From contig JANBPT010000153.1 in NCBI GenBank assembly GCA_027575765.1, forward strand, positions 1-64,000: DNA of 64,000 nt. The letters run 5' to 3'. The stretch's first letter is position 1. Each line of letters opens with the position of its first letter. Under the pieces are notes generated by a model. That model made no database searches and had not been told where the DNA came from. It was given only the letters and a program-made list of their open reading frames with translations. The translations under genes and the position numbers were made by a program. Of the stretch, positions 1-64,000 are shown one piece after another. The stretch is from Tieghemiomyces parasiticus (lineage: Eukaryota; Kickxellomycota; Dimargaritomycetes; Dimargaritales; Dimargaritaceae).

Positions 1-796
1 TTCCACATCTGGATGCGGGCGCGGACCTGCTCAAGTGTGCTACGTTCGACCTTCATCGACATGCCCAGGGCGCGCTGATGCTTCTTGCCGTTGATGTGGT
101 CCAAATACGCTACGTTGTCTTTGAGCACGCAGTCGCACACTTTGCAGTAGAATCCTGGCTGGCGACCGCTGGCCCCCGCGGCCTGGGTCTTGCCCAGGGC
201 AGCTTCAAAATTGACCTTCTCCTCGCGGGCCCGAAGCAAGTCTCGTTCGGGGACGGCGGCACCGAACCGCTGCCGCTTGATGGGCGGGAGGCCTGAGCGA
301 CGTTATCGTGAAGTAGTAGGAGGAAGGCCGATAAAAAGGCGGGAGGGGGAGGAAATGGTACAAAGAAAATGGTAAGTGATGGCCGGTTTTGCAACCCCTG
401 CGGGCCCTGGCCAGAGGGGAGCCCAGCTGGACGTGGCCAAGTCATCCTTGACCTGCGGGTCGCCCTTGTTCTCTCTAAAGCGACCTACCTTTACGTTTGC
501 GATCTTCATCCTCCTCCGCCTCGCGTTCTAGCCGACTACGCTCCCGAGCACGCTTCTCATACTCGTCGCGATCCCAGGTCCGCCGGAAACTGGTGTCCTT
601 CTGAAGAGTAGGAAACGATGGTACATGAAAAGCACATGGAGAGGGGTGTATTGAGTACTCGTAGTGCGCAGGGCGCGAGAATGTTGGTCCCAAGATACCA
701 TGTTGCCGACCAACCCGCGGGCCCAGGTCGCATTCCTTTGGTCCGCATACTTACCGATTTGCTGCCATACACGCCGTCGCCACCAGGCCTGTCCAT
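1..796 (-). CDS. SNU23: Snu23/ZMAT2-type U4/U6.U5 tri-snRNP zinc-finger protein, 3' part off window
   Basis: Pre-mRNA splicing factor of the U4/U6.U5 tri-snRNP B complex. I read three exons on the minus strand: 796-755 (14 codons from ATG), 600-489 and 292-1, running off the window. Donors are GTAAGT and GTAGGT and both acceptors are CAG; phases 0 and 1 join cleanly. The protein shows the family landmarks in order: an N-terminal FRRTWDRDEYEKRA block, a basic/acidic helix, then RDLLRAREEKVNFEAALGKT. The U1-like C2H2 finger follows (CKVCDC, then DHINGKKHQ), then the MSMKVERSTLEQV stretch typical of ZMAT2/Snu23. The charged C-terminal helix is missing because the window ends. It is divergently arranged with the gene at 1335. 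Identification is firm; exon 1 is inferred from splice phase and its short unconserved sequence. Confidence 0.92.
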
Positions 797-1334
797 CTTA
801 AATGAATGAGTTGAGGTTTAAACGGTCTAGCGGGTCATGAGTCCTCAGAAACGAATAAAGAGCACCGTGGAGTGTACTTCAGAGACACGGTACGACGAGT
901 AAAACGAATTTTAGCCAGTGGGACTAACAGCAATGCCACGCAAAAGGTATGAAGCTTAACACCATTCAAGCAGGTTTGCATGTGGCGTAGTGGATTTTTC
1001 CCTCAGCCAAGGATATGACCAAAATGCCCAGGGCTCCTATACTCCCCACGCATTGCCATAGGTGGACGGGGCGCAGAGGTGTCTCCTCCACACTTGGCTC
1101 AGACCGCTTTTGATTGCTAGTATCAACTGCACAAGCCCTACTTGACTGGTCTGTTTTGCCCTGGAAATCCACCATTCGGATAGCTTTACGCGGTTTTCCT
1201 TCCTCCGCTTGCCACGGGGCCGCCTTTCTCTGTTCTATCGCGGTCCATAATTCAACCTATCCCGTTTAAGCTTTTCAAAGTCCGTTTCCCTTCGTCTCGC
1301 CTGGGCTTCGATCTAAGCGTCTCTCCACGCAGCC
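797..1334. other. Divergent intergenic region, no gene seen
   Basis: This 538-bp spacer lies between the oppositely oriented Snu23 and TMEM209-like start codons, so it must hold both promoters. I see no convincing TATA element, tRNA or spliced coding exon in it. Confidence 0.5.
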
Positions 1335-3938
1335 ATGCCGCTCTGGACGTTTGCCTCCGAGACGGCCGAACCGCCTAAGTCCGCCGGTCCGCTGCCACCA
1401 TTAGACGGCCGCAATTTTCCTGCGCCGGGAATACGTACGCAACGGGAACAGGAACTCATCACGATGCTACAGGAGATGCAGGACGACGATCCCTTCGACG
1501 ACGACTACGACGCTAGTCCTTCAACGCCCCCGGGGATCCCGCAGCAGCAGCCGCCAAAGTCGCCGCCGCAACAGGCTACCCACATGACGCCGCGGGCCAA
1601 ACCCACCGCATCCCAGGTATCCACAACTCCGCAAATGACCGCACAGGTCAAGTCCCCGTTTCTGCCAAGAACCCCGGGCGGAACACTGCCGCGCTGGTAC
1701 AAGCCCCGCACCCCTGGCGCCAACACAGCCATGAACACACCCGCCCGGATGGGCCCCGCGGGCCCCACCACACCTGGCACCCGGCCGGCTGACGCACCCC
1801 CCGTAGATGCCTCTTCCCCGATCCAGCCGACCTACAAGGTCCGTCTGCGCCACCGCACCGACCTGACAGGCACCCCCAGTACGGCCTTCGACCCCGAGCC
1901 GGTGCTGTCCTCCGTGGCGTCCCCATCTAAATCCCCTGCCTCGCCGGACCAGGAGCAACGTGGCCGATGGGAGCACCCAGAGCTCCAGCGGCTCCGCCAG
2001 CTCCGCGAGGCTCGTGGGATTACCGGGGCCACCCTCAAGCGCCTTCAAATCAACCTAGGCGTCCTCATTGTAGTGTATCTGATCACCAGTACCAGCGTCT
2101 ATTTGGCTGTCCGGCGCTTCTTGTTCCGCCTGGGAACGTTCCCTACCAACACAATCCTCCTTATCGAGTGGGCCGTGTATGGTATACTCCTGTTCAACGT
2201 CGCGGAGGCCGCTTGGAAGTTTATCAAGCCTGGGTCCCGTTACGATGAGCTGTCTCTCACCCCACAGCAGCGCCACCTCGTCGGGCTCGATCCTGGCGTG
2301 AAAACCTCCGCAGTCAGTCCGACCTCAGTCAGCCCGCCCAAGTACCAACGCCGTTTGTTTGGGGCCACCCCACGCCAGCCGCCGCCTGCTCCCACTTCCA
2401 CCGTCGCCACGCGGTCCGAGGGACCCGTGACCGTGCTGAGTCGTAACACCATGCCCTCGGCCACCCCGAACCCGACCTTTACACCGAGCGCCCGCTTACC
2501 CTTCCGGTCGATCGACAACCTGCGTGACCTGGATAGCATGCTGGGGCCCGCGGCCATCGATGTCACCCCGACGCGACCGGACAGCATGGGTGTAGCCAAT
2601 CTGTTCTCGCCAGCCCCGGCGGACTACAACACGCCGTTCACCGCCCATTCCGGCCGCGACGCGCCAGCGGACGCGGGCCGGACCTTCCCACCGCTACCAG
2701 CCTACCAAACGGCGTCCCCACACTCACCGCCGTACTTCAAAGACCATACCCGCGCTAAGAGTAAGCACAACAAGAACCCGAGCGCCTGGCACGAGGCTTA
2801 CCGCTTCGTTGACGCCCGGGATGTGCTCCACGACGAGCTACATGTAAGTGATGTCGACCTCGACCAGCTCACCGAGAACATGCGGCGCTGGATCTCGGTG
2901 CGCATCCTTGAGCCTCTCGTCCATAGCATCGACACCGTCGACGCCGAACTGCGAAACCAAGGTCTGGGCCACCTCACCTGCTCTGAGTTTGATTCCCTAC
3001 AGACCGCCGCCCAGACAGTGACCGCAGCCGCCGCCCTTGCGCCGTCCGCGGCCTCCGCTACCGCGGCCCCCGTGGCCCCCACCCCGGGCTTCGGCGCATC
3101 GTTTGGCGGTAGTACCTGGGGTGCCGTGGCTAGCCGCCCGGCCCTGGGTGCCAATCAGAACGCCCCGCCAACTACCCTCGCTGACCTGGCCACCCCGCGG
3201 TTCGCTCACGAACCCCTGGCCAAGATCCGCCTTAAGTTGGAGGTTTATTTGGCCGTTCCCAACCATCCGTCCCGCCGCTATGTGATTGACCGCGCCCGGG
3301 CCCTGGCCTCCGGGGGCGTAATGGCCGCCTACCGCTGGTCTGCCGATGACCATGGTGTATCCAAATCTTTGGGCTCTCTGTCTCTTGTTGGCAACGCCCC
3401 TTCAGTCAGTATGATGAGCCACACCACCGCCGCCGCCGCCGCCGGCGCTTCCTCAACTGCGGCCAACGGCTCACGTGACCCGTCCGACGCCCAACTCATT
3501 TTCCACCTGGTCTGCTCCTACCTGGACCTCATATCGCCGGGGGCCTCCCTCGAAGCCAACGCCGGGCGGCCGTTCAGTTTCCGTTACGCCGTGCAGTGTG
3601 ACGTGTCCCCAGACCCTCGCCAGACCTTGCAAATCAAACAGGTAGACCGTAACCCGCCGCGCTTCGTTGTCCTCGCTCAGCCTCAAACTTGCTTAGAGAC
3701 TGCACCGCGTCGCGATAGCCAGTTCCAGGCCTGGGTCGTGTTCTTCCTTTTGGCCCGCACTCGCAACGATGGATACTTGGGGCTTCTCAATGTTAACGCC
3801 GGCAATTTCGGCATGGACCTGCTACTCGCCGGTACCCGCCTGATGAACACGAGCGGTGACGAAACAAGCCCAGGTATGGCTGCCGCTCGCAGCTCATATG
3901 TGGACTCACTGCCACCCACAAACACCCTGACCTTCTGA
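1335..3938 (+). CDS. TMEM209-like nuclear-envelope membrane protein (cytochrome b561 N-terminal-type family)
   Basis: Single-exon gene for 867 residues starting at a clean ATG (GCAGCCATGCC). The first ~235 residues are Pro/Thr/Ser-rich and look disordered. Two hydrophobic helices follow at about 241-263 and 272-292, then another low-complexity linker. From ~residue 480 a conserved-looking block includes NMRRWISVRILEPLVHSID. The C-terminal lobe ends with the glycine-rich GYLGLLNVNAGNFGMDLLL stretch. That order, paired TM helices and then a soluble C-terminal domain ending near GYLG, matches TMEM209. Metazoan members are nuclear-envelope proteins linked to nucleoporins. The protein is longer than the ~560-residue human one because of the linkers. 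Family assignment is from recognition of motifs without an alignment; function in a fungus is inferred. Confidence 0.72.
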   Translation: MPLWTFASETAEPPKSAGPLPPLDGRNFPAPGIRTQREQELITMLQEMQDDDPFDDDYDASPSTPPGIPQQQPPKSPPQQATHMTPRAKPTASQVSTTPQMTAQVKSPFLPRTPGGTLPRWYKPRTPGANTAMNTPARMGPAGPTTPGTRPADAPPVDASSPIQPTYKVRLRHRTDLTGTPSTAFDPEPVLSSVASPSKSPASPDQEQRGRWEHPELQRLRQLREARGITGATLKRLQINLGVLIVVYLITSTSVYLAVRRFLFRLGTFPTNTILLIEWAVYGILLFNVAEAAWKFIKPGSRYDELSLTPQQRHLVGLDPGVKTSAVSPTSVSPPKYQRRLFGATPRQPPPAPTSTVATRSEGPVTVLSRNTMPSATPNPTFTPSARLPFRSIDNLRDLDSMLGPAAIDVTPTRPDSMGVANLFSPAPADYNTPFTAHSGRDAPADAGRTFPPLPAYQTASPHSPPYFKDHTRAKSKHNKNPSAWHEAYRFVDARDVLHDELHVSDVDLDQLTENMRRWISVRILEPLVHSIDTVDAELRNQGLGHLTCSEFDSLQTAAQTVTAAAALAPSAASATAAPVAPTPGFGASFGGSTWGAVASRPALGANQNAPPTTLADLATPRFAHEPLAKIRLKLEVYLAVPNHPSRRYVIDRARALASGGVMAAYRWSADDHGVSKSLGSLSLVGNAPSVSMMSHTTAAAAAGASSTAANGSRDPSDAQLIFHLVCSYLDLISPGASLEANAGRPFSFRYAVQCDVSPDPRQTLQIKQVDRNPPRFVVLAQPQTCLETAPRRDSQFQAWVVFFLLARTRNDGYLGLLNVNAGNFGMDLLLAGTRLMNTSGDETSPGMAAARSSYVDSLPPTNTLTF

Positions 3939-4546
3939 ACGGATCGGCCGAACCTTTACCTCTGTGCCTTTTCGGAGGAGGGGAACATACAACGCCCGTC
4001 CCTTGCATTTGGGCTAATTATCTAGGGATATTCTTGATTTTCACTATATAATATATATCCCTAACTGCTAATCTAATTTGCCGAAATACACTTTGGATAC
4101 TAGGACAAACAGCATCTGGCATGTAGCGAAAGCCGACCTACAGGTGGTATCAGTGAGAAGGGCAGAGTGACCAAACCGCTTCCATTGCAATCACCGGTTG
4201 AATTTTAATGCATATTACTAGACGATAGGACAACTCCTCTTCACATCATCATACACATATAACGTCAACAAGAGCCGTGTCCGGAGCACCGGTATGAGGA
4301 AGGAATGAATATTATTTTACTATTTCCGGTTCGTCGTCAGTGCCATAGCTCTCTAATAAATAAAATTGGCGCTGTAGGATTCGATGTTGGGTCTATGGGT
4401 GCCTTTTTTCATGTTTGAAATTTCAAGACCCTGCGGCCAGGCCGAAATCAGGACACCGCACCGAAGGTGATAGGTCAGCTCGCCCAGCACTAACTGCACC
4501 GCTTTGCCCGCGACTGTGGTACTACCCCTCCTCTTCGTTGGGATAC
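3939..4546. other. Convergent 3' spacer, no gene seen
   Basis: AT-richer spacer between the 3' ends of two convergent genes. It contains a short AT tract near 4046-4062 and AATAAA-like strings near 4355. No coding exon or RNA gene recognised. Confidence 0.5.
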
Positions 4547-5984
4547 TCAGGGGCGGTAGACTCTGAAAAGGTCGATAATCAGGTTGCGATCGGCACCGAG
4601 TCGAATCGGCGAGGCAGAATAGAATAAGTCATTACAAGCCACCTTGATTACCTGACCTTGGATCCTTCGGAGGGCCTCCCCCTGCGCTATGAACCAGCTC
4701 TCCTGCCGTGCACACTCGGCGATGATGCTGAAGTCGGTATCGTTGAACGTGGGTAGTAGTTGGTGCATGCCAAGGACCTGCAGTTCGGTGCCGAGCGCCC
4801 ATACGAACATTCGCGTTTGGCTCGTGACCAGATCATCATTGGATAGGACCTGGGCGAGGACTGACGAGGAGCTAATGGGTCGTGTGGGGTGATCGAGGAA
4901 CCGTAAAGTTAGGAGGGCGAGGCTGAGGTCCGTGGCCCAGTAGGGCGAGTGGATGAATTCTCCGTGTTCATTGAAACTCGGGCCGTTAAGAGGGCGAGGG
5001 TGGGTTTTTCCAAAGAGGCCGGTCTGTTCATTGCCCATGAGACGCAACATGATATGGGTGCTGGTGGGGACCCGCAACAGAATGCGCAGGAGATTGCCTA
5101 GACGGTCGTCGTCGGCGTTGCAATATGTAGACAGCTCGTAAAGGGCGGCGTAGGGCGTCTTTAACAGATCGGACGGAACGATCAGCTGATGGGAGCCTAG
5201 GGTAGCGCCGTCACCGTTGCTATCCACAGTCACAGCCCTGCTGGCGCTATCCACGGTGAATAGCATTTTTTCTAGACGGGCGTCGGGACCCAAATGTTGG
5301 CGAATAGCGGCCCGAAGTCCGACGAGACCCATCCACCGGCGTTCTTGAAACTCAAGAAAAATAATGCGCACATGCTCCATGGCGCTTGTCATTTCCCAGC
5401 GAAGGTTATTCCAGCCACCCGGCTGCAAACTCGTGACACGGGCTTCATTGAGCAGCCAGGCGTAGGCGAACGGTCGAACCAATTCCCCCAGGCTGACAAA
5501 AAGTTCTTTGTCAGTAGTGATGCGCCTGCCGGATGAGTTCTGGGCGTCAAGGTAGTTTTTGGCCATGGCCAGGTACTGCGTTGAGGATAGAGGGTGATCA
5601 AAAAACGGAATGCATAGGCCGTGGTGAGTGGAGAAGATAAGTAAGCTCCGGTAGAGCCGACAGGGGTACGCAAGACAACCAGATAATTCAGGCAAACCCG
5701 CTCGATGACGATGCTAACCGAGTTCTGTCCCATGTTAAAATTACCTTCTGGTCTCGCCGAGACTGTATCGATTCAACCCGACTTGATAAGGCGTGCGAAG
5801 TACGCCTCAGCTCGCCTTGCTCACGGGTGGTCAAATGGTGCATTACGTTGTCCAGCAGATCGGCGTTTAAGTTAGCCAGCGGGACGTCTACATTAGCTTG
5901 TGCAGGGTGCTGTTCCTGGGTCAATCCGGCAGAAATCACTGCCCCGAATGGCAGAAGAATGATGACATAAACTAAGATAAACAT
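4547..5984 (-). CDS. Putative F-box-like protein with an N-terminal signal peptide
   Basis: Proposed two-exon gene of about 422 residues. Exon 1 (5984-5745) starts at ATG and encodes a strong hydrophobic leader (FILVYVIILLPFGAVISAG). It is followed by an F-box-like helix set, LLDNVMHHLTTREQGELRRT. The frame closes soon after, but a GTAATT donor at 5744 and a CGCAG acceptor at 5576 give a 169-nt intron that keeps phase 0 and enters the long open frame 5575-4547. The C-terminal 340 residues have no motif I recognise; they include SLGELVRPFAYAWLL and several Leu-rich helices. F-box proteins normally act in the cytosol or nucleus as SCF substrate receptors, so the leader is unexpected; it may be a membrane anchor or mark a secreted protein. 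The intron borders are the least certain part. Confidence 0.55.
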
Positions 5985-8706
5985 ATTCTGATAGAACAGG
6001 ACGCTAGAGATGAATAATATACAGCGCGACGGTATCTAGCACATCCCTTAAAGGCCGGAACTTGACAGGATACCATAGGACAGAGAAATAAGTAGTTGTA
6101 AACATAAGGTAACAGGTGACCAACCCTTCCGTTGAGCGGAGTACCGCCCTTATATCCTATCGAAGTGCCCCCAGCCACACCCCATAACCCCGCTGCCAGG
6201 TGACGGAATAGGCTGCTTTTTGGTAGCAACGGCGGCCATTCGAAGCATGTACCATCGGTCTAATACGGTGGGTGGCAACACTCTGTGGATTACACGACGA
6301 GACTCGTACGACCGTACAGTATGGATTCCGCCCGTTCGTAGTGGTCGAGTATCCGGCATATAAGTAATCGAGAGTAGCGAATGGCCAAATAATAAGGTAA
6401 GGTTACACTGACCAAGTCCTCGCGATATCTGCCCCATACAGGGCAGAAGAAGGGAGAGGAAGGTTAGAAGGCAGCGCAAGTGGTGCGGAATGGTCTACGG
6501 AGGCCACAATAGCAGGTATGGATGGTACCTAAAGTCCATAATATTTTTCTACTAGACTAGGTTACACCAGGTCCCTCACAACTCCCACCTAGGGGGTGAT
6601 GGCTAGTTATTACGGCTATCTTAGCAGGGTTCGTTCTGTCGATTCCGGTGGCCGAACTGCCCTGCCGCTGCTTACGACCGCCTGCCTATAGTTCCATTTA
6701 TAGCCTACGGCCGGATTACTATTGCATGCCGGAAATAGGCCCTGTACATGAACAATTGCAACGAGGTGGGTTACACGAGTGAGTTGGTCTACGCTGGGCC
6801 ATTCGGCAGCCAGTGGCAAACTGAAAATCGGGACCGTTGGTTATTAAATTCCGAAGGCTGGTCAACGAAGGTAGAGCAGACTATCGAGACGTTCCTCATA
6901 TTCCTCTGGATTTAGAGGCTAGACCAGCTGATGGGGTGTGTAGTTGTACGGATGCAGCAACTTGATAGTTTGACTGCACCTCCCCCAATATGCATGGGCT
7001 TATCTTCTTAATAACCACCTGCTGATTTCTATGCCATGTCCAAGACCATATACGAACGCTTATTTTTCATGCGGGGGAAGGGACACTACCCACTCTTATT
7101 CTTCGTCATTGGTCTCGCTGCCTGGTCAAATTACCAACTAGCCACATTAACCCCTGGAGCCCCTCCAGCTACTTGCCGCCCCTAACCTCGTACTCACTCG
7201 CTAAAAATTACGGTGACGAGCCGATGTGTTCAGCGCTGAATGACAATGGCCTTCGGCTTGATTTCTAGCGTATAGTGGGGATGGTGCGGTACGAGGGATA
7301 CCGGGCTTGACCCATTCTATTCCCTTGACCAATCCCGATGCTGAGGCTTCGCACCGGTTTGCATATACATATATATATATATATTTCTTCGCAGCGGACA
7401 AGCTTCTACAAGAACAATCAGAACGACTAGAACCTGGTTAGGTTGATAGAAGACTGGTTGGCCAGTATCCGCATTGTTTGCATATGGAACCACCGGGTCA
7501 CAGGTCAGAGAGGGAGAGGTGAGAGGCTGGGCCGGGAGAGCGGCCTGTCCTGGTTACTTGGCGTTAGATTGTCATTGGCCCGCCATTACCCCAACGGAGT
7601 GTATGAGCAGCTCGGCCGGATGTGGCAGGCAGCAACGGTTACACTTGGGCGCGTCATGGGAGACCCCGAAAGGTCCGGATGGACAGAGTGTGAATTCTTT
7701 TCAGCTCCGAGCTCCACCTGCGTCACTGAAGGGCAGTGACCATTGGAAAGCCGTCGCCATCGCTCACGCATTATTCTTCGCCGGATCCTTCGTACGAAGC
7801 CCCCACGTCGCGATTCTGCACATGTATTTTTTATAACCAGCAAGACGACTCAGCTGCAGGGCTGGTGCATGCTAGCCGCCATTTACATGGCATTGTTCCC
7901 GCCAGATGCTACTGCCGCCTATCCCCTCTGGACGTAGAGTTTGCCATCAGGGCAGATTACACTTTAGCACCAGGGCTTTTTTTCTGTAACACTATCTACA
8001 CATATTCACTCGCGCCCATGGCAGCAGAACTAACAAGTGAAAAGGAGGGGGGTGGAATGGGAAGGAAGGCGCCTTCCCCGACTGGAATGAAAGGGGTACT
8101 ATGGAAGGCGGAAATCGTCAACGAATGGCAGCTTGCCGGATCTCTTCTTACTGCCGCGGCTCAGTCTATTCCGCCGAACCGCCTTCGCCTTCGAAATCCA
8201 AGGCAACCCCCACGCCTTCCTCCCTGCCACTCGCCGCACAATTGACAGTATGAACAATACAAGGGTGAATACGTCGTCACCCGGCGACCTTGACTGCCGA
8301 TTGCTGCAGGTACTGGACAGTGAATATATAAATACCCGGCCGGCTGTCAACACTGCGTCGTGTAATCTCCTCCGCTGTCCCTTCTGTATCCATGCCTTGC
8401 CCACGCTTGTTATTCACTGCTGTCTCTCTTCTCTCCCCCCCCAACCGGAACGACTTTATCTCTAACCTTGTTTAGGGCCAATTACCCTACCTGTTTAAAT
8501 AGGACGTCAGTCGTCCTCCCCCTGCCAGCTCTCCACTCGCGTGCTAATTTTTACACTTTGAATACTTCTTACCTCTATTAAGCGGTTCTACCATCCACAC
8601 GCCTTGTGTAACTCGAAACCGCTAATCCATTGTGCCCACCTCCATATCACTCTCTTGCTGTACACATACCCACGGCCCCGCACTACTCAAACTGGGTTGT
8701 CATACC
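5985..8706. other. 2.7-kb intergenic region
   Basis: No gene recognised on either strand. It holds a TA-rich microsatellite at about 7363-7385 and a TATATAAATA element at 8325-8334 that could serve the downstream plus-strand gene through a long leader. The open frames here (up to ~170 codons) mostly begin at non-ATG codons and show no family motif. Confidence 0.45.
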
Positions 8707-9873
8707 ATGCGGTTAAACGCTCTCCTTCCCGTCTTGGCCGCCGGGCTTTCCACCACCACCACCACCACCTACGCCGCCTCCTCACCGAGCGCCTGCAACG
8801 GGTACGCTGACCTCTGCAACCGCCCTTATTCTCAAGTAGCCTACCCAACCACCCACAACTCGTACGCTGCGGCCGCGGGTATCGCCGGCAACCAGAACCG
8901 GGACATCAGTCTCCAGTTGGCCGATGGCATTCGCGGGCTCATGCTCGATTTCGTACCTTCTAGCACCATGGCCTTTCAGGCTGCCGACTCGTCCAACGAT
9001 AACAGCGGCGGCATCGAGCTCTGCCACACGGCTTGCTTATTCCTCGACGCTGGCTCGGCCGCCGATGGGCTCACCAACGTCACCACGTTCCTCAAGGCTA
9101 ACCAGGACGAAGTCGTGACGATCCTAATTGAGAACGTGGGCAAGTTTAGCGCCGCCCAAATGGCCAGCGTGTTTCAGAAGGCGGGCCTCGATACGTACGC
9201 GTGGACCCAGCCGGCATCGGGCGATACGGAACTGTTACAAAGCTGGCCGACCCTTGCCACGATGATTGCCCAAAACAAGCGTCTGGTGGTGTTTGCCGAC
9301 CAGGGTGCGGACCAGGCGAGCGTGCCTTGGATCCACCCGGAGTACGTATACGTGTGGGAAACGCCCTGGGAGGTCATGGCCAACGACGCGACCTTTAACT
9401 GTAACATTGACCGGCCGTCGTCCCCGCAGACCCCCGCCAAGACCTACGGCGCCCTCTCGGTGTTGAACCATTTCGCCTACATCAACCAGCAGTTCCTCAG
9501 TACCGTGTATGAGGTGTCGGCTTCCTCTAGCGCCGGCACCACGAACCATATCGACAGTCTCCAGAAGCACTACGAGCAGTGCGCCGGGGTTTACACCCGC
9601 CAAAAGTCGTCGTTACCCCCATTGAACGATACGTCGCGCGAACGCATCCCGAACTTTATCTCAGTGGACTACTACGATACGGGCGATCTGTTCCGGTTCA
9701 CCGCCCAGCTTAACAACGTCACATTTAACTCCAAGCCCCTCACGTCCAACGGTACCAGTAGCAGCAACAGCAATAGTGCCGCCAGTGCAGCTCGGCTCCC
9801 GACGCTGGGACAATCCGTACTTACCCTGGCATTTACCACCCCGCTGGTAACCGCCCTGGCTGCCCTAGCTTAG
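8707..9873 (+). CDS. Secreted PI-PLC X-domain-like phosphodiesterase, probable GPI anchor
   Basis: Extracellular PLC-like phosphodiesterase (TIM-barrel superfamily), 388 residues, no intron. I chose ATG 8707 over the upstream in-frame ATG 8632 because it places a signal peptide (MRLNALLPVLAAGLS) at the N terminus. The X-domain core follows: YPTTHNSY with the first catalytic-type His at residue 50, DGIRGLMLD with Asp81, then LCHTAC with the second His at 107. An NQDEVVTILIEN strand fits the barrel. The C terminus is a Ser/Asn-rich spacer and a hydrophobic tail (TLAFTTPLVTALAALA), as in GPI-anchored proteins. No EF-hand, Y or C2 domain is present, so this is the short secreted type; its substrate cannot be read from sequence. 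Confidence 0.85.
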   Translation: MRLNALLPVLAAGLSTTTTTTYAASSPSACNGYADLCNRPYSQVAYPTTHNSYAAAAGIAGNQNRDISLQLADGIRGLMLDFVPSSTMAFQAADSSNDNSGGIELCHTACLFLDAGSAADGLTNVTTFLKANQDEVVTILIENVGKFSAAQMASVFQKAGLDTYAWTQPASGDTELLQSWPTLATMIAQNKRLVVFADQGADQASVPWIHPEYVYVWETPWEVMANDATFNCNIDRPSSPQTPAKTYGALSVLNHFAYINQQFLSTVYEVSASSSAGTTNHIDSLQKHYEQCAGVYTRQKSSLPPLNDTSRERIPNFISVDYYDTGDLFRFTAQLNNVTFNSKPLTSNGTSSSNSNSAASAARLPTLGQSVLTLAFTTPLVTALAALA

Positions 9874-11203
9874 GCTACTGGGTATTACGTGTCGCTTTCT
9901 GTATCGGTGTTTATATATATATAAATACAAATTGAAAGTAGCCATGTTCTCTTCAGGGTGAGTAGTACGCATGTGTAAGGTAATTCGGTCATCCTATATA
10001 GACCGACCGCTTAACCCGCCCAGCCACACTGCGGGGTGAAGGCGAAATGGAGAGGGGTGAGTAGAGTATATGTGCCCTTTAGCTGTAGAGTGACTGGCGG
10101 ATTCATACGTCATTTATCGATCGTGGTAATTAGAATAGGGGGGGGGGAACCACATAGAGGTCGTCGAGAATGGAGCGCGAAAGGCAAGCTAGGCCAGAAG
10201 CAGAGGAGAAGGCGGTGTGCTCTTCCTTGCGACCATGCCTGCGACAGTAATATCTGTGATTTGGAAGGGGAAGGGATGGGCTAGGCTCATAATACACTTG
10301 GATAACGTGCTTTACGAGACAGTTCGTAGGTCTAGAGGCGTGAGCTAGAAATGAACGGGAGCCAGTCATGGCCAGCAGGCCCGGCTTGTGTAATTGGTGG
10401 GAAGGGGGGGGTTTAAATAAAGAAACGAAGCCAGGGAACGGGCAATCTTCACCTCGCAACGCTCGTCTCCTGAATAGGGCCAACTAAACGTAGCAGGATA
10501 AAGGCTTGTTGTACTTGGGAATGCTGATGGAGGTCCGCTGGCTCGTTCAGCATCACCGCACACCGATGCTTTGGGCTCTCTTGGGCATACCTGTACAGGC
10601 CGAACTCTGGCAAGACACCATGGCCCGCGGTGTAAACGCTCACACACGGGGTTTCCCGTCGAGAGTTGGCGGACAAGTTGGGGGCTGTGATTATTCACAT
10701 ATCAACTTCGATGCGGAGGGGTGGGAGAGGAGGGGAAGCTAATAGAAACTACCCGGGGTGAGCCATCGATGTCTTTGCTCGCCTTTTATCTGACCTAATC
10801 CTCCCGAGCCCGTTAGACCTGCGACGGTTTCACCATTGCCTGCCAATCAGCAGAGGCCCTTCGCCCGGTTGTATTAGAAATCCATCGAGGCCAAAAACCC
10901 TCTCCGCCCCACCTTCCTCCCATCATCACACACACATCATACACCTACAAAGCCCAGCGAAGCTAGGAGGGGTGCGAGAGCTTGGAGGTAGGTAAGCCCA
11001 TCCACTCCCGCTGCCTCTGGGCAACTGCGCCACATTGTGAAGGGGAGGCGGAGAATAGGGCGCGAGTTCTAGCGCCTACAGTTCCTTCACCCTCGCCTCT
11101 ATTCCTGCCGTGCTCGCTTTTCCTTCCACTTTGCCGTTTCCTTTCCACCAACCACGACCTGTATGTGTGTATTCGGTCTATACCCGCCATACCCGCCTGT
11201 GCC
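9874..11203. other. Intergenic region, no gene seen
   Basis: Contains a short AT run (9911-9924) just after the PLC-like stop and poly-G runs near 10138 and 10406. No coding exon or RNA gene recognised. Confidence 0.45.
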
Positions 11204-11213
11204 TATATAAAAG
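11204..11213 (+). promoter_or_regulatory. TATA box of the MsrB gene
   Basis: TATATAAAAG lies 43 bp upstream of the first MsrB ATG (11256), a near-consensus TATA element. If it positions initiation about 30 bp downstream, the 5' leader of the long form would be only 10-20 nt. That could favour leaky scanning to the second ATG at 11433. Confidence 0.55.
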
Positions 11214-11255
11214 ACCTCCCACCCGGCACCTCATTCCTCTTACCCTCACACACCC

Positions 11256-12197
11256 ATGTCCTTCTCGGCCCGCTTCTTCGTCCGCCACACGACCCCCCTT
11301 CACTTCACCGCCACCGCCACCGCACCTCGCCAACTGCTACAGTCTTACTTTCGGACACGTTGCCTCACCACGACGCTGGTCTCTCTCCGACCCAGCCAAC
11401 CACCGCTCCCCGTCTCCTCCAATCCGTCTACAATGGCCGCCAACTCCAAAGCCAAGTCCGAGCAGGAATGGCAGGCCATCCTCAGCCCCGAGCAGTTCCG
11501 TATCCTCCGTGAGAAGGGCACCGAGGCGCCCGGCACCGGCGAGTACAACAAGTTTAACGAGCCTGGTAAGTGTTTTTGAGCTCCAAACAAGTCTCGGTCC
11601 TTCGACTCCACTCGTTCCGCCCCCTCCCCAACCTTCGCCGTAGATACATAAGATCTGGCGGGTGGACAAGACCGTGGCCGGAGGAGCGGAGGTGGCGAGG
11701 AGGGAGTAGTTCGGGGGGACAGAGCTGGTCTCCGATCTGTGGTGGGATATGAACGGCAGGCGTGTTTAGGAAGAGACCTTAACCTCGTCTGCGCCAACAC
11801 ACATCGACATACACATATCTAACACACTTCCAATATGCTACCTGTACATTTTATTATTATTACTACTACTACTACTACTACTACTACACACACAACACCA
11901 CCCTCTCCAACCACCCAAGGCGTCTACACTTGCGCTGGCTGCGGCACCCCGCTCTACAAATCCACCACCAAGTTCGACTCTGGCTGCGGCTGGCCGGCTT
12001 TCTTTGACGCCATCCCTGGTGCCGTTCATCGTCAACCCGATAACTCGGGAGGGCGGCAACGGACCGAAATCACCTGCACCGCCTGCGGTGGTCACCTCGG
12101 ACATGTGTTTAAAGGTGAGGGATTCGATGTGCCTACCGACGAGCGCCATTGCGTGAACAGTGTTAGTGTCAAGTTCCATGATGATGACAAGGAGTGA
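11256..12197 (+). CDS. Peptide-methionine (R)-S-oxide reductase, MsrB
   Basis: Reduces methionine-R-sulfoxide in proteins. Two exons: 11256-11565 and 11920-12197. The intron has a GTAAGT donor and a CCAAG acceptor, and phase 1 restores the NEPGVYTCAGCG motif. The 195-residue product has the Zn site as two CxxC pairs (Cys108/111 and Cys156/159), the GCGWPAFF motif, GGHLGHVF, and the catalytic Cys181 in RHCVNS. The first ~59 residues are rich in Arg, Ser and Thr and free of acidic residues, as in a mitochondrial presequence. A second in-frame ATG at 11433 begins MAANSKAKSEQEW and would give a cytosolic enzyme of normal length. Dual targeting is inferred from this layout. Confidence 0.93.
11849..11895. 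repeat. (TAT)n/(TAC)n/(AC)n microsatellite in the MsrB intron
   Basis: A run of TTA repeats passes into about ten TAC units and then an AC run, ending ~25 bp before the intron acceptor. It takes the place of a normal polypyrimidine tract and should vary in length between strains. Confidence 0.85.
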
Positions 12198-13112
12198 CCA
12201 GTAGGTTATATCCCATGTTGCGGCGGAGACTTCTCTCTGTACAGCAACAGCCACGTACACCCACGCCCTTGAATCCCCCCTACACAACTAGGTGGATCGG
12301 TTGGATGGTTCTTTGAATTGTATGGGCCGGTATTGTTAGGGTTGACATTTGGTTGTTTAAAATTATTTTTACAGTTGTTTTTCTAGTTGTAAGGTGCGCG
12401 AGATTCATGAAATGGCAGAGCCATCCATTAAAATCACGTTGAAATCCCCAAAAGAAACCCCGTAGCACTGGGAGACAAAGTTGGGGACAGTAGAAGATGA
12501 AAATAAAGGAGGGGAGGGGGGGAATGGGAGATGGCTGAAACCCCATCTACCGCATAGTAGGAGTCTCCTCCCCCCTCCCCTTCACGATGACTTGTGCACA
12601 CGTGTACAGGCTTCTTGCCCTGCGTCCAAAGCAGGAAAGCTAGGGACCTACCCACAACACTCTTGCAACTCCCCCCCCCACGGCTTGTACCAGCACCCCT
12701 CCCATACATGGAGCAAATAATGAAATGTTGCGAGGAAGTAGGAGGCGAAAGAACCCGGACAGGGGAGCCATGGTAGTGGACTCCGCCAAGTCCGCGCAAC
12801 AAATAAAAGATACCACTGCAACCGGCTTAGAAGACATGTGTCATGAGGAACCGAGGGGGGGGGGGAGGCCTCGGTTTGCCCTTGGGCGAATAGGAAGAGT
12901 TGAACAGCGGGCGGGTGTGAGGTTCCAAAAAGATTATAGTGTACATGTAGACCAAAAAGCAGAGACATAGACGCGGTTAAGGGGTGGTGGTGGGAGAGAG
13001 GTGAAGAGGAGAGTCATTAGGGCGTGACGTGAGGGGGAGAGAGAGAAAGAGAGGGACGCGGAGTTGTACACATTGCGAGTGAGGGATGACGCGGGGGTAA
13101 GGAGACGTCCTC
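12198..13112. other. Convergent 3' spacer, no gene seen
   Basis: Lies between the 3' ends of MsrB and Epl1. Purine-rich and pyrimidine-rich tracts (for example G-run 12857-12866 and GA-rich 13031-13060) dominate. No coding exon recognised. Confidence 0.5.
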
Positions 13113-15278
13113 TTAAGCCTGCTTGGTCAGCGAGTTAACGAAGGGCGAGTGGGTCCCAGACGGCAGCATACTGACGGGCGAAGGGATCAGGCCGGTGAGA
13201 GGCGATCCGGAGTTCAAAGGGCTAGAGCCGAACATGGACCGCAGGGTTTCCGAAGAGAGCTGGATCTTGTTGCTATTAGCCATGGCAGTCTTAGTCGGGG
13301 CGGCCCGGGCGGCCGGGGTACTGGCGGATGCCCTGCTGGTGGCTGCTGTAGCCTTGGTGGTGGTCGAAATAGCGGTGGCAGTGGCCCCGGCACCAGTCGA
13401 GGCCTTGGACGTGGAGGGAAATCCCGAGACCGACGCGGCGGCAGTAGTAGCAGTGGTTGAGCTGGTGGACGCGGTCGACTGGGCAGCAGAGGGTGTGGCG
13501 GGCTGGTGATTTGACAAGTGAATAAACGAGGGCTTGGTGATCAGGCTACGCTGGTCGGGCTCGGTGAGCAAACCTAAACGGTACCGCTGAGCTGCCCGAG
13601 AGGCCGGGGCGAGCATGACCAAGTCATTAAAATCGGCGCTCCCACCATCGTCGTAGCGGTAGGCGTCGTAGTCATAGCCGTAGCGTGCGTGTCGAGTGGC
13701 AGGATGGCTGAGGTCCTCGGCAGACACGGTAGAGCCGTCGCTGTCGGCCGGAGACACGGGGAGGTATCGCCGGTCGACAAACAGACGGCCGTTGCGGCCC
13801 ATGCGGCAGCGGAAGGACGGCTGATGAGGCCGGGTGTAGAGACCTGAGGGCGAAGAGGCATTCCAGACATCCTTGTCGGCAGAGCCGGTGGCTGGAGCGG
13901 GCCGGCGGTAGGGATGAGGCCGGTGGTAAGCCGCAGGCCCCGTGGTAGGGTATCGCGCGGCATCCGGGTAGGCCCGGTAGAAGCCCAGCGGGTGTGGGGG
14001 CTTGGATACGGCCGGCTCGTAAGGGTTGGCGGTGGTGTCGACCCACCCTTCGTTCAGGGCGCGACGGCGGCTGACTTCCTTGTGAGCAAGCTCCGACATT
14101 GACGGTACCAGCTTCGGAGGTACAAGAAAGGGCACCTTGAGTAGTGGGGTAGAAGCGCCATTGCCACCGGCGGTGGAGGCTGGGGAGTGGACAGTGAGGG
14201 GTGAGCCCTCCCGGTGGTCCTTGAACCGGCGCAGTGGGATGGTGATGGTAGTGCGGTTGGCACCGCTGTCGTGGGCCCCGAGCTGCTTGCGGGTTCGACG
14301 CCGCGAGCCAAACAGGTCGTCGTTTTCATCGCGGGGAACATTGAGGGCGCGGCGCTGCTGGAGGACGGTGCACTTCTGCTGAAACACGATTTGCTCGAGC
14401 ACCAGCGACTCCTTGCGCATCTTCTCGCGGCGACTCACCATCTCAAGGATGCCCCGAGCGGTCTCCAGTTCGGCCTGCAGGCGCTTGAGCTTTTCCATAG
14501 AGTGGGCGTCGGTCCGCCGAGTTTTACGCAGTGGCTTGACCTCTCGTCGCCGGAAGCACACGTAGGGATCGGCATCGTTGGCGGCGGTGGTAGTGGTACC
14601 GGGTAGCCGGCCCACTTCGTCAAATTTGAGGGTGGGCATGAGTGGGCGCAGATTACGGTCGACACGCTTCTCGTGCCAGTAGTCGTAGAGTAGCCGGGCC
14701 TGGGAGTGCAGTGGGGTCACCTTTTCATGGGCCCGGGCCTCTAGGGTGGCGAAGGTTGGTAGGTCGTCATCGCTGGTAAAGACCATGTCCCGGGTTAGGG
14801 TCTCGTACTGCCACATGATGGTTTCAAAGACGTCCTCGGGCAATTTCTGGCTGGCCTTGCGGCCCTTGTTGAAGGAGACTAGCCAGGCCGTGTCGTCCTC
14901 GTCCATGCAGTATGGGCAGCCGACGGACTCCTCCACGGTCGCTGAGAAGCGGATGTAGCTGGAGGGTCGAACGAAGGTCTTGCGGTAAATCTTGTCATAG
15001 TCGGCTACCGACCGCGAGGCGTCCGGAGTGGGAATATAGAGCGGGGCCACCGGGGCGCCACCGCTGCTGCCGCCCCCGGAGGCGGCAGCTTGGGCAGCAG
15101 AGATGACGGCCTGGAGATGGTGCTCCTCCTCTTCCTCCTTCTCCACGCCCGTCTCCACCAGCGGGGCCGTCCGCTGGAGGGCCGTGGCATCCTCGAGATC
15201 GGGTAGCTCCGACGCCCGATACACGGGCAGCGGCCGCTTGAAGTCGATCTTGCGGGAGCGGAACTTGGCCTTCGACAT
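13113..15278 (-). CDS. EPL1: Enhancer of polycomb-like protein, NuA4 subunit Epl1
   Basis: Scaffold of the piccolo part of NuA4 histone acetyltransferase; its EPcA domain binds Esa1 and Yng2 in the nucleus. Single exon, 721 residues, ATG at 15278. The N terminus has the family signature: a basic SKAKFRSRKIDFKRPLPVY followed by ASELPDLED. Conserved blocks include YIRFSATVEESVGCPYCMDE, DDTAWLVSFNKG and LPEDVFETIMWQYE. A coiled-coil segment follows (MEKLKRLQAELETARGILEM and on), then FFRRREVKP-type basic patches. The last ~150 residues are Ala/Thr/Ser low complexity. Length is in the range of fungal Epl1. Nothing suggests truncation. Confidence 0.93.
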   Translation of the reverse strand: MSKAKFRSRKIDFKRPLPVYRASELPDLEDATALQRTAPLVETGVEKEEEEEHHLQAVISAAQAAASGGGSSGGAPVAPLYIPTPDASRSVADYDKIYRKTFVRPSSYIRFSATVEESVGCPYCMDEDDTAWLVSFNKGRKASQKLPEDVFETIMWQYETLTRDMVFTSDDDLPTFATLEARAHEKVTPLHSQARLLYDYWHEKRVDRNLRPLMPTLKFDEVGRLPGTTTTAANDADPYVCFRRREVKPLRKTRRTDAHSMEKLKRLQAELETARGILEMVSRREKMRKESLVLEQIVFQQKCTVLQQRRALNVPRDENDDLFGSRRRTRKQLGAHDSGANRTTITIPLRRFKDHREGSPLTVHSPASTAGGNGASTPLLKVPFLVPPKLVPSMSELAHKEVSRRRALNEGWVDTTANPYEPAVSKPPHPLGFYRAYPDAARYPTTGPAAYHRPHPYRRPAPATGSADKDVWNASSPSGLYTRPHQPSFRCRMGRNGRLFVDRRYLPVSPADSDGSTVSAEDLSHPATRHARYGYDYDAYRYDDGGSADFNDLVMLAPASRAAQRYRLGLLTEPDQRSLITKPSFIHLSNHQPATPSAAQSTASTSSTTATTAAASVSGFPSTSKASTGAGATATAISTTTKATAATSRASASTPAARAAPTKTAMANSNKIQLSSETLRSMFGSSPLNSGSPLTGLIPSPVSMLPSGTHSPFVNSLTKQA

Positions 15279-18200
15279 GCCGGGCGGGCTGGGTCTCGCG
15301 ACACGACGCGCGCACGGGTGCGTGAGGCTAAGGGCGGGGCGCAGAAGGGCTAATTAATTAGTGGAAAACGATTATAATCTGGGGGGGGGTAAGCGGTAAG
15401 AGAGTGGGGGCAATATAATCGACGGCATTGTGAGTTAGTGAGGGGGCAGTCGGGAGGATATTCGGCTAAAAATAGCATCCAAGAAGCTAATAATACACGC
15501 TGCGCGCATCCAATCAGCTCAGAAGGGGTGGGAGACCCGAAATCCCGGAACCGAGGCCTGCCCGGCCGCTATCATCTACAAGGCTACCAGCTGAGGAAGC
15601 TAGCCTCCGGCCGAGAGGGCAAGGGGTCCTGAGAGAGAGGGAGAAACGCTGTCCCATGGGCGGGATAAAATTGGCCGCAGCAAGGGGGCTGCCTATCAGA
15701 CAGGAGCTGTGCAGGCCTCTCTCTCTCTCCCTCCTCTCTTCACACGCTGGGGCCTCTGTTCCACACCCACCGGTCGCCGCCACCAATGGTGGGATGGAGG
15801 GGGAAGGCCATAGTGGGTGGGGGGCGATCTGGCGTGACTCATTATATCCAGCTTATTGTAATAGGCAGGGGATGGGAAAAGAGGAGAGGAAGCTGATAGA
15901 AAAACATACCACGGCCGCCAAGCCTTGTGGTTGAAGGGAAGGACGGAAAACGCCCGCGTGTCCAGAGCGCCCCCAATCCCCCCTCTATAGGCTTCCCCAA
16001 CCGTCAAACTGAGGCGCCTGGCGAGGGAAACTGCCATGAAAAAGGCGGCCGCGGCTGCACAAGGCCCCCTAGGGCCCGCCAGATGGTGTAGGTCAGGTGG
16101 GAACGGCCGGATGACCACCACTACCTCCATCTGAACCCTTACATGGCGGCGGGGAGAGAGAGAGTCGTCTGACGACACGCGGGCTGAAACCAGGCGAGAT
16201 GGGCACGACGAGATCGGTGCTGAAACCTACCTTCCACCAGATGGACAATACAGGAGCGGATGATGAGACGGAGGGGGTTCGATCTGAACGGTTGAAATGT
16301 TGGGGGTGGGTTGGAATAACAACGCACCTAGCCGTGTAGGGTGGTGTGTACACGTCCACGCACGACGCCTTCAAGGGGTGTGTACGGTGGGGAGTGCGGG
16401 GGTGTGTGTTGGTGGGGACGGGAGTTGGAGAGGCTGCGAGCTGTGGGCGCTGCAAGCGTAGAAGGGAGGAGGAGGCCACACACACACGCTATGGGTGGGA
16501 GGGTGGGGCACAGAGCCTTAGTGCAGAGGAGGCGGTACAGGCCTACAGCAAAAGCCAGTAGGCGGCGAGAATAATCCGGAAAAAAAGGGAAACGATGGGG
16601 GCTTGGCAAGGCGAATGGGGAGAAAACCAGGGGCCCGCGGTGGGACGAGAATACGTAATGCGAGGGGCAGGTTTAGAGGGGGAGGGGACCGCGAGAGGAT
16701 GGAGAGGCGAAACCAGCGAGGAACATAGGGCGAGGCAGGGTGGTGCGGATTCGTCCGTTGCCAGTGGCAATGGGGATGGGAGGTTCTGGTGGGATATATT
16801 ACAGGAAAACTGCGGGTGAAAAGATTGGGAGGTAAGAGAGGTGAGCGAGATCCATAGGTGGACGGCCGAGGATGAGGTGAGAAATAATGGAGGCGCAGGC
16901 TGCGGCCATAGGGTCCCGCACTGCTGGTCTAATAGTGGGGGGGGACGCTTCGCTTCAGGGGGAAACAACTGTGTGGGCAGATGGGACATTCTTTTCAACG
17001 GGCGCGCGTACTGCTGCGGCGAATCATCCCGTTCCGATTCCCCCTATTCTTCGCTTCGCCAGTCCCACCTAGCCACGGCAGGCTGGACGTATGTCTGCCC
17101 CGACGCTCTCCCGATGGGAGTCGCAGCGTCCTGAGTGGCGTTAAATTAAGCCCCGCTCCTCTCCCATCCACGAAGGCTAGCCCTTGCAACGTCGACTGCT
17201 TCCCCCTGTGCTTCGTAGTTACCGTGCCGGTCTGCTTAGACGAGGTGCTTCAAGGCCCGCGTGAAGGGTTCGTGGGCAGGCGGAGGGCTGGGCCAACCCT
17301 TCACTCTCATGCCAAGCCCTGGGCTTGGGTAATGCGGCCCCGGCTGGTATCACGTGGATGCTTTGACGATGCGGAGCCGGTGCTTGCCCGTCTACGGTGC
17401 AACCGGCCCTTCCCCGTGGTGTCCCTGTCGCCTACCAAATAACCCCGTACCGTATGTATATGTGGCAGTCGACACGCAAGCTTCGCACGTGCTCCGTCGG
17501 CCCTAGCCAGGGCAGCGGTCTGAAACCAGCACGGTCGCGGGCTTCCTCTTTAGTACCAGGAGGCGGTAGGGTAGGTGGCCAGCGCGGGTGATACCTGTAT
17601 TCCAAGTCAGCAACCACGTTTGCCCCTTGGCCGCCGGCCCATAGTGCAAAGTAGCGGCCCCTGGGTATGGCACCTGTGCCCCTGGTGGTTGACGGATGGT
17701 CTCCGCCTCCGGCCGCTTATCTCTTGGCCGTTGGGCTGCTGATGAAAGGCAAGACGAGCTGGCTTGGAAATTTTAGGATCCGATCTGGGGACTAGGCTGG
17801 CACACTCGATCGAGCGAGAGGCGCCATGGTATGCGTCATTCGTAAACGGCCAGGATACCGTGCAATCCAAACATTTCGCTAGCTGTGTAGGGTTTTGGAC
17901 CCCTTCTGGGGCCAACCCACTCTGGCCTTGCCATCGCTACGCTCGCCGCCATTACGTCAACAGTGATCGACCTGGGCTCCGTGCCTGATCTCACCCTTCT
18001 TTACGGCGCTACAGGCCCATCCAGCTGTGGAAACGTACTAAAAAAAATCGCCTGCCCAACCGCCAAAGGTGGGGGAGGGACTAGGCGGAGGGTGCCTCGC
18101 AGTTTGGCCCTTCAGCCACCCCCGCCGTTCAATCCACGGCTACACCAACCCCTGAATATATGCACGGGCAGAGGCCATGGCCCCTGAACGCTGGGGGCCA

Positions 18201-19890
18201 TTTCCAGTCTGTACCTACCCTTGGCTCCGTTGATGTGGCATATAGTCACATCAACCGCCAGCAACCGATTCTAGCCTTAAGGCCCGGTGACTGGACGAGT
18301 CACGGACGCCTGCAAGACACACGTCCTTCCTTATACTCCTTATCCTGCACCATCCCAATTGCCCTCGTCTCGCTAAATCTGCTTGCATTCAGGTTTCCTA
18401 CTATCGAACCCGAGTTTGCGGCTGGACAACCCAGTCTCTTAGATCTTCTTTCTTTGGCGCACACCTAGTCTAGCGCCGGGACCTTGCCCTAATGGGCCCT
18501 GGTGACTTCGAGATATGATCACTTGCCACTGGCCCAATGCTCCACCGCCTGATGTGCCCATTGTCAGCTAGGTCGCAGCGATACGAGGCTCATAGTCCGG
18601 AATGGGTTCTGGCCACCTCCACCTTTTTTTGCCAGCTCAGTCCTCCCTCCCTCTATCTATGTATAAACCACTGACTAAGTCTCTCAAGGCAGCCTTTCCC
18701 TACATTGCTATTGCCCCCTCGAAATTACCAAGTGTATACCAGTAGTTTCCGCCTCAAACCTGTCAGGCCAAATCAGGTGTCGCTGCCCAATCACATTAGC
18801 AGCGTCGGGCCTTCCCTGCTTCCCCCATATGGCTGTTGGCCCTGCTACCCCGGGGAACCTTCTTTTTTATGAAGAAGCAAACGGGCTGGCACTGGGCAGC
18901 GGATTGCGCCCTAACGCCGACGACACTGGCGTATGTTCAGGTGTTTATTGGGTAGGCTTTGTTCGGGTGAGCGTGCGGATCTTGGCGCTTATTCTACTCC
19001 ACTGACAACGGGGGCCCGGGCGCTGACCCACCAACCACGTCCGTTACTGCCCCCATTGGCTCGGTCGTGATGCTTCCTACTGCACACATGTATTAACCTC
19101 GCCGCATGTGCCCGCCGACGACTCGACCTTTAAAGGCGCGTATCCTTGCATCCTCCACCTCGCATCCGCTTGCTAACATAATATTATTCCTCCCCCCTTC
19201 TCATCTTGCTGCATGGCGTACTTCTCTGCTCACCGTGCCGATCTCCCCCCTCACTGCGCCACTACTTCTACTTCCATGCCTTTACTCAAGTGCATCATTC
19301 TGCCCACCTCACTATCTGCTCCTTGTCCGCAAAGCCCTCCCCCCGCACTGTGTGACTCCTACCTGCCCTCTCTAAGCCCGTGCGTATATAATTGTACCAC
19401 CTCGGAAGCCGGACTGCCCGCTAGCGCCAAAGAATAAGATCTTAGTCTGCCTTTCTTTTCTTTTCACTCGCTTCATAGCTACCACCTTGGCAGCTGCACC
19501 TACCACTAGGCTTCCCACCGCTTATTGTTTGCCACCTTCGTCTCCCTTATCCCCTAGCCGCCAGCCCTCCCCCTTGTTTACAGGACTGCCGACATAACCA
19601 GTAAACTTCTACTGTGCCACCGCCACCACCCTCTCTCCCCTTGTTGCGTTCCTTTCCACCCCCTTGCTGTGTAACGCCGCGAGTGCCTTGCCGAGACTGC
19701 ATTCACCTCGCTCAGCTCGTGACTCGGTGCCATTGCTGGACTGTTCACCCTCGCTGGTTGCCATTGACTACCCACATCCCCACCCCTTATCGCATTCCCT
19801 CGTAGCTTAACCTGCATTCACCCCTCCCCGCCAAACCTCGCCAAAGTGGCATTCCATCCAACCCGCTAAACCGAATCTGTCGTAGTGCCT
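15279..19890. other. 4.6-kb intergenic region
   Basis: The largest gene-poor stretch of the left half. I could not assemble a gene on either strand. A 153-codon ATG frame at 16981-17442 and a presequence-like minus frame starting near 16043 lack any family motif or convincing partner exons. The segment 19100-19860 is strongly C/T-rich on the plus strand, like a long promoter or leader of the ceramidase gene. Confidence 0.4.
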
Positions 19891-21442
19891 ATGCAATCCA
19901 ACATGACCACGCCATACTGGGGCGAAGGGTAAGTAGCTAGGCCCCATTCGGTACGACCGTTGTCTGCCACAGCAACTAGTGCCCGCGGAAGGCCGCTTCA
20001 CCCTGACGGGTCGAGTATACTGCTGGAAAATACCGGCTTTCAACCCCCTAACGTCATACGTATGACCTGCCCCCATTCTCTGGAACCCCATGTCCCTTAT
20101 CTACACCTTGCCCCGTCGACCTGGCTATTAATCGGCCCCCCTGTCTACCTGGCGACAGCACGTCCACTCTCGACTGGTGCGAGGTAAGATCATCGTCAAT
20201 TATAGGACCGCCTAATTATCTACGTGTGGAGTCATCTGTACCGACTTGCAGCAGTGATCGATGACTTACGTGTCGGTAGCAACGTATGCTAGGCTACAAT
20301 GAAACGAGGGGATCAGAGGAAAGCGGGGGAAGACGTGTCCATAGGTACTAAGCTCATAACCCCAGCGATCGAATAGGCGGGGTGTATTCCCTCTCTTCAA
20401 TCATCGTGATCCTCTCACTGTAGGACTGAGCGACCCACGATATCGCCCTGTCAATCCCGCGCTCTTCTTCCCCTCTTGCGTTCTTCCCCAGCCGCGCCTT
20501 GTGACTCAGAGTTTCCTGTCGAACTCTCACCACCCCGTCCTGCAAACAATATCCACCACCGCTATGTACTAACATTTATCGACCCTGTTACATATGTACT
20601 CGCTACAACCCCCCTGACCGTATCACGTACGATAGGAAAACTACGTCGTGTGCAAGTACATTGCCGAGTTTTGGAACACCACGACCAACCTGACGTTCGT
20701 CATCCTGGCCCTGTTTGGTATCTATCATACGCTGCGCAACTATGGCGAGAAGCGGTTTGTCATGTGCTACCTGGGGATGCTCATGGTCGGAGTGGGATCA
20801 TGGTTCTTCCATATGACGCTTCTCTACGAGATGCAGCTGCTGGACGAACTACCCATGATCTACTGCACCTGTTTCTGCGTGTACAGCGTCCTCGAGATGG
20901 ACTCCAAACCGCGATATGGGGCCAAGCTTCCGCTGGGCCTGTTTGCCTACTCGGCGCTGGTGACGGCCATCTACCTGTACAACCGGGACCCAGTGTTCCA
21001 TCAAGTGAGCTATGCGCTCGAGGTGGCCGTGATTGTGTTTCGTAATGCTTACCTCCTGTCGTGTATTCCGGCAGCCACCCCCAACCAGTTGGCGCGCAAT
21101 GGTGGCCAGTGCACCCGTGCGGTCTTGCAGCGCCTCTTCACCCAAAGCGCTGCTACGTTCCTCCTGGGCTTCGCGCTGTGGAACGTGGACAATATCTTTT
21201 GTCCCCAGCTCCGGTACATTCGGTCTCAGGTCGGCACGCCCTTCGATACCCTGTTTCAGCTCCACGGTTGGTGGCACATCTTCACCGCCCTCGGCTGCTA
21301 CTACTGTATCATCAACACCCAGTACATGCGGCTAGCCTTCCTTAACAAACTCGACCAGTCGGAGCTCGGATTCCTGCTCGGCGTTGTACCTTACATTCGT
21401 CGGCGCAGCGTCCCGGTAGCTCCGACCAAGAAGGTTGCCTAA
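19891..21442 (+). CDS. Alkaline ceramidase (ACER3/YDC1-type)
   Basis: Seven-TM ER/Golgi amidase that cleaves ceramides to sphingoid base and fatty acid. I built three exons: 19891-19928, a 25-nt micro-exon 20159-20183, and 20636-21442; borders are GT-AG and phases 2 and 0 match. The 289-residue protein starts MQSNMTTPYWGEGTSTLDWCE. It keeps the Ca-site residues Asp18, Trp19, Glu21, Asn23 and Glu32. The catalytic set follows in GSWFFHMTLLYEMQLLDELPM (Ser76, His80, Asp91), and the two remaining zinc His are in LHGWWHIF. These positions are offset by one from my recollection of human ACER3. Without the two small exons the Ca site would be lost, which supports the model. It is convergent with the G-gamma gene. 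Confidence 0.93.
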
Positions 21443-22059
21443 ACCCCACGTAGTAGAAGAGTAGCCTTTTTCCCTCTGGAATCCCCACCCGCCTTTACGC
21501 CCTCACGTTTTTCTCTTGACCGCCCCCCCCCGTGTTACGCAATGTCCTGTGCCCCTCTCTCCCGTGTAACTTGGTAGGATTTCGGGCAGCCTTCCCCATA
21601 CCCCCTCTGTCTCTCCCTCACTTTGCCTCACGATTCGTGACTAGTTTTGTATGTATTTCGTCCTCTCACCGCGTTTCGAACTGAACAATACCCTGTCTTT
21701 TAGTACTCATCCTGGCCTAGCCGTCACTTCTTCCATATCCGTGGATGTTTACTTTTCCCAAATCTCGGCGGTCGTGCTCGCTGCGGCTCCAACCGGCTCT
21801 CTTGACCTTCCAACCAACCGTACACACCCACTGCATAAATACCCGCCGTCCTCAAGCCTCTGTTGCTTATACGTAGGGGTCAACCGTCGTGTTTGTAGCA
21901 ACCCCGTGCTCTAATTACAGTTTAGACTAAAATTTATTGGTATGACGGTGCCGAGCTCTACTATTGCCCTACAGTGCAAATTGGTGCCGTGGAAGCGAAC
22001 GAGTGTATGAGTGGTGCTACTAGCTGTAGGATTAAGCTTGTCCTCCCATTTTTGTTGTT
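21443..22059. other. Convergent 3' spacer, no gene seen
   Basis: Pyrimidine-rich spacer between the ceramidase and G-gamma stop codons. No coding exon or RNA gene recognised. Confidence 0.5.
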
Positions 22060-22269
22060 TTACAAGAAACCACAGCAGGAACCACTACTGACGGCGAACG
22101 GGTCCGACGCGGGCTGGCCCCAGACGGACGGCACGAGAGGGTCGGATGTTTGGGTAGTGAATTCGATGAGCGAACGGCTGGCTTCCGACACAGCCAGGCG
22201 AGGCAGGTCGAGCAGTTCCCGGAGAGCCTCGTTCTGACGGAGCAGCTTCTGATACCGTACGTCCGACAT
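22060..22269 (-). CDS. Heterotrimeric G-protein gamma subunit
   Basis: Pairs with G-beta at the plasma membrane in GPCR signalling. A 69-residue ORF from ATG 22269 with no intron. It carries the N-terminal helix VRYQKLLRQNEALRELLDLP, the VSEASRSLIEFTT block and the SDPLVPSVWG/DPF motif shared by fungal G-gamma proteins. The C terminus is SGSCCGFL: a CaaX box CGFL preceded by another Cys, suggesting prenylation plus palmitoylation. The Leu at the last position would favour geranylgeranylation. The stop lies in a TTGTAAAAC context, so an intron and a different last exon cannot be fully excluded. Confidence 0.9.
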   Translation of the reverse strand: MSDVRYQKLLRQNEALRELLDLPRLAVSEASRSLIEFTTQTSDPLVPSVWGQPASDPFAVSSGSCCGFL

Positions 22270-24146
22270 GATAAGAATATGTTTCGAGAGGAGTGGGTAT
22301 CTACGTAGTAGTAATAATTATAATAAGAAAGGAGCCAGAGGTGAGGTTGTGCCGTGAAGATACAATCGTAATAAAAGTTGCGCAAAAAGAAAAGTTAAAC
22401 AGCGGAGGAATAATACGAGGAGAAGAGGGCGTGAAAGGGCCGCGGGAGGAGGAGGAGGGGGAAATGGCACCCAGCCGTAGTGAAAGCGAGGAGAGGAGAT
22501 TATGGAACAAAGCAAAGGGGAGGGGTAGGGCAGGAGTTGACTCGATAATAATATCATTGCCACATCCCGGGGATGCTCGGGCTCACCACGGCTAGCTTTA
22601 TACGGCACATGGCCCCGCACTCTTAGTATGTTCAGGACTAGCAGGTCCCCTCCATGTCCCCGAGACTGGTCGAGTTCCTTACTTTTCACATCCACTCACT
22701 ACACCTTGGACACACGTGTACATAGGGGGAGGGAAGAGAGGGAAGGGCAGAGAACAACCAAGTGTGTATTAAAGCCAGCTTTGCCTCTTAATGGATGAGA
22801 ATGGGTGGGGGGATAAAGTGGAGAGAGCATTCGACGGATTGAGGGACTGTGGAGGGATATAGTGGAGGAGGGGTGGGAGAGTGACAGAACTGGTTGATCC
22901 ATGCTTAATGGGGGCGGGGTTGGGACAAAGCACAAGGTGCGTGTGTGTGTGTGAAACGTTGCGACGTGGGGCTATAGTGGGTTAGCCAAACTGCCAAGCG
23001 GGCAAAGCGGGGAAAAGAGGTGAAGCCAACTAGTAGGAACACTATGAATTGGGTGAGCGATCGTCCCACACCAGGATACACACACACACACACACAGAGA
23101 GAGAGGGTTGTAGCGCGGCCAGAGCGCCTGTACGCGAGTTTGACTGGGCTCTTTATGAGCAGTAAAAAAACGACTGGGCTCCACTAGAGCAATCAACGGG
23201 CGACCGACCTCCTGTTATGTAAAAGATGCTCTATGGTGTGGAGTATCGACGCTAGAACGAATAGTGTCCCGCGGTCTGTCTGCAATTCCGGTCGACACAT
23301 CCATCGTGTCGCGGACTCTTGATCTGCCGGCTCACTATTACGCCTCCATATGAATATAGTGTAGCATTACCCGGTCCCCCTCCCTCCCTCTCCCATTCTC
23401 TCACATTGTCTTCCGATGTAGTCGGAAACAACTGCCTTCAAGTGCCGCACGGTCTCTGTCTACCGATTTAAGCACTACGTATATACCTGGTCTGCATTGA
23501 ATACCCTCCTCATTGAAGGAAGGAGTGAGGGGGGGGCGGTGCAAGGGCTTCTACCACAACCGATATCCAACTCTAGTCCGTACCTCGGACTAGCTAGAAG
23601 GTATCTATCGTCAAGTCGAGGAAGCACATATATAGGGCCTCGGGATGGTCCTTATGAGCTTTGGACATAAAGGTTTGCCGACCTACCTACTGGACTTCCA
23701 CGCGGGAAGGAGGGGGTAGGTGGGAAACATGTCGTTCTATACTCTCAATGGCGAAACCGTGGTAGACTTAAAGACAGTCGCGTCGATCGACCCCGTTTAA
23801 CGATTCACTCACTTCCCCTATTCCCCGTCTTCCATGACTATCACCAATCTATACCGCTAGGATCTACTATTTTACAGTCGAACCTTCATCATGAGTGTCA
23901 CGTCAATCCATCCCAAGGCTTACGCTGAACTACGTTGGGCAGACCATCAGGTTTATTGTTGACCATCGGCTGGCAATAATCGCTACTGTTTGTGGTAGAT
24001 AGTTCTGCGAGCGGTATATCCCTCTGCATTCGATGTCGTCAGGAACATTATGTGACATCTCCAGGGAACCCTTCAACTATTTTAGTCAAACTGCCCCATA
24101 AGTGGTGGCTTCAATAATACTATTGTATGCCGAGCCTCACCATGAG
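22270..24146. other. Intergenic region with microsatellites
   Basis: No gene recognised in 1.9 kb. There is a GT run near 22937-22951 and an (AC)n(AG)n repeat at about 23078-23106. GA-rich sequence at 22390-22530 lies just upstream of the G-gamma start and may be its promoter. Confidence 0.45.
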
Positions 24147-25694
24147 TTATTTCACATTCTGACGCTCGCGGTACAATTCCTCGACCCATGCTTGGACCTG
24201 CGGGTGTCTAAACTTGCCACGGGTCGACTCGAAGAACGAGTCGAGCGACTTCTGCCGGCCTGATTCGGAAGGTCCTGTTGAGGGTTGATGGGGGCAATCA
24301 TCATCAGCAAAATCAAAATATGGAAAATAAGCAAGTACTCAAGTTGACAGGCTGCGAAACGATTCGAGCAGATTTCGCTTGCACCGCTGTGGCATTGGAC
24401 CGGGTCTGAGGGTTAGGTCACTCCCCTTCCCCCCTCTCTCCCTTTACCTCTCCCTCCTTAATTCAAGCGCAATAGAGCCATTTCGACTTTGGAGGGGAGG
24501 GGAGAGGGTGCCCAGCTGCCGCCTAGACGGGTTGGGCACACCCAAGCCTATCTTTGCACCCTCGTTTTTTGTTTGTTTGTTTGATTTGGCTGGTAACCCA
24601 TTCAGCTGACTTACGCTTTTCGTATTCCAGGGCCTGGACAATCATTTCAAATTTATCCAGATCCTTGACCAGTTTGGCCTCGGAAGTCTCCCCGGCCTCG
24701 TATTCGGACCACAGCTCGTGCATCTCTTGCGCGGCGGCACTGGAGTCGAGGAGTTGGACGATATGGTTCATAGCTCTCTATATATGAGAGTAGGGTTCCA
24801 AGTTCCAAACAAATACAATGATGTACATGGGGTGGTGGATGGTAGTAGTGCAAGGTCGGATGATTAAACGAATGACTCCCGGGTGTTTCGCTTCCTAGAG
24901 TATCCCGTCTCATTTCGATCTTGGTGGCTCAATACCAATTTAACTTACCCGTTCGCGCTGGTGTTTATCTTCGTTGCTAACCCCGTCGTAGGGGGTAATG
25001 TCACCCTGAAGGCAGCGACCGATCGATCCAAGTGGGAAGAGTTAGATTGTATACGTATATGGTATGCACGTAAGGTGGTTGTACCGAGAGGCCCGACTTG
25101 GCCGCCTCTAGCGAGAGCTATATAACTTACCACAATGGACTCGGCCAGATCGTGGACCAAGCTCATCTTGATGCACCTGGGTATGGGTATTCAAAGTAAT
25201 ATATATATATATAATTGTTACAGCTTATCAAGCTCGATATATACAGCCTTCTTGTAGCTATTCGACCAAGACACGATCGGGATCACTCTTAGACTTACCG
25301 GTGGCGGTCCAGACTAGAGTCGTCGATAAGCATAGCCATGATGGACATACGGTACATGTGGTCGGCGATTGACTCGGGTTTGGCGACCTCACAAAGCACC
25401 CAGCCGGTTCGTTTCGTAGTCTACCCTCCAAAGCCCGTATCCCGAAGTGTCAGAATAAAGTTAAATGATTTAGTTACCGTAGTACTAAAAGGGGACCGAA
25501 TGTCAGTCTGCGGGACGGTCGTTGGCGGATAGGGATAATCAGATGCTTGCTGGTTTGGACAGTATCGCAGAAATCGACATTTCAATCTCTCATCACAGCT
25601 GTCGTACCTTTAACTTCTCGACTAGGTGCAGGAACTCAATTAGCTTCGACACCGACGCCACGCCGGTGGTGGCTGAGAACGGTCTGTTAGGCAT
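24147..25694 (-). CDS. HD-domain 5'-deoxynucleotidase HDDC2
   Basis: Metal-dependent phosphohydrolase that removes phosphate from dNMPs (HDDC2/YfbR family). Six exons assembled by hand: 25694-25608, 25420-25299, 25176-25131, 25005-24949, 24777-24615 and 24274-24147. Every junction is GT-AG with matching phase, giving 200 residues, close to the ~204 of the human protein. Landmarks in order: [31 protein letters not shown] (metal His50), [11 protein letters not shown] (His78-Asp79), [34 protein letters not shown] with Asp143, [14 protein letters not shown], and the C-terminal [20 protein letters not shown]. All HD metal ligands are present. The signal-peptide-like frame at 24152-24334 is only a wrong-frame reading of exon 6. 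Confidence 0.95.
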
Positions 25695-27695
25695 AGTATT
25701 TGATAGGGACTAGGATGAGTGCGGTAAGGAGAAAGGGTGAAATAGTGGATTGGGTTACTGCTTAAGGAATTTACGACGATGCACGCGATGGGCACAAGCA
25801 TGTTAAACTGGGGATTGTTAACGTTACCTTCGGAAGGCGCGCCGCTCTCTCTCTCTGTGGAGTGGGGCCAGTGGCTGGCCTTCCGCAGGTTGGTGAGAGA
25901 TAGAGGGTGAAGGTACAGGTCACGGATAAAGATCCGAGCAGTTGCCCTCTAGTGAGCCTTGGATCAAGGCAATGGTCAGCTATAGGAAGGGGTGTATTAC
26001 TCGATCAGCCCTATGCATTTATGTAGCGAAGTAAAGGTATAAATGCCATCTAGGCGATATTTCTGGAGCACCTCGATTTCCCATCAGATCCGGTGTGATT
26101 CAGTCAGCCCAGGAGCTCCTCTAGAACACTATACTGGGCCACTTGGGGATTCCAGATAAATCATTAAAGTAGGCCTCAGTCGTACCACCTGTGGTGATGG
26201 CGTTCAATCAAGTCGTAACCAGCCTTGACCACGTATATCAGGTAACCAATTACTCTAAGCCACTTGTTGGTGGTGATGGTCACCGGTGGAATGCTGGGAT
26301 ACCAGACGGCCAAGGTCGTTGCTGCGTCATTCCAAGTCCCCCTATACAGGACAGTGCATCGTTTTATAGAGTAAATGTAGCAGACCCAGACCTGTAGCTC
26401 CTTGGTTAACTGGGAGGTCTTCTTCTAACCGGGCCCAGCGGATGGCCATGCCAAATTTACCAAGGTGGAGCTAATCTGGCAAGTTACATTTGAGAATAGA
26501 GCCATAGTAAGTATGAATTTGAACTAACCACATACCAACTATGGTGAGACAAGGGTCAGCACGGCCCAGGTTTGACAGACGGTTTAGCATAGATTTACTT
26601 TGTCCCGTGGTTCTAGAACATATCTAAACAGAACGAATATGAGCTCATCAAATTTAGAAACTGTGGGCCAGGTAGGGGAGCTGCGACTTCGAGGTCAGGA
26701 TAAGATGAATACGCGGAATTATAAGCTAAGATGTGAGGAGTGCATCAATTATAGAAAGAACGGCCGTATGTTCGACTCACCCGGTCCGATACCTGCAAGG
26801 TTCATCCCGCGGGCCAAGGTGTGAGTTTTTTTAGCGTGATCGTTGGCAGGTTTTTCACACCACCTGTGTAGAGATATAATGGCCACCCCTCGTCCACAAT
26901 AGGCAGTATTTGAAAATTGGTCAACGGGGGGTTTTCCCTCCTGCTCAGCTATAAGGACCATATGATATGATAACTGTTCGTAGACTCAATAGTGACCGCT
27001 AATAGCTACACACCAACCTTGCTTTCGTTGCTTGTAATGAACAAAGGAGGAGGAGGGGTAAACTTTTGTCACACAAAGACATCGTTATGCCGAGCCAAGG
27101 CTACATGGGGGACAGGGGAGCTAATAATGGGGTGCCCCGGACCACCAAGGCCCTGTATTGTGAAGCCCAATCGCGGATCCCGATCCCCGCCGACCAAGAG
27201 GCAGGGACAAACGAGAGGAAGTAAAGGGCACGGTCGCTATACCACAAACGATGACCCGACAGCCCTAACGCCGTAGTGTTGGAGCCAGGAGTTTCCTTCC
27301 AACCTCCCCCTTTCTCTTCACAAGACGAGCAAGCTTAACAGCGTTCGACTTCATCACTCTTGACCTTGGCTAAATGGAGAGGAGCAGATAAGGGTGTTTC
27401 AGACTCCTAAAGATTTTGGAGTTTTAACACAAGAATACCCCGATCGGTCCTCTTCACATCTCTTACACCACTACATGTTATACATTTTAGTTTACCCCCT
27501 CACTCCTGCCTCAGCTGATACGACATCGACCGCCCATTTCAGTCCCCAAGTCTGCTTTTTTCCGAGCAAAACTGTTTAATCCCGAACTGTATCCAACTAT
27601 CCTACACATCCGCGTGTGGTCGTTACTCATGAACTTCATCTACCCTTCCACGTAAAAGCTGATATCATTTATTCCGTAGTGGTGCTCCAGTTCCC
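25695..27695. other. 2-kb intergenic region with possible small exons
   Basis: No gene established. Minus-strand sequence 26310-26180 reads as a plausible C-terminal exon behind a CCCAG acceptor. A presequence-like start with a GTATGT donor lies at about 26590-26535. I could not join the two. A 61-codon ATG frame (26639-26824, plus) is also open. See findings. Confidence 0.35.
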
Positions 27696-28316
27696 ATGCG
27701 TTTCACCATCGCTTTTCCAACCATCATTGGTAGCCTCCTTGGTACACAGGCCCACCCGTTACCAGGAATTTTCAAGGTATCTCCCACATCAGGTCCTCTT
27801 GCAGCGTCAGTAGTCCAGTCGCATTCCCAAACCATGGCCGGCGTTGATAGCGCCCAGTTTGGTATGAAAGTTCTTCAATCCACCGGTTTCGACCAAAGCG
27901 GTTCCGTCGCAAAGCCCCTCCCCGCCCAAGCTGCACCATTACAGGCGGGATTTACCGTTTCTCGAGTACCAAGTCCGAACACGGCCCCGTCAACCCGACC
28001 AACTTCCCAACATGTGTCCAGTGCTACAAGGGCACCGTTTGGTAGCCAGGATGCTAATTCAAATATCCTTGACCCAGGTGCTTTAAATGCACGGCCCCTC
28101 CCAATTCAGGCCACACCGTTGCTGGAACTCCTCCCCAAATCTCCTGATGTAGGCCTTCCCCCCGAAGCCTACGCCCCGCCGTCTTTCCAAAATGCGTTCG
28201 GCGTTTCAAGCGCGCAGTTTGGCATGTCTGTGACTGAGTCCTCCGGCTTCGACCAAAGCGGTTCGGTCGATACATCGGCTCCACTACCAGGTACGTCGAT
28301 TGCTATACAGACCTAG
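27696..28316 (+). CDS. Small secreted protein with two 22-residue repeats, unknown family
   Basis: 206-residue ORF from ATG 27696, no intron needed. Residues 1-19 form a signal peptide (MRFTIAFPTIIGSLLGTQA) with a likely cut before HPLPG. The rest is Pro/Ser/Ala-rich with no cysteine. A motif is repeated: residues 50-71 and 170-191 share the pattern VxSAQFGMxVxxSxGFDQSGSV at exactly 120-residue spacing. A shorter pair, KPLPAQAAPL (73-82) and RPLPIQATPL (133-142), sits between them. I know no family with this motif. The repeats and leader make a real gene likely despite its isolated AT-richer setting. A wall component or effector-like role is only speculation. Confidence 0.6.
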   Translation: MRFTIAFPTIIGSLLGTQAHPLPGIFKVSPTSGPLAASVVQSHSQTMAGVDSAQFGMKVLQSTGFDQSGSVAKPLPAQAAPLQAGFTVSRVPSPNTAPSTRPTSQHVSSATRAPFGSQDANSNILDPGALNARPLPIQATPLLELLPKSPDVGLPPEAYAPPSFQNAFGVSSAQFGMSVTESSGFDQSGSVDTSAPLPGTSIAIQT

Positions 28317-29692
28317 AAACCAGGTAATTTACCCCTAGATTGTGGTGCTTAAAGTATGGGGATTGGATATATCAAAGGTCCGTGCGGTTCGTAAAATATT
28401 TTGGCCGTCTCTAGGTTCATATAAAAACCATAGCTAAAAGCCTATACGAAAATACGTTATATTCGCGTCATCTATACCTGACAAATGCAATTTTGCGTTG
28501 ATGAGTATGCTACATGCCCATTCAAAACCGGTATGACCAACCTGGGTTACATAGGCAATATGATTAGCGACGAAATGTGACATGGATTTAGGAGAGGTAT
28601 CCGGCGTAAGCGCTAATCCACTGAGACTACGGGCTCCTTTGCCGAACGCTGTCTGGGAATATCGGTAAGGGAGTTCATTAAGGCGCAACAACGTGTGAGG
28701 TTTGGTTATCCCTCTCCTCCTCCTCACAAACCACTGATTATCATGTGTCAGTTCGGCTTTAGGGGCCATGCAAGGCAGGTTGTGTCTATGTTACTCAATC
28801 GACTGTTTGCTCTCGCTACTCAACCTCACCACGTCCAGTATCAGGAAAGCACATAGTACCGACTACGCAAGTCAATGCTTGCCATCCGTATAGGGCATGT
28901 ATCATGGGTTCTGAGTTATCCGCACGCGCCTTACGACGGGGGATTACATGGGTATGTGCCTCCGTCTCTGCCCTTGCAAAGACAGATACATGTACAACCT
29001 CTACTTCAAGACCATGGTGTATATGTGGTAAGTAGGAACCCGAGAGGGTGGTTGGTAAGTCAATAAACTAAAAGAAGATAACAGTGCTTTAATAAAGACA
29101 TTATCTCGCCGGCTTATATAGTCGGCGGAGCTTGGACGTGAGTCAATACTAGGAGTCGTACAAGGTAGGGGAGGGCGGGTAAAGTTTGCCTTAGTTGCAA
29201 GGAAGAAGAAAAGGTAAAGCTGAAACATTAATGCATAACGGTAGGTTTTGGCGAGGGTAGCAGGGCGGTGATGAAAACTGGTGGCTCGCCGTCAGTAATT
29301 AGACGGCGGTGGTTTGTAGCGTACGTGATGACGGGGTGGCTGCCATGAGGGGTGTCCTGGCTACCACCCAGACCTAGTCACAATAGCTGAGCTCTGCCCC
29401 CCTCTGGGATTATGAGTTCCAGCGGGTATCTTTCTGTATATCATCATTTCCTATACATTTACTACTTGTTCTGCTATCTATTCTTCAGCTTAACTAAGCC
29501 CTAAGGTGTTTCCAACCATCATACCACTAACAAGGTACTAGGATATACCACTTCTTTAATTCTGACAACCTACAGTATGTAGAAGGCGGTGGATTTTTAC
29601 CAGGAGCAAGCTTACTGGGTTGGGTTATAGTTATGGGCTGCAAAACTAACTGTCTAGTATAGTAGCAATGACAAAATGAGCATGAGAGAACC
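28317..29692. other. Intergenic region, no gene established
   Basis: AT-rich spacer between the secreted repeat protein and the 5S gene. One ATG frame (28909-29028, plus) runs into a GTAAGT donor but has no recognisable motif or partner exon. Confidence 0.4.
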
Positions 29693-29700
29693 AAAAAAAA
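29693..29700 (-). terminator. Pol III T-run terminator of the 5S gene
   Basis: Eight A residues on the plus strand, that is an uninterrupted T run on the coding strand, start exactly after the 3' end of the 5S rRNA gene, as expected for RNA polymerase III termination. Confidence 0.85.
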
Positions 29701-29819
29701 AGTTGCGGCACCGACTATTCCCAAGTGGTCACCCACCTTAGTACTAAATCGGCTGAATGGTCCTTAACTTCGCAGATCTAACGGGATACGGTGCACAACA
29801 CCATCAGATGGCCGCAACT
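29701..29819 (-). rRNA. 5S ribosomal RNA
   Basis: 119-nt gene on the minus strand. Helix I closes perfectly: 5' AGTTGCGG pairs with 3' CCGCAACT. The internal landmarks of eukaryotic 5S are present: CACCGTATCCCGTTAGATCT, GCGAAGTTAAG, then TTAGTACTAAGGTGGGTGACC and GGGAATAGTCGGTG. The GATCTGCGAAGTTAAG region overlaps the A box/C box control region used by TFIIIA. It is followed by a T run. It is a lone copy among protein genes, so 5S genes are dispersed and not confined to the rDNA repeat here. Confidence 0.96.
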
Positions 29820-30715
29820 GAAAATGACTGGTGGTCAAACATCATATACTGTTACAAATAATAAATACAGCGCGTTGATTGGTCCCTTTTTGCCAATCCC
29901 TCGTTGTCGTCATTCCTTGACTTGTAGGTTATCTATTGAAGCTGCGCCCACTGGTGTTCGGCCTTGAACTTTTCTACAATTCCTGAGAGTTGAAGCTATA
30001 AGCTTTATTTAGAGTTAGTCTAGCATTAGCATTCACAGTTAATCATTGTCCATCTTATTGTGTTCTGGTTCACATACATCAGCCTCATTCTGCGCATTAT
30101 ATATTTAAGGTTGCTATTGCCAAAGCCACCATGTTCAAGCTACCTATTTTAGAGCCCATTCCCAATAGGGCCCTAATGGAACTTGCCTGACCACTTTTTA
30201 CCTAGCTCTCGCCCACTTTCCCAGAAGATAAAACCCCCCGTCCAGTTATACCACTGATAGAATGGCTGTAACGTGCTTAGCAACCATAGCCGCTGGGCCT
30301 TCCGCAAATAAGAATAAAAAACTGCGCCAACGACCATTACTGGGTATGTTTGACGGCCAATTTCACAAAACTCTTCGCCAAGGCCAGTATCTTTCGACTG
30401 GACACCCTTATCAATGGTGACACGGCCCGGACCAGCATCCCTTTACTACTTATTCGCCGTCTTTCGTATCCAACCATAGTGAGTCCTAAACTATGGTTTT
30501 TTATCTTCTCGACTTAGGTGTGCTGAGGTTGTCCTGATATCAGGGTAACCTGCGTTTCAACCCAACGACTCCAAGCCCATACCTTTTCCATAGCCTGATT
30601 GAACTCGCGCAACGGTCTACACCAATGATCACTAATTGAATTAAGCATCAAGTATAAAACAGGCACTATAACTCAGTGTTGCCATTTATAGCACATTATG
30701 GGTAAAAAACGCACA
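29820..30715. other. AT-rich spacer upstream of the 5S gene
   Basis: About 0.9 kb on the 5' side of the 5S gene and 3' side of the Myb-type gene. Only a 19-codon frame starting in a GCCACCATG context (30131) stands out. No coding exon recognised. Confidence 0.45.
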
Positions 30716-32362
30716 CTAGGCAACTAACGCGGGCCGATGCAACGTCGACACAACCGCCAACGAGTTCGAGTATGCCCCGTGCTGGGCATCCTCAATCATG
30801 GGCAGAAATCGACCGATACACCGAAGATACCAAGCGAGACTCCGGAGCTCAAACTCGGTAGCCTTCACGCCCATTACCTGTTTGGCCATGGCCGGGCTCA
30901 CCTTCTCGGGTGTCATCCAGCCCGCGCGGAAGAGGTCGAGGTTGGCCGGGGTGAACCGAGCCGCCAAATTACTACCAATCATCAGTCGCATGAATCGGTT
31001 GCGGATGTGGCTCGGATGGATGAACGATGGTGGTGGTGATAATGGCGATGATTCAGGCTTTTTCTCCCCTGCCATAGTTGAGGCATTTGGCGATGAGGTC
31101 CCGGTCAGTTTGGTCCATTCGGCGTGCCGCTTGAGTGCAACTTGGTGCCAGATGCGAATGTCAGGTTTGTCCTTGACATTAACTTCTTCCGCAGCGACCT
31201 CCGCTTCACCTTCAGCAGTCATGTCGGCCAAGCTACCGGATTCGCCAACGTGGAGCTGCCAACATTGAATGTAAGCCACGTCCTCCGTAGACGAGTAATA
31301 CGATACCGGGTACGCCTCGCGGAATGCCTGGCACAGGTCGAGCAACACAGGCGCCCGAATCAGCAGTCGCGGGGATGCGTCATAGACGATGAGGAGGAGG
31401 GTCACGTCAAGTTGCGGGGGCCCCCACGCATTAGGATACGGATCGAACGGCCGACGGTACCACTGCGAGTAACAATCCTCAGCAGTTCGACCGCGGCCCA
31501 CCGCCCGGGCAATATTGATCCACTGGTCCATACGGTTGGGTCCACCGTATTGGTCAATGGCTTTCCGCAGCCGCGCAGTCTCGAAGGGCTTCCAGATGGG
31601 GTTCCGGGTCGTCCGCATCAGGGCATTATAGTGAGCGTAGACGGATCCCGGGGAAAATTCGGGAAACAGCTTTTCAATGGCAGGCCAATTGTCCTCACCG
31701 AGCCTTTTCACGGCCTCTAATAGTTTGTCGTTGTCCGCTTTGGTCCACGTCCGCCGTAGACGCTCCGGTTGAAAAACGAGGGACTGGAAGCGCTGCCGGC
31801 AGTCATTCGGCCGGTCGCGACCTAAAACCTGGGCAATACGCAGCCAGTCGTTAGCCCCGTACTGCCACACGGCCTCGCGGAGTCGAGTGTCCTCTTGGGA
31901 GGTCCATGTCGGCGTAGCCTCAACGTCAGCAGACGGCCGGTGTGGCCGTGGTGTGAATCGCAGGTAAGCGTTCGGGCTTCGGGGGGTCCTCGGGGCTGGA
32001 GCAACATATAAAGTAAATCCACAGTGTACCACGTAATGAAGGCCGGTGAATGGGGTGTGTCGGTTAGTCTATAGAACTGGGAAGCGGGCCATCTAGGAGC
32101 CATGCTAGGCCAGACCAAGGCCCGAAGACCAGGCAGCGGGCTCTAAAATGCCGGCCCCTTCCACATGCTCAGCCAACAAAGGCGCTCCTTATTACTCACA
32201 TTCATTAGAGGCCTGACTGGACCGTTGGGACACACAAATATATCGCACCAGGAAGTGTGAATGCGACAGAGTATTTCGAGCCGAGGGTAGAGCATGTCGC
32301 TGAGCAGTGGCCACCAATACGGTACGCCCCAGGGTCGATCCGAATGTGCCGACACGCTTCAT
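30716..32362 (-). CDS. Three-repeat Myb/SANT-like protein with a predicted mitochondrial presequence
   Basis: Two exons give 480 residues: 32362-32200 (ATG in a CCACCATGA context, GTGAGT donor) and 31995-30716 (CTCCAG acceptor), joined in phase 1. Residues 1-54 carry ten Arg/Lys/His residues and no acid before Glu54, starting MKRVGTFGSTLGRTVLVATA, like a mitochondrial targeting peptide. Three tandem Myb/SANT repeats follow at about 84-126 (TWTSQEDTRLREAVWQYG), 136-180 (RTWTKADNDKLLEAVKRLG) and 188-234 (IWKPFETARLRKAIDQYGG). Each has the expected spaced Trp or aromatic residues. The last 240 residues show no known domain. Myb proteins normally bind nuclear DNA; a mitochondrial role is inferred from the leader only. 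Some SNAPc4-type proteins also have tandem Myb repeats. Confidence 0.75.
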
Positions 32363-32848
32363 GGTGGGCGACTAGTTGAATCAACGTAAAAGGTTAATTG
32401 GATTGGAAATGAAAAGGATCGGTAGAGTAATGAGCATGGCCATTATGAAGAGAGATTCTGAATCAGCTTGAATCAGTAGCCAGCAAACCAAGTCCCAATA
32501 CATGTGGCACCTCAGTGGTTGGGTAGGCGGCCTTCTCCCCCTCCTCCTACTCGATGGACAGCAACTCCCGTCAGGACGAAGTAGTGGTAGTACGGCTAGC
32601 AAGGCACTTTGTAGCATCCAAAAATCCTCGACTAAATCTGTACAACTTGTACAAGTTACAGTAGTTCAATTCGACTGGACCGTTACTCAGTATAAACTAA
32701 CCAAAAAAAAAGGTGTGGATGTATTAATACCAAAACACTATATCAGAAAAGTACATTATTCACCCTTCAAATTGTACATCCTTCCCTCAACCACCATCTA
32801 AAACTATCAACCCACCGCTCAGCGAGTACTGAGCCTACCACCACCGTG
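32363..32848. other. Short spacer, no gene seen
   Basis: AT-rich sequence between the Myb-type start and the Ssh4-like stop. A small CTTGTACAAG palindrome and overlapping copies lie near 32640-32657. No coding exon recognised. Confidence 0.5.
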
Positions 32849-35800
32849 TCACCGAGCAGGGGACTGGGGCCCAGGGGTAAACCGTGTCATATTGGACAAC
32901 GGGCTCGGCACGATGGCTCGAGAGTTGCGCTGGGCCAGGTCACGACTCAGCCGCTGGGGCGGGGTCCAAGAGGGCGGCCGACTGGACGGTGGTGTTGTTG
33001 ACGACGTAGACGACAGTATTGAAGCACTGCTGCCGGTCCCATCGCCCCCATCGGCGGACAAGACCGACGCGTTGCTAACGGACTCGTGCGCCGCGATTGT
33101 GGTGGTGGTGGCACCCGGGAAAGCTGATGAGGGTGAATAGGCTGGCGGAGGCTCGGACTGGATGGACGCCGAAACCTGTTGAAGGTGGGCGATATCGCCA
33201 GCGGCTGTAGCGCTACCCGTCGATTCACTTGGACGGTCACTGCTAGAGGAGGACAGCAAATGTGGATGCGACGAGGTCACGGCAGAAAAAATATCAAGGT
33301 TATGCTGGGCGGTACTCCCAACCAGCATCGAGTTGCGCTGCGAGGGAGGGACCTCCCCAGCCGCGGCCGCCAATGCCGCCACGATGGCGGGTCCCGCCAC
33401 TGTCGCCGATGCCCCAATGTTACTACCACTACTATTTCCTGCCACCAGGGAGGACCGCCGACGACTGTGGGTAGAGCTCGACGTCGACCCTGCTCGATGG
33501 ACGGTGGTGGTACTCGCGAGCCCGGACATATTATAGTGATTAAGGATATCTGGCATGATGCTACCAGCCAGCGCAATTTCGTGCGGGTGGGTCCGACGAT
33601 ACGACTCGGTGTGGTTCAGCGAAGGGGCTGTGGGGCCGGCGGATCCGGCTCCAATTGACGGCGCTGAATGCTCGTCGGCAGATTGCTGCGATGGGAGGGT
33701 GTCTCGGGATCCTCCGGCGTAAGAGGTGGCCACCGGGAGATATACCTGGGAGTTTCGGCGGCTATGGTGGGCCGTTCCAGTGGCTGCGGGTGGGAGGGCA
33801 GTTAGCGGGTAGCTTCCCCCTTGCAACGGGCCGCTGGCACCGTGATTAGCGGGGGCGTAGGCGGGAGAAGTAGTGTTGATTTGCGCGGCTCCAACGGCAC
33901 TACCACTGCTACTACCACTTCCGGTTGACGGAGCAATGAGGTCCTCGTGAGTGGACGAACGGTTGCTGCCCCCTACCAGGCGCTGTACCCGACGAGTAAT
34001 GGCTCCTAAGGGCCGCCGGGCAAAGCTACCCAGTGACCGGCGGTTAGGGTTAGTCGAGGCGGCTGCGCTGGCCGCACGATGTCGATTGGCCGCGGTACGG
34101 CTGGAGCCGGCATTGCGACGACCAGGTGCGGTGCTGGCTGGCCAAGGGTCGTTCTGGGCACTGTGGTTGTTGCGGCGATCACGCCGCCGGTTGCTCCGGG
34201 CAGCCGCGGCCTCGATATCGGCGCTACCGCGGCGGAGGTAAAAGGTATCGGAAATTCGGAATGGGTTGACAACCAGCTCGTCCTCGTGGCTATGGCGGCG
34301 CGGCATACCTGCGGAGGAGACGATGGTCGCGGCGGCGTCGGAACCCGGTGCCCCGGCGTCACCGGACACCAACGAACGCTGGGAGACGGAAGGACTGGCA
34401 CGGTTACCACGGCGGGAGCGCAGTTTTTCGTCAACGGCGCGGCTAAACTCTTGGTGGTCCCATGTCAGCGCAGCGGGGCGTGGAACAGAGGGGGCAGCGT
34501 TGCTAGTCGCCCCGGCTTCCTCATCCTGAGCGGAACCGTTACCCTCATCGCTCGTCGCCGGGGGCGAGAGAGCCAGGGAAACGGCCTCATCGGGCGGCGG
34601 GAATGGCCGGTACGGCTCGATACGGTACGGATTGGCCGGGATTTCAATGTCGTGGAAAGACTGGGCACTCAGCGGACGCTCCGCCACGATAGCCGGGTGG
34701 ACCTCCGGGGATGTGACGGCGACGACCATCGCCGGACTGCTGGGCGACTCCCCGGTCGGTTTGATTTCCTCCAACTCGATCTCGGGAGATTCAGCCAGCA
34801 GGATCCGTGCGATGGACTCCGGGGTGGGCACACCGGCACCACTGTCTCCCGCCCGTGAAGATGCATTACCTGTCGTCGCCACGTCCATGGACCCGCGCGG
34901 GGTAACGTTATTACTAACCAGGCTGCGGAGTGCCGGGAGGAGGTCGGGACTCAGAGCACGCGCCCACTGCTCTTCGGGTGATCCCAGTGGCCCCATGACG
35001 GGGCTGTCGGTGGCGCTGCCGATACCTGGAGGTGGGGTGGGTGGGCCGGCCACTTCCACAACGAAGGTGTCCTGGTCTTGGCCATACGCTGGAGGCGGCG
35101 GGCGCGTGTCCTCGGGATTAGCAAAACCCCACTGTCGGACGTTGGCGTGCGGCAGAAGAAACTCCGAGAGGCCAAAGTTGGCCTGTAGCACACAGGGCCC
35201 GTCGGCCGAGACGGTCGGGTAGACAGTGTAGAACATGCGAGCGTTTAGGATGCCCATCAGTTCGCCATTACGCGTAAAGAATACCTTGCCCGACCGATGG
35301 CGGAACCCACAGCCAATCACGTCACCCTCGTTGTACTCGTCAATATTGGCTAGAGGTGTGAACGGGTGGTTGCGGTATATGAGGCCCTCCTTAGAATGGT
35401 ACCCGATAGAGTAGCGGGAATAGCCTAGGAGCGGGCGGGTGCAGGAATTGGGCAACAAAGGGTGATGGGATAGGTGGTCCGTATGTGGAGCGCATTAGTA
35501 AGCGGGTGATAGGCGGCAGACCAACACAACCCTACTCGCAAGGGCTCGGGGCTCGTGCATCTAATCGATCCTCTATGAACTTACCAGTTAGCCGCCACCA
35601 CGGGTACGGTTGTGTGGCCCATCCAACGGACACGATGGCGCTAGGGTCCTTCTTGACGATCTTGACCTCATAATAGTAGACAAGCTTGGCCCGGGGTACG
35701 GGTAAATTGGTCTGGATACAAGACTCCTTGCCGGTGAACTCTACGACGGTAGGCTCGAGTTGCCGCACGCTAGCCAGCGGATTGGGTTCGAATCGCCAGG

Positions 35801-36440
35801 CCGACACGCCCTGGGCCACGATCCAGGCGCGCTCCTCGGGGGTCAGGCTGACTGGCTGGGTCTGGTACGGGTTGCCCCGCTCGAAGGCCATAGCCAGGTC
35901 GTAACTGTCCTGGGACCCCGGATGGGAGTTGAAGTAGCGCTCGGCGTCCTCCTCGCTAACCCCGTGGGGCAGTTGCCGGGGCCCAGCGCCCAAAAGGCTG
36001 CCAGGTCGGCCGGCCCCACCCGCAATTTCGGCCATGGAGGCGTTGAACTCTGGGTTGGCTGACCAGGTCGGAGACGGGGAGCGTTGGTCGCGGGGGCGGC
36101 CCGACGCATCGAATAGGGGCCGCCGGGCATTGGGCCCGGCCTCATCGTCGTAGTCGCCTTCGTTGCCCGGATCAATCAGGACCACGCCGTCCTCGCGTCG
36201 GACCACCAGACGCCCCTTGCGGGCAGAGGAACGACGAACCCATAGAATGACGGTGACAAGGGCGATGATCACAAAGACGCCCAGAATGGTAAAGGTGCCC
36301 ACTTTGGTGGCGGTGTCACTGTCCATGGCGGCGACGGTAGGTACGAGAACCAATGCTAGGAGGATGAGAAGGATGGGGGAGGCCGCGGTGGAGGCAGCGC
36401 GACGCCGCCGCCGGGGCGTGCTTATGATCGGCTGCAGCAT
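32849..36440 (-). CDS. Ssh4/Ear1-like SPRY-domain Rsp5 adaptor, unusually long
   Basis: Vacuole/endosome membrane adaptor that brings the ubiquitin ligase Rsp5 to cargo. Two exons: 36440-35585 and 35424-32849, GTAAGT donor and CTAG acceptor. The phase-1 join restores PWWRLTGYSRYSIGYHS in the middle of the SPRY domain. I chose ATG 36440. The N terminus has Arg-rich residues, a hydrophobic stretch (~21-38) and a TM helix (~47-68). The SPRY domain (~230-390) includes LVYYYEVKI, IVSVGWATQPYP and GDVIGCGFRHRSGKVFFTRN. Two PPAY motifs (396-399 and 1045-1048) are Rsp5 WW-domain ligands, which supports the role. At 1143 residues it is twice the yeast length because of a Ser/Ala/Pro-rich tail. Confidence 0.87.
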
Positions 36441-38969
36441 GACCAGCGGTCGGTCTGCAAGACACAAGATATTGAATAGAGGCAGGATGGGTCGACTAGG
36501 GAAGCAGGGAGACGGGGACTGCCGAAAGCGTAGGCCTGATTGGTCGAGCCAAGGTATCGGAATGCCTGCGATGTATAGCGCAGTGATTGGTAATTAGATA
36601 CCTAAGGCCAAAGAACGGGGCTACGTGGAGATCGTGGAAAGCCGAGACGATTATGAGGGTTTGGGGTGGATAGCAATGATTCCCCCTTCTCTGGACAGGT
36701 AGGGGTTGAAATTAAAAAAAACAATTCTTAAAAGTCGTGTCAGGAATTATCGCAGGGACACTCGCAGTTTTGCAAAGGCGGGGCTGGGCTGACCAATATA
36801 TGAGGTAGCGACTAATTAAATTAGAGAGGGTGAGGCCCCTGGAATGGCGGTGCTGGAATTGAACACCGTGTGGAGTGACGCTGGAATAATAGGGCTGGGA
36901 TCACGGCGGATACGGTTGAGGGAGCACAATGTAGGCACTGAAGGCTGTGGTCGTAAGAAGGCGGCGGAGCAGAAGAAAGAGGTCAGATAGGTTAGTAGGC
37001 TAAAGGGGAGCCAAGGGGTAGGGTCGACAACGCCGAGACTAGGGTAGAAAAGAGCGAAAGAACAGGCACCATGAATGGTGACAGCCATAGGACGACATGT
37101 ACAGGGAAGGGTACATCAAAAAGAAGTCAAACGCGGCCAGCTGACGAGGCCCGGGAAGAGGAGAAGAGGGTGCAGTTAAATAAGGTATGCGGGGGGAGTG
37201 GCGGCGGGCGGGAATGGGGTTGGCCCGCAAAGACAGGAGACGCGGGAAGGAGGCTGGGTCGGTGGGGTCGTGCAAACGGGCCATGGAGGAGAGCCAGAGG
37301 CCTAGACTCGAAAGGTTGCTGCGGTGGCCGTGGTGGCTTGCGGAGGGCGAGCAGGTGAAAGCTATCTAGCGACCAGCCATTGCCCCCAGTAGGGTGTCAA
37401 GACCCGGCGAACCGGTCAGCCCGCACGGCCTCAGAGACCTCCCTTCACTTGTCTACACTACTACAGAATCAAGCCAGCAGCGCGCCATAGCCCTGGGCCT
37501 TTAGGGTCCAATCAGTCCCCCCCACAGTACCTAAACAGACCCCCGCGCTTGCTCAGACAAGTGCCCCTGCCCCTCCCCGCAATCCACAGCACCTACGCTT
37601 AGCGTGCCATGGCTCTACCCGAGCACTGGACACCGGGCCATGTGATGGCAGCCAACAGAGGGTTAAATGCCGCCACAACTCACCACTTCCCCTTCAGGCC
37701 GGTACCTATCGGGGACTAAATCGGGCCGACAGGTCCTGACGGCACCACGCCTCAGCCTCCCCAACCCGTCGAAAGGGTATTCCACGTTCGTCCGAACACC
37801 CTTTCCCCACCTTTATGTCAGCACCTGGACACGTCGCACTCTGCCATAAACTTAAGGCCCCGCTGGTCGCACAAATTGGTCGTCTCCCTATATGGTAACG
37901 AGCAATATCCATTTACCGCCAGTCGGCTTGGTCAGGCCGCACCGCCACCGATAGAGACGGTAGCACAGACCTGCCCGATGCGGAAATATCACAAACCAGA
38001 ATAGAAAGTCTCTCTGCCAGGCTGGGCTGTCGGCTGGCCGGAAACGGTCACGCCGGCTAGGGAAGCGGGCGACTGAAAGGTGACTTACCTGGTCAGCAAA
38101 GACGCGGCTGCGGGGAGATCTCGTGCCCGGAGACCGTGCAGACACTATAAGCGGGCTTGGACGGCACAGGCCACAGGGGCGGCAACGAGCTGCGCGTTGT
38201 GGAGGCGACGGGCATGTGCGTGTACGGCGCAGTCCAAATAGATAGGTATTAAAATACGGAGAGTCGGGAGAATAAGCGTGTGACGGAGACTATCAGGGAG
38301 ATGGGTCCCAAGACTAGGAGAGGAGGGTCCTATAGGCTCGGGGCTGATCGGGGGACCAGTGAATTGCGGGGTCCGAGAGGGATGAAGCCAATGCGCGAAT
38401 GCGGGCGGGCGAAGGGCAGGGGGGGGGCAATGTCGAGCAGCAGAGGCTTGAAGCGGGCAAGTGGGCTTGTGGGAGGGGGGTTGGAGGGAATCGTCTCGGG
38501 GTTGGAAAAAGGCGAGAGTGAGAAGAGACAGAGGGTGAGAGGGAGGGAAGAGAAGACTGGCCGGAGTGAGTGAGTGGGAGCGGACGGGCGCTAATTGCCG
38601 AGTAGGTTCCAAGTGGGCAGCTTATGAGCAGGCTATGGTAATAGAGTTCAAGGGACCGCGCTGGGTACGTTGGAATGGCTTTAAGGTTGGCCAAAGCCAA
38701 ACGGTGTTGTACAGAGGTGGTAGTGGAAAAAAGGCTGATGGAATGGACAAAGGCTGGCCGTGACAACTATCGTGTTGGGACTGGGTAGAGGAAGCTGGCT
38801 GGCAGTGTGATGACCAACAATACCCACATCCAAAACTGCAACGGGGAGGGCAGCGACGAAGACGACTGAGGGCGGCGCCTATTGTGCAGGCGCGGTGCCA
38901 GGCCTCGGAAAAACGATCTGGAGGTACAGTTAAACCACCACCAGCCTATTTTTAAAAATGCCAGGTCAC
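36441..38969. other. Intergenic region, no gene established
   Basis: No complete gene found. Two minus-strand GTAAGT donors (near 38086 and 38973) hint at spliced transcripts. A minus-strand open stretch at about 38935-38765 encodes a hydrophobic FWMWVLLVITLPASFLYP segment. I could not connect these. See the candidate gene at 38980-39852. Confidence 0.35.
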
Positions 38970-38979
38970 TTACATACTG

Positions 38980-39852
38980 GGGCTAGTGCGCGGGGCTGGG
39001 ACTATGAACCCGCAAGTTGTCCTCCCGATTGATTACCAGGGCCACCCCCGATACATTCTTGCGTATTGTGAAGGGGGGCAGCCCGGTGTAGTCGGGGTCG
39101 GCCAGTCTCGACCTGGGCAAGCCAGGCCGTTACTAGCACAACGCTGCTGATTGACGAATCCAGATGTCCGGGCTGCAATGCGTGCACCATGCGGCATAGC
39201 GTATATCCCCAACCACCTAAATAGGCTTTCCGCGAGGCATAGGCCCCTCGCCCTCGCATCGGAGCCGTTTCCAGCATCCCCCCTGCGCCAAGTTCAATCC
39301 TACCAAGACGGGAAGTGGGGGAAGGGAGTGGCGGTAGATCGCAAAGTCCTGCTTATCGGCCTGACCAATATCATACGGGCCAAAAAAATATATATAGATG
39401 CGGAGGAATCCTATCGCCGCGACCCGACTGATCACTGTTGGGACGAAAGAGGGAGGCTAAAGCCAGTCAATGGGTACAGTGTGATTGGACAGATCGCTAC
39501 CAGGCTACCCACCATATTTCGACTACCACATCAGCTTACACCGCCGATCATCCGCTCAAACTGACACGAAGGACACGACAGTATAACAGGCGGGGTAGTA
39601 CTTTTTTATTGACTTACGCGACTTGCCGTCAATCGACTCAGCATCACGCGCTAAATCGCTCGCTTCGCCGTGACGATGCAGTGCAGCATCAGTACGTTTT
39701 ATCTCCAGCTTGCCACCTTGGTAGTAATTTACGTAGAGTCTAAAGGTATCCTCCGGTGCGAGGCACGTTATATTGACCAACCAAACCGGCGGGTCGGTGT
39801 GAAGATCAGCCAAGGTTACGGACCACGGGAGTTGGTGAGGGTAGGATGGCAT
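38980..39852 (-). CDS. Candidate unrecognised multi-exon gene, incompletely resolved
   Basis: The best-supported piece is a first exon at 39852-39618: ATG, 78 codons without stop, and a consensus GTAAGT donor. It contains LADLHTDPPVWLVNITCLAP and DTFRLYVNYYQGGKLEIK. A second exon from about 39437 follows a CCCAACAG acceptor and keeps phase 1; it continues through FGPYDIGQADKQDFAIYRHS. A third open piece from about 39113, after a CCCAG acceptor, reads LADPDYTGLPPFTIRKNVSG and VALVINREDNLRVHS to a stop near 38982. The phase between the second and third pieces does not match with the visible borders, so an exon or boundary is missing. No family recognised. The protein-like composition in spacer DNA is the main support. 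Confidence 0.35.
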
Positions 39853-41310
39853 TTGAAGCTGGGGGGGGGGGGGAGCCTGATGTATCCTCCGCAGTTGCAC
39901 CTCGTTGGGTGAGCCCTAAGCCAAGCCCTTTATCTTCCGACCCGGCATTCCCTGCAGAATTCAGCACACCAGTGAACCTTAAAGGGGATGATAGTTAGAT
40001 CAGCCCTGCATAGTAAAGGAAGGCTATAGACCAGCGTGCTTTCTCCCCACGAAAAGAACGTGGGCAATCCATAAGATATGACTGGGGCTTAAAGCTCGCC
40101 ACTTCCGCTGTCCCCCGTTGACAGATTGGCTGCCCCCCAATCGGGATGGGTCTAAACCCTTTCTGACGTCCCAACTGGGCCACGAAAGACCCGATAAGCC
40201 TCTGACACCTGGGATTCAGGGTAGTTACAAAAAGCACTTTGCCACACTTGGCAATGTGCGAGCCCACCGGCCCTGGGCGCTTTGCTTATTAATTGGGGCA
40301 CTGCCGCTGTACTTGAACCATATGGCCCATCCATGCCAGCCGTACGCTGCCAACGGAGCCGTCCATGTACCCGGCAGAGCGGCCCCTTCAGGGCTAGTTT
40401 AATATCGATCTGCCGCGTGACCCTGGCAGCCTACGCCAGGTTGTTAACCGTGGTCCCATTGTCTTAACCGCAACTGGTCAAGGCGGGGCAACCTCTCCCC
40501 AACTGTACTGCATGGTGACGCGGTCCCCTTCTTTCGGGGTCAGCTCCCGCCTTCATTACGGTGCGTAGAAGAGACCTAATGTACGCCAAACGATGATATC
40601 TTCTAGGCTATGACTCGGCAACGTACCTATATCTAGCCAATGACCCCGTGCCCCTTCGGAGGCTCTAAATGAAAAATAATAATCGACTTTGTAAGTCGAG
40701 TGCTGACAAATAGCTTGAACGTTAACCGGTGCATCCAGTAGTATCTACCCTTAGAAATAGATCAGTAAACTCTGCTACCCAATTTAAATGGCTGGCAGGC
40801 GCAGCACGGGACCGTCAGACTTCCTCGTATGGTCTGGCCTTTCCCGATAGGCTACCAATGCTGTGTGTGTGTGTGTGTTGTCTGCCATAATATTTGAACA
40901 GTTTCCATTTCAGAAGGTACCCGACGTCATCGGCTTCCAAAGTCTCTAATTAGAGATCATATGGTCGTGAGGATGTAAATTCGGAGGTCAGGTGAGGGTG
41001 GGAAAGTAGGCGTGCGAATTCTGGCTGATTTCGGGCGAGACCTGGAGGTTAGCCGTTGCTGGACCTGACAGAGGGGGTGGGGATGAATTCTGGGGAGAAG
41101 AAGCGATCGTCATGAATCGTCCCTCCTCAGCTTAAGCAGCCGCTAGCAGGGGTGGCCCTCTGCCACCTTGAGAGGCACACAAGGGCCGGAGTACCGCTCC
41201 CGAAGACGATCCTTCACGTATGGATCATCACTCCTAATAGACCGTCCCGTCTTCTCCCATCTCCATTTCAGCCCTACGTCACACATTTACAAAACCATCC
41301 CTCATACGCC
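39853..41310. other. Intergenic region with simple repeats
   Basis: Contains a 13-G run at 39861-39873 and a (TG)n microsatellite at 40862-40879. No coding exon recognised. The last ~150 bp must hold the GMF promoter. Confidence 0.45.
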
Positions 41311-42554
41311 ATGGTAAGCAGCCGTGGACGAAACTACAGCGCAATTCGGCAGGTGTGCGTTCCACCCGGCCTCCTGTAGGCACCATACGTCGAGAAACGC
41401 CCCACTCACTCTACCCTTCACCTTCCACCGTTTCCCCTCCGCCACCCGCATTATGTAGGCCACGGTCACCTGTAACGTCGACCCAGCGCTCTCCAAGGCG
41501 CTCGAAGGCTTCCGCTTCGCCAAGCAGCAGGGTTCGCTCTCGGCCTTCTTTGGTACGTACGCGAGTAATCGACCCAAGCCCACTCAGGATAATCTGGCTC
41601 AGCTACAGCCGCTCGGGTATACGCTCGACCTGTCGCGTCTACTCAGGTACGTGGCTGGCATGACGGGCGTTACTAACCTGCGAGACACGCCGACCGCAAC
41701 CCGCCCATATTTTGGGACCCCTTAGCCAAGATCGACCGCAAGCAGCTGCTCGTCGTGGAAGACGAGGTCCATAAAGATACTACCCTGGAGGACCTCACCG
41801 AGGAACTGCCCGACGACGCTCCAAGATAAGTATACTCCTCATTACTAAATACAGCAGGCCCCATGCTGCGCATAGACTGTCGGCGGGGTAGGTGTACACA
41901 CATCTTCTCTGCTCGGAAACCGTACCCCCTATCTAATGGCTACCGAAGCTGAGAAATACCCTCGAACTCTTCCCTGCGTCCATTTCCTACTTAATTCTGG
42001 CCTACACATATGTCGTCCTCAGCTACAAGGTAAATTAAGCGCGGCGGCCTATATTTATTTTAACGAGAGCAACACGCCGATGCTCAGAAAGAGGCGAGCT
42101 TCCGACGTTCAGGGCAATACGCTAACCCCCAATCACACGTATTGGTGCCCTCATTTACCATAGTTCGAACATAACGGGCGGGTATCTTTCCCGCTGGTAT
42201 TTGTCTACTACTGCCCAATGTCCTGTAAGTACCCTGGGCGACCGGTATGGGCATGGAAAGTACACCGATAGAGCCACTGCCACAATTAGCCTACCCGAGG
42301 GACGTGATATGCGGTCTAGCGGGGTATTAACCGTTTGAACTTGGGATCCTGTCCCTCCCACCTTATCCACACCCGTCCTCCCATACAAACAACAACAACA
42401 ATAACAAGCCTCCCCGGAGGCTCGCATGTTGTACGCCAGTGCCCAGCCCGTGTTCCAGAAAACTATTGGCCTCGGAAAAGCCTATGAACTTCAGGACAAG
42501 GAGCAGCTCACCGAAGACTGGATCAACTCCCGTCTGGCTAGCTTCGCCAGTTAA
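41311..42554 (+). CDS. Glia maturation factor (GMF/Aim7), ADF-H family, with one AT-AC intron
   Basis: Binds Arp2/3 and promotes debranching of actin networks. Six coding exons: 41311-41313 (the ATG alone), 41459-41552, 41726-41825, 42008-42029, 42164-42224 and 42409-42554, giving 141 residues, the normal GMF length. Sequence runs VDPALSKALEGFRFAKQ, AKIDRKQLLVVEDEV, LEDLTEELPDDAPR, YVVLSYK, FEHNGRVSFPLVFVYYCP, SSPEARMLYASAQPVF and LTEDWINSRLASFAS. Four introns are GT-AG with matching phases. Between exons 3 and 4 no GT or AG fits: the exon ends CCAAG before ATAAGTAT, and the next begins after CCTACAC. Only an AT-AC intron (41826-42007) restores the family motif APRYVVLSYK. Confidence 0.9.
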
Positions 42555-43423
42555 AACCTGGGTCGCGGAAATTCCTCTTCGACAGTGTTTGGCCATGAAA
42601 CGTCATTGTCTACCCTATCACAGTGTAGCTCCCCCCCTTTTTCCTTCCTCCGTGCGTTAGCCTTTTTATTATAACTTGTCAAACTCGGCACACCATCGAT
42701 GTAGCAATTGCATCGGCTAAACATGACCCTTTTCAGGTATTTATAGGAGTTTACGTGGGGAGGAGGAGGAGGAAGAGGTGGAGAGCTAAACCAGACTTGA
42801 ACGGACAACAAGGTGTGGTGGACATGATCAAGGAGTTGAGCGGTTAGCAAGTCGGAGCACAATGTAGTTGTAGAATATCGTTTATTGATAGTGTGGGCTG
42901 GTGCCTTGTATATGGCAAGGTGATCGGGTCGTTTTATTCCCATGTCGGTTCGTTAGCAGAGAAGTGGGTGGTATGGATAGGGGAGACGAATACGACCATT
43001 CCAAGTCATGCCGTAGCAAAGTTGAAAAACAATGTTCTAGCCAAAGGGGTGGCAACGGAGGAGCATCGAGCTGGCCGAGATTGCCGGGCTAATATCTAAA
43101 GGTTAATCCATATGAAAAAATCGGTTAAGAAAGAAGGAGTAGTAAATATAAATGGCTATAAAGGACGAACGATAATTTACCAGAGGTATACGCTACGGTT
43201 GGTGTAGGATTAACAAAACCCGAAAGGCATCTTCGGCTGGGAGTTAAGCTGTCCGATTGGGGGCGCCCGCTAGCTGACTTTGGGTTCGAGCCGAAGTCTT
43301 GCTTATTTATCGATCCCTTGAAACGCGAACATGAAAACGCACACACACTGATGCACACTTATGAAGCACGGATATATAGCTATACATACGTATACGCATA
43401 AAACCACTCATCAGACACCCTTC
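42555..43423. other. Convergent 3' spacer, no gene seen
   Basis: AT-rich spacer between GMF and the unknown secreted protein. No coding exon or RNA gene recognised. Confidence 0.5.
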
Positions 43424-45193
43424 TTAAATGGAACCATCCCAGGAACCGGCGGTAAAAGTACTGTCATTGTCGCTATCTTGTGCGGCATACAGGTACTGCG
43501 CACCACTAAGCCCCTGATCCGCCATCTCGACCTTGGGGGCCTCTACCTTACGGACGCTCAGCACGCCGTCCTCCTGGGCCGAATCCAGGATGGTCTCGAG
43601 TAATCTAATCGGCAACTTCCCATCGGTCAAGAGCTTCTGCCAAGCGAGGGCCGCCACCGCCCGGGTTTCCCACTGGTCACCCGCCGGGACCGGTCGGTTA
43701 GCATTCATCCTTTCCGCCTCGCCCGCCACTTGAGGGGTGGTCGGTCGCTTATTATGTGGGTTACATAACGACCATAAAGCCTGCAGTGAGCGTGGAGGGC
43801 GATTGGTGGCGGCCGCGGCGGACGAAACGACCGTTACGGGGTGGTCGCTATGACCCGCTTTACCGTCTTGAAGGTCGCGGGGGCGGCTGTCGGGTTGGTG
43901 AGTCATGCTGAGCCACTGCCGGAAGCTTGGGGCGAGCGAAGCCGATGAGCAGGTCTGGTTTCCACGGAAATATTGGACGATATCATCGCGTAGATGTCGG
44001 GCGGCTTCTTGGCGCCGGTCGTGGATGTGCTGGAGCTCGGCTTCTAGGAGTAGGTCGCACGTGGGGGTGAAAGGCCGGAGGGTCGTGTTGCTGTCACCAA
44101 TGGCCGGGATGGTTTCCACGTTGGCCGGCGGGGTAGACCCATGGGGCCCGGTGGCGACGTGCGTGTCACTCAATGAAGTAGCAATGCCTTGGGTCGCCTG
44201 CTGCGACCTTCTCCCCATCCTGAAGATCTTACTCAACCTGCTCTTCTTGGTGCCCTGACTTTGGTCGGCAGCTTCGGGTACCGCGGCAATTGGCTCAATC
44301 ATAAGGACTGGGTCGTCGAGGTGCTCAAAGATACGCCAACTGGCCAACGTACCCGGAAGTGGTCTAGGGTCGTTGCAGACCCAGACGCCATAAGATCCTA
44401 AGTTGAGGATATGAGTACCCTGGCAGCCGGTGTCAAAGTTCGGGGACACTGCTGCTGGCGATGTCGCCTTGGCGTTGGAAGGTAGAAGATACTGCGCAGT
44501 GGATGCGGAGTTGGCTGAGGGTATTTTCGGAAGCGGCTTGTCCACACGGGTACTTGACGGCTGGTGAATGGCAAAACTCCCCCGACGAGGTGGGTTTCTA
44601 TCTTCCTGCCTCATCAAACGATCGAGTTGGACACCACTAGTGAACCCTGGGCTACGAGGTAGACTGCCACGGTTACCATTACCACCAAGATCTTGCTCTG
44701 CTACTACGGCGACTTCCTGGTGGCCGGTGGGGATGACCACGTCGGACGACGGCTGGACTATTGCCTTCCCCTTGCTTGGACCGGATTTCGTGAACAGTCT
44801 GGTAAAGGTTATCCAGTGCCGGTGACCTGCAGAGCCGCGCCTAGTCGCGGTGGGAAGCACCGTCGCACCCTCATTCAAGGGGCTATCAGCGACCGTTGTA
44901 GCCTTAGCGGGATCGATCAAGACGGACAGGGTAGGGTATGGAGGGGCTAACGAAGTGACGGCAGATAAGGAAGTTTGGTCGTCATCAAGGGAGGAAGTAT
45001 ACCCCTTGCCGGACGCACCATCCTTATCAAGTGATAAAACGATGTCGAGCTGAAACGGCTGGTTGGGGGGGTCGGGTTGAGAATGGAGCGCCTGGCTACG
45101 TTCGTTGGTGGAATACGTGGTAGTGGCCGAGGTGGGGGCGTCGAGGAGAACCAGAGCTAGTCCCCATAGGGTGATTGTCTGTATGGCACGCAT
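43424..45193 (-). CDS. Large secreted protein of unknown family
   Basis: 589-residue intronless ORF; I use ATG 45193, since the open frame upstream of it offers only non-ATG codons. Residues 1-23 are a signal peptide (MRAIQTITLWGLALVLLDAP). The body is polar, Ser/Thr/Pro-rich and low in cysteine; it includes GCQGTHILNLGSYGVWVCND with a possible disulfide pair. It also has a basic patch KKSRLSKIFRMGRRSQQ and a helical acidic/basic stretch near CDLLLEAELQHIHDRRQEAA. The C terminus has RAVAALAWQKLLTDGKLPIR and an acidic Ser/Asp tail. No TM helix after the leader is evident. I do not recognise a domain. GC-rich codon use like its neighbours and the long open frame support a genuine gene. Confidence 0.65.
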   Translation of the reverse strand: MRAIQTITLWGLALVLLDAPTSATTTYSTNERSQALHSQPDPPNQPFQLDIVLSLDKDGASGKGYTSSLDDDQTSLSAVTSLAPPYPTLSVLIDPAKATTVADSPLNEGATVLPTATRRGSAGHRHWITFTRLFTKSGPSKGKAIVQPSSDVVIPTGHQEVAVVAEQDLGGNGNRGSLPRSPGFTSGVQLDRLMRQEDRNPPRRGSFAIHQPSSTRVDKPLPKIPSANSASTAQYLLPSNAKATSPAAVSPNFDTGCQGTHILNLGSYGVWVCNDPRPLPGTLASWRIFEHLDDPVLMIEPIAAVPEAADQSQGTKKSRLSKIFRMGRRSQQATQGIATSLSDTHVATGPHGSTPPANVETIPAIGDSNTTLRPFTPTCDLLLEAELQHIHDRRQEAARHLRDDIVQYFRGNQTCSSASLAPSFRQWLSMTHQPDSRPRDLQDGKAGHSDHPVTVVSSAAAATNRPPRSLQALWSLCNPHNKRPTTPQVAGEAERMNANRPVPAGDQWETRAVAALAWQKLLTDGKLPIRLLETILDSAQEDGVLSVRKVEAPKVEMADQGLSGAQYLYAAQDSDNDSTFTAGSWDGSI

Positions 45194-46662
45194 GATCCCG
45201 CAATGCAAAAATTACACTTGCTATTTTGGAAAAGGAAGTGTGTTGTAGTTTCTTTTTCTTTTTTCTATTCAAGAAAAAAACAAAAACAAATGACGTATCA
45301 GACAAGTGGGCCTTTCGGAGTGCAATTATTCAGGGGGGAGAGGGTTGGGGGCGACTCTAACCAATTATTATATATACATGACGAATAAAAACCAAAAACG
45401 GTGCAGGAAATAGTGCCAGTTGACCCAAACCCGACAAGCCGTCTTAGAGGGCAGGTTTTATAGGCATCTCTCAGTTTTATTTTCCCTGAGCGCCTATACC
45501 AACGAAAAATGTAAGGTCAACTTTATTCCTACCCCTTCCGGGCCTTGAATTATCAACCCAACGGTGGAGCGTAAGCCTTGTACTTATCGAACCACACTTA
45601 CTAACACTGAGCTCTGACCTCTAATGGGAGTCTGTACGACCCGGTGGCACACGGATGAAAAATGGCCGACTTAGTCTCGCGCCCTCACGAACAAGCCACT
45701 CGGCACAGCGACCGGTAGGACTGGTCACTCCCTTCGTTCCAAAAGGAAAGTCCCTGAGGCACCAACGCGATGGTCGCACCACCAAGGCCGAGAGCGTCTT
45801 CCATTAGCTTACTTTTTCTCTCGGCAGCTTTATTGTTGGAGGAACTAAAATATATATATATATGCCAAACTGACTATTGAGATGCTATCACTGTGTAAGT
45901 CTAACTGCCTTACGGTAGGTGGGGCCATTTTCCCTCCGCTTCCCATCGTTTGAAGGCCTCGGGTACTGGTAAGACCGAAAGTCAGCATGTGGCCAGGGTG
46001 GGCCTGGTGCAGCGCAGTGAGAGCCTAGGGACGAGTGAGAATGTGAAAAGTTTAAGGACAGGCACACCCCGTACCTCACACCGCAACCAATCGACCAAGC
46101 CGAAGTCCCTGTGCTCGATACGACGGAGAGAGCCGCTGCCGACGCGCCAACGGAGTTCATGAGCTCCTGCGAGCTGGCCAATGGGAATGCACTAATGATA
46201 GGACAACCCCCCTTCCCAGTAGTGCGAATCTCGCTGAGCTGTGGTACCCAACGTCCTTGTGGCTGGGGCGACGACCAGCCTAAACAGCAGAGCCTGCAAC
46301 ACGCCAGACTGCCGCTACCAATAACCCTTGTATTCGAAACGAGATGGTCATTACACCAGCCCATTTGGCCATTACCCTATGGTTTCAACAAAAGCAATTT
46401 TGTATAATTTTTTATTTCCCTAGAAGTGAAATGAGGTTTGCGAGAGTGTGAAGTCACATGCAGAATGCCGCCCAAGCACGGGTATGATTGGGGCTAGGCG
46501 GAAACCAAGATGGACGGGGCGTAAGGTCGTATTGGTGGATATACCTTGTACAAAAACAGGTGGGAACGAGGAAATTCGACGGTCGGCACGGGCTCGGCCA
46601 AGGTACGGCCACCGCAGGACCCGAGGGAGGGCTCAGGGGAGTGGAAGTCCACCGTAAACGGC
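45194..46662. other. Intergenic region, no gene seen
   Basis: Contains an (AT)n tract at about 45850-45863 and poly-A/T-rich sequence just upstream of the secreted-protein start. No coding exon or RNA gene recognised. Confidence 0.45.
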
Positions 46663-48039
46663 TTATTTCTTACCAGCCTTCTGGGCAGACTTGGTGGCCT
46701 TACCGGCTTTCTCGGTCTTGTCGACGGCCTTGATGACACCGACGGCAACGGTCTGACGCATATCACGGACGGCGAAGCGACCAAGAGGGGGGTACTCCAT
46801 GAAGGACTCGACGCACATGGGCTTGGAGGGGATCATCTTGACGATGGCGGCGTCACCAGACTTGACGAACTTGGGGGAGTCCTCAATGGACTTGCCGGAA
46901 CGGCGGTCGATCTTCTCGATCAGGTTGTCGAAGCGGCAGGCAATGTGGGCAGTGTGGCAGTCCAGCACTGGGGAGTAGCCAGCAGAGATCTGACCGGGGT
47001 GGTTAAGGACGATAACCTGGGCGGTGAAGCTCTGGCTCTCCTTCGCGGGGTCGTTCTTGGAGTCCGAGCACACGTTACCACGACGGATGTCCTTGACCGA
47101 CACGTTCTTGACGTTGAAACCGACGTTGTCGCCGGGCAGACCCTCAGTGAGCTGCTCGTGGTGCATTTCGACGGACTTGACTTCAGTCGACACGGCGGCG
47201 GGGGCGAAGGTCACGATCATACCGGGCTTGATGATACCAGTCTCGACACGGCCGACGGGCACGGTACCGATACCGCCAATCTTGTACACGTCCTGGAGGG
47301 GCAGACGCAGAGGCTTGTCGGTGGGGCGGGTCGGGGGCTCGATGGCATCGATGGCCTCGAGCAGGGTCTTGCCCTTGAAGGAACCGGCCTTGGTCTCCTT
47401 CTCCCAGCCCTTGTACCAGGGGCAGTTCTCGGAGACCTCAATCATGTTGTCACCGTTGAAGCCAGAGATGGGCACGAAAGCGACGGACTTGGGGTTGTAG
47501 CCGACCTTCTTGATGAAACCAGACACCTCCTTGACGATTTCCTTGTAGCGGGCCTCGGACCAGCCGTTGGTGTCCATCTTGTTGAGGGCAACGATGAGCT
47601 GCTTGACACCCAGGGTGAAGGCGAGCAGAGCGTGCTCACGGGTCTGGCCGTCCTTGGAGATACCAGCCTCGAACTCACCAGGGCCGGAGGCAATGATGAG
47701 AATGGCGCAATCGGCCTGAGAGGTACCGGTAATCATGTTCTTGATGAAATCGCGGTGACCAGGGGCGTCGATGACAGTGACGTGGTACTTGGGGGTCTCG
47801 AACTTCCAGAGAGCGATATCAATGGTGATACCACGCTCACGCTCAGCCTTGAGCTTGTCGAGCACCCAGGCGTACTTGAAGGAGCCCTTGCCCATCTCGG
47901 CGGCCTCCTTCTCGAACTTCTCGATGGTACGCTTGTCGATACCACCGCACTTGTAGATCAGGTGACCGGTGGTGGTGGACTTGCCGGAATCGACGTGGCC
48001 GATAACGACGACGTTAACGTGGAGCTTCTCTTTACCCAT
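46663..48039 (-). CDS. TEF1: Translation elongation factor 1-alpha (eEF1A)
   Basis: GTPase that delivers aminoacyl-tRNA to the ribosome. Intact single coding exon, 458 residues, ATG 48039. G motifs are all present: GHVDSGKST (P loop), [11 protein letters not shown] (G3) and ALNKMDT (G4), together with [18 protein letters not shown]. Domain 2/3 signatures such as [15 protein letters not shown] and [14 protein letters not shown] are intact. The C-terminal tail is Lys-rich ([15 protein letters not shown]). Codon use is strongly biased, which leaves a 501-codon open frame on the opposite strand; that frame is a shadow. A leader intron and a TATA element lie upstream. Confidence 0.98.
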
Positions 48040-48047
48040 GTTGGTGG

Positions 48048-48292
48048 CTAATGGGTGTGGGTTGAGATGAGGGGCGGACGGATGGATGGATGGATGGGGT
48101 TAGAACAGTTGGTCAGGTGTCGGAAAGAGCGCGGACAAGGGTCGGCTTTGGTCGGGGCTTATGGGTATGGTTGCAGAAATCGACATGCGACCCAGGGCGC
48201 GACGGATGGATCCCGCGACCGCGGTGGTCGACATTGAGCGTGGCAGCCGCTGAAAGGCGCCCTGTATCGTTCGGTGGGAGACAAGTACTTAC
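48048..48292 (-). other. 5'-leader intron of eEF1A
   Basis: A GTAAGTACTT donor at 48292 and an ATTAG acceptor ending at 48048, eight bases before the eEF1A ATG, outline a 245-nt intron. Leader introns are common in highly expressed eEF1A genes. The donor overlaps an upstream ATG (ACAATGTAAG) that splicing would remove. Confidence 0.6.
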
Positions 48293-48432
48293 ATTGTGGA
48301 TAAGATGAGGGGGGTTAGACGTAAAAGGGCGTAATGGAACGACACGAGAAGACGTGAAGAAAGGACGAATGCAAACCTCGGGGAGATAGGTGAAGAGGGA
48401 AGGAACAAGCCCGACGGGTTGCACCAGCCTGA

Positions 48433-48439
48433 TTATATA
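48433..48439 (-). promoter_or_regulatory. TATA box of eEF1A
   Basis: TATATAA on the minus strand lies about 140 bp upstream of the leader-intron donor, which allows a short untranslated first exon. Pyrimidine-rich sequence on the coding strand follows it, as in strongly expressed genes. Confidence 0.5.
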
Positions 48440-51270
48440 CCGACCTTCCCCCCAAGCACGGGTAGGAAGGGGGTGGGATGGTGGAGGGAGGGAGGGGGCC
48501 TACGGGGCGGACCGGAGTGGATTTGCGCGCTGCTTGGAGGGGTGGGGAGAGCTGGTGACGCCGTGGGCTGGTGGGGAGCCGCCCCGCCCTTCCCCCGATA
48601 CACAGCGAAGCAGCTGGCAACAACAAAAAAAAACCGCGAAAAAACGGTTAATAGGCTGGAATCCCATGTGGCCCCCTCCCTCCCCCTCCCCCCGGTTGGA
48701 GGAAAGGGCAGAGCGCCGGGCGTGGGGAATAAAAAATTTTCACCGCTTGGATCAGAAAGCCCAGGTCTCTGGGGCCGTGGCACTAGAGGACCAACCGGAG
48801 CGGGCGGCGGCGCAGTGTGCTGCAGATTCGGTGGGAAAAATCCTCGCCCACCGTGATGGGGGGGCTCAAGGTCTCTGCGGCAGAAAGGATGTTGGGCAAT
48901 ATGAAGGATGGTGATTGGTGGGGCCCCAAGGAACTGACAGAAGCGAATCGAATACTGGCAGCACTGGGTGACCTGTGCTGGCAACCCTTTCCGGCCTTGG
49001 CCCTCCGCCGCCGTCATGGCCACGGCGATGAAGGCGCGTCAGCCTCGCCCCCCCTTCCATAATCGCCAGCTACAAGGTGGTATGGACTGGTTGCTCAGGG
49101 GTGATATGCCGTATAGTCGGCAACCTGGTTGGGCGGGTATGTGTGTATGTGATGGTCTATGGATAGATGGGGGGATCCATTAGGAACCACAGTGAATGCA
49201 TATACTACTCCCGCGTGCAGCACGACCTGCGGTCCACAAGGGACTCCTAGGGCCTGACTGGCAGCTAAGGGAGGGGGTCGAAACGACAGGCCCTACCCTG
49301 CCGGTGTGGCCATGACCAGGGAGGAAAAGGGAGGCGAAGGCTACACCAGGGTTGTACATCCTCGCCCTTGCACCTCCCCTGCCAGCTGCCGCCCCCCCGC
49401 CTGCCACTCTGGCCATTTCCACCCGCGCGGCCGATCTCGTCTATGCTGGCCTGCGGTCTGGCTGCGTTTCCTAATATGGCACCGGTGAGCTCATGGCCCC
49501 GACTGGCACGATGGTTGCACACGGCCATGCCCCCCTTCGCCGTCAGTGGTGGGACTGCGGAAGCAGCGGTGACCACCATCAATGTGGCAATCGTGGACGA
49601 GAATCCTTGGCAAGTCCCTACGGCACTCCTCCCACCCCACCCAGCCTGTATCCGCTGCCTGCCATCGCCGCACTCCGACGGGCGTCGCCCAAGGGGGATT
49701 ACGCGACGTTGCGCTGGCTGGTACAGCCGTCCCGTCCCTGGCCCCTGCCTTTCGAAGGAAGCCCAATCGCGACCGTGCCTAGAAGGTCGGTTCGCCAACT
49801 ACCCTGGAAACCACCATCGATGGGTCGCCCGGTGGCGAGTAGGCTCGTAGGCCTGGGTGGCTGCCAACTTGTAAGACAAGTACTGGGGCTCGGCCTGCAC
49901 CGGCCAACGGCGCGCACCTCGACCAGCGCTTGTACGAGTCCAGTTTTATTTTTTGGGACTCCGCACCATGTTGCTTAGATCGCGTCTGATAGTCTACATT
50001 ATTACTTCGGGATGGGATGGACGGCTCCCTTGACTCTGGCCCGGGATTCTGGCGCACCCATGTATCGGGGAGGGGCGCACATACACCCCTACGAATGCTG
50101 CCTTCGTTTGGCCGCTTACAACAATGTCCAATAGGGTCCCACCCTTCGCCGAATAAAGCATCAATGGTGGTTCTAGTGGCGTTCTGCCCCCCCCACGTGA
50201 TCCGGCCGTCCATACCGATGGCCCGACTCGCTTGTCTAGGAATCGGGTGCGTGGGGGTCTCATCGCCAGTTCAATACCAACGGCATACGCCAGTCCACCC
50301 TGACCACAATCGCAATACCTAGTCGAGACTGCCTTTTAATTAGAACACACAAGGCTACCCTCACCCCCAAAATAAAGCAAATTTTGCAGAGTGTTGGGGC
50401 TGGTCCGCCTTCGAATAAGAGCTCCTTAGGAAGTGCCACGCTGCATTCCCGCTCAATGGCACATGTATATCGGGCTATCCCGGCCCTATGGGCGTGGCAA
50501 GTCTGTCAAAGCATGTCAACCCAGGTATTCTCGACCTGGAGACAAGTAAAAAAAATCTTTTTTCGGTGATGAAAAATCACCAGAAACCCGACATGCAGGT
50601 CGTTTTCAGCTCCGATGAGACCATAATTGGACGCCACCCTTCGGACAATGCGCTATTGGGGGTCTTAGAGAGAACCCCCCCTTCCTTCACCCCTCTTTTT
50701 GGACCCTCTTCCCTGTATCCACTGGCGCTTGTCCATGGTCCTTCTCTCCTGTTGTCTCCCTCCTGCCTCCCCCAATTCAAGTATTCCACATTCCAGGGGG
50801 GGTAGCATCTATCCATCAGTCAACGTGTCACCCTACGGCACGGTATTGGAACAAGTGACGGCGCCTAAATATTTTGTGGCTGGCTGTCATGCAACTCAAA
50901 GCCTCAAAAGTTTTGACTCGTGCGGTGAAAAACTTGAATGGCCTCTGGATCATGCCTGCAAAAGAAATTTTTATTATTCAAAGGCGGGGTACCCGCGGAC
51001 CTGTCATTCACAGTTGGCAGTAGGATGAAATGAAAAAATAAATTTCCACCCCTATACCGCGTCGGGGAAATGACCGTCACAGATGGCAACCTTTCCAACT
51101 CCGTCTCAGATGTTTTATTTCCGGTAAAAGGTGTAAGGCCCGTACACACAAGTGACGGCCACATTCGCTAATCCTGAACATCAACGTGGCCTGTTCATTA
51201 GAGTAAATAAGTAGGAGGGGTTGCTGGCCAGGAATATACTATGGTACAAGGATGCAACAAAAGTGAGGTT
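48440..51270. other. 2.8-kb intergenic region
   Basis: No gene established between eEF1A and the Polo-type kinase. Frames of up to ~196 codons here start at non-ATG codons or lack any motif. A small hairpin GGTGAT-GAAAA-ATCACC sits at about 50565-50581. The C/T-rich part near the eEF1A start may be promoter. Confidence 0.4.
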
Positions 51271-54200
51271 TTACAATAGGAGGGCATTAGGCTGGTCGAG
51301 ACCCTTGCGGAAGACCGGGAAATAGCCTAGGCGATCCTTGACAAGATTAGGTAGCGTTTCGTCAATACGGTACCTGGAAATCGACAGACATGATAAGCGG
51401 TTGAAAAATAATTTGAGCGATGGGGTTGGAGGTAGAGGAGGGGGAGGGGGAGGTTAGTCACGGTATAGATAGATGGGGGGGGGAGAGAGGGGTTAAAAGT
51501 CAATACTACAGATCCACTTTGATTTCTCCAGGTCCGGCGATCCTGATTATCAGCCGCAGAAGTTGAAAAGCTAAAAAAAAGCAACACTATATATATATAT
51601 ATATATAAAACTCTGTATACTTACACTTCACGTACGGGGAGTCGCGAGCCTGTCTCGTCCGCGGTGGACTGATCGACCCATTCGACAGTCTGTTCTTGGA
51701 CATCAATCAGCAGCAAGATACCATCAATGAAGAACATGATAAAGTGGCGGACGGGGGCGGTCGGTTGAGCGTCGGCCGCGGCCGCCAGTGCGGTGGTCAG
51801 CCAGCCGGTCGCCACTGAGTGCTTAGGGTGGTGATCATTTGGGTCGGAGGGCGGGATGGCCATCATGGTGCTGGTGGACTGGATACACCACCCGACCTGC
51901 GGGATAAAGTACGTGCGGTAACCCGTTTGGACCATCAGTTGGGATACAATCTCATCCACGGACGGGTGGTGGTGGTGGTGACGCGGGTGGGCGAAATCGC
52001 CGACGGGAGGTCCGTGGTGTAAAGTGCTGGGGGCTGTTGACGTCGACGCTGAGGAAATCGGGGGTACGTGGGTTTTAGGCGGCAGAAGCGTTCGGCCCGG
52101 GAGATCAGAAGTACCATGGCTATTCAGAGGCCGTCTAGACGACGGTACACTCGGTAGGGGTACGGCGTCATGGACCGAGGGAAACGGCCTGGGGAGTATC
52201 GTATGGGGTTCCACCGCCGCCGCCACCCGCTCTCTTTCCACTAAGGCGGCCCTAGTTGGCTCCGTATCCGATCCACTACCACTGCCGCGGGTGGTACTAT
52301 CCGGATCCAACCCATGTCGCCGGAATATCCGCGCCAAATCCGTCGGAACGATATCCATATCGACAATCTTGACGCCGACCGGGTACCTCGGCGACGAGGT
52401 CGTAGCCGCGGAGTCCCGCTTCGGGTGGTGGCCCAGTCGCGTCTCGACCATCCCGAGTTCGACATGGATGGCTAGGCACTGGCGGTAACAGGCCACGACG
52501 TGGCGGTAGAGTGGGAGCAGGAGTTCGGGTATCTCGCCACGGATCCGGGCCAACCCGATGGGGTCGCCGTTGGCCAGGTCACTCGCGCCTAGTAGCAGCG
52601 GTTCGTCGCCGCCGCCAACGCCGTCAGCGCTTCCGGTGGGACACGGCGGGCGGCCTGCGCCCGTACTCCCCCCCTCCTCATCGTCCTCATCATCCAGGTC
52701 CGTGGCGTCCCGACCGGCCGAGGTCGGACGACGTAACGTGGCTTCACTGCCTTCTATCCCCTTCCTCGCTTCCCCGTTTGACCCCGCGGTACGATCCGCT
52801 GGAGGCCACCGGGCGGCCTTGGGCAGCGTAAACTGGTGTATGCTATCAGGCAACCCCTTTTGGGGGACACAAAATTCCACCTTCCGCCGTACCGTATCCA
52901 CTGCGACGACGATCCCGTTATGGAACGTAACCCGGGCGTTTCCGAAGGGTTCGTTCTCCATTAGCTCGACGCGGGCCTGCGGGGTACCCAATACGATCCG
53001 CGGGGTGCGGGCGCGGATGCGCTGGATAAGGCTGCAGAGATTGGTGAAGGCCGGGAGGTACTGTGCCGGCACGTCCGTGGTGGCGAACTGGGCCTGCGGG
53101 GCGAGGTGACGGAGGTCCGGCATGGTCCCCTCGGCCGGATGATTCGGCGCGTTGAGAAATTTGGTCATGTCGGCTTTGGCGCAGATGTAAAGTCGCGTGC
53201 CTCGCGCGTTCAGGAGGAGGACTACCGGGTCCCCGTAAAAGTGCGCCATGACCCGTTGGTCCTTGCGGATTTCGAGCGTGAACTTTTTAGTCACCTTGCG
53301 GTAGGGGTTGAGACGCTGGGCGGTGGTGCGCAATATCGGGGCGGATGGGGGCGCAGGGGCGGTGGTAGGCCCGCCGTGGGCGGTGACAGGGTCGTATAGC
53401 GTAGCCGGGTAGGCGTCTCGGCCTGCGGCGGCACGGCGAGCGACGGGCGGCTCGCGACGGTCCCGAGGGTACTGTGGAGGGGGTGGTGGTAACCGCTCGT
53501 GTGTCATGGTTGGAGTACCCGATACGGCGGGCGGTTCCCTATGCAATTGGGGCACCCCACCGCCACCGGCAGCGTGTCGGTCGAGAGCCTGGTACACCGC
53601 GTCTAAATCCCGGGCCGAGGCTGGTTCCCGGAGGTGCCCAGCGGCCGTGGCCATCATCCCGCCATTGCCATCACTACCGCCGCTGCCGGTAGCACGTTCG
53701 GGCAAGCTGTGCGCGACTTCCCGAATGAAACGCAGGCTGACGACAGGGAGGCTCGGGTGGAAAAAAGGATGGTGCAGGAGCTGGCGGGCCGTCAGACGGT
53801 TATCCGGATTCAGTTTCAGTAGCCCGCGGACCATGGCAAACCCGGCGTCAGATAGGTCGGTCGGAAGCTCCGACCAGAGGCGCTGCAGAGTCCGGTCATC
53901 AATGGTGGCGGGGTCAAATCGGCGGGTTTCACGTCCATGACGGTCCCTACCAACGTCATGATCATTGTCGCCGTGGCCAGCGGCGGCAGAACCAAAGGGG
54001 GCGCGGCCGAGAAGAAACGAGACAAAAAGACACCCGAGCGACCACATATCGGACGGCGGGCCATACGTCCGGCGGGCCCAAATTTCCGGGGCGATATAGT
54101 TGGGCGTCCCGCACATGGTCCTAGGTTCGCCACCTCCCCCCATGGCCAACACGTCACCCCCCGTTGTCGTTTGGTCGAACCGGGTAGCCAATCCGAAATC

Positions 54201-55112
54201 GCACAACTTGACCTTCATATCCTCTGTCAGCAAAATATTGCCCAACTTCAGATCCCGATGAATCACCTTTCGGTCGTGTAGGTACTTGACGGCGTGCACG
54301 AGTGGGTACAGTACGCCACGGGCCTCGGCCTCGGTGAGCGGCCGACGAAGACCCCGGTGGAGGTACCCGTACAGTTCGCCCTGGGCGCCTAATTCGAGGA
54401 CCAGGTACACGTAACGGCCGTCTTCAAAGTAGTCGTAGAGTGCCACCACGTGCGGGTGCCGGATTTGCCAGTGGATCTCGATCTCCTGGGTCAGGCGCGT
54501 GTACATCTCGGACGTCGTGAGGGTGGACTTGCTGATGCGTTTGATGGCGACCCAGTGATCGGCGTAGGGTCCCCGGAGCCCCCGAGCGAGGTAGACCCGG
54601 CCGAAGGCACCCGAACCGATCAGTTGGTGGAACTGGTAATCGGCCGGACCGCCCCCCGTCAGTGGGGCGGAGTAAGGGGTGGCGGAAGTCGGAGGGTGCG
54701 GCCAGGAATCCGGTCGGTCGTGGGTAGGGGCCGGTCGGGTTGGGGGTCGTGAGGCTCCGTAATAGTCTGCAGCTGGTGGTGGTGGCAGCGGTGACGGCTG
54801 CCGGTCAGCTCGCAGGCGGGCCAACCGTTCGTTAAACCCGCGACTAAACAACCGCGCGGATTCCGGTGCCGGCGGGCGGCGGGTGTGGTCGTCGTAGCAG
54901 TCCACGTCTGGGTGGCGACGCGGAAGGTGGTCGGGTTGATGGGAGGCCGGCCGTGGTGGTGGCAGTTGGTAATCAGCCTCGGCCTGGTAATGGCGGCGAT
55001 AGCGGTCGTCCGCTTCATATTCTTCGACCTGTAGGTCGCCCAGCCGATGAATTTGGCCACCAGGTCGGTCATTGGGCAGCCAGTTAGCGCCATGGCGGGC
55101 CGCATAGGCCAT
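51271..55112 (-). CDS. Polo-like kinase of PLK4/SAK type
   Basis: Ser/Thr kinase, 1196 residues in two exons: 55112-51625 and 51373-51271. The GTAAGT donor lies over the apparent TAA stop. The CCAG acceptor keeps phase 2 and adds YRIDETLPNLVKDRLGYFPV. I start at ATG 55112 after a GTG-only frame. Kinase domain ~160-475: GSGAFGRV (166-173), VAIK Lys191, HRD Asp287, DFG 305-307, APE 341-343; the activation loop is lengthened by Gly-rich residues. Past ~600, YRKVTKKFTLEIRKDQ and DPVVLLLNARGTRLYICAK resemble the PLK4 cryptic polo box. The C terminus, YRTYFIPQVGWCIQ and FFIDGILLLIDVQEQTVEWV, resembles polo box 3. PLK4 drives centriole duplication. Assignment to PLK4 over PLK1/Cdc5 rests on the divergent boxes. 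Confidence 0.8.
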
Positions 55113-55931
55113 GTTTGGGAGGAGGGGGTGGAGTTGGTTTGGCACACGTAGGAAGCGGGAAGAGAAAAGCGGCGCGAGGGAGGAATATGGTTCGGTATAG
55201 CGGGCGTCGAAAAATCGCAACGACCTGGTCACTATTAAATCGGGTTCCGCGTATAGCTTGCGAGATGGACTAGAGAGCAGTGTGGGGGAGAGCTAGGTTC
55301 GGCACGAATAGGTAAACAGTTTATCAGGCCATGAGGAACGGGGCGCTGGGGAGCACAGTGGCGTGTATGGTCAAATGGAAATGAATCGTCCAACCACACC
55401 GAAACATATTGTCAGCAAGGGTCCTTGTCTGAGCACCGGGCGCGTTGACACGCAGTCCGCATTGCTATTGTTGGCCAGGAGGAAGCCGAAGGGCGGGCTA
55501 GGCGGCAACGTTGGCATCGAGAGTGCGTAGACCAGACCTGTATGTCTCACCTACCGTACTAGGGGCCCTCCCTTGTTTACAGTTCCTTGGTCCGCCCCGG
55601 TGGTTGGTCGGTGGATCGACGGTACGTCTAACCCCTCACTTCTGTGTTTGGCTTTCTGCATCGCGTGCCTTATATCAGCTAAATCACGTGATCAATTATA
55701 GCATCGCTCAGCATTAGGGTGAAGGAAGTGCTTTAATCAGGTATTATAGTATGGAAGCACGGAGGGGCGCTGCCGGAAGAGATTTTAATGAGGGAGAGGA
55801 GGATTAGAGTACAGATTATGTAATATGTCGTAGGCGGCAGGCGGGGAGAAGGAACTTAGGGGATGGCACGTTGGGAAGGGCAGGATAGGTAGGTCGGACG
55901 GTTTGTGGAGGGGGGGGGGAAGTGAGCCGAC
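55113..55931. other. Spacer, no gene seen
   Basis: Lies between the Polo-type kinase start and the Gtr1 stop, both minus strand, so it should carry the kinase promoter. No coding exon recognised. Confidence 0.5.
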
Positions 55932-57146
55932 TCAACGAGCTGCCTCAGTCGGGTCGGGTCCCTCCAGCTTCTTGAAGTGTTCGCATACAATCTTGATATT
56001 GCTAGACAATGTGGCGACGGCTGCCGTATGTGGGGTAAAGTAAGGGCATTAGTGAAAAACAATACACAGCAAACCGTTAGTCCCACACCGTTGCCAGTCG
56101 ATGGTCGCCTGCCACTTAACGCCAGGCACCTGTTGAATACAATGCTACCAGCGGGTACTTACTCATAGCCGGATTGTCGGTAATGACCATTAGGACGGTA
56201 TTCTTGGTGAAGTTGGTGATAATCAGAATGAACCCCTTTAGACGGATGCGGATGGACCGGAACGAGGTCGACCGCTTGTTGTTCAGCGCCAGGTTGAACG
56301 TCTTGAGAATTGACGACATCTCGTCGAACGTGCCTTTCCGGGCGCGGGCCTCCTGGGCCTGGTACTCAGCGATGGCCAGGAACGATGTCTTTTCAAACAA
56401 GACAACCTCGGCCACGTCGGCCACCTCACAGAACTGCCGGAGGTGCTGCCGGATGATCTCAATGTTGGGCATGATGGAGTTCATGATGCGGGACCAAGCG
56501 CGGTACAAGGAAGGCTCGAAGATGGAGGTGGAGAAGACCTCGACGGCCAGTTTGCCCGTCCGCTTCATGAGCTGGGCGGTTTTCTCGTTCACGATGCGGT
56601 CCCGCGTTTCAGCAGACACCAGGTCCATCTTGTGCAGTAGGCACACAATTTTGGCGTCTTTGGAGTACACCTTGATGGCGTCCAGGCACTGTTCCAGGTA
56701 GAGCAGCTCCGACTCAAAGTCCCGCGCTTCCATGTCGAATACGTAGATGAGCATCTCCACGCTCTTGAAGATGTACTCGCGTTGCGTCGAGAAATAACTG
56801 AACATGAAGTTCTCTTGGCCACCGCAGTCCCACAGCGTCAACTGGAGGCGGCCCAGGACGCGCACTGAAATATTCTCCACGTCCATGGTCGGGCCCAGGC
56901 GGCGCGTATCGTAGGGTGAGTAGTGCGAGAAGATGATGGACCGCATCGAGGTCTTACCCGAGCCACTCTTCCCCAGTAGCAGGATCTGGTAATGAACGTG
57001 AAATGATGATAAAGTGTGTAGAGTTACGAGACCGGTGGGGTTGTGGGGTGAGGATGCGAGTTGGTACGGTCCAGGTCGCAGGACCACCCATCGGGTAGAC
57101 GGCCAAGTGCGCCACTTACCTTCTTCTTGGTCTCGTATATGCTCAT
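55932..57146 (-). CDS. GTR1: Rag-family GTPase Gtr1 (RagA/B)
   Basis: Lysosomal/vacuolar GTPase that partners with Gtr2 (RagC) to activate TORC1 with amino acids. Three exons: 57146-57120 (MSIYETKKK), 56985-56163 and 56020-55932, joined in phases 0 and 1; total 312 residues, normal for RagA/Gtr1. P loop GKSGSGKTS at residues 14-22, switch I RLGPTMDVE, switch II WDCGGQENFM, and the Rag-specific HKMDL in place of NKxD. The roadblock-like C-terminal domain contains VAEVVLFEKTSFLAIAEY and ends with TLSSNIKIVCEHFKKLEGPD from the last exon. Without exon 3 the conserved final helix would be missing, which supports the join. Its partner Gtr2 is not in this window. Confidence 0.96.
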
Positions 57147-58487
57147 GGTCACGGTGGCGAGCCGGTGGTCGCGGATAAACTTAGGAGGGAGGGTGGCTTG
57201 ACAGGGCAACGGCAGCGGCACGGCGATGGGGTGTGCAAGGGTGATTCCTAGATTTCGGCGACCACGTTGATGAGTGGTAATCGTGATGGCGAGAGAGGGT
57301 TATGGTGTCCCGGGCAAGAATAGGCTAATACAGAAAGCGATGAGGCCACAAGTAAAGACTGAATGACGTAGAAGGGGAGGGCAAGGGGGGGGGGAAATGA
57401 AGGTTGAGGAGGAGGGGGGGGCACAGACTTGCAGCTTCGGCGTGGTGGCGGACAGGCCTGAAACTCCGGGGTGCCTACTGGGCCGGGCGGGCAAGAGGGA
57501 CGCGACCGGCAAAGCTATGGGGGCGCGAGGAAAAAAGCGACAGCCATTGCTGCTGGCCCACCAGTTCGTCAACCCACTACTACCCTGGCCCTCCTTGGGC
57601 ATCCCACCTGGTCGTGTATATGCTACAATGGCTGGCTATTGAAACGGCAGGAAACGCCGCGTGCTATGCCTGCCCTCGGTGACTACGAAGCGAGCTGGAA
57701 TCACGCCACCTTGCTCCTTCTGCTGAGCTCGTCGCTAGCGAACATATCGGAGGCCACAGCGTGTCGCTCTGCGGACGCCAGGTCCTTTTCGGACACGTGT
57801 TGGCCTTTAGGCATTCCGGTTGGATGTTCGGCAGGCTTACCATCGAGGACTGCTGTATGCAACCAAGGCGCGGTGACTCTCTCCTTCTTGACGAATGCGC
57901 TCGGTCGGTAGAGCTAGGGATGTAGCTCCTAGCGCCCTGGTTCTATGGATTTAATCACGTGACCTCGTCTGCACGATTGGGGAACACCCATGCCCCTGCG
58001 GATGCCCTGGCATCAGTTCTCCCCAACGCGCCGCCCTACGCTGTATTCGATAGGCAATATAGAATCAGTTCAAAGGGCCTTGACAACCCGTAGGCCCCAG
58101 GCGCGTCAGCGGACAGGGTTCCAATCGACCAATTGAGGTATGATATCGGGGACTGCCGTACAAGTAACCACGAACGAGCCATGCTTTTAATAAGAGTTCG
58201 CTTGGTTCAGGCGCAGCAAAGGTTGGTCGGAGGAGCCAGCCTGTGGTTGCGATGCGGCCGGGTACAGCGGCCAGGGGGCTCGCCAAGTACAGACCGCGGG
58301 CACTCGGCAGGAGATAACCCCCCCGGAAGCCAGGGTGCGCTATTGAATCTCACACGCCGAATCACCTCTTGGGTGCCCCCATTCGATACGTAGAGATTTC
58401 CCGTATCCAGCGTGTACGATTCTCTCCCAACTCTCACCGATTCCATTTGTTACCAAGTGTCATTCCTTATAGCTCTTACTCATCAAC
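57147..58487. other. Divergent intergenic region, no gene seen
   Basis: 1.3 kb between the divergent Gtr1 and Mic26/27 starts. G-rich runs occur near 57388-57420. No coding exon or RNA gene recognised. Confidence 0.45.
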
Positions 58488-59683
58488 ATGCAGCCCTCTG
58501 ACATTGAAAAGATCCCGGACCCCAAGAGCGTAAGTCAAGCGCCGCCCTATCCTTATCTCATGATGCCAGCCTGCCTGAATTACCCGGCCGACACTAGCCC
58601 CCTAAGTCAACTTCGCCCAACTTGAGCTGTCGCTAACTATACCGGCGCAACTCCTCGCCCTCAAACTTATCCACCCCCATCAAACACCTTCCACCAGCTG
58701 AGCATCTACGAGGAGAAGAAGCCTATGCCTCAGGAGCCCACGGGTCCCTCCCGGCTCCAGCTTACCGTGCGTGACTTCCGCGTGCGGGCGACCCAGTTCC
58801 TCCAGACCGGCCAGGTATGGACTCCATGGCGATCGGTAGGCTCCCTAATATATAACCGTATCGGTCGGAGTTGGCTCTGCCCATGACGGTGCCTACCGCC
58901 GTTAACCGTATTTGCTTTTGTTTACCACCTGCGTCCCGCTACCATTTATGCAGGCCCACCTTCAGATGACTGCCGATCGCGTCGTAGACCTTGAGCAGCA
59001 GGCTGAAAGTAAGTAATCACCCTGGCACTTCCATCTGACCATACCATCGACTGTACCCCGAGGTACGTTAGTATCCACTACGAGGGTCGGTATGCGCCCT
59101 GACTAAGCTAACCTGTAAGCTGCAATCCCTCTCACACCGACCATGTCTAGCCGCCGTGCAAAAGACCGTCCCGAAGAACGAACAGCTATTTCCCGGGGCC
59201 TTATACATCGCCGTGGCCGGTCTGGCCGGTTCCGTGTTCACCCGCAACCGTAAGTGCTTGAATCCTCGATAATTATTTCCCTTTGCTTAGGATCTTGCCG
59301 TGCGCCCTGCCGTACCATGCCTCAAAGCTGTACCATTGGCGTGGGCATTCCACATCCCCTCACTCACCCTTCATCAACTGCCTCTCCTCGTCCGATCCTT
59401 TACAACTGTAGGTAACTTTCTGATCCGTTGGACGAGCCCCTTTCTTTTCGCCGGCGCCTCAGCTTTCTACTTCCTGCCTGGCACCGCCCGTGTCGTGACC
59501 CGCCGGTTGTACGACGAGTACGGCGACCCGGCCACCGAGCAGCAGGCCCGCGAGACACTCAACTCGTTCCAGGGCCTCGGAGCCAAGATTAGCGACCAGG
59601 TCGGATCCTCCGTGCGTGACGCTCGTCAGACCCTGGTCGACACCGTCCGCTCTGTGGAACCTAAGAATGACCCCAAAAAATGA
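58488..59683 (+). CDS. MICOS complex subunit Mic26/Mic27 (apolipoprotein O-like)
   Basis: Inner mitochondrial membrane protein of the cristae-junction MICOS complex. Five exons: 58488-58529, 58698-58814, 58954-59008, 59151-59249 and 59412-59683; GT-AG borders and phases 0, 0, 1, 1 all match, giving 194 residues. The family pattern is clear: a short N terminus (SIYEEKKPMPQEPTGPSRLQ), the amphipathic FRVRATQFLQTGQAHLQ block, then FPGALYIAVAGLAGSVF as TM1. The hallmark TRNRNFLIRWTSP loop and AGASAFYFLPGTA as TM2 follow. The C terminus is polar and ends PKNDPKK. It could be either paralogue; the symbol is left open. Confidence 0.93.
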
Positions 59684-59888
59684 ATTAGCTCGCCTGGACT
59701 GGGGTTGAAAATCCGCATATCGATACCAAGCCTCCTCACTTGCGAATCGTTGGTATATGGAAACAAAATAAAAGTAGATATTTTCTCCATCCATAATATC
59801 AGCTGTACTGCTCAACACTAAAAGTGACCACAACGGTATTAATAGAAAAGAAAAAGAATCAATAACCAAGTGGTGTACAAATAAAGGA

Positions 59889-59959
59889 TGCCATTGGCTG
59901 GAATCGAACCAGCGTCAGCGCGGCCACAACGCGACGTACTGCCACTATACTACAATGGC
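59889..59959 (-). tRNA. tRNA-His (anticodon GTG)
   Basis: 71-nt cloverleaf on the minus strand. The acceptor GCCATTG pairs fully with CAATGGC, discriminator A. D arm GTAT/GTAC, anticodon loop TTGTGGC with GTG, and T arm CTGGTTCGATTCCAG. The anticodon stem has a mismatch at its outermost pair. No intron. A short T-rich stretch follows. As in other tRNA-His, the -1 G is not encoded. Confidence 0.95.
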
Positions 59960-59962
59960 TCG

Positions 59963-61586
59963 CATGAAAATTTATGACCATAGTGAATTATATTTCTTCC
60001 AAGTAATTGGATAGGAAGGTTTCATCTTAACTTTTGCTGGCCTAGTCAATTTTTGGCAAAGCTGAGGCTCATGATGGGTAAATTTCAGGCAGAGGCCCAA
60101 TGAAAATATTTTCCAGGGTACATTTGCTACCAGGATCTTGGTATGTCCAATTTACAGGGACAGGGGCTTGGAGCCATAGGTGGGACATTGGGCATTACAT
60201 CTGGTTCCTCTGATGGTATCATCATGCAAGGCATCTGTTACACACTTTCAGTCATATACCTACATTAAATTGAGCTGATAGAGTTTAGTAGATGGGGACA
60301 GTGGGAGCATATTGCTCTGGTTCATGGCAATGGTGGCACAAGCTTTGGCACCTTATTTAGCTGGCCATACAGGGATCTAGGTGGGAACTGCTTGCCTTGT
60401 TTAATACCAACCACTACATACACTTAATGAAAGATGAATTGCCTCCCAACTGTCATAGTCACATGTCACCTCAGCAGCATAATAATGTAGATATCTTCCC
60501 TAGAACTCTTACCCTAGCTAAGGAATTTCTAGATACTGACAGGAGGATTCACATATTATGCCCCTTGCCCTTTCTATTCATCCTTATCCCCACTCTAGTG
60601 CTTTGCTGCCAGTGACTGCATGATACTCTGGGCTTTCAATCTCATTGGATCCAATCATCAATGGCCTCTGTGGTGATTGGGAGCCACCCCATTAGATTAT
60701 CTCAGGGTAAAGTCCAAGTCTACTATTTCAGAGCCATAAATTCTGTGATAGTAGAATAGTCTTTTGGGTATGGTATTAGATTTGGGCCTAATATCAGCAC
60801 AGGGCATCAGCTACACAGTGTAATCAATGGAGATGAAGGTCCCCAGCTACATCAACAGGGCAATATGCATGATACTGCAGGGGGGAGTGGTAGCAGACCT
60901 GCACTTAATCCAGTAACAGACTTTACCCCATGTCAAGCACACCACACCTAAACAATCTTCCCAGGTGGCCACAACATTGCACAGCATTGATCAAGGTGTG
61001 GTTTGCATATCAGCCCCAAAATGTTTAAAGTGCCCTCTCACTCTCCACCTGCTTGGTTCATCCCGCTTACTAATGGGTATTTAACAACTAACCACCACTG
61101 TTCCCTGGAGGACAACAGGCAATAAGCAATCACCCTGAGGTCCTCTTCTTTGCATTCAGTATACTCCAGTTACCATTTTGCTAGCCCTGCCTTGTCCCTG
61201 CCTCTAAGGCCCCTTCTTCATTTTGTTTCATATGAGTACTACAGTGTACCCCTGCACCCTCCTCTTGCCCCTCCTCCTTCATCCTCCTTTATTGTATCCC
61301 CTTTAGTTTGGCCTAATACCCTGTTCCAGCCCATTGCAGAACAGCCCTGGCTACTCTACAGCCAGTTGTGACATTGCTTCCAGCAGAGTCTGGTCTAGTT
61401 TGGTATCAAGTAAATCATGAGGCACCATGGGCCACCAGGCTAGAGCCTGGCCTTCAGGAGTGCTAGGGCTAGTCTGGGTGTGTGATGGCTGCCTGTAAAG
61501 CCATAGTTCAGCAGAAGCCAGTGTGTATTACATTAGTAAACAGGCTATTAAGTACAAATATTGGCTAAAGGCTCTGATGGTAAAAT
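59963..61586. other. CpG-free block next to tRNA-His, possible methylated mobile-element remnant
   Basis: In 1,624 bp I find one CpG (61064), while the flanks and genes have several per 100 bp. TpG and CpA are frequent. The block starts within a few bases of the 5' end of the tRNA gene, where Pol III-targeted retroelements insert in other fungi. It contains no intact gene. The longest frames are 60397-60615 (plus) and a minus-strand run at about 61565-61370 that includes AWWPMVPHDLLDTKLDQTLL; I recognise neither. No terminal repeats were found by eye, so the mobile-element origin is inference from composition and position. Confidence 0.5.
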
Positions 61587-64000
61587 CGGTAAAGAACATC
61601 CAGCACATCCCACTTGGATATTTGGGGATGGGCGCTGGCAAGCGTCCAAGATGAAACTATGGAGTCATGGGAGTTAAAGCTATGATACAAGGCATAGTCC
61701 AATATGCAAATTGTGTATAGCCAATGGTTCAGCGTTTGAAGCACACCTAGATTATTCTACATAGAGCTGTCTTCTGAGACCTTTGACTGCACAAATTAAA
61801 TGCCTTTGCAAATTACCTGTGCTTTTACTGAAGTGATGAGACACGTACTATGTACTTTTGGTGGACACCAACTCCCACTGATCACCCAGTCGCGTCATGC
61901 CCCAGTCTGGCCTAGTGTTTCTTTCTCAGACGCAATGCTTTTTAGTCCCCCTCTAGTCTCGTCTGCCCTTACCATGTCCACCTAATACCCCTCACTGTGA
62001 CGGCCTACCCCCAACACTGTGGTTGTGGGGAGGCCCCTAGCCAGTTCCCAAGCTTTGTATACAGTAAGCAACAACAATAAGGAATTGGATCGGACCCATT
62101 CCCTTTGGAACCTGGTACAGTCTGTACAGCCAACTTTGCAAGGATTTGGAAGGGAAAGGGGCTCCAGGGTAGCTGCTGTGGCCTAGTAGATCGACCGAGT
62201 AGCTACAGAAACACCAGTTGTGGAAGTAAACATGAGACGCGTGGCGGGCCACTACTGCCCAGAGTAGTGCCACATTGCTAGGCTTGCGACCAATATTTAC
62301 CGCCAGGGGCTCGCAGGGTACCAGGTTCACACTGGAGCCTTATGTGGCCAGGAACCTTCACGTAATGATGGTTAGGAGGGGGGTGAGGGTTCCCACGCAA
62401 TGGACGAGCAAACATGTCAGAACCTGTGTAGGTCATTGTCTATAAAGAGGGCTGGAGAAGGGATCGACGTGCCAAAGTATACCGAGTCGGGGTCCAAGGC
62501 TACCAGGGCTGGTATCAAGGGACCCCGCTCCCAAGGCTAGCTTCTCCAAAATGAAGCTCACTAGGGAGTGGAATGCCAAGTCAGGCAGGGGGGCTCGTGG
62601 GAGAGGCCTAACTGGTGAGTTGGCAGGGTAGCGGGTGTTGATCTGACCCTGCGCTTGCTTCAGCGCTGGTATCGTTGCACTGGGGATTGATTGCTCTGCG
62701 CGTCGCCAAGAATCATGGTTTTGGGCATTCTCCCCCCCCCCCCCACGCAGGAAGTAAATGAGGTCTGAACTCCTCACAGAAGCCAAACACCTTCCACCAG
62801 CCTATCCACCACCTCAAGGGGTGAGGATTAGGCACCTAGAGTGAACGACCATGCGACCCACCCAAAAGTGCCTTCCGGTCACTCATGCCAGAGTTCGGCT
62901 GCTGCCAAGACCCTTTAACATAACATTGCTAACCTTACGTGCAGGTGGTGAGAATCAGTGCACCCTCAACCCAGTCGCTCTACCCGACTTATGTAAGGGT
63001 TCTAGCCACCTTGTCTAGTAGGAGGGGTAAGCACCCTACCCCAAACCCATCCCAACCACGGCCTGTTTGTAACTACGCCAGTAATCCGAAAGCAGGGCTG
63101 ATCTTGTCCAGTGGCGCTAGGGGAATTGCCGCCAGCGTAGGCGCGCCACTGTGATGTAGTTTGCTGCAAATTGCACCCGTGAGGGCCACGCAGCATTTTC
63201 TATGGGGAGTGGACTGCCCAGACACCTCCCAAGAGAGAATTTGGGTTTAACTGTTAGAAGCGGGTCCATCATCATCCTGGGAAGGCCTCCTCGGCCCTCA
63301 GGGTGCTAAGTATAGTGGAACCAAAGAGAGTCATGTCAATCAGCAGTTGGGGAGCAAGGGTATCCACTCTGGTAACAATTCTGTAGTGGACAGCGTCAGT
63401 GAAGCCGCCAGGAAGGGTACACAGTGACGGCGAATCTCGGTTGCTCAAATAGGTCCACATGTCGCACCGCTCTATCCCCACGCCGTTGATCCGGCCGGCA
63501 GCACTGTGAGGCACCCGTTGTGGTCGTCGGGTCTTGCCAAAGTGAGTGGCCTGGTGGCCAGTCGTTTACCAAACGGACGCCTTGGCTCAAACGCAATCCT
63601 CTCTTCCCACGCAGTGCTTATCGGCGCCAACTCAGGCTAGTAAATCCTTCCACCAGTCCGCCTCAGGTCAATTGACCCCAGCGTTTAGGCCACGTGTGTA
63701 TGGTCCAGCCCACAATCCCAAGGCTGGAAGCTGGATGGTGCGGTACTAGGTGAACGCCAGGCGACGTACCACACTCCTCCAGTACTGTCATGGAACATGG
63801 GGTTGTGAGCCCCGCCCAAATGGGCAAGAGCACTCGAACTATCCTCAGATCCACGCACTCTGCTCGTCCCTGTGTTCTTATGAGGGCCACAGTCTATGTC
63901 TCTGCTGGGATATAAAAAGTTGTGCAGTTCGCCCACTTGAGTATAACCAGCAATCCAATTACCTTCGCCACCAACTGCCCAGCAACGCCACCTCCACCCG
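61587..64000. other. Window-end region without an established gene
   Basis: CpG content rises back to normal by about 62 kb. A 13-C run lies at 62732-62744. Possible plus-strand exons are at 62946-62993 and around 63440-63749 (GTGAGT donor near 63540, CCCACGCAG acceptor at 63614, then QCLSAPTQASKSFHQ to a stop). I could not identify a family or a start codon, so no gene is called. Confidence 0.35.

Follow-up and report, generated by a model that had tools for sequence, protein, structure and literature searches.

The gene located at positions 41,311 to 42,554 of the window (the whole stretch of 64,000 nucleotides of the Tieghemiomyces parasiticus genome that was analyzed) encodes glia maturation factor (GMF), and we consider it likely that its third intron is a genuine AT-AC intron which is removed by the major (U2) spliceosome and whose most likely ancestor was a U12-type AT-AC intron. 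The borders of this intron, their conservation in two copies of the locus, the coding constraint on the exons downstream of it and its U2-like signals were obtained by computation. According to its taxonomy record, the fungus belongs to the Dimargaritaceae (Dimargaritales, Kickxellomycotina).

Gene layout and borders of intron 3

The predicted product of the gene, a member of the ADF-H family, matched the GMF profile at 167.5 bits (E 7.1e-54, one target) over profile positions 2-138 of 139, i.e. with near-complete coverage. The gene is located on the + strand and contains six exons and five introns. Exon 1, the ATG (41311..41313), and intron 1 (GTAAGC...TAG, 41314..41458) were placed by the GMF exon model, and exon 2 (41459..41552) by this model together with splice-aware alignment. 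Intron 2 (GTACGT...TAG, 41553..41725) was delimited by splice-aware alignment, and a branch-motif scan located a CTAAC branch motif 49 nt before its end. Border scan and splice-aware alignment both delimited exon 3 (41726..41825), which ends with CCAAG in codon phase 2, and exon 4 (42008..42029), which finishes the R codon and encodes YVVLSYK; the 182 nt AT-AC intron 3 (41826..42007) is located between them. Splice-aware alignment also gave intron 4 (GTAAAT...TAG, 42030..42163) and exon 5 (42164..42224) and, with the border scan, intron 5 (GTAAGT...AAG, 42225..42408). Exon 6, including the stop codon (42409..42554), is that of the GMF model scored in the border scan. Elsewhere in the window a 5S rRNA gene (29700-29819, - strand) and a tRNA gene (59889-59959, - strand) were the only Rfam matches at curated cut-offs.

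As had been stated in the original prediction, CCAAG at the end of exon 3 (position 41825) runs straight into ATAAGTATAC, giving an immediate in-frame TAA. At the other end, GGCCTACAC, ending at position 42007, directly precedes exon 4 and the 52 nt upstream contain no AG; an AG-free stretch of about 50 nt had been claimed. The further claim, that cutting at AT and AC restores the phase and the motif APRYVVLSYK, was borne out by a border scan in which starts 41756-41989 were combined with ends 41860-42026, at least 30 nt apart and with any dinucleotides, while the other exons were kept fixed. The 26,358 pairs yielded 1,353 distinct stop-free in-frame proteins, and the best of these was the 167.5-bit product of 41826-42007 (ATAAGTATAC...GGCCTACAC). 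The runner-up, in which both ends are cut three bases upstream, scored 163.6 bits; the best GC-AG solution scored 141.9 bits (26 below AT-AC) and the single GT-AG solution, 41767-41948, scored 127.0 bits (40 below). The profile was based on 114 of 123 proteins, the Tieghemiomyces and Dispira models and lengths outside 130-150 residues being left out, and PR[YF] is directly joined to a VVLSY-type motif in all 114 homologs used. Two database entries, P0003 (Racocetra) and P0043 (Rhizophagus clarus), combine GMF with a histone H4 and are probably fused gene models of neighbours. Splice-aware alignment placed intron 3 at the same borders with all three templates (Coemansia, Linnemannia and Lobosporangium). 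For this analysis the aligner was restricted to GT-AG, GC-AG and AT-AC; the base cost of AT-AC was set above that of GT-AG, and the bonus for ATAAGT and ATATCC donors was small and equal to the GTNNGT bonus. The AT-AC borders of intron 3 at 41826 and 42007 are hence confirmed by computation.

A second GMF copy, 94% identical to that of the window (contig C425), is present on contig C819. Two other families likewise gave matches that mostly form nearly equal pairs, each on different contigs of the assembly (46.5 Mb), and we read all these paired loci as alleles or homoeologs. The borders of intron 3 are identical in both GMF copies. The copies differ at seven sites within the intron, all located between 41853 and 41952, which leaves its first 27 and last 55 bases unchanged. 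Since the same borders are found in the second copy, an assembly error at these positions is unlikely. Nine codons differ between the copies, seven synonymously and two not (L28P and T57I, both encoded upstream of intron 3). All six differences in exons 4-6 are synonymous, with 0.248 expected per random change; by our own arithmetic the chance of this result is 0.248^6, or ~0.0002. Selection at the protein level seems to act on the exons behind the TAA, and this would require in-frame removal of the intron; the fact that their differences are all synonymous argues that exons 4-6 are probably translated.

Translation of these exons bears on whether the gene might be a pseudogene, in which intron 3 could not be removed and the protein would stop after APR. 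The public 126-residue model IWQ60_003546 (P0004) indeed terminates at DDAPR, at the intron-3 TAA, and AT-AC ends are rare, accounting for 0.019% of annotated fungal splice pairs in the data of PMC7072748. We regard this reading as very improbable: the remaining exons are intact in both copies, the six differences downstream of the stop are those just described, and a broken intron would need an A at +1 plus a C at its last base, both by chance. In yeast these two bases are reported to rescue each other. The public model should be re-annotated; part of intron 2 is also included in it as coding sequence. Use of other borders for intron 3 appears equally improbable. Sliding the cut by 0-3 bases (AT-AC, TA-CA, AA-AT and AG-TA) leaves the protein unchanged, so that these four cuts are indistinguishable by sequence alone. 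To our knowledge AT-AC is the only known pair of spliceosomal ends among them, AG-TA, AA-AT and TA-CA not being known spliceosomal classes, and AT-AC was chosen for this reason. The GC-AG and GT-AG alternatives, besides losing 26 and 40 bits, respectively, disrupt the conserved PRYVVLSYK motif.

Splicing signals of intron 3

The signals of intron 3 were compared with those of a set of 43 ordinary introns, all unique, of which Ras-type loci (L059-L092) contributed 39 and GMF four; this set remained after 70 rows plus the four GMF introns had been merged. Introns with eight odd donor strings, which came from L075/L091 or from the ends of alignments of poor quality, were dropped by hand. Ras template L061, a wrong-strand reading, was kept; it was the best template for locus L061 only and yielded no intron. 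Most of the ordinary donors are GTAAGT-like, and 18 of the 43 are exactly GTAAGT. In agreement with the original prediction of a U2-type donor unlike that of U12 introns, the donor of intron 3 (ATAAGTATAC, 41826..41835) is U2-type outside position +1, with G at +5. Disregarding +1, it outscores all 43 ordinary introns. Its agreement with the U1-complementary 11-mer extends to 9 of 11 positions, a value equalled or exceeded by eight ordinary introns, and that with the U12 donor to 4 of 8. The predicted U1 duplex (-5.8 kcal/mol) is weaker than that of 42 of the 43 ordinary introns because the mismatch at +1 breaks the helix.

To position the branch site we used the motif CTRAY, which occurs within 120 nt of the intron end in 34 of the 43 ordinary introns. 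The 50 motifs found are concentrated 30-89 nt from the end (46 motifs), with none at 10-29 nt, one at 0-9 nt and three at 90-119 nt. Intron 3 contains a CTAAT (41933..41937), kept in both copies, whose branch A would be located 71 nt before the intron end, within the U2 branch range of this genome. Intron 3 thereby appears to have a U2-type branch site at the position that is usual here. Its pyrimidine tract is also normal for this genome, with a pyrimidine fraction of 0.72 compared with a mean of 0.71 in ordinary introns. Two AGs are present between CTAAT and the AC end. Among the 32 ordinary introns with CTAAY in range, 26 have no AG after this motif, five a single AG and one a pair of them. 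The AG-free stretch before the 3' end of the 43 ordinary introns is 33-136 nt long, with a median of 75; these distances seem long by fungal standards.

A second branch candidate, CTTAAT (41990..41995), would place the branch A 13 nt before the intron end, as is U12-like. The weak predicted U1 duplex, the two AGs and this CTTAAT speak against a U2-type intron, but on balance the signals point to one, which may retain a vestige of a U12-type branch site. Taken together with its borders, intron 3 is very probably a real AT-AC intron of U2 type that is spliced.

Search for a minor spliceosome and U12-type introns in this genome

The genome contains two matches above the U6atac cut-off of 33 bits, one of 42.5 and the other of 37.7 bits: L011 1501-1635 (C1314:9357-9491, - strand) and L012 1501-1615 (C1306:8509-8623, + strand). 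Eight of 14 control genomes gave a match at E 1, none of them above the cut-off. The first 64 nt of the two copies are identical, their flanks differ, and T-runs of 6 or 8 are present near the end. Ordinary U6 is distinguished from them as a separate match of 83.4 bits. The donor-pairing stretch of this U6atac is AGAGGAGAG, compared with AAAGGAGAG in the Rfam consensus, and would favour donors with TCCTC. This fungus may therefore have a minor spliceosome; genome searches for U11, U12 and U4atac RNAs (39-48 candidates scored each) gave no match. A genome search for PDCD7 also gave no match, and its control was likewise positive nowhere. An 18-base U12 snRNA pattern matched 44 times with up to 3 mismatches, against 56 times in the control, and none of the 20 loci scanned with Rfam, out of 30 fetched, was U12.

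The search for U12-type introns themselves used two genome patterns with little coverage, which gave two matches each, none convincing, against two and six in the reversed-pattern controls. A strict scan of 347,705 bases gave one match, L093, and none in the reversed control. L093 needs no intron: it is located close to the end of an open frame of 321 codons, whose FAD-oxidoreductase match extends to the last position of the profile as it stands. L016 was rejected since no joined frame exceeds 19 codons after the junction, and L094 since it starts with CT and not with AT or GT. The aligner proposed an AT-AC intron at the same place of contig C944 in L064 and L085; as the alignment of the other copy, L065, passes through GT-AG introns, this proposal was discarded. 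On the reverse strand, L015 (C580:15583-15632, 50 nt) is a ATATCCTT...CCTTAAT...TAC stretch. Its joined frame is open for 159 codons (123 before and 36 after), compared with an unspliced frame that closes after 4; the product matched no Pfam family at E 0.01 and looks low in complexity. It is possible that L015 is a short U12-type intron, or it may be due to chance.

The two U6atac copies are one of the observations that would be expected if the minor spliceosome still removed intron 3 through a degenerate donor and the CTTAAT 13 nt before AC, a reading that we consider unlikely. TCCTC at +11 to +15 (41836..41840) can pair in a shifted register with the genome's own U6atac (-10.8 kcal/mol), which may be chance, and an ortholog in Dispira parvispora (see below) is compatible with a U12 donor. 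TCCTC occurs within the first 20 nt of none of the 43 ordinary introns, but equally strong U6atac pairing is found there in three of them. The donor itself, moreover, matches ATATCCTT at 4 of 8 positions only (the same count holds for the U12 donor criterion RTATCCTT), with AGT at +4 to +6, and the first ten intron bases form no stable pairing with U6atac (+0.9). The branch candidate CTACTTAAT, scored against the U12 branch consensus TTCCTTAAC via an approximate matrix, is weak (shuffle P 0.035), and two of the 43 ordinary introns score equally high. The genome searches for U11, U12 and U4atac, without a match among the candidates scored, also speak against this reading, and we prefer removal of intron 3 by the major spliceosome.

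Descent of intron 3 and relation to known systems

Evidence on the origin of intron 3 comes from Dispira parvispora, which belongs to the same family as T. parasiticus. Its GMF model P0001 (IWQ62_002591) reads DDAPRY-PWLVTPLG-YYKF, and no insertion is present at this place in any of the 114 homologs used. The GMF profile search matched 638 proteins, of which 120 were considered, and there may be more Dimargaritales models among the others. A protein search with P0001 found P0001 itself and a Coemansia protein with PRYVVVSY and no insertion. The residues PWLVTPLG appear to have been read from an unrecognised intron. If the Dispira exon likewise ends in AG|, R-Y-P-W forces the intron bases A-TAY-CCN-TGG. 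Compared with ATATCCTT, six of the forced letters agree and two are compatible, whereas each of the positions +4 to +6 excludes ATAAGT; by our own arithmetic, the combination of a P with a next codon that begins with T has a probability of ~0.014. The Y-Y-K after the insertion is compatible with use of an AG within exon 4 (CTCAG|CTACAAG in Tieghemiomyces), the kind of acceptor to be expected from gene prediction that cannot handle AC ends. On this evidence, one automatic and partial gene model available as protein only, the Dispira ortholog looks like a U12-type intron at the same place.

The fit of A-TAY-CCN-T to the U12 donor ATATCCTT suggests that a U12 AT-AC intron became a U2 AT-AC intron directly. 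The U6atac gene is in favour of a U12 origin; the genome searches without a match for U11, U12, U4atac and PDCD7, and the lack of a convincing U12-type intron among the pattern matches, count against it. Whether this happened without a GT-AG intermediate, such that both states exist in one fungal family, we judge to be evenly balanced. Compared with the Dispira reading, Tieghemiomyces has all three changes (+4A, +5G and +6T). Removal of AGTATAC from ATA-AGTATAC-TCCTC gives ATATCCTC, which is complementary to the genome's own U6atac, and one might speculate that a single 7-base insertion swapped the spliceosome and left the protein unchanged.

We infer splicing itself, the spliceosome involved and the U12 origin, and propose the following mechanism. 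The ancestor would have been a U12-type AT-AC intron whose donor came to read AGT at +4 to +6. In the present intron AG|ATAAGTAT would be recognised by U1 and then by U6, and the CTAAT 71 nt before the end would be used by the U2 snRNP. The first and last intron bases touch in the second step of splicing, a contact reportedly addressed by Parker and Siliciano in 1993, and A with C can replace G with G. The first A and last C of intron 3 would substitute for the G-G contact in this way and would let the second step take AC. The A at +1 would make AG ends unusable and AC the preferred end, so that the two AGs downstream of the branch site would be bypassed.

Intron 3 resembles intron 21 of the animal sodium channel gene SCN4A, which also combines AT-AC ends with a U2-type donor and G at +5. 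Such introns are removed by the major spliceosome in animals (PMC2831892). In contrast to them, intron 3 is located in a fungal GMF gene, its splicing is predicted, and an ortholog from the same family looks U12-type. With U12-type AT-AC introns it has in common the AT-AC ends and phase 2 and, should the weak CTTAAT candidate at 13 nt be a branch site, this site as well, but it has AGT where U12-type donors have TCC at +4 to +6. The original prediction had called U2-type AT-AC introns scarcely described in fungi, which is fair but not absolute. In budding yeast, which lacks a minor spliceosome, AT-AC is described as the most efficient pair after GT-AG, and the U2 spliceosome of this fungus uses it in the SUT635 protointron and an alternative RPL30 junction (PMC6726248). 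According to the same source, AT-AC is not the normal choice of any standard yeast intron; whereas the yeast events are occasional, GMF intron 3 appears constitutive and interrupts a conserved protein. "Other AT-AC introns" were counted from ESTs of both Rhizopus oryzae (3 introns) and Phycomyces (31-32 introns; PMC2846911, Table 2), and parts 1-3 of 4 of that source give these non-U12 cases as counts, without sequences, orthologs or origin. Our literature search returned no paper on the T. parasiticus genome, on the minor spliceosome of Dimargaris cristalligena or on AT-AC introns in Mucoromycota.

It is not yet settled how AT-AC introns change over from the minor spliceosome to the major one, and GMF intron 3 may bear on this. 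As given in PMC2831892, Lin et al. 2010 listed 87 conversions, all with GT-AG as the U2-type state, and proposed a rare direct AT-AC route to explain the sodium channel introns, in which C changes to G at +5, followed by A at +4 or T at +6. Intron 3 would be a further U2-type AT-AC intron, a class that few fungal examples represent, and it offers a hint, open to testing, that the spliceosome was changed. If Dispira DNA shows ATATCCTT, two related fungi would provide one state each, in introns small enough for yeast reporters. The GMF gene also shows how annotation misses AT-AC introns, the public model stopping at the TAA and that of Dispira appearing to keep intron residues. Minor introns are present in some early fungi, and convincing support for them is lacking in Ascomycota and Basidiomycota, according to a 2023 survey whose main text contains the terms Kickxello- and Dimargari- 0 times each (PMC10639083). 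U6atac in the Dimargaritales would extend this patchy fungal map of minor splicing by one lineage.
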